DNA from: Simplicispira hankyongi | Lineage (GTDB): Bacteria; Pseudomonadota; Gammaproteobacteria; Burkholderiales; Burkholderiaceae_C | Reading direction: 5' to 3' | Assembly: GCF_003570885.1 (NCBI RefSeq) | Contig: NZ_QXJC01000001.1 | Location: forward strand, 1,116,001 to 1,180,000 | DNA: 64,000 nucleotides | Shown here: one piece after another, positions 1 to 64,000 of the stretch | How positions within the stretch are numbered: position 1 is the first letter of the stretch | How the letters are laid out: each line of letters begins with the position of its first letter | Notes under the pieces: generated by a model | Database searches by the model: none | Told to the model about the DNA's origin: nothing | The model's input: only the letters and a program-made list of their open reading frames with translations | Made by a program: the position numbers and the translations under genes

Positions 1-2218
1 CCACCTCGCTGAGCACCTGATCGACAAACCCTGCATGGCGGAACTGGCGGGCGCTCACATTGACCGACAGTTGCAGCTTTTCGCAGCGTGGGTCTTGCTG
101 CCACTGGGCCAACTGCACACAGGCCGTGCGCAGCACCCAGTTGCCGATCAACACGATGAGATCGCTTTCTTCAGCAGCCGCAATAAAGGCGGCGGGCGGC
201 ACCAGTCCACGCTCTGGGTGTTGCCAGCGCAGCAGTGCCTCGGCGCCCACCATGCTGCCATCGTACGCAAACTGAGGCTGGTAATAAAGCAGGAACTCGG
301 CATTGCGCAGCGCCGATTTCAGGTCGGTTTCCAATTGCGCCCGGTTGCTGATCGCCGTTTGCATTTGCGGGTCGAAAAAGCACAGCCCATTGCCATGGCG
401 TGCCTTGACCTGGTACATCGCGATATCCGCCTGGCGCAGAAGTTCGGCTGCCGCCTGGGGCACCTGACCAAACAGCGTGGCGCCCAGGCTGGCAGTGATC
501 TGGTGTGCATGCTCCCCCAACGCATAAGGCTGCTCAAGACTGCACAACAGCTTTTCAGACACACGCTGGGCCTGGGCAGCGGCCTCCACCGCAGCACCAG
601 AGAGGTCATTGAGCATGATCACGAATTCGTCTCCGCCCAGGCGCGCGACGGTATCTGCGCCCCGCACGCCATCGCGCAGCCGACGCGCCACCTGCTGCAG
701 CAAGGCATCACCCATGTCATGCCCCAGCGTATCGTTAATGGTCTTGAACTGGTCCAGGTCCAGAAACAGCAGCGCACCGAGTTGACTGGAGCGCTGCGCA
801 CGCTCGGTCGCCTGGCCCAAACGGTCCAGCAGCAGGCGGCGGTTGGGAAGCCCGGTCAGTGGATCGTAGAACGCAAGCGTCTCGATTTCGGCCTGCGCAC
901 GCAGCACGTCGGTCACGTCGCTGTAGGTGATCACCATGCCGCCGTCGGGCGTGCGGTGCTCCATGATTTGGAGCGTCCTGCCATTGGGCAAGACCTGCTC
1001 ATGCGGCCCAACCGAGTTCTTTTGTGCCGCCAGGCGTTTGTCTATCCAGGCGCTGCGTTCGGCTTCGCTCGCCTGCGGCAGGTGGTGCGATACGGTCGCC
1101 TCAAGCACCTTGCGGAACGGCAGTTGCGGCGCCATGACACCGGCAATCCAGGGAAATATTTCGTCGAAGCGCTGATTCCAATGCACCACCCGGTGCTCGC
1201 TGTCGAGCAACACGAAGCCGCTGGTCATGGCTTCGAGTGCCTGGTCGAGCTGCACTTTCGACTCTGCAAGCGCGTGGCGTGCCTGGCCAATGCGGTGCAG
1301 GTGCGCGGTAAACATATAGGCGGCAGCCAGGCACATCAGCGCAAATACGGCACTGACGACCGCCACGGCCTGGGCGTCATCACGCCAGGATTCCAACGCA
1401 GCACGCTCGGACAGGCTGGCGGATATCCACAGGTCGTCGTAGATCAGCGAGCGCGCCACCACCCGGCCCGGGGCACCGGTCAGCCGTGTCGGCATGTCCC
1501 AGGTCGGCGGCGCGGCGGGCACTTGCCGCAATGGCGCCAGCGCAGGCGCAGCAGCACCGCTGGCGGGCAGGGTGAACATACGCCTGCCGTCTCCCATTTC
1601 AAGAACGACCTCCAGACCCGGAATCTGCGCGTCCTGCGCCAGCACCGAGGCCAGCATGGCAACGGGCACTTCGGCGACGGCCACTAACCGCTCGCCGCTG
1701 CGCGTATGCAGATGGCGTGCCAGGAATATGACGTCCTCCGAACTGGCGAAACTGCGGACCGGGCCGCTGAGCACCACCACAGCCACGGCCGGCGCCAGCG
1801 CCTGTTGCACAAAACCCTCGGGCAGTTGCAACTGCACCCTTGCCCCACGTGGATCGGAGGAGGCCAGCACCTGCCCCTTGGCATCGAGCACGGCCAACAG
1901 CCGCACGCTCAGATTGGGCCGCGTGGTGCGCGCCAGCATGGCGCTGGCGGCCTCGGGGGGCACGCCATTGGTGGTAGCGTCGTCCAAGCCAAGCACCTCA
2001 CCCACACTGGCGAGCAAGATGTCGACGCCCAAAAATGCCCGATTGAGTGCCGCCTGGGCACCAGAGACGTAGCGGACCAGCTCGTGATCGGCTACTTCAA
2101 GCGCCGTGTTGCGGGTGGAGAGAATCTGCGCCGCCGCGACCAACAAGATCGCGCTGGCAAAAAAAACCACCACCGCCCAGACGGCCGACTGCGCACGTGC
2201 GGGCAGCGCCGGCTTCAT
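1..2218 (-). CDS. GGDEF/EAL cyclic-di-GMP enzyme with PAS domain (3' end outside window)
   Basis: Inner-membrane signalling protein that should make and/or break c-di-GMP. About 739 residues are visible before the window edge cuts the EAL domain. In order: a membrane segment near residues 10-30, an extracytoplasmic sensor of about 250 residues, a second membrane segment near 285-305, a PAS-like region from about 330, then a GGDEF domain with an intact GGDEF at 528-532. RGAD at 519-522 sits where the inhibitory RxxD site lies in active cyclases, so product inhibition is likely. The EAL domain opens with EALLRW at about 660, followed by a VNVSARQF segment. The ATG overlaps the stop of the upstream binding-protein gene (ATGA), so the two are translationally coupled. 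Whether the EAL half is catalytic cannot be judged from what is visible. Confidence 0.93.
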   Translation of the reverse strand, partial: MKPALPARAQSAVWAVVVFFASAILLVAAAQILSTRNTALEVADHELVRYVSGAQAALNRAFLGVDILLASVGEVLGLDDATTNGVPPEAASAMLARTTRPNLSVRLLAVLDAKGQVLASSDPRGARVQLQLPEGFVQQALAPAVAVVVLSGPVRSFASSEDVIFLARHLHTRSGERLVAVAEVPVAMLASVLAQDAQIPGLEVVLEMGDGRRMFTLPASGAAAPALAPLRQVPAAPPTWDMPTRLTGAPGRVVARSLIYDDLWISASLSERAALESWRDDAQAVAVVSAVFALMCLAAAYMFTAHLHRIGQARHALAESKVQLDQALEAMTSGFVLLDSEHRVVHWNQRFDEIFPWIAGVMAPQLPFRKVLEATVSHHLPQASEAERSAWIDKRLAAQKNSVGPHEQVLPNGRTLQIMEHRTPDGGMVITYSDVTDVLRAQAEIETLAFYDPLTGLPNRRLLLDRLGQATERAQRSSQLGALLFLDLDQFKTINDTLGHDMGDALLQQVARRLRDGVRGADTVARLGGDEFVIMLNDLSGAAVEAAAQAQRVSEKLLCSLEQPYALGEHAHQITASLGATLFGQVPQAAAELLRQADIAMYQVKARHGNGLCFFDPQMQTAISNRAQLETDLKSALRNAEFLLYYQPQFAYDGSMVGAEALLRWQHPERGLVPPAAFIAAAEESDLIVLIGNWVLRTACVQLAQWQQDPRCEKLQLSVNVSARQFRHAGFVDQVLSEV

Positions 2219-3297
2219 GGCGAGTGCGCCGCCAGACCGGATACCCGACCAATGGTTTGGGACCAGACCTGCGCGCACTGCGGGCCACAGCGTTGCAGCC
2301 AACGGGGCAACACGGCACTGGTGAAGATTTCCCGGCTGCGCACGGTATCGGCCGCGCTTGCGGGCACGATGCGCATCTTGCCCGGCCGGCCGACCACACA
2401 ACCGGGTTTGCCACTGTTGCAGACCAGCCCCTGGGCGGTATCACGCTCGGATTCGGCCCAGACCGCCGCTTCAAGTTTCGGCAATTCCCTGCGCAGCAAG
2501 TCCTGCAAATCCATCGGCAAGGCCTGCCAGGCTGCCTGGTTGGCGCCAAAAATAGCCATGCCCCAATTCAGCGGCAAGGCATACAAATGGGTTGTCAATT
2601 CCGGTAGTCCGATGGTATTGCCCGACAGGGTGCCGGTGATCGCACAATCGAGCGCCCCGGCTTCAAAACGCGGCACAAGCTGCGCAAAGGCCGTGTGCAC
2701 CGGCTCGGCCCCCAGGGCTTCGACAAAATCTGCCTGTCCTACCGACGATACCCGCACGCGCCAGCCTTTCAAGTCGCTCAGACTGGCAATCGGTTTCTTG
2801 CAAAACAGCATTTGCGCCGGATAGACGTAGATGGCAAGGGCTTCTATCCCCTGCTCTTCGCGCAGCGCGCGCTCCAGATACGGCCGAAACGCGGCAAGAT
2901 GGGTCCGCAGCGTTGGCATGTCCGGATTCAAACCCACCAGATCAGGGGCCGCGTACTGCGGAAACGTGCCAACGAGAGAGCTCATGAGCACGGTGCCAAA
3001 CGGCACCACGCCCAGCTGCAAGAACCGCAGCATGTCGGCGCCCGGAAGGCCAGCGCGGTCAAACGGCACGATGTTGGCGCGGTACTTGCCCGCGCTCAAG
3101 CGCTCAAGCTCGCGCGACCAGAAGGGTTCTTCGAGTTTGGTGTACTGACTGGTGCCAGCCAACCCGCCCACCACACGCAGCGTCATCACAGGCCGGGTGG
3201 CAGTGGCGGCCGCGGCCTGCTGGGCCGATGCCCCCCGCGCCCACAGCAAGCCCTGGCACAGCACCAGCAGCAAGCAGAGTATTCGCAGAGGGCGCAT
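2215..3297 (-). CDS. TRAP-type (DctP-like) periplasmic solute-binding protein, orphan
   Basis: A 360-residue protein starting MRPLRILC with a Sec signal peptide ending near ASAQQ (about residue 25). The body has the DctP pattern: a segment reading LSDLKGWRVRV, then VGQADFVEALGAEPVHTAFAQ and LEAAVWAESERD. Two C-terminal Cys pairs are unusual. No DctQ or DctM permease gene is adjacent. Its stop codon overlaps the start of the GGDEF/EAL gene by 4 bp, so I infer that it senses a ligand for that enzyme rather than feeding a transporter. The longer upstream reading frame (to 3372) adds residues before the signal peptide and was rejected. Confidence 0.85.
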   Translation of the reverse strand: MRPLRILCLLLVLCQGLLWARGASAQQAAAATATRPVMTLRVVGGLAGTSQYTKLEEPFWSRELERLSAGKYRANIVPFDRAGLPGADMLRFLQLGVVPFGTVLMSSLVGTFPQYAAPDLVGLNPDMPTLRTHLAAFRPYLERALREEQGIEALAIYVYPAQMLFCKKPIASLSDLKGWRVRVSSVGQADFVEALGAEPVHTAFAQLVPRFEAGALDCAITGTLSGNTIGLPELTTHLYALPLNWGMAIFGANQAAWQALPMDLQDLLRRELPKLEAAVWAESERDTAQGLVCNSGKPGCVVGRPGKMRIVPASAADTVRSREIFTSAVLPRWLQRCGPQCAQVWSQTIGRVSGLAAHSP

Positions 3298-3420
3298 GGG
3301 ATGGGACAAGAGGCTCTCCACTTGCATTTCAAAGACATCGAAGGTGCACATTGGGCTCCAGCATCGGGCCATTCTGCACCACTGGCGGCTCCTGTCCAGA
3401 CAGGTGGACGGTGGTTTTTT

Positions 3421-4251
3421 TCAGAACGCCCCGGGGTACGCGCCCCCATCCACCAGCACGTTTTGTCCGGTCAGATAGCCCGCATGCACGCTGCACAGGA
3501 AGGCACAGATAGCGCCGAACTCGTCTGCCTGGCCAAAGCGCCCTGCGGGAATGCTGGCGCGCTGTGCCTGGCGCACCTCCTCTGTTGTTTTGCCGCTGCG
3601 CGCGGCGGCGCCGGCAAAGGTGGCGGCCAGCCGGTCGGTATCGAACTTGCCCGGCAGCAGGTTGTTGATGGTGACGCCATGCGCCGCCAGCGGGCTGCGC
3701 GCCACACCGGCCACAAAGCCCGTGAGCCCGCTGCGTGCGCCATTGGACAGGCCCAGAATATCAATGGGCGCCTTCACGGCGCTCGACGTGATGTTGACGA
3801 TGCGGCCAAAGCCGCGCTCGGCCATGCCATCCACGGCAGCGCGGATCAGCGCGATGGGGGCCAGCATGTTCGCGTCCAGGGCGGCGATCCAGGCGTCCCG
3901 GTCCCAATCGCGGAAATCACCCGGCGGCGGGCCGCCCGCATTGGTGACGACGATATCGAAATCCTTCCCCGGCCCGCCGGGGACCGAGAGCGCAGCCTCG
4001 CGGCCTGCCTCGGTGGTGATGTCCGCAGCCACCGTCAGCACCGAAATATTCGAGGGTTTTTGGCCTCCACCGCTTATACCGTCTCGATATTCAGCTTTCA
4101 ATTCAATAGCAACCTGTTGCAAGGTGGGCGCCCCCCTTGCATTGATCACCAGGTTGACGCCTTCGCGTGCCAGTGCCCGCGCGCAGCCCAGACCAAGACC
4201 CTTGCTCGCGCCACACACCAAGGCCCATTTGCCGGCAATACCCAAATCCAT
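3421..4251 (-). CDS. SDR-family oxidoreductase lacking the canonical Tyr/Lys
   Basis: A 276-residue Rossmann-fold short-chain dehydrogenase. The dinucleotide motif GASKGLG is at residues 14-20 and NAGG at 104-107, with the catalytic-region serines SS at 156-157. Where YxxxK is expected the sequence reads SNGAR (169-173), so Tyr is replaced by Ser and Lys by Arg. This resembles the BKR-like SDR subgroup known to deviate from the catalytic tetrad. Residues about 51-70 form an extra loop whose DNA matches the dispersed repeat described at 4057-4125. The C-terminus has the usual FLCSVHAGYLTGQ and VDGG segments. Substrate unknown; activity may be altered. Confidence 0.88.
   Translation of the reverse strand: MDLGIAGKWALVCGASKGLGLGCARALAREGVNLVINARGAPTLQQVAIELKAEYRDGISGGGQKPSNISVLTVAADITTEAGREAALSVPGGPGKDFDIVVTNAGGPPPGDFRDWDRDAWIAALDANMLAPIALIRAAVDGMAERGFGRIVNITSSAVKAPIDILGLSNGARSGLTGFVAGVARSPLAAHGVTINNLLPGKFDTDRLAATFAGAAARSGKTTEEVRQAQRASIPAGRFGQADEFGAICAFLCSVHAGYLTGQNVLVDGGAYPGAF
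4057..4125 (-). repeat. Dispersed repeat copy 1, embedded in the SDR gene
   Basis: On the minus strand the segment contains ATAAGCGGTGGAGGCCAAAA, close to the second half of the family consensus (TAAGCGCTAGAGGCCAAAAA). It is preceded by a diverged AGCTG half. It is visibly AT-richer than the flanking coding sequence and stays in frame, encoding the extra loop of the SDR. This is the most diverged copy of the family. Confidence 0.55.
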
Positions 4252-4307
4252 AACAATCCCCTCGCTCCACCATCCGTGGCGCCAACGCATGATAAGGGGA
4301 CTGTTTG

Positions 4308-4913
4308 ATGAAACCCGGACCGATCTCGCGCGCCCTGCTGGCGGCAGCCATTGCGGGCGCTGCACTGGCCTTGCCAGCCCACGCCCAGCAGGACGCCTCC
4401 GTGATCCAGCGCGCCACCGAGCTGCGCGACGCACCCGGCACCACCGGCGCCAGCCTGGGCGCATTGGCGGCTGACAGCCCGGTGGAGCGCACCGGTGAAC
4501 GCAAGGGCTCATGGATCAAGGTGCGCACGCCGCAGGGCACTGTCGGCTGGGTGCCCATGTTTGACGTGGGCACGCGCGCCAGCGCGGCGCCCGCATCCGG
4601 CAATGCCGCGACCAACGGCTTGCGCAGCCTGGGCAGTCTGTTTGGCGGCAACACGGGCACGACCACGGCCACCTCCACCGCGGGCATCCGGGGGCTGGAT
4701 GCCGAGGACATTGCCAATGCGCAGCCCAATCCTGCCGCCGTCACTCAGGCAGAGCAGCAGCGCGTGAATGCAGAACAGGCCAGGCGTTTCGCCGGTGCCG
4801 CCTCACTGCAGGCGCACCAGGTCGCGGCATTGCCTGAGCCCGCGCCTCCCGCCTCCACATCGGCGCCTGCTGGCCGCATCAGCCCGATGAACGAAAACAT
4901 CAGTCCCAACTGA
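4308..4913 (+). CDS. Secreted SH3-domain protein
   Basis: A 201-residue exported protein: signal peptide with cleavage near AHAQQ (about residue 25), then a bacterial SH3-like fold (LRDAPGTTGASLGALAAD, SWIKVRTPQGTVGWVPMF, residues about 35-85). A low-complexity Ala/Thr/Pro tail follows. SH3b modules usually bind peptidoglycan. The start ATG at 4308 follows AAGGGGA at good spacing. It lies 10 bp upstream of the M48 protease gene in what is probably an operon, so the two may act together in the periplasm. Confidence 0.82.
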   Translation: MKPGPISRALLAAAIAGAALALPAHAQQDASVIQRATELRDAPGTTGASLGALAADSPVERTGERKGSWIKVRTPQGTVGWVPMFDVGTRASAAPASGNAATNGLRSLGSLFGGNTGTTTATSTAGIRGLDAEDIANAQPNPAAVTQAEQQRVNAEQARRFAGAASLQAHQVAALPEPAPPASTSAPAGRISPMNENISPN

Positions 4914-4923
4914 AGGGGGTGCC

Positions 4924-5961
4924 ATGCACACGATTCAAATTCCACGTGCCGCGCTCCAGCCCATGATCCGGGCGGCGATCGCCTGCGCCGCCCTGGCGCT
5001 GATGCCTGCCCTGGTCCAGGCGCAGGATGTGATGAACCTGCTCAACTCGCTGGGCAGCCGGGCGGGAAGCGCATCGCCAGGCAACCTGCTGGGTACTTTG
5101 ACGGGCAACAACGCTGCCCCTGCCGCCAGCCAGGGCGACGACCTGATGGGCCTGCTCAGCCGCTCGGTGGAGACCATCGACGAGCCGCATGAAATCGACA
5201 TCGGCCGCCAGCTCGCCGCGGTGCTGCTGGGCAGCAAGCCGCTCTACCCCGATGAGCGGCTGCAGCGCTATGTCAACCGACTGGGCCGCTGGATCAGCCT
5301 GCAGTCCGAGCGCCCCAACCTGCCCTGGACCTTCGTGGTGCTGGACGACACCGGCTACAACGCCTTTGCGGCGCCGGGCGGCTATGTGTTCGTCACCAAG
5401 GGGCTGATCGACCGCTGCGCCGACGAATCCGAGCTCGCCGGCATCCTGGCCCATGAAATCACCCACGTCACCCAACGCCACCATTTGCAGGCCATGCGCA
5501 AGACAGCGCAATCGGGCATGCTGACGCAACTCGTGGCCTCGCAGATTCACACCAATGGCGTGGGCAATCTGGTGGCGTCGCAAATCCTGGCGCTCGGGCG
5601 CAACCTGTATGCGCGCGGCCTGGACCAAAGCGACGAGTTCGAAGCCGACCGCCGCGGCGTGGCCCTGGCCGCGCGCAGCGGTTTCGACCCCTACGGCCTT
5701 CCCGCTGCACTGCAGGTGCTGCGCGCCGCAGCGCCAGGCAACCCCCAGTTCACGTTGGCGCTGGCGACACACCCGCCAGCCGAGCAGCGCTTGGACCAGC
5801 TCCAGCAGGCCATGGGCAACCGGCTCGATGGCCTGAGCGGCGCCGCGCCGGTCACCATTGCGCAGCGCCTGCAAGGGGGCGCCAGCGCCGCGCCGGCAGT
5901 GGCCGCTGCCGTGGCTCCGGCAACCGACGCCAAGCCGGCCAAACGGCACAAGAAGAAATAG
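4924..5961 (+). CDS. Periplasmic M48-family zinc metalloprotease
   Basis: A 345-residue exported peptidase related to BepA/LoiP-type envelope quality-control proteases. A signal peptide spans about residues 1-34. The zinc motif HEITH is at 177-181, and the third ligand region DEFEADRRG is near residue 240. The C-terminus is Lys-rich (KRHKKK) after an Ala-rich linker. The ribosome-binding site AAGGGGG precedes the ATG. Cotranscription with the SH3 protein is likely from the 10-bp gap. Substrate specificity is not readable. Confidence 0.9.
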   Translation: MHTIQIPRAALQPMIRAAIACAALALMPALVQAQDVMNLLNSLGSRAGSASPGNLLGTLTGNNAAPAASQGDDLMGLLSRSVETIDEPHEIDIGRQLAAVLLGSKPLYPDERLQRYVNRLGRWISLQSERPNLPWTFVVLDDTGYNAFAAPGGYVFVTKGLIDRCADESELAGILAHEITHVTQRHHLQAMRKTAQSGMLTQLVASQIHTNGVGNLVASQILALGRNLYARGLDQSDEFEADRRGVALAARSGFDPYGLPAALQVLRAAAPGNPQFTLALATHPPAEQRLDQLQQAMGNRLDGLSGAAPVTIAQRLQGGASAAPAVAAAVAPATDAKPAKRHKKK

Positions 5962-5965
5962 CGGC

Positions 5966-6895
5966 TCAGCTTGCGGGCGCGCGCGAGGCACGCGAGAACA
6001 CGAAAATGCCGCAGATCACCAGCACCGTCCCCAGCGCCACGCCAGCGGTGAACGGCTCGCCCAGCAGCCACACGCCCATGAGGATGGTCGCCATCGGTCC
6101 CACCATGCCGGTCTGCGCGGCGGCACTGGCGCCTATGCGCTCGATGGCCATCATCACCATCAGCACCGGCACCGCCGTGCACAGCGTGGCATTGAGCACC
6201 GAGAGCCACACCACCTGCGGCGCCACCAGCGCCGCACTCAGGGGGCGCAGCACCACGAACTGCAGCAGGCACAGCAAGCAGGCCACCGTCGTCGCCAGGC
6301 CCACCAGCCGCAGCGACCCCAGGCGCTTGACCAGCTCGCCGCTGTAGACCAGGTACACCGCGTAGCTGACCGCGCTGCCCAGCACCAGGAGCGCGCCCCA
6401 CGCCGTTCCCGTGCCCTGGTGCACCGCCTCCTGGCCAAACACCAGCACCACGCCGCTGTAGCTCACCGCCATGCCGAGCAACTGGCCTGCGCGCACACCG
6501 CGCCCATACAGCACCCGCCCCATCAGCAGCACCACGGTCGGGTTGAGGTACAGAATCAAGCGCTCCAGACTGGCGGTGATGTACGCAAGGCCAGCGAAAT
6601 CGAGAAAACTCGCCAGGTAGTAGCCCGAGAACCCCAGGCCCAGCACGCCCAGCCAGTCGCTGCGGGTCAGCGCGGCCTTGCCGCGGCTCGCCCACCAGGC
6701 CATGGTGGCAAACAGCGGCAGCGCGAACAGCATGCGGTACATGATGAGCGTGACCGCGTCCACGCCGTAGCGGTAGGCCAGCTTGACGATGATGGCCTTG
6801 CCGCTAAAGGCAACCGCACCGAACAGCGCAAGGGTCAGCCCAATTGCTCTGTCTTTGGTAGCTGCTTGCGCAGATGGGATAAGCGCTTCGGGCAT
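5966..6895 (-). CDS. DMT-superfamily (EamA) transporter
   Basis: A 309-residue integral membrane protein with about ten hydrophobic helices and two EamA halves (first half beginning ALFGAVAFSGKAIIVKLAY; second near GTAWGALLVLGSAVSYAVYL). It is probably an exporter of metabolites or amino acids; the substrate cannot be told. It converges on the M48 gene with a 4-bp gap. The first 14 or so codons, including the ATG, lie in a copy of the dispersed repeat (6859-6912), so the N-terminus MPEALIPSAQAAT is repeat-derived rather than family sequence. The family start would be near residue 15. Confidence 0.88.
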   Translation of the reverse strand: MPEALIPSAQAATKDRAIGLTLALFGAVAFSGKAIIVKLAYRYGVDAVTLIMYRMLFALPLFATMAWWASRGKAALTRSDWLGVLGLGFSGYYLASFLDFAGLAYITASLERLILYLNPTVVLLMGRVLYGRGVRAGQLLGMAVSYSGVVLVFGQEAVHQGTGTAWGALLVLGSAVSYAVYLVYSGELVKRLGSLRLVGLATTVACLLCLLQFVVLRPLSAALVAPQVVWLSVLNATLCTAVPVLMVMMAIERIGASAAAQTGMVGPMATILMGVWLLGEPFTAGVALGTVLVICGIFVFSRASRAPAS

Positions 6896-6912
6896 ATTTT
6901 GCTTAAATTTTC
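6859..6912 (+). repeat. Dispersed repeat copy 2
   Basis: TAGCTGCTTGCGCAGATGGG, then ATAAGCGCTTCGGGCATATT and a GCTTAAATTTTC tail. The head supplies the start codon and first residues of the minus-strand DMT transporter. The tail supplies the last codons and TAA stop of the minus-strand thioesterase. Confidence 0.85.
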
Positions 6913-7328
6913 AAGCGCTCGACAAACGCGGCCGGAACGCGCGCCACCGCGCGGCTTTGCTTGTCCACAAACACCACCCCAATCTTGCCGCGGGCCACTT
7001 CGCGCTGGCTGCTGCGCTCGGTCATGCAGAACACCAGGTCGAAGCCGTACTTGTTGAAGTCGGTCGGCAGCATTTGCACGCGCAGCGTCTCGCCGTGAAA
7101 GCCCTCGGATTTGTACTGCGCGACGATGTCGCCGACCACGATGGACAAGCCTTCCACACCGGCCTCCCGATAACCGAGCGACTGGAAAAAGCGCACGCGC
7201 GCCTCGGAGACCAGCGTGAGCAGTTGCGCGTTGTCCAGGTGGCCACCCTGGTTGACGTGGCTGATGTAGATCTGCATCTCGGTCTCGAAACTGAAATGCG
7301 CGGGAAGCTCGAAAACAATGCGTGGCAT
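6903..7328 (-). CDS. Acyl-CoA thioesterase, 4-hydroxybenzoyl-CoA thioesterase fold
   Basis: A 141-residue hotdog-fold protein of normal length for the 4HBT/YbgC group. The segment YISHVNQGGHLDNAQLL (about residues 21-37) stands where many 4HBT enzymes carry the catalytic Asp motif; here Asn-Gln occupies part of it, but an HLDN remains. Probably hydrolyses acyl-CoA thioesters in the cytoplasm. It lies 8 bp upstream of the DMT gene start and 10 bp downstream of DUF3422. The last residues (RLKI and stop) come from the dispersed repeat tail. Confidence 0.8.
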   Translation of the reverse strand: MPRIVFELPAHFSFETEMQIYISHVNQGGHLDNAQLLTLVSEARVRFFQSLGYREAGVEGLSIVVGDIVAQYKSEGFHGETLRVQMLPTDFNKYGFDLVFCMTERSSQREVARGKIGVVFVDKQSRAVARVPAAFVERLKI

Positions 7329-7338
7329 GGGAAGGAAA

Positions 7339-8658
7339 TCAGTGGTTGGCGTGGAACATGCGCTGGTGCATGCGCCGCAGCGACCACCAGACCGAGAGGG
7401 CGACCACAGGGATCGCCAGCGCCGCCGTGATTTCGGGAGACAGCGGCCAGCCGATCTTTTCCCCGCCCTTGGCCAGGTAGCTCACCAAGCCGACGATGTA
7501 GTAGGTGATGGCCGCCACCGACAGGCCTTCGACCGTGGCCTGCAGGCGCAGTTGCAGGTCCTGGCGCTGGTTCATGCTCGCCAGCAGTGCCTGGCTGCTT
7601 TGCTGCTGCTCGATTTCCACCCGCGTGCGCAGCAGGTTGCTGATGCGCGAGACACGGCGCGAGAGTGCCTCCTGCCGGCGCGCGGCCCAATCGCAGGTAG
7701 CGCGCGCGGGCGAGAGGCGCCGGTCCATGAACTCGGCAATCGTCTGCATGCCGGCCAGACGCGACTCCCCAATGTCGGCAATGCGCCGGTCCACCAGCTC
7801 GAAATACGCGCTGCTGGCAGAAAAGCGCGAATGCGTGGCGGCAAACTGGCTCTCGACCTGGCCTGCCAGGCGGGTGAGGCGGTCGAGCAGGCCGGCCTCG
7901 GCGCTGCTGTCGGCGCTGCGAATGGCGTCGGCCAGCGCCGCCAGTTCGCTCTCGGCGCTGGCCAGCTCGCGGGCGGCATCGCGCGCTGCCGGCAGGCCCA
8001 GCAGGGCGGCCATGCGGTAGGTTTCAATCTCCAGCAGGCGCTGCACCAATCGGCCAACGCGGCGCGGCGTCATGCCGCCCACCAGCAGCACCATGCGCGA
8101 GCTGCCGTCGGCGTGGATGGCAAAGTCGGTGTACACCTCGCCGTGCCCACCCGCCACGGTGGAGGCGACCAGCGTGTCTTCGTGCAGCACCTGGCCGACC
8201 AGGCTGGCGTCGCTGGCGAACTCGCGCGTCTGCAGCGCCCACAGGTTCATGCTGCACAGGCACTGGCCGGGAAGGCCGGCAAGCCAATCGCGCGGCACGG
8301 CGGCCCCAGCGCCCAGCGGCTCACGCTCGCCAAAGCCCTGCATCTGCAGCGGCACGGTGAAGGTCCAGGCGACGAACTCGGTATGCAGTTCCCATCGGAT
8401 CCGAAACGCACCCAGGTCGAGCCGCAAGTGGGTGGTGTGCGCGTCGGGCTGGGGTGCGTGGTGGTCGCGCAGGAGCGCGGCCAGGTGCACGCGGCTGGCT
8501 TCACGGCCTGCTTCATCCGCCAGCATGACGATGTGCAGGCAGGCCACCGGTGCCGTGATGGGCTCGGGTGGGCGGGCATGGATTTCGTTGTGCAACTGCG
8601 CGCGCAGCGGGTGCTGCGCGGGGCCGGCGGCCTCGGGCTTGCGAAGGGGAGCATTCAT
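7339..8658 (-). CDS. DUF3422 family membrane-anchored protein
   Basis: A 439-residue protein of the proteobacterial DUF3422 family, recognised by the N-terminal LHNEIHARPPEPITAP segment and the overall architecture. A soluble N-terminal domain is followed by a long helical, probably coiled-coil region (about 230-370) and two hydrophobic helices near the C-terminus (about 380-425). The function of the family is not established; the shape suggests a membrane-attached sensor or scaffold. It sits between trehalase and the thioesterase on the same strand. Confidence 0.85.
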   Translation of the reverse strand: MNAPLRKPEAAGPAQHPLRAQLHNEIHARPPEPITAPVACLHIVMLADEAGREASRVHLAALLRDHHAPQPDAHTTHLRLDLGAFRIRWELHTEFVAWTFTVPLQMQGFGEREPLGAGAAVPRDWLAGLPGQCLCSMNLWALQTREFASDASLVGQVLHEDTLVASTVAGGHGEVYTDFAIHADGSSRMVLLVGGMTPRRVGRLVQRLLEIETYRMAALLGLPAARDAARELASAESELAALADAIRSADSSAEAGLLDRLTRLAGQVESQFAATHSRFSASSAYFELVDRRIADIGESRLAGMQTIAEFMDRRLSPARATCDWAARRQEALSRRVSRISNLLRTRVEIEQQQSSQALLASMNQRQDLQLRLQATVEGLSVAAITYYIVGLVSYLAKGGEKIGWPLSPEITAALAIPVVALSVWWSLRRMHQRMFHANH

Positions 8659-8684
8659 CGTTCAGGTCGCCAGGGTGGTTGGGT

Positions 8685-10385
8685 TCAATTTTTCGAGCTG
8701 CCTGCATATGCCGCGGCGTGCGCATGGGCACGCGCGCCGTGCGCTGCATGTTCCAGATGCTCGGCCAGCAAAGCGCGGGTGACGCCATTGGTCCAGCCAA
8801 AGCCGTCCTGCAAGGGGTATTCTCCGCCGCCGCCACCATGCGCCTCGCCGCACGGCAGCTCGCGCAGGGCGTACTTTTCCACCAGCTTGCCCTCGGCCTC
8901 GTAAACCTCGGCGACGGTGGTGAGCCAGCGGTGGGCGATGTCCTGCGCCAATGCGCCGTGTCCGTATGCGCTCAAACCGCGTATGCCCATCCATTGCAGC
9001 GGCGCCCAGCCGTTGGGGCGGTCCCATTGCTGGTCGCTGGCGCATTCCGTGGTCGCCAGCCCGCCTGGGGCCAGCAGGCGGGCGCGCACCGTGTTCGCCA
9101 TGGCGTCGGCCTGTGCTTGCTCGGCCAGGCCGACGAACAGCGGCGTCAGGCTGGCGGCGGTGAGACAGCTTCGGCGCTCGCCCTTGCGCCAGTCGTAGTC
9201 GAAGAAAGCGCCCTGCCCGGCATCCCAGCACAGCGAGAGCACCGCTTCGCGCCGCGCCTTTGCAAGCGCGGCATAGGACTCGCCCGCTGCCGCATCGCCC
9301 GCGCCATGGGACAGCACCGACAGCGTGGTTTCCAGTTTGTAGAGGAAAGCATTGAGGTCCACCGGCAGGATATCGGTGGTGCAGATAGCCGCCAATGTGG
9401 CGGCCGAAGCTGCGCGCACGTGGGTGCTTGAATGGTCCTGCGGTCCGAGCACAGCCTCTTCGGTCAGCCAGCGGCTGCTGAAGTCCCAGCCCGATTCGGC
9501 CGCGGCGCGCAAATTGCGGTAAACGTCCTGCGGCTCGCGCTGACCGGCGTGCGCAGTGGCCACGTCTTCCAGCCAGGACTCTTCGCGCGGCGTATCGCGA
9601 TCGTCCCAATAGCGGTTGAGTAGCACGCCGCCGGGCAGCCGCACCACGCGGCGCGCGGCCTGGCCATGGGCCAGTTCGTGCGCGCCGGCCATCCAGTACG
9701 CGTGCTCCTGCTGCAACTGGCCAATATGGTCCGCCGGGCTGGCCACGCCGTACTGGCCGGCGAGCTCCAGCATCAGCGCAAACACCGGCGGCTGCGAGCG
9801 ACTCAGGTAGTAGCTGCGCGTGCCGTTGGGCACAAACCCATAGGTGTCGATCAGGTAGGAAAAATTCGCCACCATGTCGCCCAGCAGCTCGCTGCGTCCG
9901 CTGGCGGCCAGGCCGACCATGGTGAAGTAGGAATCCCAGTAATAAAGCTCGCCAAAGCGCCCGCCTGGGACAACGTAGGGCTGCGGCAACTGCAAGGCCG
10001 AAGACCGCGCGGCGTGCTTGCGTGGGTGGCGGGTGAGCACGCTCCACAGCGCGTCGATATGCCCACACAGACTTTGGCCCGGCACCGATGCGTACTCGGA
10101 CTTGGCAAGCTTGCTGATTTTGAAATACCGGTGCACGAAGGCGGCAAGGTCGAAATCGGGCTTGCGGTGCTGGGCGCGGTAGGCCTCGAGGATGGCTGCC
10201 GGATCGGCGCGCGGCGCGCAATCGACAAAGGTTTTGCTGTCGCCAAACACACCGCCGCTTTGCACGGCAACAAACAGCTCCTGGTAGCGGTCGGCGGGCG
10301 AGAGCCGGTCAGGGGCCGGCGCCTTCGCTGCCTGGCGTTGGCGCTGGTTGCGCGAGGGCGCCTTGTGGAGGGTCTTGGCCTTCAT
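8685..10385 (-). CDS. treF: Alpha,alpha-trehalase (GH37), cytoplasmic
   Basis: A 566-residue glycoside hydrolase family 37 enzyme that splits trehalose into two glucose molecules. Trehalase signature 1, PGGRFGELYYWDSY, is at about residues 140-153. Signature 2, QWDRPNGWAP, is near residue 450, and the Gly-rich segment GGGGEY is near the C-terminus. There is no signal peptide; the N-terminus is basic and disordered, which fits a cytoplasmic TreF-type enzyme rather than periplasmic TreA. It ends 26 bp before the DUF3422 start. No other trehalose genes are nearby. Confidence 0.92.
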   Translation of the reverse strand: MKAKTLHKAPSRNQRQRQAAKAPAPDRLSPADRYQELFVAVQSGGVFGDSKTFVDCAPRADPAAILEAYRAQHRKPDFDLAAFVHRYFKISKLAKSEYASVPGQSLCGHIDALWSVLTRHPRKHAARSSALQLPQPYVVPGGRFGELYYWDSYFTMVGLAASGRSELLGDMVANFSYLIDTYGFVPNGTRSYYLSRSQPPVFALMLELAGQYGVASPADHIGQLQQEHAYWMAGAHELAHGQAARRVVRLPGGVLLNRYWDDRDTPREESWLEDVATAHAGQREPQDVYRNLRAAAESGWDFSSRWLTEEAVLGPQDHSSTHVRAASAATLAAICTTDILPVDLNAFLYKLETTLSVLSHGAGDAAAGESYAALAKARREAVLSLCWDAGQGAFFDYDWRKGERRSCLTAASLTPLFVGLAEQAQADAMANTVRARLLAPGGLATTECASDQQWDRPNGWAPLQWMGIRGLSAYGHGALAQDIAHRWLTTVAEVYEAEGKLVEKYALRELPCGEAHGGGGGEYPLQDGFGWTNGVTRALLAEHLEHAAHGARAHAHAAAYAGSSKN

Positions 10386-10425
10386 GGCAGGGTGGTGACA
10401 CGCTCTGGCCTGCCCTGCAGCCGCA

Positions 10426-12249
10426 TCATTTGAGCTCCAGCGGCGGGGTGGCGGAGAGCACTTCCTCCAGCGTGGTCAGGCCCTCGGCCACGCGCAGCGC
10501 ACCAGCAAGGCGCAACGGGCGCATGCCATCGTTGACGGCCTGGCGGCGCAGGGCGGAAATCGATGGCTCCTTGTTCAGTTCGTGCTTGAACTTGTCGGTC
10601 ACGCTGAGCAGTTCGTACAGGCCCATGCGCCCCCTGAAACCCGTCATGCGGCAATCCACACAGCCCACCGGCTTGAACGGCCGGTAGTCGCCCGAGAGCT
10701 TCCAGGGCTTGACGGCTTCGGCCAGGGCCTCCTGCGAGGCGGCTTCGTCGGGCTGCTTGCACTGCTTGCACAGCGTGCGCACCAGGCGCTGCGCCAGCAC
10801 ACCCAGCAGCGTGGCGTGGATCAGGTAGCTGGGAACCCCCAGTTCCATCAAGCGCGTGATGGCGCTGGGCGCATCGTTCGTGTGCAGGGTGGAGAACACC
10901 AGGTGCCCGGTGAGCGCCGCCTGCACCGCCATGTCGGCCGTGGGCAGGTCGCGGATTTCACCCACCATGATGATGTCCGGGTCCTGGCGCATCAGGGCGC
11001 GCACACCTTCCGAGAAACTGAAATCGAGCTGTGGCTGCACCTGTGTCTGGTTGAAGCTGGGTTCGATCATTTCGATCGGGTCTTCCACCGTGCTGACGTT
11101 GACCGCCTCCGTGGCCACGCGCTTGAGCGTGGAATACAGCGTGGTCGTCTTGCCCGAACCCGTGGGCCCCGTCACCAGAATCACACCGTGCGGGCGCTTG
11201 ATGAGCTCTTCCCAGCGTTTGGCGTCGTGGGGCGTAAAGCCCAGGGCGTCGAGGTCTTTCACCGCCGTATCGGGGTCGAAGATGCGCATCACCATCTTCT
11301 CGCCAAAGGCAGTGGGCAGCGTCGCCAGGCGCATTTCGACTTCGTCGCCGCGCTGGTTGCGCGTCTTGATGCGGCCATCCTGCGGGCGGCGCTTTTCCAC
11401 CACGTCCATGCGCCCGAGCAGCTTGACGCGTGCGACCATGGCGCTCATGACCCCCAGCGGCATCTGGTAGACCGGGTGCAGCACGCCGTCGATACGAAAG
11501 CGGATCACGCCCTGCTCGCGCCGGGGTTCGAGGTGGATGTCGCTGGCGCGCTGGTCAAAGGCGTACTGCCAGAGCCAGTCGACCACCTTGACCACGCCCT
11601 GGTCGTTGGCGTCGAGCTGCTTGTTGCTTTTGCCCAGTTCGACCAGTTGCTCGAAGTTGCTGGTGGCAGACTGCCCGCCCGACTTTTGCGCGGCCCGCAC
11701 CGACTTGGCCAGGGCAAAAAACTCGACCGTATAGCGCTGGATATCCAGCGGATTGGTCAGCACGCGGCGCACCGGGCGGCGCGCCTGGCGCTCGACTTCG
11801 CCCACCCAGTCGGTAATGAAGGGTTCGGCCGTGGCCACGACCACTTCCTTGAGGGTCACCTGCACCGGCAGCACCTTGTGCCGCTCGGCGTAGCTGGCGC
11901 TCATGGTGTCGGCCACCTTGCCCACGTCCACCTTGAGCGGATCAATGCGCAGGTAGTCGAGCCCCACGCGCTGGGCCAGGTACTGCGTGAGCATTTCGAT
12001 ATCGAGCGGCTTGCCGTCGCTGGCACGCGACATGGCCACGCTGTCGAGGCGCACCAGCGGGTGCTGGCTGCTCTCGGCCTGCGAACACCGCGCAATGGTG
12101 CGCGCGGCCTCCTCTTCGCTGATCACGCCATCGGCGCGCAGCCACTCGACAATGCGCCGCCACTGCAGCGGGCCGGCGGGGCGGTCCGCCTTGGCGGCGT
12201 GCGTGGGAGTGTGGGTGGCAGCGTGCGTAGCGGCGTGCGTAGAGGTCAT
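10426..12249 (-). CDS. Orphan GspE/PilB-type secretion ATPase
   Basis: A 607-residue type II/IV secretion-superfamily ATPase. It has an MshEN/GspE N-domain (about 60-200) and a core with Walker A GPTGSGKTTTLYS, followed by Asp box, Walker B and His box segments (VEDPIEMIE, RQDPDIIMVGEIRD, FSTLHTNDA). A zinc-binding CKQCKQ...CVDC pair lies near residue 530. The start is the ATG at 12249; the long upstream frame overlaps the next gene. The first 20 residues are a Thr-His-Ala-Ala repeat, not family sequence. No pilin, GspF or secretin genes are in the window, so the machinery it drives must be elsewhere. Confidence 0.9.
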   Translation of the reverse strand: MTSTHAATHAATHTPTHAAKADRPAGPLQWRRIVEWLRADGVISEEEAARTIARCSQAESSQHPLVRLDSVAMSRASDGKPLDIEMLTQYLAQRVGLDYLRIDPLKVDVGKVADTMSASYAERHKVLPVQVTLKEVVVATAEPFITDWVGEVERQARRPVRRVLTNPLDIQRYTVEFFALAKSVRAAQKSGGQSATSNFEQLVELGKSNKQLDANDQGVVKVVDWLWQYAFDQRASDIHLEPRREQGVIRFRIDGVLHPVYQMPLGVMSAMVARVKLLGRMDVVEKRRPQDGRIKTRNQRGDEVEMRLATLPTAFGEKMVMRIFDPDTAVKDLDALGFTPHDAKRWEELIKRPHGVILVTGPTGSGKTTTLYSTLKRVATEAVNVSTVEDPIEMIEPSFNQTQVQPQLDFSFSEGVRALMRQDPDIIMVGEIRDLPTADMAVQAALTGHLVFSTLHTNDAPSAITRLMELGVPSYLIHATLLGVLAQRLVRTLCKQCKQPDEAASQEALAEAVKPWKLSGDYRPFKPVGCVDCRMTGFRGRMGLYELLSVTDKFKHELNKEPSISALRRQAVNDGMRPLRLAGALRVAEGLTTLEEVLSATPPLELK

Positions 12250-12283
12250 GGCCGTATTTTGCGGCAGGTCAGGCGGTGGTTCG

Positions 12284-13057
12284 TTACAGCCGCACCGGCC
12301 GCAGCCCGCGCACCCAACGCGCCGTCGGCAGGCCCCAGCGCTGCTGTACGTCGGCGCAGCGCTCGGCCTGCTCGCCGCGCTTGAAGCGCGTGGGCGTGCG
12401 CTGGGCCAGCACCACGGTGTTGCCCTCGCGCGTGGGCTTGAACGCCCAGAGCGCATCTTCGCCAAAAGCCAAAGCCATCTTCTCCAGGCTCTGCACAAAA
12501 CTCGATCCGCGGCCAAACAGGTTGACGGTCATGCTGCCATCCTCGGTCAGCAGCGCGCGGCAGTCGGCGTAGAAGGCTTCGCTGTCGAGCACAGGGGCCG
12601 CAGCGTTGTCGTCGTACAAATCGACGGCCAGCCCATCCACCGTGCCCTGCCACATTGGGTTTTTGATCTCCTCGCCCGCATCGGCCAGCACCACGCGCAG
12701 CTTGGGGCCGTCAGGTGGCAGCTTGAACCAGGCGCGGCACACGGCCAGCACCTGCGGATTGAGCTCGATGGCGGTGGTGCACAGGCGCAATTTCTTGTGG
12801 CAAAACTTGGTGATGGCCCCGGCCCCCAGGCCAAGCTGCATGGCGTGGCGCTCGCGCACGCTGGCCGGGTCAATGAACAGCAGCCAGGCCATCATGCGCT
12901 GGATGTATTCGAGTTCCAGGTCGAAGGGCGCGGCCATGCGCATGGAGCCCTGAATCCAGGGCGTCCCCAGGTGCAGGTGGCGCACATCGCCATCGTCGGA
13001 GACGCTGACTTCGGGCAGTGGGGAAGGGGCGGCGGAGCGGGATCGGGTGGAAACCAT
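12284..13057 (-). CDS. Spermidine-synthase-like protein
   Basis: A 257-residue Rossmann methyltransferase-fold protein. The nucleotide-binding glycines are in QLGLGAGAITKF, the acidic residue follows in IELNPQVL, and an aspartate-rich DGLAVDLYDD segment follows. This matches SpeE-like proteins often annotated as fused or truncated spermidine synthase. The N-terminal beta domain of true spermidine synthases is short or absent, so polyamine synthesis is uncertain. The ATG at 13057 was preferred over 13120 because the added 21 residues are unlike the family. It lies 34 bp upstream of the GspE-like gene. Confidence 0.75.
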   Translation of the reverse strand: MVSTRSRSAAPSPLPEVSVSDDGDVRHLHLGTPWIQGSMRMAAPFDLELEYIQRMMAWLLFIDPASVRERHAMQLGLGAGAITKFCHKKLRLCTTAIELNPQVLAVCRAWFKLPPDGPKLRVVLADAGEEIKNPMWQGTVDGLAVDLYDDNAAAPVLDSEAFYADCRALLTEDGSMTVNLFGRGSSFVQSLEKMALAFGEDALWAFKPTREGNTVVLAQRTPTRFKRGEQAERCADVQQRWGLPTARWVRGLRPVRL

Positions 13058-13074
13058 CAGGCAAAAATAGTAGA

Positions 13075-13605
13075 TCAGATCAGGCCGTGGGCGGCAAACA
13101 CGCTGGCCCAGGCCGCGCATTTGCGCTCAAAGCTCCAGGCGGCGTGGGCCGGACTGGTGGAAGGAAGGCGGTAGCTGGCCATTGTCGGCTTCTCGCGGCC
13201 CAGCCCGGCAAGCGCCGATTGCACTACCGCCGCATGCCGCGCACTCTCGCCACCATTGTGGGCGATGGCGGCCAGGCGCGGGCACAGCGCCGCAAGGCGG
13301 GAGAAATCGTTGCGCTGGCCGTGGCGGATCGCCGCGTCCAGGCTGCCGCTGCGTTCGCAGGCGGCGTACACATCCCACAGGCCCAGGCCCCGCGCCAGCA
13401 GCCAGGCGCAGCGCCCGGCGTAGTCGTGCGCGCCGGGCTGCGGGTGCTGCGGCCACAGCGCGGCCAACAGGGGCCAGAACTGGTTGCGCGGGTGGGCGTA
13501 GTACTGCTGGGACTGCAACGAGGCGACGCTGGGAAAGCTGCCCAGCACCAGCAGCACGGTGCCTGGCCCGACGACCGGCGCCAGGCCGGTGTGCAGCTGA
13601 GGCAT
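13075..13605 (-). CDS. Uracil-DNA glycosylase superfamily, DNA-deoxyinosine glycosylase type
   Basis: About 176 residues from the ATG at 13605 (MPQLHTGLAPV). The family motif is LGSFPSVASLQSQQYYAHP (starting near residue 20), followed by NQFWPLL; a second active-site region NGG...H and the late segment LPSTSPAHA match the UDG superfamily 6 (hypoxanthine/deoxyinosine excision) and MUG-like enzymes. It should remove deaminated adenine from DNA. An in-frame ATG at 13659 would add 18 residues encoded by the dispersed repeat; I consider that start less likely. Confidence 0.85.
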   Translation of the reverse strand: MPQLHTGLAPVVGPGTVLLVLGSFPSVASLQSQQYYAHPRNQFWPLLAALWPQHPQPGAHDYAGRCAWLLARGLGLWDVYAACERSGSLDAAIRHGQRNDFSRLAALCPRLAAIAHNGGESARHAAVVQSALAGLGREKPTMASYRLPSTSPAHAAWSFERKCAAWASVFAAHGLI

Positions 13606-13635
13606 GGGGCTTGGCGTATTTTTTGCTACTCTATT

Positions 13636-13692
13636 AATAGCTGCTAACGCTTTACTCATAAGCGCTATAGGCCATTTTTCATTAAATTTTCC
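13636..13692 (+). repeat. Dispersed repeat copy 3
   Basis: AATAGCTGCTAACGCTTTAC, then TCATAAGCGCTATAGGCCAT and a TTTTTCATTAAATTTTCC tail. It lies between the DNA glycosylase gene and tatD, both on the minus strand. The TatD C-terminus (MKNGL and stop) is read from the GGCC/A-T tail. Confidence 0.9.
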
Positions 13693-14498
13693 AGCTTAGG
13701 CAAGGCCGCTTGCGCATTGCGGCAAGTTTGCTCGGCCAGCGCCTGGGCTGTCTCGCCGCGAAGCTGGGCCAGCAATTGGGCAATGCGCGGCAGCTCGCCC
13801 GGCTCGTTGCGCGCCTGGGGCGCGCCAGCGTCGCGCTCGGCGGCGCTGCGGTAGAGCCAGTGCGGCGGAATATCGGGCGCGTCGGTCTCCATCACGATGG
13901 CTTCGGGCGGCAGCGCCTGGGCCAGTCGGCGCACCTGCAGCGCACGGTCAAACGTGAGCGTGCCGCCAAAACCGAGCTTGAATCCCATGCCAACCAAGCG
14001 TCGGGCCTGCTGTGCGCTCCCATTGAAGGCATGGGCAATGCCACCCGGCACCGGCACCTCACGCAGCGCCTTGAGCACGCGGTCCACCGAGCGGCGCACA
14101 TGCAGCAGCACGGGCAAATCAAAGCGCCGTGCCAGGCGCAGTTGCGCGCGCAGCAGGGCCTCCTGGTGGTCGGCATCGAGTTCGGGCACGAAGTAGTCGA
14201 GCCCGATTTCGCCCACTGCCACCAGCGCCGGGTCGCGCTGACCCGCGTCCAGCACGCATTCGAGCGCCTGCAGATCGGCCTCGCCCGCACCGGGCGAGCA
14301 CAGCGGGTGGATCCCCAGCGCGTAGCTGTCGCCGTAGCGATGCGCCAGACCCCGTACCGCTTCGAAGTTGTGCACGTCCACCGCCGGAATCACGATGTGG
14401 CCGACACCGCGCTCGCGGGCACGCTGGCGCACAGCATCGACGTCATGCGCGAACTCACGCGCGTCCAGGTGGCAGTGGGTGTCGATCCAGAGGGGCAT
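13665..14498 (-). CDS. TatD-family metal-dependent hydrolase
   Basis: A 277-residue TIM-barrel amidohydrolase-like nuclease of the TatD/YcfH family. The metal ligands THCHLD are at about residues 6-11, AVGEIGLDYF near 98, LLHVR near 135 and the terminal metal aspartate in METDAPDIPP near 215. These are 3'-5' DNases or related phosphodiesterases. The start ATG at 14498 (MPLWIDTHCHLD) matches the family; upstream in-frame codons extend into the divergent promoter region. The C-terminal residues and TAG stop come from the dispersed repeat. Confidence 0.9.
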   Translation of the reverse strand: MPLWIDTHCHLDAREFAHDVDAVRQRARERGVGHIVIPAVDVHNFEAVRGLAHRYGDSYALGIHPLCSPGAGEADLQALECVLDAGQRDPALVAVGEIGLDYFVPELDADHQEALLRAQLRLARRFDLPVLLHVRRSVDRVLKALREVPVPGGIAHAFNGSAQQARRLVGMGFKLGFGGTLTFDRALQVRRLAQALPPEAIVMETDAPDIPPHWLYRSAAERDAGAPQARNEPGELPRIAQLLAQLRGETAQALAEQTCRNAQAALPKLENLMKNGL

Positions 14499-14594
14499 CG
14501 CAAACATCATGCCGCAAGTGCCTGCAGCAGCTCCCTGGGCATGCTGCTTTGGCGTACTCTCCGAGCGCATGTACCCTGTGTACACCCGATCACC

Positions 14595-15356
14595 ATGTTT
14601 CACAGCCTTCTACTTTCCCTTGGGCGAGCGCTGGCACGCTATCTGTCGCAGCCGCACACCAGCATCCAGACCGGCATGCCCACGGACCGCGCAGCGCTCG
14701 CACAACAACTGCAACCGGGCGACGTGCTGCTCATAGAAGGCAACAGCCGTGTCTCCACCGTCATCAAGTACTTCACACAGTCCACCTGGTCGCATGCGGC
14801 ATTCTTTGTCGGCCCGCAACTCGGCGGGTTCAACGCGCTCGGTGAGCCGTATCTGCTCATCGAGGCGGACATGCTTGACGGTGTCTGCAAACGCCCTTTG
14901 TCGCATTACTACACCTACCCGACGCGTATCTGCCGTCCCATCGGCCTGAGTGCTACCGACCTGCAGCAAGTGCTGATGGAAATCACCAGCAAGCTGGGGG
15001 CGCAGTACGACCTACGGAATGTCTTCGACCTGGCACGCTACTTTTTGCCGGCCCTGCCAGTGCACGGGCTTTGGCGCCGGCGCCTGCTGGCCCTGGGCAG
15101 TGGCGACCCAACGCGTGCCATTTGTTCTTCGCTGATTGCCGAGGCGTTTCAAAGCGTTGGCTACCCCTTGCTGCCCACCATCACCGTGGATCGCCAGGAA
15201 GACCCGGAACGCCACCACGCGGTGACCGAGACCATTTTCCATATCCACGACCGCCGGCTGTTTGCGCCTCGCGATTTCGATGTCTCACCCTATTTCGAGA
15301 TTGTCAAACCCACACTGACCGAGGATTTTGATTTCCACCAGATCCATTGGGGGTAG
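14595..15356 (+). CDS. YiiX/YaeF-like permuted papain-fold amidase
   Basis: A 253-residue protein with the permuted NlpC/P60 (papain-like) fold: GDVLLIEGNSRVSTVIKYFTQ, then WSHAAFFVG carrying the catalytic His, and later RAICSSLIAEAF carrying the catalytic Cys. This His-before-Cys order defines the C92/DUF830 group. Likely a lipid- or peptide-directed amidase or thioesterase. No signal peptide is evident, although the N-terminus is moderately hydrophobic. It is transcribed divergently from tatD, so 14499-14594 must hold both promoters. Confidence 0.8.
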   Translation: MFHSLLLSLGRALARYLSQPHTSIQTGMPTDRAALAQQLQPGDVLLIEGNSRVSTVIKYFTQSTWSHAAFFVGPQLGGFNALGEPYLLIEADMLDGVCKRPLSHYYTYPTRICRPIGLSATDLQQVLMEITSKLGAQYDLRNVFDLARYFLPALPVHGLWRRRLLALGSGDPTRAICSSLIAEAFQSVGYPLLPTITVDRQEDPERHHAVTETIFHIHDRRLFAPRDFDVSPYFEIVKPTLTEDFDFHQIHWG

Positions 15357-15525
15357 CCACCAGCACGATTGAAGGAGTGTTGGGAGGCCAGGCAGCCCAT
15401 TTTTCTGCTGCCCCGAGTTGGGTGAACGGATATCCTGGCCTGCGCGCTTTGGCTCACCACGGAAAAATGAGCGCTGCACCCTCAAGCGCCTTCCCCACCG
15501 TCCCCGCCTCTACGGGCCGAAGGAT

Positions 15526-16269
15526 TCAATCCGAAGCGTCCTGAAGCCGTCCCGCCACCAGCCGCAGCACCCGGTCGCAGCGCGCCGCCAGGGTTTCGTC
15601 GTGCGTCACCAGGACAAAGGCCGTGCCCTGCTCGCGCGCCAGTTGCAGCATGTGCTGGAACACGCCCTCGGCGGTGCTGCGGTCGAGGTTGCCGGTGGGC
15701 TCGTCGGCCAGCACGCAGGCGGGGCGCGTGACCAAGGCACGCGCAATCGCCACGCGCTGTCGCTCGCCGCCCGAGAGCTCGGCCGGGCGGTGCTGCACGC
15801 GCTCGCTCAGCCCTACCTGGGCCAGCATCTGCGCGGCCTGGCGCGTGCATTCCTCGTACGGCAGGCGGCGAATACGCAGCGGCATGGCGACGTTGTCGAG
15901 CGCACTGAACTCGGGCAGCAAATGGTGGAACTGGTAGACGAAGCCCAGGTGCTGGTTGCGCAAAGCGCCCTGCTCGGCGGCAGAGCGCCGCGCCAGGTCC
16001 TGCCCTAGGAGCTGCACATTGCCGGACGTGGGCGCATCGAGCGCACCCATCAGGTGCAAGAGCGTGCTCTTGCCCGAGCCCGAGGCGCCCACGATCGCCA
16101 GCGTTTCGCCGGCGTACACATCAAGGTCCACACCTTGCAGCACGGTCACGTCCAGGCGCCCTTCGGTGAAGCGCTTGGTCAGGCCACGGGCTTGCAAGAC
16201 AACATCATTTTTCAAGCCTTTTTTGCCTCCAGCGCTTGCCCCATATGCGTCAACAGCTATATTATTCAT
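15526..16269 (-). CDS. lolD: Lipoprotein-releasing ABC transporter ATPase LolD
   Basis: A 247-residue ABC ATPase that powers extraction of lipoproteins from the inner membrane by LolC/E. Walker A is [11 protein letters not shown], the signature is [15 protein letters not shown], and Walker B is [12 protein letters not shown]. The start at 16269 overlaps the lolC stop by 8 bp, as expected for a coupled pair. About the first 22 residues ([20 protein letters not shown]) are read from a copy of the dispersed repeat, and the conserved ABC sequence starts only at [11 protein letters not shown]. The true family N-terminus has therefore been extended or replaced. Confidence 0.93.
16205..16262 (-). 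repeat. Dispersed repeat copy 4, encoding the LolD N-terminus
   Basis: On the minus strand: ATAGCTGTTGACGCATATGG, then GGCAAGCGCTGGAGGCAAAA and a GGCTTGAAAAATG tail. It begins exactly at the lolC stop and runs through the first codons of lolD in frame. Confidence 0.8.
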
Positions 16270-17518
16270 AGCGCAATGCCTCTGCAGGGTTGACGCGGCT
16301 GGCACGCCAGCTCGGGTACAGCGTGGCGACAAAGGCCAGCACCAGCGAGATCAGCGCGATCGGCACGATGTCGCTCTGCTGCGGGTCGCTCGGCATCTTG
16401 CTGATGAGGTAGATGTCCTTGGGCAAAAAGCTCGCGTGCAGCAGGTGCTCGATGGCCGGCACGATCACGTCGATGTTGAAGGCGATCCCCAGGCCCAGCA
16501 GCAGGCCGGCCAAGGTGCCGATCACGCCCACCATGGCGCCCTGCACGACAAAAATTCCCATGATGCTGCGCGGGCTCGCGCCGAGCGTGCGCAGGATGGC
16601 GATGTCCGCGCGCTTGTCCTGCACCGTCATCACCAGGGTGGAGACGAGGTTGAACGCCGCCACCGCGACGATGAGCGTGAGGATGATGAACATCATGCGT
16701 TTTTCGACCTGCACCGCCGCGAACCAGGTGCGGTTCTGCTGAGTCCAGTCGCGAATCAGGAGGTTGCCGCTGAGCGTGCCGGCCAGTTGCTGCGCCACAT
16801 CGCGCGCCTGGTGCAGGTCGGTGAGGCGCAGGCGCACGCCGGTCGGGCCCTCCAGCCGGAAGATGCGCTCGGCATCCTCGATGTGCAGCAGCACCAGCGT
16901 CGAGTCGTACTCGTAGTGGCCCGAGTTGAAAGTGCCCGCCACGGTCACCTGTTTGAGGCGCGGCACCACGCCCGCTGGCGTCACCTGGCCGGACGGCACG
17001 ATCAGCGTGACCAGATCGCCCACTTCCACGCCCAAGTCGCGCGCCAGCTCGACGCCCAGCACCACCTTGAACGAGCCCGGCGTCAGCTTCGCGATCGCCG
17101 CCGCGTTGGTGCTGGCAAGGTCCGTCACCTCGGCTTCGTGCGCCGGGTCGATGCCGCGCACCAGGGCGCCCTTCATGTCTTCGCCACGCGCCAGCAGCGC
17201 CTGGGAAGACACAAAGGGTGCCGCGCCAATCACCTGCGGATTGCGCCGCGCCTCCTGCATGGTGAGCTGGGGGTCGGCCATGGCCGCGCCGCCCGGGGCG
17301 AAGATTTCGATGTGCGAGACCACGCTGAGCATGCGGTCGCGCACCTCTTTCTGAAAGCCGTTCATCACCGAGAGCACGATGATCAGCGCCGCCACCCCGA
17401 GCGCAATGCCCAGCATGGACACACCCGAGATGAAGGAGATGAAGCCGTTGCGGCGCGTGGCACGGCCAGCACGCGTATAGCGCCAGCCGAGCGCCAGTTC
17501 GTAGAGCGTGCTATGCAC
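16262..17518 (-). CDS. lolC: Lipoprotein-releasing system permease LolC/LolE
   Basis: A 418-residue inner-membrane FtsX-family permease with four membrane helices: one after residue 25 ([20 protein letters not shown]), a large periplasmic domain, and three near the C-terminus. It forms the LolCDE lipoprotein exporter with LolD. The best start is GTG at 17518 ([18 protein letters not shown]), because the family N-terminus is [11 protein letters not shown]; no Shine-Dalgarno sequence is obvious. This start lies inside the left terminal inverted repeat of the 267-bp element, so the 5' leader of the operon is element sequence. Confidence 0.9.
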
Positions 17519-17769
17519 TTTTACATACCCGCGAAAGCCGGGAAAAGGTCCGGCAACAAGACGCAGGACACGCCGCGGTATGGACACCGCAAGTGGCCTG
17601 CAACGCAGTGGCAGGGCCTTTTCCCGGCTTTCCCGAAGGGTTGGGCAGCCAGGCCAGCGCCCGCAGCGTTGCGCCGTTTGGCAAGGCGCGGGCCTTGCCT
17701 GCGCGTCGCGTCTTGCGCTCACTGGCCTGGCTGCCCAACGCGGGTATGTAAAAGTGCATAGCACGCTCT
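17503..17769. repeat. 267-bp structured element with 31-bp perfect terminal inverted repeats
   Basis: The left arm 17503-17533 is the exact reverse complement of 17739-17769 (motif GTGCTATGCACTTTTACATA). Inside are two further perfect inverted repeats: 17533-17548 with 17617-17632 (16 bp, core AAGCCGGGAAAAGG) and 17640-17657 with 17722-17739 (18 bp, core GGGCAGCCAGGCCAG). A small hairpin GGCAAGGC/GCCTTGCC lies at 17680-17699. Together they can form one long stem closing two arms. No transposase or direct target repeats are visible. It lies between the divergent lolC and PGM-like genes and holds the probable lolC start codon. Origin unknown: MITE-like element, structured RNA and inverted duplication of the lolC leader are all possible. 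Confidence 0.85.
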
Positions 17770-17816
17770 CGGATTTGCATGAGTGCGCGATTGTGCCCCG
17801 GCGCACAATTGCGGGC

Positions 17817-18773
17817 ATGTCGGACACAACCCATTTGCTGCTGCCCTGGGCAGCCACCAGCTCACCGGGCAGCGCCCAGGCCTGGCAAGGCCTGGCGCTG
17901 CCGCAGCTCGAACGCCTGATCAGGCAACTCACCCCACTGGCTGCCGATGTGCAGGACGAAGAGTGCTTCTCGCCCCCGCACGAGCGCGCGCTCGGCCGCA
18001 CGCTGGGCCTGGGCGACGCGGACGGGCGCATTGCCTTCGCCGCGCTGCACGCCGCACAGACCGGCTTGGCCAACGCCGCCAAGCCGGGCGACGGCTGGGC
18101 CTTTGTCACCCCCTGCCACTGGCAGGTGCGCACCGACCACGTCACGCTCTCGGACCCGGCCGGCCTGGACCTCGGCGACGAAGAATCGCGCGCGCTGCTG
18201 GCGCTGATGGCGCCCTGGTTCGCGCAAGACGGCATGGCCCTGCACTACGAGCAGCCGGGGCGCTGGCTGGCAAGCGGCCCGCTATTGGCCGAAGTGGCCA
18301 CCGCCTCGCTCGACCGCGCGCTGCAGCGCGATGTGCGCGCCTGGCTGCCGCACGAAGCCGCCGCTGCACCCCTGCGCCGCCTGCACAGCGAAATGCAGAT
18401 GCTGCTCTACACCCACGCACTGACCGACGCCCGCGAAGCACGCGGCCTGCCGCCGGTCAACGCCTTCTGGCTGCATGGGTCGGGCGCCCTGCCCGCGCAG
18501 CTCCCCGCCAGCCCACCCCCGCAAGTGGTGGAGTCGCTGCGCGGCCCCGCTCTGCGGGAGGATTGGGCTGCGTGGCGCAGCGCCTGGCAGGCGCTGGACG
18601 CTGGCGCCGTGGCACAACTGGCGGCGCGCGCGGCGCAAGGCCAGCCGGTGCAGATCACGCTGTGCGGCGAGCGCGGCGCGCTCTCGTGGCGCAGCGCACC
18701 GCGCAGCCTAGGGCAGAAAATTTCAAGCCTTTTTGGCCGCGAGCGCTTGTCCCAATTGCACGAGCAGCTATGA
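17817..18773 (+). CDS. Conserved protein upstream of recJ, often labelled phosphoglycerate mutase
   Basis: A 318-residue soluble protein. I recognise it only as the Burkholderiales protein that precedes recJ and is sometimes annotated as a cofactor-independent phosphoglycerate mutase homologue. I see no decisive catalytic motif. Recognisable stretches are FVTPCHWQVRTDHVTL, RLHSEMQMLLYTH and VNAFWLHGSG. The ATG at 17817 was chosen; a GTG at 17754 in the right arm of the structured element is in frame but adds unconserved residues. The last 20 or so residues (from QKISSLFGRERL) are encoded by the dispersed repeat, and the stop overlaps the recJ start (ATGA). Confidence 0.7.
   Translation: MSDTTHLLLPWAATSSPGSAQAWQGLALPQLERLIRQLTPLAADVQDEECFSPPHERALGRTLGLGDADGRIAFAALHAAQTGLANAAKPGDGWAFVTPCHWQVRTDHVTLSDPAGLDLGDEESRALLALMAPWFAQDGMALHYEQPGRWLASGPLLAEVATASLDRALQRDVRAWLPHEAAAAPLRRLHSEMQMLLYTHALTDAREARGLPPVNAFWLHGSGALPAQLPASPPPQVVESLRGPALREDWAAWRSAWQALDAGAVAQLAARAAQGQPVQITLCGERGALSWRSAPRSLGQKISSLFGRERLSQLHEQL
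18716..18771 (-). repeat. Dispersed repeat copy 5, at the junction with recJ
   Basis: On the minus strand: ATAGCTGCTCGTGCAATTGG, then GACAAGCGCTCGCGGCCAAA and an AAGGCTTGAAATTTTC tail. Read on the plus strand it encodes the C-terminal residues of the PGM-like protein and supplies the first two bases of the recJ ATG. Confidence 0.85.
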
Positions 18774-20479
18774 ACATAGTAGCAAGGCAAGTGCCCCCAC
18801 GCGCCGCCTGGGCGCTGGAGCAAGCGGGCGTGCACCCGCTGCTGGCACGCCTGTTTGCCGCCCGAGGCGTGCAGAGCCACGACGAGCTGGACGACGGCCT
18901 GGCGCGCCTGCTGCCGCCCGCCGGCCTCAAAGGCATCGCCGCCGCTGCCCGGCTGCTGGCCGACGCCATCGCCGCGCAGCAGCGCATCTGCATCGTCGCC
19001 GACTACGACTGCGACGGCGCCACCGCCTGCGCCGTGGCGCTGCGCGGCCTGCGTTTGCTGGGCGCAGAGCACGTGGACTACCTGGTGCCCGACCGTGTGG
19101 TGGACGGCTATGGCCTGACGGCGCCGATCGCCCGCCGCGTGAAGGAGCGTGGCGCGGACCTGCTCGTCACCGTGGACAACGGCATCGCCAGCGTCGAGGG
19201 CGTGGCCGAGGCCAAGGCGCTGGGGCTCGCGGTGCTGGTGACCGATCACCACCTGCCGGGTGCGCAATTGCCCGCCGCCGACGCCATCGTCAACCCCAAC
19301 CAGCCGGGCTGCGGCTTCGAGAGCAAGGCCCTGGCCGGCGTGGGCGTGATGTTTTACGTGCTGCTGGCGCTGCGCAGCGAACTGCGCGCGCGCGGAACCT
19401 TCGACAAGGCCACACAGCCGCGCCTTGAGCCCCTGCTGCCCCTCGTCGCCCTGGGCACCGTGGCCGACGTGGTGCGGCTGGACGCCAACAACCGGCGCCT
19501 GGTCGCTCAGGGCTTGAAGCGCATCCGCACCGGCTACGCGAGCGCCGGCATCACCGCGCTGTTTGCGGCAGCCGGGCGCAAGATAGACGCTGCCACGAGC
19601 TTGGATTTTGGTTTTGCCCTTGGGCCGCGCATCAATGCGGCCGGGCGCCTGTCGGACATGTCACTGGGTATTGAATGCCTGCTGACGGACGACGCAGGCC
19701 ACGCGGCGCAACTTGCCGCCCAGCTCGACGCCATCAACCGCGAGCGCCGCGACATCGAGGGCGGCATGCGCGAGCAAGCGCTGCTGATGGCCGAGAACCT
19801 GTTTGAAGAAGGGGCCGAACCCCCGCCCGCCGTCAGCGTGTTCGACGCCGATTTCCACGAGGGCGTGGTCGGCATCGTCGCCTCGCGCATCAAGGACAAG
19901 CTGCACCGCCCCACTTTCGTGTTCGCCACCAGCGGCGCGCCGGGCGCAGAGGGCGAGCTCAAGGGCTCGGGCCGCTCGATCGCCGGGTTTCATCTGCGCG
20001 ACGCGCTGGACCTGGTCGCCAAGCGCCACCCTGGCGTGCTGCTCAAGTTCGGCGGCCACGCCATGGCGGCGGGCTGCACGCTGGCGGCCGGTCAGTTCGC
20101 GGTGTTCGAGCAGGCGCTGGCGCAGGTGGCGCGCGAATGGCTGGACGCGGCTGCGCTGACGCGCCGCATCGACACCGACGGCACGCTGGCGAGCGAATAC
20201 TGCCGCGCCGATCTGGTGGACACGCTGCACCGCGAAGTCTGGGGCCAGGGCTTTGCGCCGCCCACCTTCAGCGAAGAAGTGGAGGTGCTGAGCCAGCGGC
20301 TGGTGGGCGAAAAACACCTCTCGCTCAAGCTGCGCCACCAGGGCCGGCCGGTGGACGGTATCTGGTTTGGCCACACCGACCCGCTGCCCGCCCGCGTGCT
20401 GCTGGCCTTTCGGCTCGACGTCAACGAGTGGAAAGGCGAGCGAAAAGTGCAGTTTCTGGTGGAGGGGGCGCAGGTCTAG
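18770..20479 (+). CDS. recJ: Single-stranded-DNA-specific exonuclease RecJ
   Basis: A 569-residue DHH-superfamily 5'-3' ssDNA exonuclease used in recombination and mismatch repair. The Mn-binding motifs are VADYDCDGATA (near residue 78), DNG (near 137) and TDHHLPG (near 160). DHHA1 and OB-fold regions follow, including GRSIAGFHLRD and GGHAMAAG near residues 400-430. The length is typical. Its stop shares the bases CTAG with the stop of the convergent chemoreceptor gene, a 4-bp 3' overlap. Confidence 0.95.
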   Translation: MNIVARQVPPRAAWALEQAGVHPLLARLFAARGVQSHDELDDGLARLLPPAGLKGIAAAARLLADAIAAQQRICIVADYDCDGATACAVALRGLRLLGAEHVDYLVPDRVVDGYGLTAPIARRVKERGADLLVTVDNGIASVEGVAEAKALGLAVLVTDHHLPGAQLPAADAIVNPNQPGCGFESKALAGVGVMFYVLLALRSELRARGTFDKATQPRLEPLLPLVALGTVADVVRLDANNRRLVAQGLKRIRTGYASAGITALFAAAGRKIDAATSLDFGFALGPRINAAGRLSDMSLGIECLLTDDAGHAAQLAAQLDAINRERRDIEGGMREQALLMAENLFEEGAEPPPAVSVFDADFHEGVVGIVASRIKDKLHRPTFVFATSGAPGAEGELKGSGRSIAGFHLRDALDLVAKRHPGVLLKFGGHAMAAGCTLAAGQFAVFEQALAQVAREWLDAAALTRRIDTDGTLASEYCRADLVDTLHREVWGQGFAPPTFSEEVEVLSQRLVGEKHLSLKLRHQGRPVDGIWFGHTDPLPARVLLAFRLDVNEWKGERKVQFLVEGAQV

Positions 20480-22281
20480 AAGCTTTCCCAGTCGCCTTCT
20501 GCCACAGCCGCAGCTTGGCGCTTGGCGGGCGCAGCGATGCGGGCCGCAGGGACAACGGGTGCGCGGTATGCGCCGGTTGCGGTGCCTGTTTTGGTTTTTT
20601 CCGGCCCAGCAACCGCAGCCCGTGCAGCAGGCGCGGCGCCCAGCTTGCGCGGGGCCGGGGCAGCTCGCAAAGCAGCAGGTCGGGCCGGCGCCGGCGCACT
20701 GCGGTGCAGCGGTGCGCGGGCGGGCGTCAGCGCCACAGCGCCCACGTTGAACACCGACACCACACCGGTCAGGTGCTGGGCCTGGTCGCGCAGCGCCGTC
20801 GCCGCGGCGGTGGACTGCTCCACCAAAGCCGCGTTTTGCTGCGTCATCTGGTCGAGCTGGGTCACGGCCTGGTTCACCTGGGCAATGCCGTCGCGCTGCT
20901 CGGTGGACGATGCCGTGATCTCGCCAATCAAATCGCTCACACGGTGCACGCTGGCAACGATTTCCTCCATGCTCTGGCCGGCCTCGGTTACTTGGCGCGA
21001 GCCCGTTTCGACATTGGCGACCGAAGTGCCAATGAGCTGCTTGATCTCCTTGGCCGCCTCGGCGCTGCGCCCGGCCAGGCTGCGCACTTCGGACGCCACG
21101 ACGGCAAAACCGCGCCCCTGCTCGCCCGCCCGGGCCGCCTCGACGGCGGCATTGAGCGCCAGGATGTTGGTCTGAAAGGCGATCCCATCGATGACGCCGA
21201 TGATGTCGGCAATCTTGCGCGCGCTCTGGCTGATTTCCTCCATGCTGCTGACGACCTGCCCCACCACTTCGCCGCCGCGCGTGGCGGCCTTGGCGGCGTT
21301 GGCGGCCAGCTGATTGGCCTGGCGCGCCGTATCGGCGGACTGCGTGACGGTAGTGGTGAGCTGCTCCATGCTGGCCGCAGTCTGCTGCAAATTGGAGGCC
21401 GATTGCTCGGTACGGGCCGACAGGTCCTGGTTGCCAGTGGCGATCTCGGACGATGCCAGCGAGACCGCCTCGACACCGGTGCGCACGTCGCCCACCACAC
21501 TGCGCAATTTCTCGGTCATGCCCGAGAGCGCGCGCAGCATGTGGCCGAATTCGTCCTTGCGCGTGGGGTGCAGTTCGCGCGTGAGGTCGCCAGCGGCAAT
21601 GGCGTCGATCAGCTCCCCCGCCTGGGCCAGCGGCACGGTGATGGAGCGCACCAGCTTCCAGGCCAGCAGCAGGAAAACAGCCATCAGTACAGTGGCTGCC
21701 ACCAACCCCTGGATGACGTAGGACGTACGCCGCGAAAGAGCCTCTGCCCGCACCGCAGCGCCATGCTGGCGCAGGGTCTCGACAAAGGCATCCTGGTCTT
21801 TGAGGTAGCCGGCGATCAGTGGCGCAAACTGATCATCGGCGAAGGCCTGCGTCGCCGCCACATCGCCCGCGCCCTTGAGATCCCAGGTCTTGGCGGTTGC
21901 CGCCAGCACCGCCTTGCGCGCGACAAGTACCTTGTCCACCGCCGCCTTTTCGTCCGGCGCAGTGGCCTCGGCAACGACCTTTTCCTGAAGCTTGTTGATG
22001 TCGCCAATGATGGCCTTGACCTTGGCGTTGTACTGCTCTGCCAGCACAGAGTCGGACGTCACCGCCGCACCCATGACCATGTTGACGGCAATTTCAGTGG
22101 CGCCGCGCCAGCGTACGGCGGTGGCGATCCGCTCGTCGATATGAACGACTTCGTCCATGGCGTTGGCCATGGAAGCGTTGGCGCGGTATTGCTGAACGCC
22201 AGAGATCACCAGCATGGCGAGCATCAGCGCCAAAAAGGCACCCCAGAGCTTGCGCGAGACACTGACATTGTCGAGTTGCAT
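20476..22281 (-). CDS. Methyl-accepting chemotaxis protein with CheR-binding C-terminal pentapeptide
   Basis: A 601-residue transmembrane chemoreceptor. A helix at about residues 10-30 is followed by a four-helix-bundle periplasmic domain of about 150 residues, then a second membrane helix near 190-210, HAMP, and a long cytoplasmic signalling domain. The conserved hairpin tip reads EQGRGFAVVASEVRSLAGRS near residue 390. An Ala/Pro-rich linker ends in DWESF, which fits the NWETF-type tether for CheR/CheB, so it should be a full-function adapting receptor. Ligand not inferable. The start follows GGAAAAAAT. Confidence 0.93.
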   Translation of the reverse strand: MQLDNVSVSRKLWGAFLALMLAMLVISGVQQYRANASMANAMDEVVHIDERIATAVRWRGATEIAVNMVMGAAVTSDSVLAEQYNAKVKAIIGDINKLQEKVVAEATAPDEKAAVDKVLVARKAVLAATAKTWDLKGAGDVAATQAFADDQFAPLIAGYLKDQDAFVETLRQHGAAVRAEALSRRTSYVIQGLVAATVLMAVFLLLAWKLVRSITVPLAQAGELIDAIAAGDLTRELHPTRKDEFGHMLRALSGMTEKLRSVVGDVRTGVEAVSLASSEIATGNQDLSARTEQSASNLQQTAASMEQLTTTVTQSADTARQANQLAANAAKAATRGGEVVGQVVSSMEEISQSARKIADIIGVIDGIAFQTNILALNAAVEAARAGEQGRGFAVVASEVRSLAGRSAEAAKEIKQLIGTSVANVETGSRQVTEAGQSMEEIVASVHRVSDLIGEITASSTEQRDGIAQVNQAVTQLDQMTQQNAALVEQSTAAATALRDQAQHLTGVVSVFNVGAVALTPARAPLHRSAPAPARPAALRAAPAPRKLGAAPAARAAVAGPEKTKTGTATGAYRAPVVPAARIAAPAKRQAAAVAEGDWESF

Positions 22282-22432
22282 ATTTTTTCCGAAAAACTGT
22301 CAAACCACCACTGTCGCACACAACAGGGGCCATAGATACATTCGTTCACATTTTAGCGAGCGAGGCGGCTGACGCTTGGGTTTACCCCTAGTGACCACCC
22401 GGCGAACACAAAACCGTAAGATGGTCGCAACT

Positions 22433-23290
22433 ATGTACGCCAACGCCGACCTGCACTGCCACTCCGTCGTCTCTGACGGCACCCTCACGCCCGAGGTGCT
22501 GGCAGCGCGAGCGCACGCCAACGGCGTGGACCTGTGGGCCCTGACCGACCACGACGAAGTGGGCGGCCAGGCGCGCGCGCTTGCCGCCGCCCAGGCGCTG
22601 GGCATGGCCTATATCACCGGTGTCGAGATTTCCGTCACCTTTGCCGGCACCACGGTGCACATCGTCGGCCTGGGGTTCGATCCGACCGACCCGCAAATGG
22701 TGCAAGGCCTGGCCGCCACGCGCGGCGGGCGCCTGGAACGGGCGCGCGACATGGCCGGGCAACTGGCTGCGGTCGGCATTGCCGGTGCGTACGAGGGTGC
22801 GCTGCGCTATGTGGGCAACCCAGAACTGGTCTCGCGCACCCACTTCGCGCGCTTTCTGGTGGAAGCCGGCGTCTGCCGCGACACTTCCGAGGTGTTCCGC
22901 AAATACCTGGTCGAAGGCAAACCCGGCTACGTGCCCCACCGCTGGGCGGCCCTCGGCGACGCGGTGCGCTGGATCACCGAAGCGGGCGGCGTGGCCGTCA
23001 TTGCGCACCCGGCGCGCTACCGCTTCACGCCCAACGAAGAATTCGCCCTGTTCTCTGAATTCCAGCAGCACGGCGGGCGCGGCGTCGAGGTCGTCACCGG
23101 CAGCCATTCCGCCAGCGAGGCCGTGCGCTATGCTGACTTGGCGCGCGAACTCGGCCTGGCGGCATCGCGCGGCAGCGACTTCCACAGCCCCGACGAATCC
23201 CACACCGATCTGGGTATCCTGCCCCCCTTGCCGGCGGACCTGACGCCCGCCTGGGATCTGGTGGCGGCGCACATCCACCCAGGCCGCTGA
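22433..23290 (+). CDS. PHP-domain phosphatase, RnmN/TrpH type
   Basis: A 285-residue metal-dependent phosphatase with the PHP motifs DLHCHSVVSDGTLTP (residues 6-20), LTDHDEVGG near 38, GVEIS near 64, IAHPARY near 190 and a terminal SDFHSPDE near 250. This family includes 3',5'-nucleoside bisphosphate phosphatase and 5'-3' RNA-trimming enzymes. ATG 22433 was chosen; an in-frame ATG at 22421 adds only four residues. It is followed after 22 bp by the YciO-type gene, probably an operon. Confidence 0.87.
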   Translation: MYANADLHCHSVVSDGTLTPEVLAARAHANGVDLWALTDHDEVGGQARALAAAQALGMAYITGVEISVTFAGTTVHIVGLGFDPTDPQMVQGLAATRGGRLERARDMAGQLAAVGIAGAYEGALRYVGNPELVSRTHFARFLVEAGVCRDTSEVFRKYLVEGKPGYVPHRWAALGDAVRWITEAGGVAVIAHPARYRFTPNEEFALFSEFQQHGGRGVEVVTGSHSASEAVRYADLARELGLAASRGSDFHSPDESHTDLGILPPLPADLTPAWDLVAAHIHPGR

Positions 23291-23312
23291 AGCCCTTTCC
23301 CCATCCAGCCCC

Positions 23313-23948
23313 ATGGCCCTGTATTTCGAAGTCCATCCCGACAACCCGCAGCCCCGTTTGATCAAACAGGCGGCCGCCCTGCTGCAGCAAGGCGGCGTGC
23401 TGGCAGTTCCCACCGATTCCAGCTATGCCCTGGTCTGCCAGCTGGACGACAAGGCCGCCGTGGACCGCCTGCGCCGCATCCGCGGCGTGGACGACAAGCA
23501 CCATCTGACGCTGTTGTGCCGCGACCTCTCGGAGCTGGCCAGCTACGCACGTGTGGACAACCGCCAGTACCGGCTGCTCAAGCTGGGCACGCCGGGGCCG
23601 TACACCTTCATCCTCGACGCCACCAAGGAAGTGCCGCGCCGCGTCAGCCACCCCAGCCGCAAGACGATTGGTCTGCGCGTGCCCGAAGGCGCGGCACTGC
23701 AGGCGCTGCTGGAGCTGCACGGCGGGCCGCTGCTGGGCACCACCCTGATCGCACCGGGCGAGACGCAATCCATGAACGACGCCGAGGAAATCCTGGCCCG
23801 CTTTGACAAGCTGATCGACGGCGTGATTGACGCGGGTGCCTGCCCGTCGCAGCCCACCACGGTGCTGGACCTGACGCCCATGGAGCGCGGTGGCGACCCC
23901 GAAGTGGTCCGCGAGGGGCGCGGCAAGCTGGCAGCGCTTGGGCTCTGA
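23313..23948 (+). CDS. YciO/TsaC-family threonylcarbamoyl-AMP synthase-like protein
   Basis: A 211-residue YrdC-domain protein: PTDSSYALVCQLDDKAAVDRLRRIRG in residues about 32-57, KHHLTLLCRDLSELASY following, and the nucleotide-binding segment PGPYTFILDATKEVP near 92-106. The N-terminus MALYFEVHPDNPQPR is typical of YciO rather than TsaC, so participation in tRNA t6A synthesis is likely but not certain. Its stop codon touches the tail of a dispersed repeat. Confidence 0.87.
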   Translation: MALYFEVHPDNPQPRLIKQAAALLQQGGVLAVPTDSSYALVCQLDDKAAVDRLRRIRGVDDKHHLTLLCRDLSELASYARVDNRQYRLLKLGTPGPYTFILDATKEVPRRVSHPSRKTIGLRVPEGAALQALLELHGGPLLGTTLIAPGETQSMNDAEEILARFDKLIDGVIDAGACPSQPTTVLDLTPMERGGDPEVVREGRGKLAALGL

Positions 23949-23999
23949 ATTTTATAAAAATAGGCCTCTAGCGCTTATCCCATAAGCGCTTCAAGCTAT
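23948..23999 (-). repeat. Dispersed repeat copy 6
   Basis: On the minus strand: ATAGCTTGAAGCGCTTATGG, then GATAAGCGCTAGAGGCCTAT and a TTTTATAAAATTC tail. The core TAGCGCTTATCCCATAAGCG is a near-perfect palindrome. The tail end abuts the stop codon of the YciO-type gene. Confidence 0.9.
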
Positions 24000-24090
24000 T
24001 CATAAGATAGCAAAAAAACACCATCTGGCGCTACCAAATCGCGTCCCTGGCCACACTTTGGGGTGTGCGCAGCGCGCAATGCGCGGCATA

Positions 24091-24143
24091 AGAACGTATT
24101 TGCGATCTCCCAGGGGCCTCCTGCGAGATCGTAAACACGTTCT
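24091..24143 (+). promoter_or_regulatory. 53-nt hairpin directly upstream of the M50 protease ribosome-binding site
   Basis: AGAACGTATTTGCGATCTC (24091-24109) pairs with GAGATCGTAAACACGTTCT (24125-24143), with one G-U and one mismatch across 19 positions. The loop itself contains CAGG/CCTG. The arm ends at the base before the AAGGGA Shine-Dalgarno sequence at 24144-24149. It has no T-tract, so it is not a standard terminator. It could be a repeat element, a leader structure or a protein-binding site. Confidence 0.6.
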
Positions 24144-24151
24144 AAGGGACA

Positions 24152-24829
24152 ATGTGGCTGGTGAACTTTTCCAACACCCTCCAGACCGTCCTCATCTACG
24201 CACTGCCAGTGCTTTTCGCCATCACGGTGCACGAGGCTGCCCACGGCTATGTGGCGCGGCACTTTGGCGACCCTACGGCGACGCGCCTGGGGCGCGTCAC
24301 GCTCAATCCCTTCACGCACATTGATCCGGTCGGCACCATCCTGATGCCGCTGATCCTGTACTTCGCCACCTCGGGCGCCTTTCTGTTTGGCTACGCCAAG
24401 CCGGTGCCGGTGAATTTCGGCGCGCTGCGCAACCCCAAGCGCGACATGATCTGGGTGGCACTGGCGGGACCGGTGTCGAACTTCATCCAGGCCATTTTGT
24501 GGGCCCTGCTGCTGGTGGCATTGGTGGCCATGGGCGTGAACGAACGGTTCTTCATGGAAATGGCGCGTGCCGGCGTCCTGGTCAACCTCGTGATGTGGGC
24601 CTTCAACCTGTTTCCGCTGCCACCGCTCGATGGTGGGCGGGTTCTGGTGGGGCTGCTCCCCTGGAAGCAGGCACAAATGGTGTCGCGGGTCGAGCCCTGG
24701 GGCTTCTTCATCGTCATGGCGCTGGTGCTCGCTGGCGTCGTCGGCACGCTGTGGCTGACCCCGCTGATGTCGCTGGGCTACGCTGCCATCAACCTGCTGC
24801 TGTCGCCTCTCGTCGCCCTGCTGGGCTGA
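24152..24829 (+). CDS. Site-2-protease-family (M50) intramembrane metalloprotease
   Basis: A 225-residue multi-spanning membrane protein with the zinc motif HEAAH at about residues 26-30 and the third-ligand motif NLFPLPPLDGGRVL near 154-167. Five to six hydrophobic helices are visible and there is no PDZ domain. This is the short group of bacterial S2P homologues, often found next to trpS. The ATG follows AAGGGA at good spacing, and trpS starts 24 bp downstream. Substrate unknown. Confidence 0.92.
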   Translation: MWLVNFSNTLQTVLIYALPVLFAITVHEAAHGYVARHFGDPTATRLGRVTLNPFTHIDPVGTILMPLILYFATSGAFLFGYAKPVPVNFGALRNPKRDMIWVALAGPVSNFIQAILWALLLVALVAMGVNERFFMEMARAGVLVNLVMWAFNLFPLPPLDGGRVLVGLLPWKQAQMVSRVEPWGFFIVMALVLAGVVGTLWLTPLMSLGYAAINLLLSPLVALLG

Positions 24830-24853
24830 GCCTTTTTTGATTTTGATTTCGTC

Positions 24854-26143
24854 ATGAGCACCACCCGTTTTCTCACCGGCATCACGACCACCGGCACACC
24901 GCACCTGGGCAATTTTGTTGGCTCGATCCGCCCGTCCGTCGCGGCCAGTCTGCGCCCCGGCGTGCAAAGTTTTTACTTTCTGGCCGACTACCACGCGCTC
25001 ATCAAATGCGAAGACCCGGCGCGCATTCAGCGCTCGACGCTGGAGATCGCCGCAAGTTGGCTGGCTGCCGGGCTCAATCCTGAGAAAGTGATTTTTTATC
25101 GCCAGTCGGACATCCCCGAAATCCCCGAGCTGACCTGGCTGCTGACCTGCGTGACCGGCAAGGGCCTGCTCAACCGCGCCCACGCCTACAAGGCCAGCGT
25201 GGACAAGAACCACGAAGCCGGCCGCGAGAGCGACGACGGCGTGACCGCCGGTCTCTTCATGTACCCGGTGCTGATGGCCGCCGACATTTTGATGTTCAAG
25301 GCGCACAAGGTGCCCGTGGGGCGCGACCAGGTGCAGCATATCGAGATGGCGCGCGACATGGGCGCGAGCTTCAACCACCTCTACGGCGAGCATTTCGTGC
25401 TGCCCGAGGCCGCCATTGACGAGCACGTCGCCACCCTGCCCGGCCTGGATGGCCGCAAGATGAGCAAGAGCTACGACAACACGATTCCGCTATTTGCCAG
25501 CAAGGCGCAGCTGCAAAAGCTGATCCAGGGCATCGTCACCGACTCGCGTGCGCCCGGGGAGCCCAAGGACACCGAGGGCTCGGCCCTGTTCCAAATCTAC
25601 CAGGCCTTCTCCACGCCCGACGAAACCGCCGCGCTGCGCCAGCAGTACGCCGATGGCATTGCCTGGGGCGAGGCCAAGGCCATGCTGCTCGAGCGCGTGG
25701 ATTCGGTGGTGGCCCCGATGCGCGCCCAGTACGAGGCCCTGATGGCCGACCCGGCCCGCATCGAAGCCACGCTGCTGGCCGGCGCCGAGCGTGCCCGTGC
25801 ACTGGCCACGCCCTTCCTGCGCGAACTGCGCAACGCCGTGGGTTTGCGCAGCCTGGCACAGGCCAGCACGGCGGCCAAAGCCGCCAAAGTCGCCAAAATC
25901 GCCCTGCCCTCCTTCAAGCAGTACCGCGAGCAGGATGGCAAGTTCTATTTCAAGCTGGTGGACGCCGATGGGCGTTTGCTGCTGCAAAGCCTGGCGTTTG
26001 ATGCCCCCAAGGAGGCGGGCGCCGCCATTGGGCAGTTGCAAAAGGACCCCGCCGCTCTGGGTCAGCTTGCGAGCCGGCTGGACCCGCTCCCCGGAGTGAC
26101 CGAGCAGGACGTAGCTGCGGCCCTGGCGCTGCTGCGGGAGTAG
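24854..26143 (+). CDS. trpS: Tryptophanyl-tRNA synthetase
   Basis: A 429-residue class Ic aminoacyl-tRNA synthetase charging tRNA-Trp. The HIGH-type motif is TPHLGN at about residues 16-21 and KMSKS lies near 203-207 (GRKMSKSYDN). The protein is about 90 residues longer than E. coli TrpS because of a C-terminal domain after residue 340 (KIALPSFKQYREQDGKFYFKL), a form common in Burkholderiales. Likely cotranscribed with the M50 protease gene. Confidence 0.95.
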   Translation: MSTTRFLTGITTTGTPHLGNFVGSIRPSVAASLRPGVQSFYFLADYHALIKCEDPARIQRSTLEIAASWLAAGLNPEKVIFYRQSDIPEIPELTWLLTCVTGKGLLNRAHAYKASVDKNHEAGRESDDGVTAGLFMYPVLMAADILMFKAHKVPVGRDQVQHIEMARDMGASFNHLYGEHFVLPEAAIDEHVATLPGLDGRKMSKSYDNTIPLFASKAQLQKLIQGIVTDSRAPGEPKDTEGSALFQIYQAFSTPDETAALRQQYADGIAWGEAKAMLLERVDSVVAPMRAQYEALMADPARIEATLLAGAERARALATPFLRELRNAVGLRSLAQASTAAKAAKVAKIALPSFKQYREQDGKFYFKLVDADGRLLLQSLAFDAPKEAGAAIGQLQKDPAALGQLASRLDPLPGVTEQDVAAALALLRE

Positions 26144-26149
26144 CTTCGT

Positions 26150-26210
26150 TTTTTATAGCTGCCAACGCAAGCCCAATAAGCGCTAGGAGCCAAAAATCAT
26201 CCGAATTTCC
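26150..26210 (+). repeat. Dispersed repeat copy 7
   Basis: TTTTTATAGCTGCCAACGCA, then AGCCCAATAAGCGCTAGGAG and a CCAAAAATCAT tail. It begins 7 bp after the trpS stop. The tail contains the stop codon of the minus-strand istA remnant. Confidence 0.88.
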
Positions 26211-26310
26211 GGCCTTCCATCTCACAGCCGACAGCGTCTGCAATTTTCTCGGGGCTGAGGGAGAGTTGGTCGCGCAGCTTCATGCGCCTGACCTTGCCAA
26301 TCATGTCCAT
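26197..26310 (-). pseudogene. Remnant of an IS21-family transposase gene (istA 5' end)
   Basis: A 37-codon frame starting MDMIGKVRRMKLRDQLSLS. This is the characteristic opening of IS21-family IstA transposases, which usually continue with an HTH such as EIARRTGLSRNT. Here the sequence diverges after about 20 residues and stops inside the tail of dispersed repeat copy 7. The remaining transposase, istB and terminal repeats are missing. A GAGGTGATCACC stretch precedes the ATG. It is a deletion scar, not a functional protein. Confidence 0.65.
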
Positions 26311-26437
26311 GGTGATCACCTCGTATCCTCGCTGAAAGTATCAGCAGGCCCGTGGAACACCCTGGTCATTGTGGATCGGCACTGTGCGGTCTAGCAGGTC
26401 AGTTCTGCAACGGCACCAACACTGGGGAGAAAGGGCG
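26311..26437. other. Intergenic DNA between the IS remnant and the ssrA terminator
   Basis: Together with copy 7 and the istA remnant this makes up the 332-bp stretch without an intact gene between trpS and ssrA. I see no further coding frame, tRNA or clear promoter in it. Confidence 0.5.
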
Positions 26438-26469
26438 AAAAAAAACCAACCGGGAACGGTTGGTTTTTT
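26438..26469 (-). terminator. Rho-independent terminator of ssrA
   Basis: On the minus strand AACCAACCG, loop TTCC, CGGTTGGTT, then a run of T residues, a few bases after the tmRNA 3' end. An A/T run on both sides makes it potentially bidirectional. Confidence 0.92.
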
Positions 26470-26475
26470 GAATAG

Positions 26476-26862
26476 TGGTGGAGCTGGCGGGAATTGAACC
26501 CGCGTCCGCAAGCCTTTACCGGGCAGATCTACATGTTTAGCGGTCTGATTTAAGTCTCGCCACCGGCATCGCGCAGTCGCACGCTCTACCGGCCGCCAGC
26601 ACCCTATTGTCTCGCCCCAACCCAAGGTACCCGGATCAGGACCAGCCCATGTAATTATCCTTGCAGCCGGGAGGCAGCGATTGCTCGATACCCCCTTGCC
26701 CAGCCCATCGGCCAACTGTTGCAAGGCTCACTGGCAATTAAGCAGCGAGTGCGAAACGTTCGTCGTTTGCAGTTAGTTTTTTGAATGCAGATTTACGAGC
26801 GCCAATCAAGCTCGACATGCACCACGCCGATTCCGAACCCACGTCGAAACCAGGGCAGCCCC
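26476..26862 (-). ncRNA. ssrA: Transfer-messenger RNA (tmRNA)
   Basis: A 387-nt RNA that rescues stalled ribosomes and tags the nascent chain. The 5' end GGGGCTG pairs with CAGCTCC near the 3' CCA to make the acceptor stem, and the T-arm reads GGGTTCAATTCCCGCC. The tag frame at 26738-26770 encodes ANDERFALAA followed by TAA, the usual betaproteobacterial tag. It starts 8 bp after the gph stop codon on the same strand and ends just before a strong hairpin terminator. Confidence 0.97.
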
Positions 26863-26869
26863 AAGCCCC

Positions 26870-27541
26870 CTATATTAAGCGGGAAGACAGGAATTGCAAG
26901 AGTTGCGCAGGCGAATTAATTTCTGCGTCGGCACCCCAGGCCCTGACCGATGCAGTGGCGCCAAGATAGCCATAGTTGGCGGCCACGGTGGGCATGCCTG
27001 CTGCCCGTCCTGCCACGATGTCGCGCTCGTCGTCCCCCACATAAATACACTGGCCTGGAGCGACCCTCAGGCGCCGCGCAGCCTCGAACAGGGGCTCTGG
27101 ATGCGGCTTCGCGTGCAGCGTGGTGTCGCCGCTGATGGCGACAGCACAGTTCGCGAAAACCGGCAGGGTGCGCAGCAGCGGCTCGGTGAAACGCGCCGCC
27201 TTGTTGGTCACAATACCCCAAAGAAAGCCACGCGCCGTGAGGGTAGCCAGCAGTTCGACCACCTCGTCGAATGCCGCCGTATGGTTGAACATGCACGCCG
27301 TGTAATTGGCAAAGAACTCTTCGCGCAGCAAGTCAAAGTCTGGATCTCCGGGCCCAATGCCAAACGCCACACCCAGCATGCCGCGTGCGCCGGCGCCTGC
27401 CATGGCACGGTAATCAGCAAGCGGCAGCGGCTCCAGGCCACGGTCGGTACGCATCTTGTCGGCAGCATGGCCAAGGTCGGTAGCGCTATCGATGAGCGTT
27501 CCGTCCAGATCAAACAGAACGGCGCGAACACCTTCAAACAT
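26870..27541 (-). CDS. gph: Phosphoglycolate phosphatase
   Basis: A 223-residue HAD-superfamily phosphatase that removes 2-phosphoglycolate. The nucleophile motif FDLDGTLIDS is at about residues 9-18. A later Thr/Asn segment reads GIVTNKAARFTEPLL, the Lys is in KPHPEP, and the acidic pair is in YVGDDERDI. The ATG at 27541 overlaps the ubiG stop by 8 bp, so translation is coupled; the upstream ATG at 27565 lies deeper in ubiG. The ubiG-gph order is conserved in betaproteobacteria. Confidence 0.93.
   Translation of the reverse strand: MFEGVRAVLFDLDGTLIDSATDLGHAADKMRTDRGLEPLPLADYRAMAGAGARGMLGVAFGIGPGDPDFDLLREEFFANYTACMFNHTAAFDEVVELLATLTARGFLWGIVTNKAARFTEPLLRTLPVFANCAVAISGDTTLHAKPHPEPLFEAARRLRVAPGQCIYVGDDERDIVAGRAAGMPTVAANYGYLGATASVRAWGADAEINSPAQLLQFLSSRLI
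26872..26899 (-). promoter_or_regulatory. Probable ssrA promoter inside the 3' end of gph
   Basis: On the minus strand TTGCAA (26894-26899) and TAATAT (26872-26877) are separated by 16 bp and sit about 10 nt before the mature tmRNA 5' end. The hexamers overlap the last codons and stop of gph. Confidence 0.5.
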
Positions 27542-28253
27542 TGGCGAGCGGTCGCTGCGCCGCAATCAGGTAGTTCACGCTGGTATTTTCGCTGAGCCAA
27601 TAGCGCCCGGTGAGCGGGTTGTGCTCCAGTCCCCTCGTATGGGCAATGTCCAAACCAGCGTCGCGGCAGCTTTTTGCCAGCTCACTGGGGCGGATCAGAC
27701 GCGCATATTCATGGGTACCACGGGGCAACAGCTTCAGCAGGTATTCGGCCCCCAGAATGGCAAATGCAAACGCCTTGGCGTTGCGGTTGATGGTGGAGAA
27801 AAACACCCAACCACCTGGCCGCACCAATTGGGCACAAGCACGGACAATGGAGTCCGGGTCAGGGACATGCTCCAGCATTTCCATGCAGGTGACGGTGTCG
27901 AAGCCCGCCGGCTGCTCCTGCGCCAGGGCCTCGGCGCTGATCTCCCGGTAGCTTACGCGGGGGGTCTCAGCTTCCAGAGCGTGCAACTGGGCGACTTTGA
28001 GGGACTTGGTAGCCAGGTCAATGCCCAGCACCTGGGCACCCTTGCGCGCCATGGCGTCCGCGAGAATGCCACCACCGCACCCGACATCAAGCACCTGCTT
28101 GCCCGAAAGGGGGGCGATGGAATCGATCCACGCCAGGCGCAAGGGGTTTATTTCGTGCAGCGGACGAAACTCGCTGTCCTTGTCCCACCAGCGATGGGCG
28201 AGATCGGAAAACTTGGCCAGTTCGGCAGGATCAACGTTGGTGGCATTCGTCAT
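27534..28253 (-). CDS. ubiG: Ubiquinone biosynthesis O-methyltransferase
   Basis: A 239-residue SAM-dependent methyltransferase carrying out both O-methylations of ubiquinone synthesis. It has the family N-terminus NVDPAELAKFSDLAHRWWD, SAM motif I VLDVGCGGGILAD near residue 52, and CMEMLEHVPDP near 118. The start was set at 28253 (MTNATNVD); the longer frame runs into the ompA terminator. Forms an overlapping pair with gph. Confidence 0.95.
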   Translation of the reverse strand: MTNATNVDPAELAKFSDLAHRWWDKDSEFRPLHEINPLRLAWIDSIAPLSGKQVLDVGCGGGILADAMARKGAQVLGIDLATKSLKVAQLHALEAETPRVSYREISAEALAQEQPAGFDTVTCMEMLEHVPDPDSIVRACAQLVRPGGWVFFSTINRNAKAFAFAILGAEYLLKLLPRGTHEYARLIRPSELAKSCRDAGLDIAHTRGLEHNPLTGRYWLSENTSVNYLIAAQRPLANV

Positions 28254-28291
28254 TTCAGCGATCGATGGCAAAAGCATGGAAGCAAAAAACC

Positions 28292-28324
28292 ATGAAAAAA
28301 GCCCCGTTTCCGGGGCTTTTTTAT
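28292..28324 (-). terminator. Rho-independent terminator downstream of the ompA-like gene
   Basis: GCCCCG-TTTC-CGGGGC flanked by A and T runs on both sides, so it can act in both directions. It lies between the ompA-like stop and the ubiG start. Confidence 0.9.
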
Positions 28325-28337
28325 CAGCAATCAAAGA

Positions 28338-28973
28338 TTACTGGGCAGCGCGGGTACCGACCACTTCGATCTCTACGCGGCGGTTCTTGGCGCGACCTTC
28401 TTTGGTCTTGTTATCGGCCACAGGCTGCTTCTCGCCCTTGCCTTCGGTGTAGACACGGCTCTTTTCGATACCCTTGGACACCAGATAGGCCTTGACGGCT
28501 TCAGCGCGGCGAACCGACAGCTTCTGGTTGTAGGCGTCGGTACCGATAGAGTCGGTGTGGCCCACGGCAATGATCACTTCAAGGTTGATGCCTTGAACCT
28601 TGGAAACCAGATCATTGAGCTTGGCCTTGCCTGCGGGCTTCAAAACCGACTTGTCAAAGTCGAAGAAGGCATCGGCAGCATAGGTGACCTTGCTCGAAGT
28701 AGCCACTGCGGGGGCAGGAGCGGGAGCAGGAGCGGGAGCAGCTGCAGGTGCCGGTGCCGGTGCAGCGGCTACGGGAGCAGCCAGAGCGCCGTCGCAGCCA
28801 GGAGCTGCCGTAGCAGGGGTCCAGTTGGCATCGCGCCAGCACAGTTCGTTGGTGCCGTTCTTCCAGACCAGTTCATTGGTACCGTTTTTCCAGTTATCAA
28901 CAGTCTGGGCACCAGCGGCGGTAGCAAGCGCTGCAGAGGCCAACAACATCGCCACTTTGTTCAGTTTATTCAT
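28338..28973 (-). CDS. OmpA-family outer-membrane/peptidoglycan-binding protein
   Basis: A 211-residue exported protein: signal peptide (cleavage near AGAQT, about residue 23), a tandem WKNGTNEL repeat at about 27-42 ending in a Cys, an Ala-Pro linker (about 65-90), and a C-terminal OmpA domain. The peptidoglycan-binding motif region reads VGHTDSIGTDAYNQKLSVRR (near 140-158), followed by GKGEKQPVA and NRRVEIEV. There is no N-terminal eight-stranded barrel, so it is a short peptidoglycan tether like those abundant in Comamonadaceae. AGGAG precedes the ATG; it is divergent from gyrA. Confidence 0.92.
   Translation of the reverse strand: MNKLNKVAMLLASAALATAAGAQTVDNWKNGTNELVWKNGTNELCWRDANWTPATAAPGCDGALAAPVAAAPAPAPAAAPAPAPAPAPAVATSSKVTYAADAFFDFDKSVLKPAGKAKLNDLVSKVQGINLEVIIAVGHTDSIGTDAYNQKLSVRRAEAVKAYLVSKGIEKSRVYTEGKGEKQPVADNKTKEGRAKNRRVEIEVVGTRAAQ
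28845..28893 (-). repeat. Tandem repeat encoding WKNGTNEL twice
   Basis: Two adjacent 24-bp units in the OmpA-like gene, differing only at synonymous or near-synonymous positions, encode WKNGTNELV and WKNGTNELC. Confidence 0.8.
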
Positions 28974-29200
28974 GGTTCTCCTCTTGGGGGCAAAGGCCGC
29001 AGCAGCGCTGCGAATCAAGGACGTTATTCGGTGACCACCACCAAAAACGTTGACCGAATTGTGCCATACGTAACAGGGGAGAGTGGCCCCACATACCGCT
29101 CAGACCGTAGGACAAAAGCGCTTGAAAGCTTAAACGTTGCTCTACAGCTACAAAGCCTTGCGCCTAAAATGCCCGATTCCGGCCGTTTTGTACCTTATCC

Positions 29201-31846
29201 ATGACCCAGTTCGCCAAAGAAACTCTCCCGATCAGCCTCGAAGAGGAAATGCGGCGCAGCTATCTGGATTACGCCATGAGCGTGATCGTGGGACGGGCGC
29301 TTCCCGATGCGCGAGACGGCCTCAAACCCGTGCATCGGCGCGTGCTGTTCGCCATGCACGAGCTCAACAACGACTGGAATCGGCCCTACAAGAAATCTGC
29401 CCGCATCGTCGGCGACGTGATCGGCAAATACCACCCGCACGGCGACAGCGCGGTGTACGACACCATCGTTCGCATGGCGCAGGATTTTTCCCTGCGCCAT
29501 ATGCTGGTGGACGGCCAGGGCAACTTCGGCTCGGTGGACGGCGACAACGCCGCCGCCATGCGGTACACGGAAATCCGCCTGGCCAAGATTGCCCACGAGA
29601 TGCTGGGCGACATCGACAAGGAAACCGTCGATTTCGGCCCAAACTACGACGGCAGCGAGAAAGAACCCCTGGTGCTGCCGAGCAAGCTGCCCAACTTGCT
29701 GGTCAATGGCTCGTCGGGCATTGCCGTGGGTATGGCGACCAATATTCCGCCGCACAACCTGAACGAAGTGGTGGACGCCTGCCTGCACCTGCTGCACCAC
29801 CCGGAGGCCTCGATCGACGACCTGATGGAGATCATCCCGGCACCTGATTTCCCTACCGCCGGCATCATTTACGGCATCAACGGCGTCAAGGACGGCTACC
29901 GCACCGGGCGCGGCAAGGTGGTGATGCGCGCTCGCTGCCACTTTGAAGACATCGACCGGGGCCAGCGCCAGTCCATCATCGTGGATGAGCTGCCCTACCA
30001 GGTCAACAAGAAGACGCTGCAGGAGCGCATGGCCGAGCTGGTGCACGAGAAGAAGATTGAAGGCATCAGCCACATCCAGGACGAATCCGACAAATCGGGC
30101 ATGCGCCTGGTGATCGAGCTCAAGCGCGGCGAAGTCCCCGAGGTGGTGCTGAACAACCTGTACAAGCAGACGCAGCTGCAGGACACCTTTGGCATGAACA
30201 TGGTGGCGCTGATCGACGGCCAGCCGCGCTTGTGCAATCTCAAGGACCTGGTCAGCGTCTTCTTGCAGCACCGCCGCGAGGTGGTCACCCGGCGCACGGT
30301 GTTCGAACTGCGCAAGGCGCGCGACCGCGGCCATGTGCTGGAAGGCCTGGCCGTGGCGCTGGCCAACATCGACGATTTCATTGCCATCATTCGCAGCGCC
30401 CCCACGCCACCGGTGGCCAAAACCGAACTGATGGCGCGCTCCTGGGACAGTAAGCTGGTGCGCGAAATGCTCACCCGCACGCGCACCGATGGCGGTGTCA
30501 TCAATGCCGACGACTACCGTCCCGAGGGGCTGGACCGCGAGTTCGGCATGGGCCAGGACGGCCTGTACCGCCTGTCGGACACCCAGGCGCAGGAAATTTT
30601 GCAAATGCGCCTGCAGCGCCTCACCGGGCTGGAGCAGGACAAGATCGTTGCCGAGTACAAGGAGATCATGGCGGTCATCGAAGACCTGCTGGACATCCTG
30701 GCCACGCCCGAGCGCGTCTCGGCCATCATCGGCGACGAACTGACGGCCATCAAGCAGGAGTTCGGTCAAAGCAAGCTCGGCGCGCGCCGCAGCCTGGTCG
30801 AATACAGCGCGCAAGACCTGTCCACCGAAGACCTGATCACCCCCACCGACATGGTGGTCACGCTCAGCCACACGGGCTACATCAAGAGCCAGCCGCTCTC
30901 GGAATACCGCGCACAAAAGCGCGGCGGGCGCGGCAAACAGGCCACGGCGACCAAGGAAGACGACTGGATCGACCAGCTTTTCATCGCCAACACGCACGAC
31001 TACATCCTGTGCTTCTCCAACCGCGGCCGCCTGTACTGGCTCAAGGTCTGGGAGGTTCCCGCAGGCTCGCGTGGCTCCCGCGGCCGGCCCATCGTCAACA
31101 TGTTCCCGCTGGCCGAGGGCGAGAAGATCAACGTCGTGCTGCCGCTCACCGGCACCATGCGCACCTTCCCTGCTGACCACTATGTGTTCATGGCAACCAG
31201 CATGGGAACGGTCAAGAAAACCGCGCTCGACGATTTCTCCAACCCCCGCAAGGGCGGCATCATTGCCGTCAACCTCGACGAGGGCGACTACCTCATTGGC
31301 GCCGCGCTGACCGACGGCCAGCACGACGTTATGCTGTTCTCTGATGGCGGCAAGGCGGTGCGCTTCGACGAGAACGATGTCCGCCCCTTGGGTCGCCAGG
31401 CACGTGGCGTGCGCGGCATGACGCTCGAAGAAGGCCAGAGCGTGATTGCCATGCTGGTCGCCGAAGACGAGACGCAAAGCGTGCTGACCGCCACCGAGAA
31501 CGGCTACGGCAAGCGCACCGGCATTACCGAGTACACGCGCCACGGCCGTGGCACCAAGGGCATGATCGCCATCTCGCAAAGCGAGCGCAATGGCAAGGTC
31601 GTCGCCGCCACACTGGTGCGGGGGCACGACGAAATCATGCTCATCACCGACAAGGGCGTGCTGGTGCGCACCCGCGTCAGCGAAATCCGCGAACTGGGCC
31701 GGGCGACGCAGGGCGTCACACTGATCGCCCTGGACGAAGGCGCCCAACTCATCGGCCTGCAACGCATCGTGGAAAACGACGCCCAAGGCGCTGATGGTGC
31801 AGACGGTGATGCACCGGGGACAGAGCCCGAAGCAGGAGCGGAGTAA
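29201..31846 (+). CDS. gyrA: DNA gyrase subunit A
   Basis: An 881-residue type IIA topoisomerase subunit; with GyrB it introduces negative supercoils. The catalytic Tyr lies in [11 protein letters not shown] (near residue 127). The quinolone-determining segment [17 protein letters not shown] keeps Ser and Asp at the positions equal to E. coli 83 and 87, so no common resistance mutation is present. The C-terminal beta-pinwheel carries the GyrA box QKRGGRGKQ. The tail is acidic. First gene of a long plus-strand cluster; its 5' region is shared with the divergent ompA-like gene. Confidence 0.97.
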
Positions 31847-31884
31847 CGCAGGGCCGCCAGCCCTCGTTTCGACATTTCACTTAT

Positions 31885-31934
31885 TGATAGCTGCTAACGC
31901 TTACCCCATAAGCGCTAGCGCCTGATTTGATACC
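31885..31934 (+). repeat. Dispersed repeat copy 8
   Basis: GATAGCTGCTAACGCTTACC, then CCATAAGCGCTAGCGCCTGA and an AT-rich tail. It lies between the gyrA stop and the serC start, 10 bp before the latter, where it could form a hairpin in the intercistronic RNA. Confidence 0.88.
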
Positions 31935-31943
31935 TATTTTGTG

Positions 31944-33053
31944 ATGCAACGTCCTTACAACTTTTCTGCCGGGCCCGCCGCCATTCCCGAAGAGGTACTG
32001 CAGCGCGCTGCGGCCGAAATGCTGGACTGGCACGGCAGTGGCATGAGCGTGATGGAAATGAGCCACCGCGGCAAGGAGTTCCTCTCGATCTACGAGGCGG
32101 CCGAAGCGGGTCTGCGCAGTCTGCTCGCCGTGCCCCAGCATTTCAAGATTCTGTTCATGCAGGGCGGCGGCCTGGCCGAGAACGCCATCGTTCCGCTCAA
32201 CCTCTCGCGCGCGGCCGGCGTGGATTTCGTCGTCACCGGCAGCTGGAGCCAGAAGTCGCAGAAAGAGGCGCGCAAGTACGCGTCGGAAGTGAACATCGTC
32301 GCCTCAGGCGAATCCAGCGGCTTCACCACCCTGCCCGACCCGGCCAGCTGGACGCCCAGCGTGGGCGCGAGCTACCTGCACATCTGCAGCAACGAAACCA
32401 TCAACGGCATCGAATTCCACGAGCTGCCCGACCTCAAGGCACTGGGCAGCGATGCGCCCCTGGTCATCGACTTCTCCTCGCACGTCGCCTCGCGCCCGGT
32501 GGACTGGTCGCGCGTCGGCCTGGCCTTTGGCGGAGCGCAAAAGAATCTGGGGCCAGCGGGCCTGACCATCGTCGTGGTGCGCGAAGACCTGATCGGCCAG
32601 GCGCTCCCCGCCTGCCCCAGCGCGTTTGATTACAAGCTGGTGGCCGAGAACCATTCCATGTTCAACACGCCGCCGACCTGGGGCATCTACATGGCGGGCC
32701 TGACCTTTGATTGGCTGGCGCGCCAGAGCGAGGGCTCGGCGCGCGGCATTGCCGCCATGGAGTTGCGCAACATCGCCAAGGCGGAGCTGCTGTATGGCGC
32801 GATTGACAACTCCGATCTGTACCTCAACAAAGTGGCCGCCAACTGCCGCTCGCGCATGAACGTGCCCTTCTTCCTGCGCGACGAATCGCTGAACGACGCG
32901 TTCCTCGCTGGCGCACGCGAGCGCGGCCTGCTGCAGCTCAAGGGCCACAAGTCGGTGGGCGGCATGCGTGCGAGCATTTACAACGCCATGCCGCTGGCCG
33001 GCGTGCAAGCGCTGGTGGACTACCTGCGAGAATTCGAAAAAACCCGCGCATGA
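31944..33053 (+). CDS. serC: Phosphoserine aminotransferase
   Basis: A 369-residue PLP-dependent class V aminotransferase for serine (and pyridoxine) synthesis. The N-terminus [17 protein letters not shown] and the PLP lysine segment [15 protein letters not shown] (near residue 200) are diagnostic. The ATG at 31944 follows a GTG at 31941; ATG is preferred. The stop overlaps the pheA start (ATGA). Confidence 0.97.
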
Positions 33054-34171
33054 GCTCCACCACACCCACCCCCGTGACCACGGCCGTCGCCTCGCCCGAT
33101 CTGGCAAGCCTGCGCGTGCAGATCGACAACATCGACCAGCAGATGCTCACGCTGCTGAACCAGCGCGCGCTGGTCGCCGAGCGTGTCGGCGAGGTGAAAA
33201 AACGCGAAGGCACACCGTTTTTCCGCCCCGACCGCGTGGCGCAGGTGATCGAGAAAATCGTCCGCACCAACCCTGGCCCGCTGCGCAGCGCGCATGTCTC
33301 GGCCATCTGGCGCGAGATCATGTCGGCCTGCCTGGCGCTTGAGTCTCCCCAACGCGTCGCCGTGCTCGGCCCGGCCGGCACCTTCTGCGAGCAAGCGGCG
33401 ATCGAGTTCTTTGGCGGCGCGGCCGACATCGTCTATTGCGCCAATTTCGACGAAGTGTTCCATGCCACGGCCTCGGGCAGCGCGCAGTTTGGCGTTGTCG
33501 GGGTTGAAAACTCGGTCGAAGGCGTGGTCACGCGCTCGCTCGACCTGTTCCTGCACACGCCCACGCACGTGGTGGGCGAAGTCAGCCTGCTGGTACGCCA
33601 CAACCTGCTGCGCACCAGCGCCTCTGTCGAAGGCATCGAAGCCGTGCTGGCGCACCCACAGGCGCTGGCGCAGTGCCAGGCCTGGCTCTCCAAGCACTTG
33701 CCGCACGCCGAGCGGCGCCCCGTGTCGAGCAATGCCGAAGGCGCGCGCATGGCCGCTGGCAACCCCGCCCTGGCCGCGCTGGCCAGCGACCGTGCCGCAG
33801 CGCAATTTGGCTTGCATGTGGTGGCGCCCGCCATCCAGGACGACGCCTACAACCGCACACGCTTTGCCGTCATCTGCCTGCCGCACACGCTGGACACCCC
33901 ACCGCCGTCGGCGCACGACTGCACAAGCCTGATTGTGTCTGTCCCGAACAAGCCGGGCGCCGTGCACGACCTGCTGGTGCCGCTCAAGAACCACGGCGTA
34001 TCGATGACACGCTTCGAGTCGCGCCCAGCACGCACGGGTCAGTGGGAATACTATTTTTATATCGACATCGACGGCCATCCAAGCCAGCCGCACGTGGCAG
34101 CGGCCCTTGCGGAACTGCGCAGCCTGAGCGCCTTCTACAAGGTGCTGGGCACCTACCCGGTGACGTCATGA
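33050..34171 (+). CDS. pheA: Bifunctional chorismate mutase / prephenate dehydratase
   Basis: A 373-residue P-protein catalysing two steps of phenylalanine synthesis. The AroQ chorismate mutase domain covers about 15-100 ([20 protein letters not shown]). The prephenate dehydratase domain covers about 105-280 ([29 protein letters not shown]). An ACT regulatory domain follows ([20 protein letters not shown] and [14 protein letters not shown]), so feedback by phenylalanine is expected. It overlaps serC by 4 bp. Confidence 0.96.
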
Positions 34172-34286
34172 CCCCCACGCTTTTCACTGCGTGTAAGACG
34201 CTGCCCCCCAAGGGGGCCTTCGCGCCTTGGGGCGGCCCGGCGGCGCTCATCACCCCCACGCTTTTCACTGCGTGCAAGGCGCTGCC
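34166..34286 (+). repeat. GC-rich repeat with a direct duplication between pheA and tyrA
   Basis: CACGCTTTTCACTGCGTG starts two near-identical stretches 81 bp apart (34171-34206 and 34252-34286). Between them is CTGCCCCCCAAGGGGGCC followed by CGCCTTGGGGCGGCCCGG, which can fold on itself. It resembles GC-rich REP sequences I associate with Comamonadaceae; that link is from memory only. Confidence 0.7.
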
Positions 34287-34300
34287 GCCAGGAGCACGCC

Positions 34301-35182
34301 ATGTTTGAACAGCTTGGCCTGATCGGTTGCGGCCTGATGGGTGGCTCCTTTGCCTTGGCGCTCAAGCAGGCGGGGCTGGTCAACCGCGTGGTGGGCTACA
34401 GCAAGTCGCCCTCCACCACCGACCGCGCCCGGCAATTGGGCGTGATTGACGTCGAGGCGCCCTCCGCCCTGCTGGCGGTGGCCGGGGCCGACATTGTGCT
34501 CGTCGCTGTCCCGGTGTCGGCCACGGAAGCCACGCTCAAGGCGATCAAGCACCTGGTGACACCGCAAATGCTGGTGATGGACGTGGGCTCGACCAAGGCC
34601 GACGTCGTACAGGCCGCGCGCCGTGCTCTGCGCGACCAGGTCGGCTCCTTCGTGCCGGCGCACCCGATCACCGGGCGCGAGGTGTCGGGTGTCGAGCATG
34701 CCGATGCCGAGCTCTACAGCGGCCGCCAGGTCATCCTGACACCCACGGAGCGCACACTGACCGCACAATTGCAAAAGGCCGAGGAAGTCTGGACAGCGCT
34801 GGGCTGCCGCGTCACCAGCATGTCGCCCGAATCACACGATGAGGCCTTTGCCGCGGTCAGCCACCTGCCTCACTTGCTGGCGTTCTCGCTGGTGAACAGC
34901 ATCACCGGGCAGGCCCAGGCCGACACGTTTCTCTCGCTGGCTGGCCCAGGGTTTCGCGATTTCACCCGCATTGCCGCCAGCGACCCCAAGGTGTGGCGCG
35001 ACGTGCTGCTGGCCAACCGCGACGAACTGCTGGCGCAGTCGAAACTGTTCCAGCAGGCGCTCTCGCAATTGGAAAACGCCATCCGCACCGACGACGCGCA
35101 AGCGCTGGAAGACATGCTGACCCTCGCCAGCGAAACACGCGCGCACTGGCGCATGGGTGCGCAGCGTAAAAAATCCCCCTGA
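34301..35182 (+). CDS. tyrA: Prephenate/arogenate dehydrogenase
   Basis: A 293-residue NAD(P)-dependent TyrA-type dehydrogenase for tyrosine synthesis. The dinucleotide motif GCGLMGGSFALAL begins near residue 9, the substrate segment HPITGREVSGVEHA lies near 120-133, and SHLPHLLAFSLVN is near 187. It follows pheA after a 129-bp repeat-containing gap, so it may be transcribed with the cluster but not translationally coupled. Confidence 0.95.
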   Translation: MFEQLGLIGCGLMGGSFALALKQAGLVNRVVGYSKSPSTTDRARQLGVIDVEAPSALLAVAGADIVLVAVPVSATEATLKAIKHLVTPQMLVMDVGSTKADVVQAARRALRDQVGSFVPAHPITGREVSGVEHADAELYSGRQVILTPTERTLTAQLQKAEEVWTALGCRVTSMSPESHDEAFAAVSHLPHLLAFSLVNSITGQAQADTFLSLAGPGFRDFTRIAASDPKVWRDVLLANRDELLAQSKLFQQALSQLENAIRTDDAQALEDMLTLASETRAHWRMGAQRKKSP

Positions 35183-35189
35183 AAAGTAA

Positions 35190-35267
35190 TCCCCCCTGAG
35201 TCGCCTACGGCGCCTTCCCCCAAGGGGGACGCACCCGGTGGCCTGGCAAAGCCAGTTCCATGGGTGC
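35190..35267 (+). repeat. GC-rich REP-like repeat between tyrA and aroA
   Basis: CCCCCCTGAGTCGCC and TTCCCCCAAGGGGGACGC, followed by a hairpin GCACCC...GGGTGC enclosing CTGGCAAAGCCAG (35231-35267). A shorter copy of the first half lies on the minus strand at 63072-63098. Confidence 0.75.
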
Positions 35268-35370
35268 ACGGGTATTGGGCCGCGCCGGGTTCATCGGTTT
35301 CTAGCGGCAGACACGCACCACGTTCGCACTAAAAATATAGTGTCAACAGGCCTTAGACGAACCTTTACCG

Positions 35371-37401
35371 ATGTACAGCACCGCATTTCTCGATATCCCT
35401 GCACTTGCCTCGGCAGGCGGCAGCGTTCAATTGCCAGGCTCCAAGAGCATTTCCAACCGCGTGCTGCTGCTGGCGGCGCTGAGCAGCGGCACCACCGCCG
35501 TGCACGACTTGCTCGACTCGGACGACACCCGCGTCATGCTGGACGCCCTGCGCGCGCTGGGTTGCCAGGTCGCGCTGGCAGAGGGCACAACCCGCATCAC
35601 TGGGCTGGGTGATGCGCGCCCCGCAGCGGCGCTGTCGCTGTTCATGGGCAATGCGGGCACCGCCATGCGCCCGCTGACCGCCGCGCTGGCCCTGCTGGGC
35701 GGTGACTACACGCTCGACGGCGTAGCGCGCATGCGCGAGCGCCCGATTGGCGACTTGGTGGACGCGCTGCGCCAACTGGGCTGCCACATCGACTACCTGG
35801 GCACCGAAGGCTTCCCTCCGCTGCGCATTGCCCAGGGCGCGGGCGTGCCAGCGCTGGCGCTGGATCGGCCGGTCCGGGTGCGGGGCGACGTCTCCAGCCA
35901 GTTCCTCACCGCCCTGCTGATGGCGCTGCCGCTGGCGGCGAAATCGCAAGACGTGGTGATCGAGGTCGTTGGTGAACTCATCTCCAAGCCCTACATCGCC
36001 ATCACGCTGGCCCTGCTGGCGCGCTTTGGTATCGCCGTGACCAACGAGAACTGGCAGCGTTTTCGCATTCCGGCGGGCAGCCGCTACCAATCGCCCGGCA
36101 GCATTCACGTCGAGGCCGACGCGTCTTCTGCTAGCTACTTCATAGCGCTAGGCGCAATCGCAGCAAGCGCTAGAGGCCAAAAAGGCATTGAAATCCACGG
36201 CGTAGGGCTTAATTCCATCCAAGGCGACATCCGCTTCATCGAAGCGGCCCAGGCCATGGGCGCCCAGGTGAGCGGCGGCCCCAACTGGCTGCGGGTGGAG
36301 CGCAGCACCTGGCCGCTCAAGGCCATCGACCTGGACTGCAACCACATTCCCGACGCTGCCATGACGCTGGCCGTCATGGCGCTGTATGCCGACGGCACCA
36401 CCGTGCTGCGCAACATCGCCAGCTGGCGCGTCAAGGAAACCGACCGCATTGCCGCCATGGCCACCGAGCTGCGCAAGCTGGGCGCCACCACGGAAGAAGG
36501 GCCGGACTTCCTGCGCATCACGCCACCCGCGACGGCGCAGGCCTGGCGCGCCGCCAGCATCCACACCTACGACGACCACCGGGTCGCCATGTGCTTCTCG
36601 CTCGCCGCCTTCAACCCCGCCGGCCTGCCGGTGCGCATTGAAGACCCGCGCTGTGTCGCCAAGACCTTCCCCGACTATTTCGAGACCCTGTTTGCCGTGG
36701 TGCAGCCTGCGTCTACGGGCGTGCCGGTCATCTGCATCGATGGCCCCACCGCCTCGGGCAAAGGGACCGTGGCCGCAAAAGTGGCCCAGGCGCTGGGCTA
36801 CCACCTGCTGGATTCGGGCTCCATTTACCGGGCAACCGGGCTGGCGGCGCGGCAGGCCGGCCTTGCGATCGGCGCGGAGCATGCGGAGGCCATCGCGGAC
36901 CTCGCACGCACCATGGCGCTGCGCTTTGACGCCGGGCGCGTGCTGCTGGCCGGCGTGGACGTCAGCGACGCCATACGCACCGAGCAGGCAGGCATGGACG
37001 CATCGCTGGTGTCCGCCCTGCCGCAGGTTCGCACGGCGGTCGTCGCATTGCAGTTGGGGTTTCGCACCCTGCCCGGCCTGGTCGCCGACGGGCGCGACAT
37101 GGGCACCGTGATCTTCCCGGCGGCGCCGCTCAAGGTGTACCTCACCGCCAGCGCCGCGTGCCGGGCCGAGCGGCGCCGACAACAATTGCTTGCGCGCGGA
37201 ATAAACGCTAAAATAGCCGACCTTCGCGCAGACCTCGAGGCGCGCGACGCCCGCGACATGAACCGCAGCGTTGCCCCCTTGAAGAGCGCGCAGGACGCAT
37301 TGCTTCTGGACAACTCCGAGCTCACGATCGAACAGGCCGTGGCCCAGGTGCTGGCTTGGTGGCAGCAGCGCCAGCCCTTTGCGCGGTCCGCAGCGGGCTG
37401 A
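35371..37401 (+). CDS. aroA-cmk: Fused EPSP synthase (AroA) and cytidylate kinase (Cmk)
   Basis: A 676-residue bifunctional protein. Residues 1 to about 440 are 3-phosphoshikimate 1-carboxyvinyltransferase ([16 protein letters not shown] near 22-37, [14 protein letters not shown] near 91, [15 protein letters not shown] near 353, [12 protein letters not shown] near 398), the shikimate step blocked by glyphosate. Residues about 445-670 are CMP kinase with P-loop [10 protein letters not shown] and RDMGTVIFP. This fusion is regular in Comamonadaceae. A dispersed repeat lies in frame at about residues 257-275, in the loop [15 protein letters not shown]. Start ATG 35371; no strong ribosome-binding site. 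Confidence 0.96.
36141..36197 (+). repeat. Dispersed repeat copy 9, in frame inside aroA
   Basis: CATAGCGCTAGGCGCAATCG, then CAGCAAGCGCTAGAGGCCAA and AAAGGCATTGAAAT. The right half matches the family consensus closely. It encodes a surface loop of EPSP synthase that is a few residues longer than in E. coli. Confidence 0.75.
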
Positions 37402-37581
37402 AAAACCGGGGCCGCAAGGCCCCACCTTGGTCCACATGGCCTCCAGCCCGCGCCGCAGCGCACTGGCCTTGTGGTTGTTTCAACTCTAACCCGCGGCATC
37501 CGCCGTACCCCAACCACCACGGGCAGCCTTTCAAACCGCAGCAATGGTGCTGCTGTCAACCTGCACGTGGCAAGGAAATAC
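37402..37581 (+). promoter_or_regulatory. Structured leader of rpsA
   Basis: A 180-nt leader with a GGGGCC-GCAA-GGCCCC hairpin (37408-37423) without a T-tract. A second stem pairs CCACATGGCC (37432-37441) with GGCCTTGTGG (37466-37475). The Shine-Dalgarno sequence AAGGAA lies just before the ATG. Ribosomal protein S1 genes are autoregulated through leader structure in E. coli; the same is plausible here but not shown. Confidence 0.45.
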
Positions 37582-39267
37582 ATGTCTGAATCTTTTGCCG
37601 ACCTTTTCGAAGAATCCTTGCAACGCACCGAGATGCGCCCGGGCGAAGTCATCACTGCCGAAGTCGTGCGCGTCGAGCACAGCTTCGTCGTGGTCAACGC
37701 CGGTCTCAAGTCCGAAGCCTATGTGCCGCTCGACGAGTTCAAGAACGACAAGGGCGAAGTCGAAGTCCAGGTCGGTGACTTCGTGTCGGTTGCCATCGGC
37801 TCCATCGAAAACGGTTACGGCGACACCATCCTCTCGCGCGACACGGCCAAGCGCCTGGCCTCGTGGATGAGCCTGGAAAAAGCCCTGGAATCCGGCGAAT
37901 TCGTCACCGGCACCACCAGCGGCAAGGTCAAGGGGGGCCTGACGGTGCTGGTCAACGGCATCCGCGCCTTCCTGCCCGGCTCGCTGATCGATACGCGCCC
38001 GGTCAAGGACCTGACGCCGTACGAAAACAAGACCATGGAGTTCAAGGTCATCAAGCTTGACCGCAAGCGCAACAACGTGGTGCTGAGCCGCCGCGCTGTC
38101 GTGGAAGCTTCGATGGGCGAAGAGCGCGCCAAGCTGATGGAAACGCTGAAAGAAGGCGCCATCGTCCAGGGCGTGGTCAAGAACATCACCGAATACGGTG
38201 CCTTCGTGGACCTGGGCGGCATCGACGGCCTGCTGCACATCACCGACATGGCATGGCGCCGCGTTCGCCATCCTTCGGAAGTGGTCACGGCTGGCCAGGA
38301 AATCACCGCCAAGATCCTCAAGTTCGACACCGAGAAGAACCGCGTCTCGCTGGGCCTCAAGCAAATGGGCGACGACCCATGGATGGGCGTTTCGCGCCGC
38401 TACCCGCAAAGCACGCGCCTGTTCGGCAAGATCACCAACATCGCCGACTACGGCGCGTTTGTGGAACTCGAACCCGGCATCGAAGGCCTGGTGCACGTGT
38501 CTGAGATGGACTGGACGAACAAGAACATCGCTCCTGCCAAGCTGGTCACCCTGGGCGACGAAGTCGAAGTCATGGTCCTCGAGATCGATGAAGACAAGCG
38601 CCGCATCAGCCTGGGCATGAAGCAGTGCAAGGCCAACCCCTGGCAAGAATTCGCACAGGACACCAAGCGCGGCGACCGCGTCAAGGGCCCCATCAAGTCG
38701 ATCACCGACTTCGGCGTGTTCGTCGGCCTGGCGGCCGGCATCGACGGCCTGGTGCACCTGTCCGACCTCTCGTGGAACGAGCCCGGCGAAGCCGCCGTGC
38801 GCAACTACAAGAAGGGCCAGGAAGTCGAAGCCATCGTGCTGGCCGTGGACGTGGAACGCGAGCGCATCTCCTTGGGCATCAAGCAGCTCGACGGCGACCC
38901 GTTCACCACCTTCGTGACCGTGAACGACAAGGGCCAGACCGTCACCGGCAAGGTCAAGACCGTGGACGCCCGTGGCGCCGAGATCGACCTGGGCGAAGAC
39001 ATCGTCGGCTACCTGCGCGCTTCGGAAATCTCGCGTGACCGCGTGGAAGACGCCCGCAACGTGCTCAAGGAAGGCGACGAAGTCACCGCCGTGGTGGTCA
39101 ACGTGGATCGCAAGACCCGCAACATCCAGCTCTCGATCAAGCAAAAAGACATGCTCGACGAGCAAGGTGCCATGGCCAACCTGAGCCAGCAGTCGAGCCG
39201 CGAGAGCGCCGGCACGACCAGCCTGGGCGCCTTGCTGCGCGCCAAGCTGGACAACTCGGACAAGTAA
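37582..39267 (+). CDS. rpsA: 30S ribosomal protein S1
   Basis: A 561-residue RNA-binding protein with six S1/OB repeats; it binds mRNA and docks it on the 30S subunit. Repeats are recognisable by [21 protein letters not shown] (near residue 205), [44 protein letters not shown] and later copies. The start ATG at 37582 ([13 protein letters not shown]) matches the family and follows AAGGAA. The cmk-rpsA-ihfB order is conserved widely in proteobacteria. Confidence 0.97.
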
Positions 39268-39383
39268 TTCCGTTTCTCAATCAATCGGGTGCGCGATGGT
39301 CAAGCGCAGACAGTACAGGCGTACTGGCTAAGCGAAGCCAACGAAGCAACCGTTTGATTTAGATTGGGAATCCAGCTTGTTCT

Positions 39384-39415
39384 GCCGGCGCCTCTGCTGC
39401 GCCGGCCTCATTTTT
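39384..39415 (+). terminator. Rho-independent terminator after rpsA
   Basis: GCCGGCGC, loop CTCTGCT, GCGCCGGC, then CTCATTTTT, about 120 bp after the rpsA stop and 53 bp before ihfB. It may attenuate rather than block readthrough into ihfB. Confidence 0.85.
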
Positions 39416-39467
39416 CATCGGGTGGGTGCACAATGCGCCCACCCGTTTTCATGTCTACGCCTCTCCC

Positions 39468-39782
39468 ATGACCCGATCCGACCTTGTGGAAGCCTTGGCC
39501 GAGCGTTTTGACCAGCTCACCCACCGCGACGCGGAAGTCGCCGTGAAGGCGCTGCTCGACGCCGTTGGCGACGCCCTGGTGCGCGGCCACCGCATCGAAG
39601 TGCGGGGTTTTGGCAGTTTTTCCGTCAGCCACCGCCCGCCACGCATGGGCCGCAACCCGCGCAGTGGCGAAGCGGTTGCCATTCCCTCCAAACGTGTGCC
39701 GCACTTCAAGCCCGGCAAGGCCTTGCGCGAGGCGGTGGACCAACGCACCGACCAGCTCACCCAGCAAAGTACAGCGAAATAA
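39468..39782 (+). CDS. ihfB: Integration host factor subunit beta
   Basis: A 104-residue HU/IHF-fold DNA-bending protein: [14 protein letters not shown] start, signature [22 protein letters not shown] at about residues 46-67 with the minor-groove Pro in RNPRSG, then [11 protein letters not shown]. The position after rpsA marks it as the beta subunit. The true start is the ATG at 39468; the frame upstream to 39426 covers the terminator-proximal region. Confidence 0.95.
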
Positions 39783-39793
39783 AGCTATAAAAC

Positions 39794-39852
39794 TTATAGC
39801 TACTAGCGCATGCTGCATAAGCGCTAGAAGCCAAAAACACCAAAATTTTCTG
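39794..39852 (+). repeat. Dispersed repeat copy 10
   Basis: TTATAGCTACTAGCGCATGC, then TGCATAAGCGCTAGAAGCCA and an AAAACACCAAAATTTTC tail. It starts 12 bp after the ihfB stop and precedes lapA. Confidence 0.9.
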
Positions 39853-39920
39853 GTGGATGCGAACCCGCCTGCCAGTTTGGCGGCCAGGCTTCGTAGAATC
39901 GTCCTACCACTGGGACCACC

Positions 39921-40223
39921 ATGAAATACTTCCTGTGGCTGCTCAAGGCAGCCATTTTTTTTACATTGTTCGCCTTCGCGCTGAACAACCAGCAAGACGC
40001 CACCGTGCACCTGTTCTTCGGCACGCAATGGCGCGCACCGCTGGTGCTGGTGGTGCTTACCGCCTTTGCCTTTGGCCTCGTCGCCGGTGTGCTCGGCATG
40101 GTGCCGCGCTGGTGGAAGCACCGAAAAGCCGCGCAGCGCGCCCAGGCAAGCCAGGCCCAAGCCGAAGCTGCAGCACCTCTGCCGCCGGCACCTGCCGATT
40201 CCGTGCCGCCCCATGGAGTTTGA
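39921..40223 (+). CDS. lapA: Lipopolysaccharide assembly protein A domain protein
   Basis: A 100-residue inner-membrane protein with two membrane helices (about 5-22 and 42-64) around the motif NNQQDATVHLFFG, the LapA/DUF1049 pattern. With LapB it takes part in control of LPS synthesis. The C-terminus is Ala/Pro-rich. It overlaps lapB by 11 bp. Confidence 0.88.
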   Translation: MKYFLWLLKAAIFFTLFAFALNNQQDATVHLFFGTQWRAPLVLVVLTAFAFGLVAGVLGMVPRWWKHRKAAQRAQASQAQAEAAAPLPPAPADSVPPHGV

Positions 40224-41379
40224 CCTCGCCTGGATCCTGCTGGGTCTGCCGCTCGCCTTCATACTGGGCTGGGGCGCCTCGCGCCTGGACCTGCGCCAGT
40301 TGCGCGCGCAGAACCGCGACGCCCCCAAGGCCTACTTCAAGGGCCTGAACTTCCTGCTCAACGAGCAGCAGGACAAGGCCATTGACGCTTTCATCGAGGC
40401 AGTGCAGAACGACCCCGACACGTCAGAGCTGCACTTTGCGCTCGGCAACCTGTTTCGCCGCCGGGGCGAATACGACCGCGCCGTGCGCGTACACGAGCAC
40501 TTGCTCTCGCGCGGCGACTTGAGCGGCGCCGACCGCGATCGCGCACAGCACGCGCTGGCGCTCGATTTCCTCAAAGCCGGCTTGCTCGACCGCGCGGAAG
40601 ATGCACTCGCGCGCCTCGAAGGCACGGCCTTCGAGGGCGAGGCACGGCTGGCGCGGCTGGCCATTTTCGAACGCTCGCGCGACTGGCCGCAGGCCGCCAG
40701 TGTGGCGCGCCGCATGCACGCCGCCGGTCAGGGCGACTTCAGCACCCGCCAGGCGCACTACCTGTGTGAGCAGGCGCAGAGCCAGCGCGCAGCCGGCGAC
40801 AACGCCGGTGCCGTCGCCCTGCTGGAACAGGCGCTGGCCGCAGCGCCGCAGGCCGCGCGCGCACGTCTCGAACTGGCGCGCATTGCCCAGCAGGCGGGCA
40901 ACAGCGCAGAAGCCCTGGGCACGCTGCGCGAGCTGCGCGCGCAGGCCCCCGCTGCCCTGCCCCTGGCCGCAGCCCTGTTCGCCGAAATCGCGCGAACCAG
41001 CGGCCGCGAGGCCGAGGTACTGGAACTGCTCACGGGGTACTACGCGGAGGCCCCCTCGCTCGATGTACTCGATGCCATCGTGGCGCTGTCCGCATCAGAA
41101 CCGAAGGCGATACCGGGCACGGACGACAGCCGCATGTGGTACCTGCGCCACCTGGAACGCGAACCGTCGCTCGTCGCCGCCGCAAAATGGCTGGCCGGCG
41201 AACGGTTGGAGCATGAAGAGTTTCACCCCCAAATCCAGGCGGCGCTCGACACCGCCGCACGCCCGCTGACACGCTACCGCTGCGCCGCCTGCGGCTTCGA
41301 GGCGCGCCAGCATTTCTGGCACTGCCCCGGTTGCCAGGCTTGGGACAGCTACCCGGCCAAGCGCGTGGAGGAGCTGTAG
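40213..41379 (+). CDS. lapB: Lipopolysaccharide assembly protein B (TPR, rubredoxin-like)
   Basis: A 388-residue protein anchored by an N-terminal helix (residues 4-22), followed by about nine TPR units (YFKGLNFLLNEQQDKAIDAF; ELHFALGNLFRRRGEYDRAV) and a C-terminal rubredoxin-type metal site CAACGF...CPGCQAW. In enterobacteria LapB promotes FtsH-mediated turnover of LpxC. The ATG at 40213 sits inside lapA, and the stop overlaps the next gene by one base. Confidence 0.94.
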   Translation: MEFDLAWILLGLPLAFILGWGASRLDLRQLRAQNRDAPKAYFKGLNFLLNEQQDKAIDAFIEAVQNDPDTSELHFALGNLFRRRGEYDRAVRVHEHLLSRGDLSGADRDRAQHALALDFLKAGLLDRAEDALARLEGTAFEGEARLARLAIFERSRDWPQAASVARRMHAAGQGDFSTRQAHYLCEQAQSQRAAGDNAGAVALLEQALAAAPQAARARLELARIAQQAGNSAEALGTLRELRAQAPAALPLAAALFAEIARTSGREAEVLELLTGYYAEAPSLDVLDAIVALSASEPKAIPGTDDSRMWYLRHLEREPSLVAAAKWLAGERLEHEEFHPQIQAALDTAARPLTRYRCAACGFEARQHFWHCPGCQAWDSYPAKRVEEL

Positions 41380-41693
41380 TGGGGCGCGTCGGCGCGCGCC
41401 GTGCCTGCCTGCTGGCGTGCGCCCTGCTGTGGTGCAGCGCCGCACTCGCCCAGGTGGATCTCAACAGCGCGAGCGAAGCACAGCTTGACGGCATTCGCGG
41501 CGTCGGTCCGGCGACCACGCGGCGCATCCTGGCCGAACGCGAGCGCCAGCCTTTCAAGGACTGGGCCGACCTGGTCGCGCGCGTACGCGGCATCGGTCGC
41601 ACCAATGCCGCAAACTTCTCTGCCCAAGGTTTCACCGTCAACGGCCAGCCGTATCCGGGAGCGCGCGAGGCCGGTCACGCTGCAGAAAAGTAA
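41379..41693 (+). CDS. ComEA-type helix-hairpin-helix protein, exported
   Basis: A 104-residue protein beginning at GTG 41379, preceded by GGAGGAG at good spacing and overlapping the lapB TAG by one base. A signal peptide (cleavage near ALAQV) is followed by VDLNSASEAQLDGIRGVGPATTRRIL and a second helix-hairpin-helix ending VRGIGRTNAANF. Such proteins bind double-stranded DNA, and ComEA acts in DNA uptake. No other competence genes are visible, so that role is an inference. Confidence 0.88.
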   Translation: MGRVGARRACLLACALLWCSAALAQVDLNSASEAQLDGIRGVGPATTRRILAERERQPFKDWADLVARVRGIGRTNAANFSAQGFTVNGQPYPGAREAGHAAEK

Positions 41694-41698
41694 GGTCC

Positions 41699-44641
41699 AT
41701 GGACCTGCCGCAGTTGCCACTCGCCACCCTTGTCGCCCTGCCCTTTGTCGGCAGCCTGCTGGCGGCGTTCCTGCCGTCGAACGCACGCAACACCGAATCG
41801 ACCATCGCCGGGTTGATTGCCGTTTTCTGCACGGTGCAGGCGGCCCTGCTGTTTCCGCACATTGCCGTTGGCGAGGTGCTGCGCCAGGAGATCAATTGGG
41901 CGCCGGCGCTGGGTCTCAAGCTGGTGCTGCGGCTTGACGGCTTTGCCTGGATGTTCTGCCTGCTGGTGCTGGGCATGGGTGCACTGGTGGTGCTGTACGC
42001 ACGCTACTACATGTCGCCCAAAGACCCGGTGCCGCGCTTCTTCGCGTTCCTGCTGGCCTTTATGGGTTCCATGGTGGGCGTGGTGCTCTCGGGCAACCTG
42101 ATTCAACTGGCGCTGTTCTGGGAGCTGACCAGTCTGTTCTCGTTCCTGCTGATCGGCTACTGGTACCACCGCAAGGACGCCCGGCGCGGCGCGCGCATGG
42201 CGCTCACGGTGACGGGTGCCGGCGGTCTGTGCCTGTTCGCCGGGGTGATCGTGCTCGGCCACATCGTGGGCAGCTACGACCTCGACCATGTGCTCGCGGC
42301 GGGCGCGCTGGTGCGCGCGCACCCGCTCTACCCCGTGGCCCTGGTGTTGATCTTGCTGGGCGCGCTGACCAAGAGCGCACAGTTCCCCTTTCACTTCTGG
42401 CTGCCGCACGCCATGGCAGCGCCGACGCCCGTATCGGCCTACCTGCACTCGGCCACGATGGTGAAGGCCGGCGTGTTCCTGCTGGCGCGGCTGTGGCCCG
42501 TGCTCTCGGGCACGGAGCCCTGGTTCTGGATCGTGGGCGGCGCCGGCCTCATCACCCTGCTGCTGGGCGCCTATGTGGCGATGTTCCAGAACGACCTCAA
42601 GGGCGTGCTGGCGTACTCAACCCTCTCGCACCTGGGCCTCATCACCTTGCTGCTGGGACTCAACAGCCCGCTGGCAGCCGTGGCCGCCGTGTTCCACACC
42701 ATGAACCACGCGACCTTCAAGGCCTCGCTGTTCATGGCGGCGGGCATCATCGACCACGAAACCGGCACGCGCGACATGCGCCGGCTCTCGGGCCTCGCGC
42801 ACAGCATGCCGATTACGGCCACGCTGGCCACCGTAGCGGCGGCGGCCATGGCAGGTGTGCCGCTGCTCAACGGTTTCTTGTCCAAGGAAATGTTCTTTGC
42901 CGAAACCGTGTTCGTGCAGGCCAGCCCACTGGTCGAGGCGCTGCTGCCCTGGGCCGCCACGCTTGCCGGTGTGTTCAGCGTGGCCTATTCCGTGCGCCTG
43001 TGCCTGCAAACCTTCGCCGGCCCGCCCGCCACCGACCTGCCGCGCCAGCCGCACGAACCCCCGCACTGGATGCGCGTGCCGGTGGAGCTGCTGGTGCTGG
43101 CCTGCCTGGTGGTGGGCGTGCTGCCGCAGTGGTCGGTGGGGCGTGTGCTCGATACGGCTGCGCGCCCCGTCGTAGGCGGCGAACTGCCCAGCTACAGCCT
43201 GGCCGTGTGGCACGGCTTCAATACGCCTTTTCTGATGAGCCTGGTCGCCTTGGGTGGCGGCGCACTGCTCTACGCTTTGCTGCGCCGACGCAGCGACACC
43301 TCGGGCCGCACGCCTGGTCTCACCTGGGCCGACGGCCAACGCGCTTTCGAGGCGCTGCTCGCAGGGCTGACCGTGGCTGGCCGGCGCGGGCGGGCACTGC
43401 TGGGCACGAAAAAACTGCAGTGGCAGATGCTGTGGCTGGTGGCATTTGCACTGGTAGCGGCAACGCTACCGCTTTGGACGCGCGGCCTGCCGATCGGCAA
43501 CCGCGCCAGCCTGCCCTTTGAGCCAGCGTTCGCAATGCTCTGGGCACTGGGCATGGTCTGCGCGCTGGCGACGGCATGGCAAGCCAAATACCACCGCCTG
43601 GCCGCACTCACGCTGCTGGGCGGCGCGGGCCTGGTCACCTGCGTCACCTTTCTGTGGTTCTCCGCTCCGGATCTGGCGCTGACGCAACTGGCGGTCGAAA
43701 CAGTGACCACGCTGCTGATCCTGCTGGGCCTGCGCTGGCTGCCTAAGCGCGTGCCGGAATGGCAGCGCCGCGCCCTGCCTGGGGCGGCGCGGCGGGCCCG
43801 CCTGCGCCGCACGCGAGACTTTGCCCTGGCTGCGGCGGCCGGCTTGGGCATGGCGCTGCTGTCCTTTGCCATGCAAAACCGGCCGTTTCCCACCAGCACC
43901 TCGACCTTCTTTCTGGAGCACGCGCTCTCGGGCGGCGGTGGCTCCAACGTGGTCAACGTGATGCTGGTGGATTTCCGCGGTTTCGACACCTTTGGCGAAA
44001 TCGTGGTGCTCGGCGTGGTGGCGCTCACGGTGTACGCCCTGCTGCGGCGCTTTCGCCCAGCCATCGAAATGCTCGACCTGCCACCGCAGCAGCGCGCGCT
44101 GCCCGCCGATCTGGACACCGACCTGATCAACCCACGCCTGGCGAGTGACACGGCCATTGGCTACCTGCGCGTGCCTGCCGTGCTGGTGCGCCTGCTGCTG
44201 CCTTTCGCCACGCTGGTGGCCGTCTACCTGTTCTTGCGCGGACACAATGCCCCAGGCGGTGGTTTTGTCGCCGGCCTGGTGTTCTCGGCGGCCATCGTGC
44301 TGCAGTACACCATCTCCGGAACGCAGTGGGTCGAAGCCCACCTTGCGCTGTACCCGCGCCGCTGGATGGCCGCGGGCTTGCTGGTGGCACTGGCCACCGG
44401 TCTGGGTTCGCTGGTCTTTGGCTACCCCTTCATGACCACGCACACGGCGCACTTCACGCTGCCGCTGGTTGGCGAGGTGCACGTGGCGAGCGCCATGTTC
44501 TTTGATACCGGCGTGTTCCTGCTGGTGGTGGGCGCGACGCTGCTCATCCTCACCTCCATTGCCCACCAGTCGATTCGCGGCCACCGGGCACACGCACGCC
44601 GCGCCGAAGAAGCGACAGCCGCGAAAGCAGAGGTCGCCTGA
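41699..44641 (+). CDS. mrpA: Mrp-type Na+/H+ antiporter subunit A fused to subunit B
   Basis: A 980-residue membrane protein. Residues about 60-420 hold the NuoL/ND5-like proton channel region (conserved KSAQFPFHFWLPHAM near 225 and Lys/His helices). The MrpA C-terminal region follows (FLWFSAPDLALTQLAVETVTTLLILLGLRW near 650). After about residue 740 comes MrpB-like sequence (VNVMLVDFRGFDTFGEIVVLG and GGGFVAGLVFSAAIVLQYT). The complex exchanges Na+ or K+ for H+ and aids alkali/salt tolerance. The A-B fusion is the group 2 (PhaAB) arrangement. It ends TGATG, coupling it to mrpC. Confidence 0.94.
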   Translation: MDLPQLPLATLVALPFVGSLLAAFLPSNARNTESTIAGLIAVFCTVQAALLFPHIAVGEVLRQEINWAPALGLKLVLRLDGFAWMFCLLVLGMGALVVLYARYYMSPKDPVPRFFAFLLAFMGSMVGVVLSGNLIQLALFWELTSLFSFLLIGYWYHRKDARRGARMALTVTGAGGLCLFAGVIVLGHIVGSYDLDHVLAAGALVRAHPLYPVALVLILLGALTKSAQFPFHFWLPHAMAAPTPVSAYLHSATMVKAGVFLLARLWPVLSGTEPWFWIVGGAGLITLLLGAYVAMFQNDLKGVLAYSTLSHLGLITLLLGLNSPLAAVAAVFHTMNHATFKASLFMAAGIIDHETGTRDMRRLSGLAHSMPITATLATVAAAAMAGVPLLNGFLSKEMFFAETVFVQASPLVEALLPWAATLAGVFSVAYSVRLCLQTFAGPPATDLPRQPHEPPHWMRVPVELLVLACLVVGVLPQWSVGRVLDTAARPVVGGELPSYSLAVWHGFNTPFLMSLVALGGGALLYALLRRRSDTSGRTPGLTWADGQRAFEALLAGLTVAGRRGRALLGTKKLQWQMLWLVAFALVAATLPLWTRGLPIGNRASLPFEPAFAMLWALGMVCALATAWQAKYHRLAALTLLGGAGLVTCVTFLWFSAPDLALTQLAVETVTTLLILLGLRWLPKRVPEWQRRALPGAARRARLRRTRDFALAAAAGLGMALLSFAMQNRPFPTSTSTFFLEHALSGGGGSNVVNVMLVDFRGFDTFGEIVVLGVVALTVYALLRRFRPAIEMLDLPPQQRALPADLDTDLINPRLASDTAIGYLRVPAVLVRLLLPFATLVAVYLFLRGHNAPGGGFVAGLVFSAAIVLQYTISGTQWVEAHLALYPRRWMAAGLLVALATGLGSLVFGYPFMTTHTAHFTLPLVGEVHVASAMFFDTGVFLLVVGATLLILTSIAHQSIRGHRAHARRAEEATAAKAEVA

Positions 44642-45024
44642 TGGAACTTACCCTGGCGCTGGCCATAGGCGTACTCACCGGCTCGGGCGTCTGGCTGCTG
44701 CTGCGTCCGCGCACCTTCCAGGTCATCATGGGGCTGTCGCTCATCTCCTACGCGGTCAACCTCTTCATCTTCAGCATGGGGCGCCTGGGCCTGGCCACCG
44801 GCAAAGAACCCGTGCTCCAAGCCGGCGTACCGCAGGACCTGGCGCATTACACCGACCCCATGCCGCAGGCCCTGGTGCTCACGGCCATCGTCATCGGCTT
44901 TGCCATGACGGCGCTGTTCCTGGTGGTGCTGCTCGCGTCCCGAGGCCTGGCGGGCACCGACCATGTGGACAGCGCCGAGCCGCCCGAGGGCGATGGGCCG
45001 GACGACGAAGGACTCGCCCCATGA
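44641..45024 (+). CDS. mrpC: Mrp antiporter subunit C
   Basis: A 127-residue NuoK-like subunit with three membrane helices; the motif TFQVIMGLSLISYAVNLFIFSMG and later DPMPQALVLTAIVIGFAMTA are diagnostic for MrpC/MnhC. The acidic C-terminal tail (PPEGDGPDDEG) is cytoplasmic. It overlaps mrpA by one base and mrpD by four. Confidence 0.93.
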   Translation: MELTLALAIGVLTGSGVWLLLRPRTFQVIMGLSLISYAVNLFIFSMGRLGLATGKEPVLQAGVPQDLAHYTDPMPQALVLTAIVIGFAMTALFLVVLLASRGLAGTDHVDSAEPPEGDGPDDEGLAP

Positions 45025-46739
45025 GCGATGTCCTGGATACCGCCGCCGTACAGCACCTGATGCTGGTGCCGGTGCTGCTGCCACTCCTGGTGGCGGCCTG
45101 GATGATGCTGCTCGGCGAAGAGCGCCACCGGCTCAAGATGGCGCTCAACGTGGGCTCCTGCGCCGTGCTGCTGGCGGTCTCGTCGACACTGCTGCTGCGC
45201 GCCGCGCAGGAGGGCACAGCCAACGCGCTGGGGGTGTACCTGCCGGGCAACTGGCCGGCGCCGTTTGGCATCGTGCTGGCGCTCGACCGGCTCTCGGCGC
45301 TGATGCTGGTCCTGACCAGCCTGCTGGCGCTCGCCGCCTCGGTGTTCGCCTGCGCGCGCTGGCACCGGGCAGGCGTGCACTTTCATCCGCTGTTCCAATT
45401 GCAGCTGATGGGGCTGTGCGGTGCCTTCCTCACCGCCGACCTGTTCAATCTGTTCGTGTTTTTCGAGGTCACGCTGGCGGCCTCGTACGGCCTGCTGCTG
45501 CACGGCTCGGGCCGCGCGCGCGTGCTCGCCGGCATGCACTACATCGCCATCAACCTGGCGGCCTCGGCACTGTTTCTGATTGGCGTGTCCATGCTCTATG
45601 GCCTCACCGGCACGCTGAACATGGCCGACCTGGCGCAGCACATTCCGACCCTGCCAGACGCCGACCGCGGCCTGCTGCACGCAGCGGCGGGCATTCTGGC
45701 CACGGCCTTCCTCATCAAGGCCGCCGTCTGGCCGCTCAACTTCTGGCTGGTGCCGGCCTACAGCGCGGCCACGGCGCCGGTGGGCGCGCTGTTTGCCATC
45801 ATGACCAAGCTGGGCATCTACGCCATCCTGCGGCTGTGGACGCTGCTGTTTGGCGCCGAGGCCGGGGCGTCGGCGCAGTTTGGCAGCCAGTGGCTATTGG
45901 GCGCTGGCCTGCTGACCATGGCCTTTGGCGCCGTCGGCATGATGGGCTCGCAACGCCTGGGCCATCTGGCGGGGTATGCGGCGCTGGTGTCCTCGGGCAC
46001 GGTGCTGGCCGCCAGCAGCTTTGGGCAAAACCTGCTGACCGCCGGCATGCTGTACTACCTTCCCGGCTCGACACTGGCCGTTGGCGCTCTGTTCCTGCTG
46101 GGCGACGTGCTCGACCGCTGGCGCAGCCCCAATCAGGGCGCCGACCCCTACGAGCAGGAGGACGAAGAGGCGCCCTTTCTCAACGCCCGCCTGGAACACA
46201 CGCGTGGCTTCAACCTCGACGAAAACGAAGACGCGCTGGTGGGGCGCCCCATCCCGGCTGCCACGGCGTTCGTCGGCCTGGCTTTCATGGGCTGCACGCT
46301 GATGCTCGCGGGCATGCCGCCGCTGCCCGGTTTTCTCGGGAAATTCGCCATGCTGAGCGCGCTCTTGAACCCGCTCGGGCTCGCCGCGTCGGCCGGGCAG
46401 CAGCCAGGGCTCACCGGCTGGACTTTTCTCGCCGTGCTGATCGTCAGCGGCTTCCTGGCGCTGACCGCACTCGTGCGCGTCGGCATCGCCCATTTCTGGG
46501 CGTCACAGGGACGCCGCCCACTGCGCGTGGGGCTTGCCGAAGGCCTGCCGATTGGCGCCCTGCTGCTGGCCTGCGTGCTGCTGGCGGTGGCCGCCGGCCC
46601 GGCGCTGCATTTCACGCAGGCCGCAGCCGACGCGCTCTACGCACCGCGCGGCTACGTGCAGGCGGTTCTTGGCGCCGAGCCCGTGCCAAGCAGCGCTGCG
46701 GGCTCGACACCTTCAGAGCCTGGGGAGAAAACGCCTTGA
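45021..46739 (+). CDS. mrpD: Mrp antiporter subunit D
   Basis: A 572-residue NuoM/N-like antiporter subunit with about 14 helices. Conserved segments are FFEVTLAASYGLLL (near residue 145), LIKAAVWPLNFWLVPAYS (near 230) and AGMPPLPGFLGKF (near 430). It carries an extra hydrophilic loop of about 50 residues (RSPNQGADPYEQEDEEAPF and following) near 370-415. ATGA overlap with mrpC; the stop overlaps the TTG start of mrpE. Confidence 0.93.
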   Translation: MSDVLDTAAVQHLMLVPVLLPLLVAAWMMLLGEERHRLKMALNVGSCAVLLAVSSTLLLRAAQEGTANALGVYLPGNWPAPFGIVLALDRLSALMLVLTSLLALAASVFACARWHRAGVHFHPLFQLQLMGLCGAFLTADLFNLFVFFEVTLAASYGLLLHGSGRARVLAGMHYIAINLAASALFLIGVSMLYGLTGTLNMADLAQHIPTLPDADRGLLHAAAGILATAFLIKAAVWPLNFWLVPAYSAATAPVGALFAIMTKLGIYAILRLWTLLFGAEAGASAQFGSQWLLGAGLLTMAFGAVGMMGSQRLGHLAGYAALVSSGTVLAASSFGQNLLTAGMLYYLPGSTLAVGALFLLGDVLDRWRSPNQGADPYEQEDEEAPFLNARLEHTRGFNLDENEDALVGRPIPAATAFVGLAFMGCTLMLAGMPPLPGFLGKFAMLSALLNPLGLAASAGQQPGLTGWTFLAVLIVSGFLALTALVRVGIAHFWASQGRRPLRVGLAEGLPIGALLLACVLLAVAAGPALHFTQAAADALYAPRGYVQAVLGAEPVPSSAAGSTPSEPGEKTP

Positions 46740-47248
46740 AGCGCCTGTTGCCAACCCTATTGCCAGCACTCTTGCCTGCGCCCTTGCTGTCGCTCGCTCT
46801 GTGGGGGCTGTGGATGGTCCTGGGCCGCAGCGTCGACGCGGGCCAGGCGCTGATGGGCCTGGTGCTGGGCATCGCGATTCCGCTGCTCACGCGTGGGCTG
46901 CGGCCGCTGCCCGTGCGCGTGCGCCACCCGGTCGCCATTGCGCGGCTGGCGCTGCGTGTCGCGGCGGACACCATCGCGTCGAACCTGGACGCGCTGCGTG
47001 TGTTCCTCGCACCCGGCCTGCGCCGCCACCCTGCTGGCTTCGCCCACGTGCCACTGGAGTTGCGCGACCCGAACGCACTTGCCGTGCTGGCAGTGATCGT
47101 CTGCCTGACGCCCGGCACGGCCTGGGCAGAGCTTTCAAGCGACCACAGCATGCTGCTGCTGCACGTACTGGAGCTGGGCGATGAAGCCCAGTTCGTCGCC
47201 CTGGTGAAAGAGCGCTACGAGCGCCCGCTGATGGAGATTTTCGAATGA
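46736..47248 (+). CDS. mrpE: Mrp antiporter subunit E (TTG start)
   Basis: A 170-residue subunit with two to three N-terminal helices and a soluble C-terminal domain. TPGTAWAELSSDHSMLLLHVLEL near residue 120 is the MrpE hallmark. The only start placing the gene correctly is TTG at 46736, which overlaps the mrpD stop (TTGA) and follows GGGGAG by 8 bases. A weak start may set subunit stoichiometry. Confidence 0.88.
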   Translation: MKRLLPTLLPALLPAPLLSLALWGLWMVLGRSVDAGQALMGLVLGIAIPLLTRGLRPLPVRVRHPVAIARLALRVAADTIASNLDALRVFLAPGLRRHPAGFAHVPLELRDPNALAVLAVIVCLTPGTAWAELSSDHSMLLLHVLELGDEAQFVALVKERYERPLMEIFE

Positions 47249-47523
47249 ACCCGGTGCTGTCCTATGCCCTGCCTGCTGCGCTCTTTATTCTGGCGCTGGC
47301 CATGGCCTGCTCGCTGGTGCCCGTGCTGCGCGGCCCGACGGCGCAAGACCGGGTGCTGGCGCTCGACTGCCTGGCGCTCAACGCCATGCTGCTGATGCTG
47401 GTGCTCGGCATCCACCAAGGCAGCAGCAATTATTTCGAGGCGGCGCTGCTGATTGCCCTGCTCGGCTTTGTCAGCTCCATGTCCATGGCCAAGTTCCTGC
47501 TGCGCGGCGAGGTGATTGAATGA
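47245..47523 (+). CDS. mrpF: Mrp antiporter subunit F
   Basis: A 92-residue three-helix subunit: RGPTAQDRVLALDCLALNAMLLML near residues 30-53 and GFVSSMSMAKFLLRG at the end match MrpF. It overlaps both neighbours by four bases (ATGA). Confidence 0.92.
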   Translation: MNPVLSYALPAALFILALAMACSLVPVLRGPTAQDRVLALDCLALNAMLLMLVLGIHQGSSNYFEAALLIALLGFVSSMSMAKFLLRGEVIE

Positions 47524-47918
47524 CGCCGCTGCCGTTGTGGGTGGACATCCTGGTCTCGGTCTTGGTGCTGGCCGGCGCGCTGATTGCGCTGATTGGCTCG
47601 TTCAACCTGATGCGCTTGCGCACGTTTTTCGAGCGCGTCCATGCGCCGGCCGTCATCGCCACGCTGGGCTGCTGGTGCGTGGTGGCCGGCACGGTGCTGT
47701 ACTTCTCGCTGCAAAGCCGCGCCGTGGCGGCAAACGGCCTGCTGATCGCCGTGTTCCTGGCGGTCACGGTGCCGGTGACCAACATTTTCCTCATGCGCAC
47801 CGGGCTGTTTCGCGCCCGGCTGGCTGGCCAGGACGTACCGCCACCGCTCTCGGGCAGCGGCGAGGGCAGCAAGGCTGCGGCTGCAGTTCGCCCTGCATCC
47901 GGGCAAAAGAACTCCTAG
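47520..47918 (+). CDS. mrpG: Mrp antiporter subunit G
   Basis: A 132-residue three-helix subunit: VLAGALIALIGSFNLMRLRTFFERVHAPA near residues 17-45 is the MrpG pattern. Last gene of the six-gene operon. A dispersed repeat begins 3 bp after its stop and converges on the hydantoinase gene. Confidence 0.92.
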   Translation: MTPLPLWVDILVSVLVLAGALIALIGSFNLMRLRTFFERVHAPAVIATLGCWCVVAGTVLYFSLQSRAVAANGLLIAVFLAVTVPVTNIFLMRTGLFRARLAGQDVPPPLSGSGEGSKAAAAVRPASGQKNS

Positions 47919-47920
47919 AT

Positions 47921-47978
47921 TCATAGCTGCTAGCGCTTACTGGGTAAGCGCTAGAGGCCATTTTTCCTCTATTTTTCT
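47921..47978 (+). repeat. Dispersed repeat copy 11
   Basis: TCATAGCTGCTAGCGCTTAC, then TGGGTAAGCGCTAGAGGCCA and a TTTTTCCTCTATTTTTC tail. It fills the space between two convergent genes. The tail supplies the last codons (SEK) and TAG stop of the minus-strand hydantoinase. Best match to the consensus in the window. Confidence 0.93.
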
Positions 47979-50900
47979 GATTCTCCGAAGCCGCCACCGC
48001 CCGGCGTGGTGACTTCAAACACATCGCCTGCCTGCATCTGCGCCTGCCCGATGTGGCCGAGCAGCGCTACCGTTCCATCCGCACGCAGCACGCGGTTGCG
48101 GCCCGGTGCGCCGGCGCTGCCGCCAGCCATGCCAAAGGCCGGGTGGATGCGGCCGTTGGAGAGGATGCTGGCGGTCATGGGTTCGAGAAAGCGCACCCGC
48201 CGCACGCCGCCATCGCCGCCGCGCCAGCGCCCGGCGCCGCCCGAGCCGCGCTGGATGGCAAAGCTCTCCAGCCGCACCGGAAAGCGGAACTCCAGCACCT
48301 CGGGGTCGGTGAGGCGCGAATTGGTCATCTGCGCCTGCACCACGCTGGTCCCCGGGAAGCCGCCGATCAGGCGACCGGCATCGTCAAACTCACCGCCCGC
48401 GCCCGTGCCGCCGGCAATGGTTTCGTAGTACTGGTGGCGCTCGCTGCCGAAGGTGAAGTTGTTCATGGTCGGCTGGCTCGACGCCATCACGCCCAGCGCG
48501 CCGAACAGCGCGTTGGTGATGCAGGTGGAGGTCTCCACATTGCCAGCGACCACCGAGGCCGGCGGATTCGGGTTGAGCATGCAGCCGGGCGGAATCACCA
48601 CCTTGATCGGCTTCAAGCACCCGGCGTTGAGCGGAATGTCGTCGTCCACCAGGCAGCGGAACACAAACAGCACCGCCGCCATGCACACCGCCGTGGGTGC
48701 GTTGAAGTTGTTGGTCTGCTGCGGCGAGGTGCCGGTGAAGTCCACCACGGCGCTGCGCGAGGCGGCGTCGAGACGAACCGACACGGTGATCTGCGCGCCA
48801 TTGTCGAGCTGAAGGGTGAAGGCGCCGTCCTGCATGCGCACCGCCAGGCGGGTGATGGCGCGGCGCACCGATTCCTCGGCGTTGTCCTGCACGTGGCCCA
48901 TGTAGGCCTGCACCACGCCCAATCCGAACTGCTCGGCCATGCGGCGCAGCTCCTGCACGCCCTTTTCGTTGGCGGCAATTTGGGCTTTCAGGTCGGCAAG
49001 ATTCTGCTGCGGGTTGCGCGACGGGTAGCCACCCGAGGCGAGCAGCGCGAGGATCTCCGCCTCGCGCAGCACACCCGCGTCGACCAGCTTGAAGTTGTCG
49101 ATCTGCACACCCTCTTCTTCGATACGCGTGGAAAACGGCGGCATCGAGCCCGGCGTGGTGCCGCCCACGTCGGCATGGTGGCCCCGGCTGCCCACGTAAA
49201 ACGTCGGCTGGCCGCTTTGGTCCAGGTACACCGGTGTGATGACGGTGATGTCGGGCAGGTGCGTGCCGCCGTGGTACGGGTCGTTCAGCACAAACACGTC
49301 GCCAGGCCGCATGGCGCCTGCGTTTTCACGAATGACCGTCTTGATGCTCTCACCCATGCTGCCCAGGTGCACCGGCATATGCGGCGCGTTGGCAATGAGC
49401 TGGCCCTGGGCGTCGAACAGCGCGCACGAAAAATCAAGCCGTTCCTTGATGTTCACCGAATAGGCCGTGTTCTGCAGTTGCAGCCCCATCTGCTCGGCAA
49501 TGTTCATGAACAGGTTGTTGAACACCTCCAGCAGCACCGGGTCGACCTGCGTGCCGACGGCATGGCGCGCGGCGCGCGGGACGCGGCGTTGCAGCAGCAG
49601 GTTGTCCTGCGCGGTGAGCTGCGCCTCCCAGCCGGGCTCGACGATGGTTGTCGCGTTCTGCTCGGCAATGATGGCCGGGCCAGCCAGGCGGTCGCCAGCG
49701 CGCAGGTCACCCCGCACCACCAGTGCGGCCTCGTGCCAGGCGGGGGCGCCATCGACGCCGCCCGTGTACATGCGCGCCGTGGCGCGGCGCGGCACCTCAC
49801 GCTCGGGGTACAACGGCAGGTCGGGCACAGCGGGGGCAACGCCGGGCAAGATTGCTTCGACGGACACCGCCTCAACCACCAGGCGCTTGCCCTGCATGAC
49901 AAAAGCGTAGCGCTGGCGGTAGGCCGTTTCAAAGGCCTTGCGCAGCAGATCCACGCGCACGGCTGCATCGTCCGAAGTCTCGGGGGTATGCGGCACGACC
50001 AGCGCAGCGTCGCTGCCCTCATAGCGCAAATGCACACGCCGGAGCACACGGACCTTGGCGGGCCGCGACCCAGCGGCACCCTCGGCGGCGGCAACCGCCT
50101 GCTGGCTGACCAGCTCCTGGCGTGCCGCTTCGCCGATCTGCGCCAACTGCGCCTCCACCTCGACCAGCACCTCGGCACCCAGCAGGCGCTCAACCGCCTG
50201 CTCGCGGATCACGTTCTGGTCGGCCAGGCCCATGCCGTAGGCCGAGAGCACACCCGCCAGTGGATGCACCAGCACCTGCTCCATGCCCAGCGCATCGGCC
50301 ACCAGGCAGGCGTGCTGGCCGCCAGCGCCACCAAAGCACTGCAGCGTATAGCGCGTGACGTCGTAGCCGCGGGCGACGGAAATCTTCTTGATGGCGTTGG
50401 CCATCTGCTGCACGGCAATTTGGATGAACCCGTGCGCCACGTCTTCCGGCTCGCGGCCAGTACCCAAACCCAAGGCGGCAAACTTCTGCGCCACCACATC
50501 TGCGTCCAGCGCCTCGTTGGCCGCCGGGCCAAACACCTGCGGAAAGTGCGCTGGCTGGATTTTGCCGACCATGACGTTGGCGTCGGTAACGGCCAGCGGC
50601 CCGCCGCGCCGGTAGCTCGCCGGGCCGGGGTTGGCGCCGGCGCTCTCGGGGCCGACACGAAAGCGTGCGCCGTCGAAGCTGAGCAGCGAGCCGCCACCCG
50701 CGGCAACGGTGTGGATGCTCATCATCGGCGCGCGCATGCGCACACCAGCCACTTGCGTTTCAAATTCGCGCTCGAAGCTGCCGGCATAGTGGCTCACGTC
50801 GGTAGAGGTGCCTCCCATGTCGAAACCGATGACGCGCGTGTGCCCGGCGATTTCCGCCGTGCGCGCCATGCCGACGATGCCGCCCGCCGGGCCCGAGAGG

Positions 50901-51682
50901 ATGGCATCCTTGCCCTGAAAAGCGTTGGCATCGGTCAGCCCGCCAGACGACTGCATGAAGTACAGCGGCACGCCCGGCATCTGCCGTGCCACCTGCGCCA
51001 CGTAGCGGCGCAGGATGGGCGAGAGGTAGGCGTCCACCACCGTGGTGTCGCCCCGCCCGACGAACTTCATCATCGGGCTGACCTCGTGCGAGGCACTGAT
51101 CTGCGTAAACCCCAGCTCGCGCGCGATGCGGGCTGCCGCTTGTTCATGCTGCGCGTAGCGGTAGCCGTGCATGAACACGATGGCGCAGCTGCGCAGACCG
51201 GCGTCGTACGCCGCCCACAGGCGCTCGCGCAAACTCGCTTCATCGAGCGGCGCCACCACATCGCCATGCGCGCCAATGCGCTCGCTCGCCTCGACCACGC
51301 GCTCGTAGAGCAGCTCGGACAGCACGATGTGGCGATCGAACAGGCGCGGGCGGTTCTGGTAGGCAATGCGCAGCGCATCGCGAAAGCCCCGCGTGGTGAT
51401 GAGCAGGGTCGGTTCGCCCTTGCGTTCGAGCAGCGCGTTGGTGGCCACCGTGGTGCCCATCTTCACGCACTCCACCTGCTCGGGCGTCACCGGCACGCCA
51501 CTGGCGAGTCCCAGCAACTGGCGGATGCCCGCCACCGCAGCGTCCGGGTACTGCTCGGGGTTTTCCGAGAGCAGCTTGTGCGTGACCAGGCGGCCATCGG
51601 GCCGGCGCCCCACCACATCGGTAAAGGTGCCGCCACGGTCAATCCAGAACTGCCAGCGCTGCTTGGGAGTGGGCTCGGTCAT
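47969..51682 (-). CDS. Fused HyuA-HyuB: ATP-dependent 5-oxoprolinase / N-methylhydantoinase
   Basis: A 1237-residue cytoplasmic amidohydrolase. Residues 1 to about 690 are the HyuA half with actin-like ATPase motifs ([18 protein letters not shown] at about 12-29; [16 protein letters not shown] near 290). Residues about 720-1230 are the HyuB half ([42 protein letters not shown] end). The fused form resembles eukaryotic OPLAH and bacterial 5-oxoprolinases that open pyroglutamate to glutamate with ATP; hydantoin substrates are equally possible. A MarR-type regulator and a TRAP transporter sit next door. The C-terminal residues and stop lie in a dispersed repeat. Confidence 0.93.
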
Positions 51683-51697
51683 GGGATGCTCTCGAAT

Positions 51698-51755
51698 ATG
51701 TAGCTGCTAGCGCTTATGGGTATTGCGCGAGAGGCCATTTTTGCTTGAAATTTCA
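51698..51755 (+). repeat. Dispersed repeat copy 12
   Basis: TGTAGCTGCTAGCGCTTATG, then GGTATTGCGCGAGAGGCCAT and a TTTTGCTTGAAATTTCA tail. It fills the gap between the hydantoinase start and the MarR-type stop; the tail includes the regulator's TGA. Confidence 0.88.
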
Positions 51756-52283
51756 CAAGGACGCGGCGGCCCGCGCTGCCTGGTCGTACATGCCCGAGAG
51801 CACGCGCAGCAGCCGGGCCAGCTCACCGATATCGCGGTTGAGCGACTCGTCGGCATTGAGCGCATTGATCAGGCAGCTCTCGCGGATTTCACGGTAGCGC
51901 TTGACGTAGGCGCGGCCCTGTTCGGTGGCGGCATAGGTCACATCCTTGCCGCTCTTGTGCGACGCCACGACGGCCAGCCCCTGGAGCTTTTTGAGCGAGT
52001 AGTTGACCAGGTGCGTGTCCTCGACGTTCATGATGAAGCAGATGTCGGCCAGGCGCTTGTCGCGTGCGCGGTGCGTGACGTGGTGCAGCACCAGGACATC
52101 GAGCGGCGTCAGCTCCTTGAGACCCGCCGCCGACATGCAGTGCACCACCCAGCGGTGAAACGCATTGCCGGCAACGATGAGGCCAAACTCGAATTCGCTC
52201 ATCTCGGCGCTGTGCGTCGAGACCAGATGCGCCGACGAGACGATGGGGCCCGACTCGGACTTGGGACGCTTGGCTGCATTCAT
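51753..52283 (-). CDS. MarR-type winged-helix transcriptional regulator
   Basis: A 176-residue DNA-binding protein: LTPLDVLVLHHVTHRARDKRLADICFIMNVEDTHLVNYSLKKLQGLAVVASHK (in pieces, near residues 58-110) is the winged helix of the COG3492-like MarR group. Start ATG at 52283 (MNAAKRPKSE). It is transcribed divergently from the TRAP operon and in the same direction as the hydantoinase, so it probably controls both; the direct repeats at 52350-52371 are a candidate operator. Confidence 0.87.
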   Translation of the reverse strand: MNAAKRPKSESGPIVSSAHLVSTHSAEMSEFEFGLIVAGNAFHRWVVHCMSAAGLKELTPLDVLVLHHVTHRARDKRLADICFIMNVEDTHLVNYSLKKLQGLAVVASHKSGKDVTYAATEQGRAYVKRYREIRESCLINALNADESLNRDIGELARLLRVLSGMYDQAARAAASL

Positions 52284-52349
52284 GCGGAACTCCGGCTGTG
52301 CAGCGGCATGGAACGCGGCTGCGCAGCGGATTGTAGGCAGCAGATCACC

Positions 52350-52374
52350 AATTTGCCGACAATTTGTCGACATT
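52350..52374. promoter_or_regulatory. Candidate MarR operator in the divergent intergenic region
   Basis: Two adjacent 11-bp direct repeats, AATTTGCCGAC and AATTTGTCGAC, the second containing the palindrome GTCGAC. They lie 67-91 bp upstream of the regulator start and 84-108 bp upstream of the dctP ATG, between the two divergent promoters. Confidence 0.45.
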
Positions 52375-52457
52375 TAGCGTAAACACCTAGCGGCTCGCAC
52401 GGCGTGCAAGGCTACAGTCATCCGCACTTCCTCAACCCAACCACAGTGGAGCGTCCC

Positions 52458-53441
52458 ATGAAGCGTAGAACCCTTTCCACCGCCGTGCTAGGCCTTGCGC
52501 TGGCCGGTGGCCTGGCCTGTGTCCCCGCAGCAGCACAAACCGCCTGGGACCTGGCCGCCGCCTACCCGGCCAGCAACTTCCACACGCAGAACCTGGCCCA
52601 GTTCACGGCCGACGTGGACAAGGCCACGGGCGGCGCGTTCAAGATCACGCTGCACGCCAACGCCTCGCTGTTCAAGGCGCCGGAAATCAAGCGCGCGGTA
52701 CAAGGCGGGCAGGCGCAGATCGGTGAGATCATTTTTGCCAACTTCCAGAACGAATGGCAGATTTTCGGCGCCGATGGCCAGCCCTTCCTGGCCACCAGTT
52801 TTGCCGATGCCAGAAAGCTCTACGAAGCGCAAAAACCGCTGCTGGACAAGAAATTCGCCGAGCAGGGCATGATGATGCTGTACTCGGTCCCCTGGCCGCC
52901 CCAGGGCCTGTACACCAAGAAACCCATTGAGTCCGCCGCCGACTTGAAGGGCATCAAGTGGCGCGCTTACAGCCCCGCCACCGCACGCATTGCCGAACTG
53001 GTCGGCGCCCAGCCCGTGACGGTGCAGGCAGCCGAGTTCTCGCAGGCCCTCGCCACCGGCGTGGTCGAGGCGACCATGACGTCGGGCGCCACTGGCGTGG
53101 ACAGCAAACTCTACGAGCAGCTCAAGTACTACTATGACCTGCAGGCCTGGTTGCCCAAGAATGCCGTCATCGTGAACAAAAAGGCGTTCGACGGCCTGAG
53201 CAAAGGCAACCAGGAAGCCCTGCTGAAAGCCGGCAAGGAGGCCGAAACACGCGGCTGGGCAGCGGCCGAGAAGGTCAACACCGAGACGCTGGCCACGCTC
53301 AAGGCGCACGGCATGCAGGTGCTGCCGCCCTCGCCCCAGCTCAAGGCCGACATGGCCAAGGTGGGCGAGACCATGCTCAAGGAATGGCTGGACAAGGCCG
53401 GCCCCGACGGCAAGGCGCTGATCGACGCCTACCGCAAGTAA
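52458..53441 (+). CDS. dctP: TRAP transporter substrate-binding protein DctP
   Basis: A 327-residue periplasmic binding protein: signal peptide ending near AAAQT (about residue 27), then DctP-family sequence (HANASLFKAPEIKRAVQGGQAQIGE near 70-94; SAADLKGIKWRAYSPATARIAELVGAQPV near 160-188 carrying the carboxylate-binding Arg). Substrate probably a carboxylate; from the adjacent hydantoinase I infer pyroglutamate or a hydantoin-related acid. Start ATG 52458 after a GGAGCG stretch. First gene of dctPQM. Confidence 0.92.
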   Translation: MKRRTLSTAVLGLALAGGLACVPAAAQTAWDLAAAYPASNFHTQNLAQFTADVDKATGGAFKITLHANASLFKAPEIKRAVQGGQAQIGEIIFANFQNEWQIFGADGQPFLATSFADARKLYEAQKPLLDKKFAEQGMMMLYSVPWPPQGLYTKKPIESAADLKGIKWRAYSPATARIAELVGAQPVTVQAAEFSQALATGVVEATMTSGATGVDSKLYEQLKYYYDLQAWLPKNAVIVNKKAFDGLSKGNQEALLKAGKEAETRGWAAAEKVNTETLATLKAHGMQVLPPSPQLKADMAKVGETMLKEWLDKAGPDGKALIDAYRK

Positions 53442-53456
53442 GCCCGCGCCCGACCG

Positions 53457-53966
53457 ATGCGCCGCTTGCTTGATGGCCTCTACACCGGCGCTGCGGCGCT
53501 GGCAGCCCTGTGCATGGTCGTGCTCCTGGCATGCGTGCTGCTTTCCATTGCCAGCCGGCAGCTGCATTTCATGGTGCAGGGGCTGGACGCCTACGCCGGC
53601 TACCTGATGGCGGCGGCGGGGTTTCTGGCACTGGCACACACCTTGAAGCGCGGCGAGCACATTCGCGTCACGCTGGTGCTCAACCTGCTACAGGGCCGCT
53701 GGAAAAAAGGCGCCGAGCTGTGGGCGCTTGGCGCCGCCACACTGCTGGCGCTGCTGTTCGCCTTCTACAGCTGCAAGCTCGCCTGGCAATCGCACGTGTT
53801 CAACGACATCTCTACCGGCAACGACGCCACGCCCCTGTGGCTGCCGCAAATTGCCATGGCGCTGGGCACGGTGGTGCTGGCCATCGCCTTTGTCGATGAA
53901 CTGGTGCTCGAAATCTTGGGCCGGCGCGTGCCGGCGCAAAGCAGCGAAGCGCTGCGCAACGAATAG
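53457..53966 (+). CDS. dctQ: TRAP transporter small permease DctQ
   Basis: A 169-residue membrane protein with four helices; GLDAYAGYLMAAAGFLALAHTLKRGEHIRV (near residues 42-71) is the DctQ pattern. It forms the membrane complex with DctM. It starts 15 bp after dctP and ends 13 bp before dctM. Confidence 0.9.
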   Translation: MRRLLDGLYTGAAALAALCMVVLLACVLLSIASRQLHFMVQGLDAYAGYLMAAAGFLALAHTLKRGEHIRVTLVLNLLQGRWKKGAELWALGAATLLALLFAFYSCKLAWQSHVFNDISTGNDATPLWLPQIAMALGTVVLAIAFVDELVLEILGRRVPAQSSEALRNE

Positions 53967-53979
53967 GCCCCGCGACACC

Positions 53980-55284
53980 ATGAGCGACATTGCCATCACC
54001 GGTCTGCTGATCGCCACGCTGTTCCTCATCCTGGGCAGCGGGGTGTGGATCGGGCTCACGCTCTCCGGCGTGGCCTGGATCGGCATGCAGCTGTTTTCGT
54101 CCCGTCCCGCGGGTGACGCCATGGCGGTCACGATCTGGGGTTCGTCGTCAAGCTGGACGCTGACCGCGCTGCCACTGTTCATCTGGATGGGCGAAATTCT
54201 GTTTCGCACCCGGCTCTCGCAGGACATGTTCAAAGGCCTGGCGCCCTGGGTGCAGGCATTGCCGGGGCGGCTTCTGCACACCAACGTGATCGGCTGCACC
54301 ATCTTCGCCGCCGTGTCGGGTTCAAGTGCGGCCACCTGCGCGACGATTGGCAAGATGACGCTACCGGAACTCACCCGCCGTGGCTACCCCGAGCACATGG
54401 TGGTCGGCACGCTGGCCGGGGCCAGTACCCTGGGGCTTCTCATTCCGCCTTCCATCATCATGATCGTCTACGGCGTGGCGGCGGACGTGTCGATCTCGCA
54501 GCTCTTCATTGCCGGGGTACTCCCGGGCATCCTGCTGGCGACGCTGTTTTCGGGCTACATCGCTCTGTGGGCGCTGCGCCACCCGGACCAGATTCCCCAA
54601 GCGGACGAGCGCCTGTCGCTTATGCAAAAGCTGTCGGCGTCGCGCAGCCTGATTCCGGTGGTGCTGCTGATTGCCGCGGTGCTGGGCAGCATCTACACCG
54701 GCTTTGCCACCGCCACGGAAGCCGCGGCCGTGGGCGTGACCGGAGCGCTCATCCTCTCGTCGCTGCAGGGCTCCATGAGCTGGCAGACCTTCCAGGACGC
54801 ACTGATGGGCGCCACGCGCCTGTACTGCATGATTGGGCTGATCCTCGCGGGTGCGGCCTTCCTCACGCTGTCCATGGGCTACATCGGCCTGCCGCGCCAC
54901 CTGGCCGAATGGATTACCTCGCTGGGCTTGAACCAGGCCCAGCTCGTCGCAGCGCTGGCGTTGTTTTACATTGTGCTGGGCTGCTTTCTCGACGGCATCT
55001 CCATGGTGGTGCTGACCATGGGGGTGCTGATGCCCACGGTCCAGGCAGCGCACATTGACCCGCTGTGGTTTGGCGTGTTCGTGGTGCTGGTAGTCGAAAT
55101 GGCGCAGATCACACCACCCGTGGGTTTCAATCTGTTTGTGCTGCAAGGCATGACCGGGCGCCAGCTTCCCTGGATCGCCCGTGTGACGCTGCCCATGTTT
55201 TTGCTGATGTGCGTGGCGGTGGCGCTGATTTACGTGTTCCCCGGCATCGTCACCTGGCTGCCCCAGCAGATGAGCGGACATTGA
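53980..55284 (+). CDS. dctM: TRAP transporter large permease DctM
   Basis: A 434-residue permease with about 12 membrane helices. Diagnostic segments are NVIGCTIFAAVSGSSAATCATIGKMTLPE (near residues 105-133), STLGLLIPPSIIMIVYGV (near 150) and DGISMVVLTMGVLMP near 335. It transports the DctP ligand with Na+. Start ATG 53980; the frame upstream is the overlapping dctQ reading. Confidence 0.94.
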   Translation: MSDIAITGLLIATLFLILGSGVWIGLTLSGVAWIGMQLFSSRPAGDAMAVTIWGSSSSWTLTALPLFIWMGEILFRTRLSQDMFKGLAPWVQALPGRLLHTNVIGCTIFAAVSGSSAATCATIGKMTLPELTRRGYPEHMVVGTLAGASTLGLLIPPSIIMIVYGVAADVSISQLFIAGVLPGILLATLFSGYIALWALRHPDQIPQADERLSLMQKLSASRSLIPVVLLIAAVLGSIYTGFATATEAAAVGVTGALILSSLQGSMSWQTFQDALMGATRLYCMIGLILAGAAFLTLSMGYIGLPRHLAEWITSLGLNQAQLVAALALFYIVLGCFLDGISMVVLTMGVLMPTVQAAHIDPLWFGVFVVLVVEMAQITPPVGFNLFVLQGMTGRQLPWIARVTLPMFLLMCVAVALIYVFPGIVTWLPQQMSGH

Positions 55285-55315
55285 CAGGCCGCAGCGCGCG
55301 CTACCATTGCGCCCC

Positions 55316-55693
55316 ATGCTGAACGTCTTCTCCATTTGCGCCGGCGCCAGCCTGGGCGCCCTGGCCCGCTGGCGCCTGGGCCTGTGGCTGAGCCCCGGTG
55401 GCCTGCTGCCCTGGGGCACGTTGGCGGCCAACCTCATTGGTGGCTACGTCATCGGGCTGGTCGTGGCCGTCTTTCAGATCATGCCCCAGCTCGACCCGAC
55501 CTGGCGGCTGGCGCTCATCACCGGTTTTCTGGGCGCGCTCACCACGTTTTCAAGTTTTTCGGTGGAAATCGTCGAACTGCTGCAGCAGCAGCGCCTGCTG
55601 CTTGCCTTCACCAGCGTGCTGCTGCACCTGGGCGGTTCGCTGCTGCTGACTTGGCTTGGCTTGCAGACGGTGGCGCTGGCACTGCGCGGTTAG
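55316..55693 (+). CDS. crcB: Fluoride exporter CrcB/Fluc
   Basis: A 125-residue four-helix fluoride channel: GALARWRLGLWL (near 13), NLIGGYVIGLVVA (near 38) and the filter segment GFLGALTTFSSFSVE (near 68). It probably works as a dual-topology dimer. No fluoride riboswitch is visible in the 31 bp upstream. Its stop overlaps the convergent P450 gene by four bases. Confidence 0.9.
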   Translation: MLNVFSICAGASLGALARWRLGLWLSPGGLLPWGTLAANLIGGYVIGLVVAVFQIMPQLDPTWRLALITGFLGALTTFSSFSVEIVELLQQQRLLLAFTSVLLHLGGSLLLTWLGLQTVALALRG

Positions 55694-56850
55694 ACGGGTT
55701 TGGCCAGCCGCAGTGGCACACACGCCCAGCCGCTGGCCGGGTGCACGGCAGGCTCAGGCGCCTGACCCGGCACGGGCGCTAGCACCACGCCAAGCGCGAG
55801 CAGCTCTTCCAGCAGCACGCGCAACTCCATCCGTGCCAGGGGCGCACCCGGGCAGACGTGGATGCCCGCGCCCCATAGCAGATTCGCCTCTTGCGAGCGC
55901 TCAGGGCGGTACTCCAGCGCGTCTTCGAACGCCTGCGGGTCGCGGTTCGCCGCCGTCCAGTGCAGCGTGACGCGTGCGCCCGCTGGCAAATGGCGCCCCC
56001 CGATGTCCACCGGGCACGTAGCGACACGCCGATTGGTGGCCAGCGGGCCACGCAGGCGCAGGATTTCCTCCACCGCCGGGGGGATGGTCTCGGGCCGCCC
56101 ACGCAACTGCGCCTGCACCGGCGCATGCTGCGCCAGCCAGTCGCACAGGATGCCGACCGAGGCGGCAATGGAGCCGATCTCGCCCACCGTCCAGTTGCGC
56201 AGGATGCTGGCGATCTCCGCATCCGTCAGAGGCACGCCATTGACCTGCTCACGCATCAGGGAAGCCGTGATGTCGTTTACATCAGCGCCAGGCGCGCGGC
56301 GCCGTGCCAGTTGGCGCGTGACGATGGACTGGAACTGAATCGCCAGGTCGGCCAGCAACGTACGTTCCTGTGCCAGCGTGGCGGCATGGTTGGCATGCGT
56401 CCACTCGGACAATGCGGCGTAGTCTTCCTCGGTCCAGCCCAGAAAGGCGCACTGCACCTGCACCGCAAAGGGCAACGCGAGCTGCGCGATGCAGTCGAAT
56501 GCAGCGCCCTGAGGCAAGGCGTCCACCAAACCACGAGCGATCGCTCGGCATTGCGGCTCAAAGGCGGCAACGCGCTCAGGTGAAAAATAGGGCTCGATCG
56601 CGCGCCGGTACGCGGTGTGCTGCGGCGGGTCCATGCCATTGGGCACCGCGACATGCTGGGACACCACGCTGCTGAAGGTTGCCGGGTCGTGCAGCACACG
56701 CAGCACATCGGCATGTCGCAACAGCGACCAGTGCAGCAAATTGCTATACGCCACAGGGCAATGCTCACGCAAGGCATCGGTGGCGGCCTGGGGATCGCGC
56801 TGCACCTCTGCGGCACGCGGATCCCAATCGGGTTCAACAGGGCTGGTCAT
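55690..56850 (-). CDS. Cytochrome P450 with Trp replacing the proximal Phe
   Basis: A 386-residue soluble bacterial P450. The K-helix EILR (EEILRLRG) is near residue 263. The heme loop reads WGAGIHVCPG near 338-347, so the usual Phe seven residues before the heme Cys is Trp. The I-helix reads NWTVGEIGSIAASVG instead of the AGxDT consensus, keeping an acid but not the usual Thr. No ferredoxin or reductase gene is adjacent, so redox partners and substrate are unknown. Start ATG 56850 (MTSPVEPD); an in-frame ATG at 56868 adds six residues. Confidence 0.92.
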   Translation of the reverse strand: MTSPVEPDWDPRAAEVQRDPQAATDALREHCPVAYSNLLHWSLLRHADVLRVLHDPATFSSVVSQHVAVPNGMDPPQHTAYRRAIEPYFSPERVAAFEPQCRAIARGLVDALPQGAAFDCIAQLALPFAVQVQCAFLGWTEEDYAALSEWTHANHAATLAQERTLLADLAIQFQSIVTRQLARRRAPGADVNDITASLMREQVNGVPLTDAEIASILRNWTVGEIGSIAASVGILCDWLAQHAPVQAQLRGRPETIPPAVEEILRLRGPLATNRRVATCPVDIGGRHLPAGARVTLHWTAANRDPQAFEDALEYRPERSQEANLLWGAGIHVCPGAPLARMELRVLLEELLALGVVLAPVPGQAPEPAVHPASGWACVPLRLAKPV

Positions 56851-56989
56851 GGCAGCATTTTCGAGCAATTGCCAAGGCTCTCGGATTGACCCATCTCACG
56901 CACGGGCTGAAGCAGGCAAAATCACTATCCGTTTCATAGCTCGCCGCGATTGCCAGCTATGCCTAAACATCGTTTTTCCCAAAAAAATA

Positions 56990-57853
56990 ATGGACGCCAC
57001 TACCCACCTCAACCAACGCCGCCTTGCCGATGCCCTGGCCGAGTTGCAACCTGACCCGAGCGACGTGGCGGCGCTGGAGCCACACTCCAACCGACTGGCC
57101 TTTACCGACCCCGAGTTTTTGTTGCGCCGCGAAACGCGCGGCATTCGCTTCCAGCTCGAAATGCTCAAGCCCGACCTGGGCCAAACCGCACAAGGCATTG
57201 AAAACACGGTGGTGGTCTATGGCAGCGCACGTTTTGTCGCCGCCGACGAAGCCGCTGCATTGCTCGCTACCGCCAAGGCCCAGGGTGACGCCGCAGCCCT
57301 TGCGCTGGCCGAGCGCGCAGTGCGCAATGCGCGCTACTACGAACTGGCGCGCGAGTTTGCCGGACTCGTCGCCCGGCACAGCAACGCACAGGAGCTGGCC
57401 AATCGCCTCTACATCTGCACCGGCGGCGGCCCCGGCATCATGGAAGCGGCCAACCGGGGCGCCCATGAGGCCGGCGCGCTTACCGTCGGACTGAACATTG
57501 CGCTGCCCCATGAGCAGAGCGGCAACCGTTTCATTACCCCGACGCTGAGCTACCAGTTCCACTACTTTGCGCTGCGCAAGATGCACTTCATGATGCGCGC
57601 CAAGGCACTGGTGGCCTTCCCCGGCGGTTTTGGCACCATGGACGAACTGTTCGAGGTGCTGACCCTGGTGCAAACGGGCAAGGCCAAGCCGGTACCCATC
57701 GTGCTGTTCGGCACAGAATTTTGGAACCGGTTTCTGGATTTCGAGGCGCTGGTGGAGGTCGGCACCATCACCGAGGCCGACCTCGATCTGTTTCACCTCA
57801 CCGACGACCCCCACGACGCGTGGAGCCGAATCCAAGCCTTTTACCAGCTCTGA
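56990..57853 (+). CDS. LOG-family Rossmann-fold protein (TIGR00730 type)
   Basis: A 287-residue lysine-decarboxylase-like/LOG protein. The nucleotide motif is CTGGGPGIMEAANRGA near residue 142, and PGGFGTMDELFE (near 204-215) is the signature for cytokinin riboside 5'-monophosphate phosphoribohydrolases. In bacteria these act as nucleotide 5'-monophosphate nucleosidases. It has an N-terminal extension of about 70 residues relative to short LOGs. Divergent from the P450 gene with a 139-bp gap. Confidence 0.88.
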   Translation: MDATTHLNQRRLADALAELQPDPSDVAALEPHSNRLAFTDPEFLLRRETRGIRFQLEMLKPDLGQTAQGIENTVVVYGSARFVAADEAAALLATAKAQGDAAALALAERAVRNARYYELAREFAGLVARHSNAQELANRLYICTGGGPGIMEAANRGAHEAGALTVGLNIALPHEQSGNRFITPTLSYQFHYFALRKMHFMMRAKALVAFPGGFGTMDELFEVLTLVQTGKAKPVPIVLFGTEFWNRFLDFEALVEVGTITEADLDLFHLTDDPHDAWSRIQAFYQL

Positions 57854-57877
57854 CAATCAAGCGGCAACGCAGCCGCT

Positions 57878-58822
57878 TCAAGGAATGATTGGAATCGGAG
57901 GCCGAAACAGGATCGGGGGAGGCAGCAGCACCGGAGGGGTTCTGATGATCGGGGGCCTCGCCACGCCGCCTGCCCCATTGCCTCCGGGCCTGGTACCCCC
58001 GCCAGGCACCGTCCCACCAGGTGTGGTGCCTCCCGGCGTTGTCCCGCCAGGTGTCGTCCCACCGGGCGTTGTACCTCCAGGCGTCGTCCCGCCGGGCGTG
58101 GTACCTCCATTGCCAGGCGGAGTGGGCGTTGTCGGAACCACCGGCACAGGCGCAAGGAACACCGCCGCATTGCTGCCATCGCTGCGCACCTGCTCGCCTG
58201 CGGCAAACGGCCAGCCTGGCGTGGGCAGGGGAAGCAAGGCCTGCGTATTGGTATAGACCGCAAGCCGGTCGCTGGACAGCACCAGAACCGACTCACCGAC
58301 CTTCAAGCCGACGCAGCCAGCGTGGGTGCAGACCTCAATCTCATCTTGCTCGCCTCCGACTTCAAGCTGCCCTTGAGGGTTGAAGAAGGCCCGGTAGGCA
58401 GAACCCCGAATACCCACCACCGCCGTCGGGGTGGTGAGTTTGTAGTTGGCCGGGTTGCGCTTGCCAATCAGCCCCGTGATCGCGCGCATGCTGCCTCGCA
58501 AAAAGCTGACCGCAAAGCTGTCCTGCGCTGGGTCGCCGCTGTCCACGTACCGCGTCACGGTGAATTCGGAATCGGGGTACAGGGACACGAGGCCACCGTC
58601 GGTAAACCGAAGCTGGGCACGGCCCGTGGCTCCAGTCAAGACGGTATCCCCATTGTCGAGCGACGCACCACTCGCCAAAGCGGCCAGTGCAGCGCCTCGG
58701 CGCATCTGGACGTCGCCCGCAGCAAACTGCACCCGGCCAGCGGCCGCCAGCGCCGACAAGGGAAGCCCTGCGGCAACGACCAGCACCAGGCACAGGCGCG
58801 CAATGCAATGTTCAGCTTTCAT
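57878..58822 (-). CDS. FecR-domain exported protein with TPGGT tandem repeats
   Basis: A 314-residue protein: signal peptide (cleavage near ALAAA, about 26), then a FecR-type domain (VQFAAGDVQMRRGAAL; DTVLTGATGRAQLRFTDGGLVSLYP; LTTPTAVVGIRGSAYR, residues about 31-145). After residue 235 come seven or so TPGGT/GGTTP pentapeptide repeats and a Pro/Ile-rich end (PPILFRPPIPIIP). No membrane anchor beyond the signal peptide, unlike sigma-regulating FecR. It lies 36 bp downstream of the TPR-barrel gene in the same operon. Confidence 0.85.
   Translation of the reverse strand: MKAEHCIARLCLVLVVAAGLPLSALAAAGRVQFAAGDVQMRRGAALAALASGASLDNGDTVLTGATGRAQLRFTDGGLVSLYPDSEFTVTRYVDSGDPAQDSFAVSFLRGSMRAITGLIGKRNPANYKLTTPTAVVGIRGSAYRAFFNPQGQLEVGGEQDEIEVCTHAGCVGLKVGESVLVLSSDRLAVYTNTQALLPLPTPGWPFAAGEQVRSDGSNAAVFLAPVPVVPTTPTPPGNGGTTPGGTTPGGTTPGGTTPGGTTPGGTTPGGTVPGGGTRPGGNGAGGVARPPIIRTPPVLLPPPILFRPPIPIIP
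58000..58118 (-). repeat. 15-bp tandem repeat encoding TPGGT
   Basis: About seven diverged 15-bp units within the FecR-type gene (plus-strand unit close to GGCGTTGTCCCGCCA), all in frame, encoding the pentapeptide array. Spacer-free, so not a CRISPR array. Confidence 0.85.
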
Positions 58823-58857
58823 GACATGTCTCCGTCTGGCTGGCGCACCGGCTCACT

Positions 58858-60195
58858 TCAGAAATCACGCCGCACCGTGATGGAAAAGACCCGCCGCTGG
58901 TACTGGGTGACCGGAATGCTGGAATCGTTTTTCACCAGCGTCCATTGCGGGGTAATGCGCCAGTCCTGCGCCGGCACCCAGGACACACCGAGCGACACGC
59001 TCGCTTGCTGGTCGTGCCGTCGCACCGCAAAGAACGGGTCGCTGGCGCCGTAATGGCGCCTCTCCCCACTCAGGGCGGCAAACAGCGCCAGGCTGTGCGT
59101 CAGCGGCACCTGCCCACCCAGCTGCCAGCCCGTCAGATGCTGTCCAAGATCCGCGGCCCCAGACGCATCCGGAGATTCCCGCCCTCCATACACGCTGCCA
59201 TAGGCCAATGCTCCATTGCGAAACACCTGGGAATACGAAACACCGGCAATCGAACGCTGCACACTTCGGATGGACTGGTGGGGGTAGCGCACATCCAGCC
59301 ATTGCACAAAGCTGCCCCATTGGCGAAAGCCATCGACCCGGTAGATCCACTCGCCCTGCACACCGCCCATGCTGCGCAGGCGCGCGCCATCGAGCAGTTG
59401 CGAGCCATACACACCCGAAAGAATGACTTCGTTGCGCTCCCGGCGCCATGCCACACCGGCATTGGCATCGAGCTGGCTGTTGTCATAGGCACGTGCGGCT
59501 TGTGTGTGGTTCCGGGTACTGGCTGAGGCCGCCCCCACCAACGACCAGCCGGCATCCAGCACATGGCGCCCACGCACCGCCAGCAGCGCCGAGCCAAAAC
59601 TGGCGGAGGTCGCCTGCGCCCCGGGAGCGAGGACCCACGCGGGTACCCCAGCCAACGGGGACGCCAGCAGGGCGCTCGCATCCGGCCCCGCATTCGCATT
59701 CGAATCGTGGCCCACCGCGAGCTCGGCGTAGCCCTTGATGCTGGAGGCGCCTCGGTAGTCGGCACGGTCGTAGGAGACCAGAAACTGGTCAATATCCAGC
59801 GCTGCATCGACCGGAATACCTTGCTCGCGCACAGCCTTGGAGAGGGCCAGCGCCGTGCGCTTGTCGCCTACGGCAAACAGCGCGCGGCCCAACTCCAGCT
59901 GGGCGATCACATTGTCTGGCTGCAAGGCCACCACACGCTCCCAGGCCAGAACGGCGCGCGGGTACTGCGCCGCAGCATAGGCGGCACGGCCGAGGGCGGC
60001 GTCAAACGCGGGATCTCCAGCGCGTTGCGGTTCCTCTGCAGCGAGCCGCGGAAAGTCCTCTGCGGATACCGTCTGCGTGCCCTCTGGTGTCACGACGGGC
60101 AAGTCACCCGCCCGCGCCCCTCCACTGCCACACGCCGCCAGACACACGCACCACACGGCAATCCAGGGGCTCCGATCGAACGCATCGACTGGCAT
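58858..60195 (-). CDS. TPR-containing outer-membrane beta-barrel protein (surface lipoprotein assembly modifier-like)
   Basis: A 445-residue protein. The N-terminus has a lipobox-like LAAC near residue 22, then TPR-like helices (FDAALGRAAYAAAQYPRAVLAWERVV; NVIAQLELGRALFAVGD, residues about 60-130). From about 170 to the end come alternating amphipathic strands finishing in Phe (SITVRRDF), typical of an outer-membrane barrel. TPR plus 14-strand barrel resembles Slam-type lipoprotein translocators. AGGAGGG precedes the ATG at 60195. It probably works with the downstream FecR-type protein. Confidence 0.75.
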   Translation of the reverse strand: MPVDAFDRSPWIAVWCVCLAACGSGGARAGDLPVVTPEGTQTVSAEDFPRLAAEEPQRAGDPAFDAALGRAAYAAAQYPRAVLAWERVVALQPDNVIAQLELGRALFAVGDKRTALALSKAVREQGIPVDAALDIDQFLVSYDRADYRGASSIKGYAELAVGHDSNANAGPDASALLASPLAGVPAWVLAPGAQATSASFGSALLAVRGRHVLDAGWSLVGAASASTRNHTQAARAYDNSQLDANAGVAWRRERNEVILSGVYGSQLLDGARLRSMGGVQGEWIYRVDGFRQWGSFVQWLDVRYPHQSIRSVQRSIAGVSYSQVFRNGALAYGSVYGGRESPDASGAADLGQHLTGWQLGGQVPLTHSLALFAALSGERRHYGASDPFFAVRRHDQQASVSLGVSWVPAQDWRITPQWTLVKNDSSIPVTQYQRRVFSITVRRDF

Positions 60196-60278
60196 GTCAA
60201 CCCTCCTGCTCTGTTTGGCGCCCAATCTACTCCCGTTGCCTGCACCTGAGTGGATTGGCAGCACGAAAACGCTACTTC

Positions 60279-60292
60279 GTGATGAAAATCAC
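60279..60292. promoter_or_regulatory. Candidate CRP/FNR-family operator
   Basis: Perfect dyad GTGAT-GAAA-ATCAC with the 5-4-5 geometry of FNR/CRP-family sites, centred about 90 bp upstream of the TPR-barrel gene start. Nothing else is recognisable in this 152-bp gap between that gene and rmuC. Confidence 0.4.
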
Positions 60293-60347
60293 TGCCGGGA
60301 ACGCACAGATTCCTCAGCACGCGCACGCACGCGCGCGCCGCGAACCG

Positions 60348-61868
60348 CTATTCGGACTCGTCCCGCGCGCGCTCCACCAGTGCTGGCGGCAGCGCTTTGG
60401 TGGGCTTGACCCCCAGCTCTCGCAGCATCTCGGCCTGTCGGATGACGTTGCCCTTGTTTTGGCTCAGCTTGTTGTAGGCCTTGGTGTAGGCGTCCTGGGC
60501 CTGGCTGAGGTTTTTGCCCACCTTGTCCAGGTCGTCCACGAACCCGGCCAGCCGGTCGTAGAGCTCGGCACCGCGCTGGGCGATTTCCTGGGCGTTGCGG
60601 CTTTGCGCCTCCTGGCGCCACAGGTGGGCCACGGTGCGCACGACGAATAGCAAGGTAGAGGGGCTGACCAGCAGCACGTTCTTGTTCCAGGCGTCGCTGT
60701 AGAGCTGGCTGTCGCCGGTCACGGCGAGCATGAAGGCGGGCTCGATGGGCACGAACATCAGCACGAAGTCGAGCGACTGCAGCCCGTGCAATTGCTGGTA
60801 ATTGCGCTCGGCCAGGCCCTTGATGTGCTGGCGCACCGATTCCATGTGGCGGCGCTGGGCGGCGGCGCGCTGCAGGTCGCCCTCGGCATTGGCGAACTCC
60901 TCGTACGCAATGAGCGACACCTTGGCATCGACGACCAGGTGGCGGTCTTCCGGCAGGTGGATGACCACGTCGGGCTGGGCCCGCGTACCGTCGTCGCGCA
61001 AGTGGTTTTCCTGGACGTCGTATTCGATGCCCGGGCGCAGGCCGGCGAGTTCGAGCACGCGCTCAAGGATCAGCTCGCCCCAGTTGCCCTGGGCCTTGGT
61101 CGACCCTTTGAGGGCATGCGTGAGATTTTTTGCGTCCTCGCTCAGTGCCTGGTTCAGGCCCATGAGCTGGTGCACCTGCTGGGCGAGCGCCGAGCGCTGC
61201 TTGCCTTCGGTGTCGTAGAACAGCTCCACCTTGCCCTGGAACTCCTGCAGCCGCGTGCGCAGCGGGTCGAGCAACTGGCCCAGGCTCTGCTGGTTCTGCT
61301 CGGCAAAGCGCTTGCCTTTCTCTTCCAGGATGTCGTTGGCCAGGCTTTTGAACTGGTGGGCGAGCGCTTCGCGCGCCTCGCTCAAGAGCTGCAGTTTTTC
61401 TTCCGATGCCAGGCGCTGTGCCTCCAGTTGCGCAGCCTGGACGGCCAACTGGCTCTGCAGCGCTGACACCTGCTGCCGTGCAGCCTGGGTGTGCCCTGCC
61501 TGCTCCTGCGCCTGGGCTTCCAAGGTAGGCACACGCGCGGCGCGCTCGGCCAGCTGCGCGCGTTCGTCGCGGGCAGCGTCCAGCGCTTCGCGCCAGCCGT
61601 CGGCCTGCAGGCGCGATTGCTGCAGTTCGGACAGCAGGTTGGCGCGCTCGGCTTCCAGCCCGCGCACGCGCTCTTGCGCGGTGGCGATCTGCGCGTTGGC
61701 CGTGCCCTGGACCTCTATCTGCGCCTGGCTGCGCGCTTGCGCTGCGATCTGCTCGTGCAGCAGCGCCGCCGCGCGGCGTGCCCGTGCAGCGCCCCAGAGC
61801 CAGCCCAGGCACAGAGCGGCCAGCGCCAGCAGGGCTGCAGCGAGCGCGGTAGTGAAGTCAAAGCGCAC
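60348..61868 (-). CDS. rmuC: DNA recombination protein RmuC
   Basis: A 506-residue RmuC-family protein: N-terminal membrane helix (residues 8-25), a coiled coil rich in Ala/Glu/Arg up to about 210, then the nuclease-like core (GNWGELILERVLELAGLRPGIEYDVQ near 270; PDVVIHLPEDRHLVVDAKVSL near 305-325 with the D...VDAK motif). Linked to limiting inversions at repeats. Start ATG 61868, directly after dispersed repeat copy 13. Confidence 0.93.
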   Translation of the reverse strand: MRFDFTTALAAALLALAALCLGWLWGAARARRAAALLHEQIAAQARSQAQIEVQGTANAQIATAQERVRGLEAERANLLSELQQSRLQADGWREALDAARDERAQLAERAARVPTLEAQAQEQAGHTQAARQQVSALQSQLAVQAAQLEAQRLASEEKLQLLSEAREALAHQFKSLANDILEEKGKRFAEQNQQSLGQLLDPLRTRLQEFQGKVELFYDTEGKQRSALAQQVHQLMGLNQALSEDAKNLTHALKGSTKAQGNWGELILERVLELAGLRPGIEYDVQENHLRDDGTRAQPDVVIHLPEDRHLVVDAKVSLIAYEEFANAEGDLQRAAAQRRHMESVRQHIKGLAERNYQQLHGLQSLDFVLMFVPIEPAFMLAVTGDSQLYSDAWNKNVLLVSPSTLLFVVRTVAHLWRQEAQSRNAQEIAQRGAELYDRLAGFVDDLDKVGKNLSQAQDAYTKAYNKLSQNKGNVIRQAEMLRELGVKPTKALPPALVERARDESE

Positions 61869-61883
61869 GGTAATTACTTCTTT

Positions 61884-61942
61884 TTTTATAGCTACTAGCG
61901 CTTACTGCATAAGCGTTATAAGCCATTTTCAATCATATTTTC
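61884..61942 (+). repeat. Dispersed repeat copy 13
   Basis: TTTTATAGCTACTAGCGCTT, then ACTGCATAAGCGTTATAAGC and a CATTTTCAATCATATTTTC tail. It lies between rmuC and the dehydrogenase gene. The tail gives the dehydrogenase its last codons (KYD) and TGA. Confidence 0.92.
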
Positions 61943-62945
61943 GCGGTGCAGGCGTGTTCACCGGCGTGAGCGGCCCGCGCCCATCGAAAAAGGCGATCAG
62001 GTTGTCAGCGGCCAGTGTGGCCATGGCGCGCCGCGTAGGCACGGTAGCGCTGGCAATGTGGGGGGTGAGCACAACGTTGGACAGTGCCAGCAGATCGGGG
62101 TGCACCCGCGGTTCGCCCTCGAACACGTCCAGTCCGGCGGCGGCGATGCGCTGCTCGCGCAGGGCAACGGCCAGAGCGGCATCGTCCACGATGCCACCGC
62201 GGGCGATGTTGACCAGCGTGGCCGTGGGCTTCATCAACGCCAGTTCCGCCGCGCCAATGGCGTGGTGCGACGCTGGCGTGTAGGGCAGCACCAGCAGCAC
62301 ATGGTCGGCCGTGCGCAGCAGTTCCTCTTTGCCGACGTAACGCGCCTTGCAGGCAGCTTCCAGGTCGGGCGCCAGGCGCGAGCGGTTGTGGTAGACCACG
62401 TCCATGCCGAAGCCATGCGCGGCGCGGCGGGCAATGCCCTGTCCGATGCGCCCCATGCCGATAATGCCCAGGCGACTGCCGTGCACCTCTGCACCCGCGA
62501 ACTGGTCGTAGCGCCACTGCTTCCACTGGCCGGCGCGCAGGTAGTGCTCGGCTTCGGTGAGGCGGCGCGCCGTCGCCATGAGCAGGGCAAAGCCAAAATC
62601 CGCCGTCGTCTCGGTGAGTACATCGGGCGTGTTGGTGCCCTGCACGCCCGCCGCACCCATGGCATCCACGTCAAAGTTGTTGAAGCCCACCGCCATGTTG
62701 GCGACGATGCGCAGCTGCGGACAAGCCGCCAACAGAGCAGCGTCGATGCGTTCGCTGGCCGTGGTCAGCACGCCCTGCTTATCCGCCAGACGGTGCGCCA
62801 ACTCGGCCGGCGCCAGGATCTGGTCCTCCTGGTTGGCCTCGACATCGAACACGGCACGCAGCCGCTCCAGCACATCGGGGAACACTGCCCGGGCGACGAG
62901 GATGCGGGGGCGCACCGCAGCGTGCGTAGGAGTGGTTGGGGTCAT
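61929..62945 (-). CDS. D-2-hydroxyacid dehydrogenase (GhrB/glyoxylate reductase type)
   Basis: A 338-residue NAD(P)H-dependent dehydrogenase reducing glyoxylate, hydroxypyruvate or 2-ketogluconate. The dinucleotide motif GIIGMGRIGQGIARRA is near residue 158. The catalytic Arg is in VNIARGG (near 248), the Glu in VFEGEP (near 278) and the His in TPHIAS (near 297). Start ATG 62945 (MTPTTPTHAAVRPRILV); the longer frame is intergenic. The end is encoded by the dispersed repeat tail. Confidence 0.93.
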   Translation of the reverse strand: MTPTTPTHAAVRPRILVARAVFPDVLERLRAVFDVEANQEDQILAPAELAHRLADKQGVLTTASERIDAALLAACPQLRIVANMAVGFNNFDVDAMGAAGVQGTNTPDVLTETTADFGFALLMATARRLTEAEHYLRAGQWKQWRYDQFAGAEVHGSRLGIIGMGRIGQGIARRAAHGFGMDVVYHNRSRLAPDLEAACKARYVGKEELLRTADHVLLVLPYTPASHHAIGAAELALMKPTATLVNIARGGIVDDAALAVALREQRIAAAGLDVFEGEPRVHPDLLALSNVVLTPHIASATVPTRRAMATLAADNLIAFFDGRGPLTPVNTPAPRKYD

Positions 62946-63071
62946 GCAAGTACTCCAGTGCACTGTGCACCACCCGCATTGCATGCCACTGGCATGAACC
63001 CGCCGAGCGGCAACCGTGCAATGACGCCCCACCGCACGGACTGCGCCCCCCTTCCCGCATCGGACCCGCAA

Positions 63072-63098
63072 TGCAAGGGGGAAGGCGACTCAGGGGGA
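63072..63098 (-). repeat. Partial copy of the GC-rich REP-like repeat
   Basis: On the minus strand CCCCCTGAGTCGCC then TTCCCCCTTGCA, matching the first part of the 35190-35267 repeat without its internal spacer. It lies in the 163-bp gap between the dehydrogenase and transporter genes. Confidence 0.7.
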
Positions 63099-63108
63099 TG
63101 GCACATCT

Positions 63109-64000
63109 TCAGAACCAGATAAAGGTCATCACGATGAACAGCGGCACGAGGATGCCTCCCGACCACAGCATGTAGCCAAAGAAGCTCGGCATCTTCACAC
63201 CGCGGTCTTCGGCAATGGCCTTCACCATGAGGTTCGGTGCATTGCCGATGTAGCTGTTGGCGCCCATGAACACCGCACCCGCTGAAACGGCCGCGAGCGT
63301 CGGAGCCAGCGTGGTCATCAGCGTCGCCGGGTCGCCGCCTGCGGTGTTGAAGAACACCAGGTAGGTGGGTGCGTTGTCGAGAAAGGAACTCAGCGCCCCC
63401 GTCGCCCAGAAGTACATGCCTGGCAGCGGCGCTCCATCGGGTCCGGTCACCGCACTGACGATGGCACCAAATGGCCCGTGCACGCCCGCCTTGAGCATGG
63501 CGATCACGGGAATGATGGTCAGAAAAATACCGGCAAAGAGCTTGGCTACTTCCTGCATGGGCCCCCAGCCGAACTGGTTGGCATCGTGCACGCGCGCGGG
63601 CGTGAGCCAGAGCGAGAGGCCGGTCACGGCCAGCAGCCCAACGTCGCGCACGATGCCGGGCAGGCCAACGTCCGTGCCTGCGATAGTGAAGACCACCGAA
63701 GATTTCCAGAAACCGCTCAGCAGCACCAGTCCCACGACAGCGCCCAGAAAGGCAAAGTTGACCTTGCCGTCAAAGCCAATGCCACGTGTGTCGGGCGTGG
63801 GGTCGGGGGCTGCAGTTTCGCCGCTCGTGTGGAAAAACCAGCTGTCGAGCGCAAAGAACAGAACCAGCAGCATGCCAACCAGAAACAGCGCCTCCGGGAG
63901 GATATGGCTCACTGTCCAAAAGAAATCCACCCCCTTCAAGAATCCCAGGAACAGCGGCGGATCACCCAGCGGCGTCAGCGAGCCTCCGGCGTTCGAGACG
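63109..64000 (-). CDS. Sodium:proton antiporter / citrate-type ion transporter (5' end outside window)
   Basis: About 297 C-terminal residues of an integral membrane transporter of the ion-transporter superfamily (NhaD/CitMHS-like). The window edge reads in frame SNAGGSLTPLGDPPLFLGF, a helix-breaking SNAGG...LGD motif typical of this group. A second inverted motif FLDNAPTYLVFFNTAGG lies further on, followed by GANSYIGNAPN. About seven helices are visible. The ATG at 63939 is internal, not the start. Substrate not certain. Confidence 0.85.
   Translation of the reverse strand, partial: VSNAGGSLTPLGDPPLFLGFLKGVDFFWTVSHILPEALFLVGMLLVLFFALDSWFFHTSGETAAPDPTPDTRGIGFDGKVNFAFLGAVVGLVLLSGFWKSSVVFTIAGTDVGLPGIVRDVGLLAVTGLSLWLTPARVHDANQFGWGPMQEVAKLFAGIFLTIIPVIAMLKAGVHGPFGAIVSAVTGPDGAPLPGMYFWATGALSSFLDNAPTYLVFFNTAGGDPATLMTTLAPTLAAVSAGAVFMGANSYIGNAPNLMVKAIAEDRGVKMPSFFGYMLWSGGILVPLFIVMTFIWF

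Follow-up and report, generated by a model that had tools for sequence, protein, structure and literature searches.

A TRAP-type solute-binding protein gene paired with a gene for a GGDEF-EAL receptor with a predicted double-Cache domain in Simplicispira hankyongi: a likely two-part chemical sensor from a receptor lineage with swapped inputs and outputs

Introduction

LuxP-LuxQ and TorT-TorS are two-gene sensors that consist of a periplasmic binding protein and a membrane-bound hybrid histidine kinase, and NspS is a periplasmic binding protein tied to the ligands of an ABC-type uptake system. To our knowledge, the signals of most c-di-GMP enzymes are unknown. In the NspS-MbaA system of Vibrio cholerae, which also occurs in Sinorhizobium meliloti, a transporter-less periplasmic binding protein controls a membrane-bound GGDEF-EAL enzyme, and MbaA without NspS is described in the sections on this system as a constitutive phosphodiesterase (PMC8967002). 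A binding protein of the tripartite secondary transporter class (TctC) reports to a membrane sensor kinase in BctC-BctE of Bordetella pertussis, where BctC, according to the portions devoted to it, also serves the BctBA transporter and controls transporter expression (PMC5812351, PMC9602780). CdgH-type cyclases, as outlined in part of PMC5431781, use a binding-protein fold as c-di-GMP sensor, with the binding-protein domain fused into the enzyme. The only member of the binding-protein clan that the relevant part of PMC8846402 mentions among the sensors investigated for c-di-GMP networks is SBP_bac_3, in the form of domains inside enzymes. Searches of one open-licence library turned up no TRAP binding protein that feeds into c-di-GMP signalling.

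Here, we describe a gene pair from the window, i.e., the whole stretch of 64,000 nucleotides of Simplicispira hankyongi DNA that was analysed. Its layout is of the NspS-MbaA type: a binding-protein gene adjoins a gene for a membrane-bound GGDEF-EAL protein with a periplasmic domain, and the binding protein comes without a transporter. It is not NspS-MbaA proper, however, since NspS binds polyamines and is no TRAP protein, whereas the protein in the window matches DctP only (Pfam). The GGDEF site, given as SGDEF for MbaA in the sections of PMC8967002 on that enzyme, reads GGDEF in our receptor. With BctC-BctE the locus family shares TctC, which is one of the swapped inputs found among the receptors, but in contrast to BctC the DctP described here has no transporter partner. 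The layout of LuxP-LuxQ and TorT-TorS recurs in kinase-bearing relatives, whereas the binding protein here is a DctP and the receptor in the window is a c-di-GMP enzyme. Unlike the fused domain of CdgH-type cyclases, this DctP is a separate secreted protein.

Results

The dctP gene (2215..3297, minus strand) encodes a TRAP-type (family 7) solute-binding protein of 360 aa, as assigned from the open reading frame, its translation, Pfam PF03480 and a structure model. This length counts from the ATG at 3297; an in-frame ATG upstream at 3372 would give 385 aa. The dctP stop codon is shared with the start of the receptor gene in an ATGA overlap (2215..2218, minus strand), which the first-pass annotation had already noted and the sequence bears out. 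The receptor gene (1..2218, minus strand) starts at 2218 and encodes 879 aa, of which residues 1-739 lie inside the window; the gene extends 421 bases past window base 1, to G000:C1:1115579. Because the window edge cuts the receptor, the span 1-3297 first given for the pair contains dctP completely but only part of the pair. The same -4 overlap is present in 59 of 78 named dctP-receptor pairs and in 42 of 67 pairs of a second genome set. The named loci (n = 80) and the second set share contigs (e.g., L239 is L157 and L163 is L043), and the counts of the two sets are therefore not additive.

Upstream on the same strand lies a short-chain dehydrogenase (SDR) gene (3421..4251, minus strand), identified through Pfam matches of the related genes at L293 and L299. 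Where enough upstream DNA was available, it precedes dctP in 38 of 71 named and 31 of 63 second-set loci. It is thus a common neighbour among near relatives and no constant part, and we ruled it out as a third component of the system because roughly every second locus lacks it upstream. A promoter scan gave a single weak site between the SDR gene and dctP, and no RNA family matched within window positions 1-5000.

The dctP product matches Pfam DctP (PF03480) with 58.6 bits at a cut-off of 23.4, and no other Pfam family was matched at E values up to 1. Its model (mean pLDDT 92.7) adopts the TRAP solute-binding protein fold with 4n4u as best match and 2pfy and SiaP entries among the further matches. 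The protein has a signal-peptide-like N-terminal segment and six cysteines common to its relatives. The idea that these disulfide-like cysteines distinguish the sensor clade was discarded, because transport-linked relatives have them too. Arg182 (codon 2752..2754, minus strand) occupies the position of the conserved TRAP arginine, to which the passages on TRAP proteins in PMC5812351 ascribe a role in ligand binding. All sensor DctPs of two alignments carry it (32 of 32 and 45 of 45), and it is likewise invariant in 64/64 sensor rows, 47/47 rows labelled DctM-linked and 3/3 kinase-linked rows; this last row set, used also for the cysteines and for coevolution, leaves out L046, L057, L134, L135 and L155.

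The receptor begins with an N-terminal membrane helix, a predicted double-Cache periplasmic domain and a second membrane helix (residues 1-325; 1244..2218, minus strand). The large extracytoplasmic region that had been proposed for this protein models as a double Cache (mean pLDDT 89.0) between two long membrane-spanning helices. Foldseek returned 3lif as best PDB match (TMt 0.77), together with other double-Cache domains, and a profile match to 3lif reached an E value of 9.1e-6. No Pfam Cache family matched the window's receptor above the cut-off, and dCache_1 (PF02743) appeared below the cut-off in L092 and L099 only. The cytoplasmic part consists of PAS_7 (residues 328-442; 893..1237; 76.7 bits), GGDEF (residues 449-610; 389..874; 159.7 bits) and EAL (residues 632-866; 242.5 bits), the latter with only its first part inside the window (1..325), all on the minus strand. 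The inhibitory RxxD site, predicted to be intact, indeed reads RGAD (residues 519-522; 653..664, minus strand) and stands ahead of the GGDEF motif (528-532). The EAL domain likewise has its signature and its metal-site motifs, and judged by sequence the catalytic motifs for both activities are intact. Among 119 aligned receptors, the GGDEF motif is kept in 117 and the EAL metal-site and catalytic motifs in at least 116 where counted; RxxD is kept in all eight variants listed, which represent 70 of the 119 rows.

A TRAP transporter would need DctQ and DctM genes along with the DctP gene, and these are missing from the locus. Profile matches on the contig revealed no DctQM within about 50 kb of dctP; the nearest DctM/DctQ matches lie about 76 kb from the pair on one side, where they end at 1039436, and about 50 kb away on the other, where they begin at 1169526. 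A dctQM pair just beyond the window, which could have overturned the initial reading of the pair as a ligand sensor, was looked for and not found, and the 10 kb outside the window hold other genes. The genome has 11 DctQ and 14 DctP matches. For every one of the other 13, a DctQ or DctM match is no more than about 2.2 kb away, and this dctP is the sole one without dctQM nearby.

A survey of the kind suggested at the outset has made clear that other genomes have the pair as well. A dctP orthologue adjoins the receptor in 21 of 26 genomes of the genus, with one of these dctP genes broken (G003), and in 51 of 299 genomes of the family. A genus profile used in the analysis was built from aligned segments instead of complete genes. 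The relatives found numbered 538, and the 80 best named loci were taken from them, a sample therefore biased toward close relatives: 79 have the receptor downstream, the contig of the 80th ends after 8 bases, and none has DctM or DctQ. The pair was also found on plasmids, and once in reversed gene order (L093). A search for receptor homologues beyond the family gave matches in only 4 of 399 genomes of the order, all four belonging to the window's own family; it was a loose first look with 5 candidates scored per genome, which may miss weak homologues.

In the DctP tree, from which L046, L057 and L134 were left out, the sensor DctPs (64 rows) form a single fully supported clade (100*, stem 1.07). 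The neighbouring clades are mostly transporter-linked; L269 is labelled DctM-linked in this tree, with no DctM visible because its contig ends. All 30 family paralogues at 29-41% identity have DctM nearby. For 20 order-level relatives, DctM is nearby in 16, three stand beside histidine kinases and one lies at a contig end.

Both ends of the receptor system have been exchanged. Of 67 loci, 14 have a hybrid histidine kinase in place of GGDEF-EAL behind the same receptor front, and every one of these was checked by Pfam. L155, whose receptor ends inside GGDEF (574 aa), was counted as GGDEF-type and may be broken. The gene upstream of the 59 receptors from 299 genomes codes for DctP in 52 cases, SBP_bac_1/8 in three and TctC in two; two have none. 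The three SBP_bac_1/8 genes share the 4-base overlap with the receptor, the two TctC genes show no overlap. Both kinds of input swap (3 and 2 loci) arose only once, within one genus each, and the receptors concerned nest among DctP-linked receptors in the receptor tree (L046, L057, L134 and L155 left out, L093 entered from its own coordinates). As a control, 20 loci of the next-nearest double-Cache receptors were taken, two of which were dropped as no receptor was obtained; a binding-protein gene upstream was detected by Pfam in 0 of 18, with two of the 18 neighbours lacking any Pfam match. At L297, the only TctC locus with annotated neighbours, a DctM gene lies about 3 kb upstream of the TctC gene.

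Discussion

With the gene pair, its domains and intact motifs, the clade history and both swaps as direct observations, the pairing in many relatives suggests that the two genes most likely form a two-part chemical sensor. It would be a split chemosensory receptor, a modular cassette gated by a solute-binding protein, similar to NspS-MbaA but with a TRAP input. DctP would be exported and would close once its cleft is occupied by a ligand, presumably a small organic acid. In its closed (or open) form it may dock onto the double-Cache domain of the membrane protein, and the docking state would act via the second membrane helix and the PAS linker on the balance between GGDEF cyclase and EAL phosphodiesterase, in either direction. 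An external carboxylate could in this way alter c-di-GMP and hence attachment or motility. Because no permease accompanies it, DctP would no longer take part in transport. The earlier proposal of a two-gene ligand sensor reporting to c-di-GMP is thus supported for the sensor itself; the c-di-GMP output is limited to this branch, since part of the family has a phosphorelay output.

The double-Cache domain might, alternatively, sense its own ligand alone, with DctP as a dispensable ligand loader or buffer, or as a second input. More commonly, periplasmic Cache domains signal with no binding protein involved, which backs this reading, and double-Cache domains of known structure among the Foldseek matches bind small molecules themselves, according to the entry titles. 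In addition, three receptors persist without dctP (G014, G223 and G288, where the SDR-receptor order is kept with no dctP remnant), and dctP is broken in three genomes, being chimeric in G003 and, in G028 and G266, divided over different reading frames, with sequencing error possible. Yet we regard solo sensing as unlikely: an adjacent binding-protein gene from three classes accompanies 57 of the 59 receptors, compared with none of the 18 closely related receptors that fall outside their clade. Moreover, G223 and G288 have the highest periplasmic-to-catalytic divergence ratios of the 59 receptors (3.08 and 3.07), as if constraint had shifted after the loss of dctP, although G014 lacks such fast evolution of the periplasmic domain. 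For the two-part sensor, MbaA without NspS offers an analogy, in that receptors lacking dctP could act as constitutive phosphodiesterases.

That DctP is still a transport protein using a distant DctQM, with mere co-regulation behind its adjacency to the receptor, is very improbable. "Orphan" binding proteins away from their permease do occur in the TRAP and TTT families, as stated in the part of PMC5812351 on these families, and the 11 DctQ matches would provide partners; however, all other DctP matches of the genome have DctQM near, the best 80 named sensor loci of 538 lack DctM/DctQ unlike the closest paralogues, and a long stem sets the sensor clade apart. We give slightly less credence still to the linkage as an inherited operon structure without joint function. 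In its favour, the DctP and receptor trees are broadly alike, and coevolution is unspecific to the proposed interface: the mirror-tree partial correlation of DctP with the periplasmic domain given the catalytic one (0.34) is lower than that with the catalytic domain given the periplasmic one (0.54), therefore giving no sign that DctP is tied to the periplasmic domain in particular, and we rejected coevolution as interface evidence. Against it, the pair is kept while neighbours such as the SDR gene change, on plasmids and once in reversed order, and dctP, where replaced, gives way to other binding proteins.

Replacement of the input by other binding-protein classes and of the output by a histidine kinase fits a sensor, not a transporter. 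The receptor front would then be a modular socket, as its relatives with hybrid histidine kinase output and SBP_bac_1/8 or TctC input suggest. We lean slightly towards the more general view that one double-Cache receptor lineage in Burkholderiaceae (GTDB sense) serves as a general socket with TRAP (DctP), SBP_bac_1/8 or TctC input and c-di-GMP turnover or phosphorelay output, in which case either signalling system could be driven by any transport-type binding protein that is recruited. The natural swaps of input and output around one receptor front, together with the losses of input, would make the communication between binding protein and Cache receptor directly testable, and swaps and losses may account for some orphan binding proteins.

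DctP is a soluble protein that can be crystallised, and binding assays on it should allow the ligand of this system to be found. Naming it from gene neighbours or structures was considered and dropped, as these offer too little to decide. Amidase genes adjoin the closest transporter-linked relatives at the two loci with annotated neighbours (L107 and L256), an allantoinase gene neighbours a transporter-linked relative in one plasmid, and the pyroglutamate-binding DctP7 is among the nearest structures to the dctP model.

Gene pair and its genomic context

The dctP gene (window 3297-2215, minus strand; Pfam DctP) encodes a TRAP-type binding protein and shares a four-base overlap, ATGA, with the adjoining gene of a membrane protein of 879 residues, the receptor (Pfam PAS_7, GGDEF, EAL), whose final part lies beyond the window. 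Sequence and Pfam thus bear out the overlapping pair described in the first-pass annotation, as well as its intact RxxD site, which is found five residues ahead of GGDEF; the EAL motifs are complete. In the structure model, the periplasmic part of the receptor is a double Cache with the 3lif sensor domain as its top structural match, and 3lif is also recovered by a profile search.

The same annotation had described this DctP as lacking DctQM. The genome holds 14 DctP, 11 DctQ and 13 DctM matches; two of the DctM matches are fragments of a single frame. Of the DctPs, 13 have DctQ or DctM within about 2.2 kb; the fourteenth is the window dctP, with the nearest such matches about 50 kb and 76 kb off. 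The DNA just past the window carries EamA-like transporter, oxidoreductase and arginine-synthesis genes (translations read by eye). A complete canonical TRAP set with DctP, DctQ and DctM matches is located at window 52566-55248 on the plus strand.

Conservation of the pair

The pair is not unique to this strain. In a survey across genomes, 21 of the 26 genus members and 51 of the 299 family genomes sampled carry a dctP orthologue (>50% identity) beside the receptor; the genus count was made by coordinates and includes G003, in which dctP is disrupted. A scan of named genomes matched at least 538 relatives, the best 80 of which come from Acidovorax, Rhodoferax, Comamonas, Variovorax, Diaphorobacter, Rubrivivax and others. 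Among these 80, the receptor is downstream in 79 (at the last, the contig ends after 8 bases), DctQM is found at none, and the spacing is exactly -4 in 59 of 78 pairs.

Seven receptors of the named set (L212, L222, L228, L231, L232, L237 and L238) comprise about 760-767 aa versus the usual 880-900 or so. At L311:4959-10199 (CP099603.1), dctP and an EAL receptor are followed by a TctC-type binding-protein gene. Plasmid CP063167.1 of Variovorax paradoxus VAI-C (L308:3019-8995) carries a run of GGDEF protein, TRAP binding protein and EAL protein, whose outer pairs overlap by a few bases.

Proposed function

We consider it probable that DctP and the receptor act as a sensor. An organic acid would bind to DctP, which would dock on the double Cache; this docking state would then reach the GGDEF-EAL pair through the membrane helix and PAS domain. 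By analogy with MbaA, we lean slightly towards a receptor that is mainly a phosphodiesterase when alone and is shifted towards cyclase activity by docking. Arg182, the ligands known for the DctP family (excerpts of PMC9602780 and PMC5812351) and the nearest structures, which include the pyroglutamate-binding DctP7, point to a small carboxylate as ligand class.

Binding-protein signalling itself is known: according to the excerpts available, a binding protein signals to a GGDEF-EAL enzyme in NspS-MbaA (PMC8967002), and a secondary-transporter binding protein to a kinase in BctC-BctE (PMC5812351, PMC9602780). Searches of open-licence literature turned up no case in which a TRAP binding protein acts on a c-di-GMP enzyme.

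Exchange of output and input modules

Behind the same front (membrane helices and double Cache) and PAS_7, HisKA, HATPase and receiver domains replace GGDEF-EAL in 14 of 67 loci of a second set, which shares contigs with the named one, the kinase domains being confirmed by Pfam in all 14; one of them, L093, has reversed gene order and no PAS_7 match above threshold. Two to three changes of the kinase label are needed on the DctP and receptor trees, and outputs have therefore been exchanged.

A search of the 299 family genomes with only the receptor front as query yielded 59 clade receptors (E below 1e-50) in 54 genomes, plus two weak matches. A DctP gene accompanies 52 of the 59. In three (G252, G179, G079) its place is taken by an SBP_bac_1/8 binding-protein gene that likewise overlaps the receptor by four bases; a TctC gene lies upstream without overlap in two (G256, G089), and the last two (G223, G288) have no binding-protein gene. 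In the receptor tree, the TctC-linked receptors are nested inside DctP-linked ones (100/98) and the SBP_bac-linked receptors within the GGDEF-EAL clade (96/87), their exact sister being weakly supported (91/35). Since G179, G079, G256 and G089 also retain a DctP-linked copy, the simplest account is a duplication after which the binding protein was exchanged.

At L296:970-11137, an SBP_bac-receptor pair lies amid PhaC, thiolase, carbonic-anhydrase, short-chain dehydrogenase (SDR) and other genes, in what looks like a polyhydroxybutyrate locus; none of five neighbours examined is an ABC permease.

Specificity of the linkage and loss of dctP

As a control, 20 double-Cache receptors of the family that come next in similarity were retrieved, and 18 of them recovered. 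By Pfam, none of the 18 has a binding protein upstream, two neighbours being without any Pfam match. Linkage to a binding protein therefore characterises this clade rather than the Cache receptors of these genomes in general.

The SDR-receptor order survives the loss of dctP, which has left no detectable remnant, in G014 (from the window's genus), G223 and G288. The dctP of G003 (L057) is chimeric, joined to an unrelated N-terminal half, while the downstream receptor is open; in G028 and G266 dctP is split between frames. Hence the receptor can persist without DctP. MbaA becomes a constitutive phosphodiesterase once NspS is removed (excerpts of PMC8967002), so such receptors neither contradict nor support the partnership. 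A coevolution test gave no special tie of DctP to the periplasmic domain (0.34 vs 0.54 for the catalytic domain). By eye, the N-terminal half of the G003 chimera resembles a spermidine-synthase-like protein.

Origin of the sensor DctPs

In a tree of 122 DctPs (midpoint root, SH-aLRT as sole support, own-genome outgroups on long branches), the 64 sequences paired with a receptor form a single clade with full support and a long stem of 1.07. The clades next to it are labelled transporter-linked; three kinase-linked sequences lie deeper. All 30 family paralogues at 29-41% identity have DctM nearby. The TRAP ligand arginine, Arg182, is invariant in sensor DctPs and transport relatives alike, which suggests that the protein retained its ligand binding when it lost its permease partner.

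Cysteines 166, 218, 293, 300, 337 and 341 of the window DctP are conserved in all 64 sensor sequences and in 46-47 of the 47 labelled transport-linked, which makes this a cysteine-rich TRAP subfamily, possibly with disulfides.

DctP relatives at 36-39% identity neighbour a long hybrid kinase with HAMP, HisKA, HATPase and receiver domains (Hpt in two of three) at L258:5532-11764, L261:8231-12981 and L263:1-3696. A receiver-GGDEF response regulator lies downstream in L258 and L261, and a second, independent route from DctP to c-di-GMP may thus exist. An amine oxidase gene adjoins in L261 and L263.
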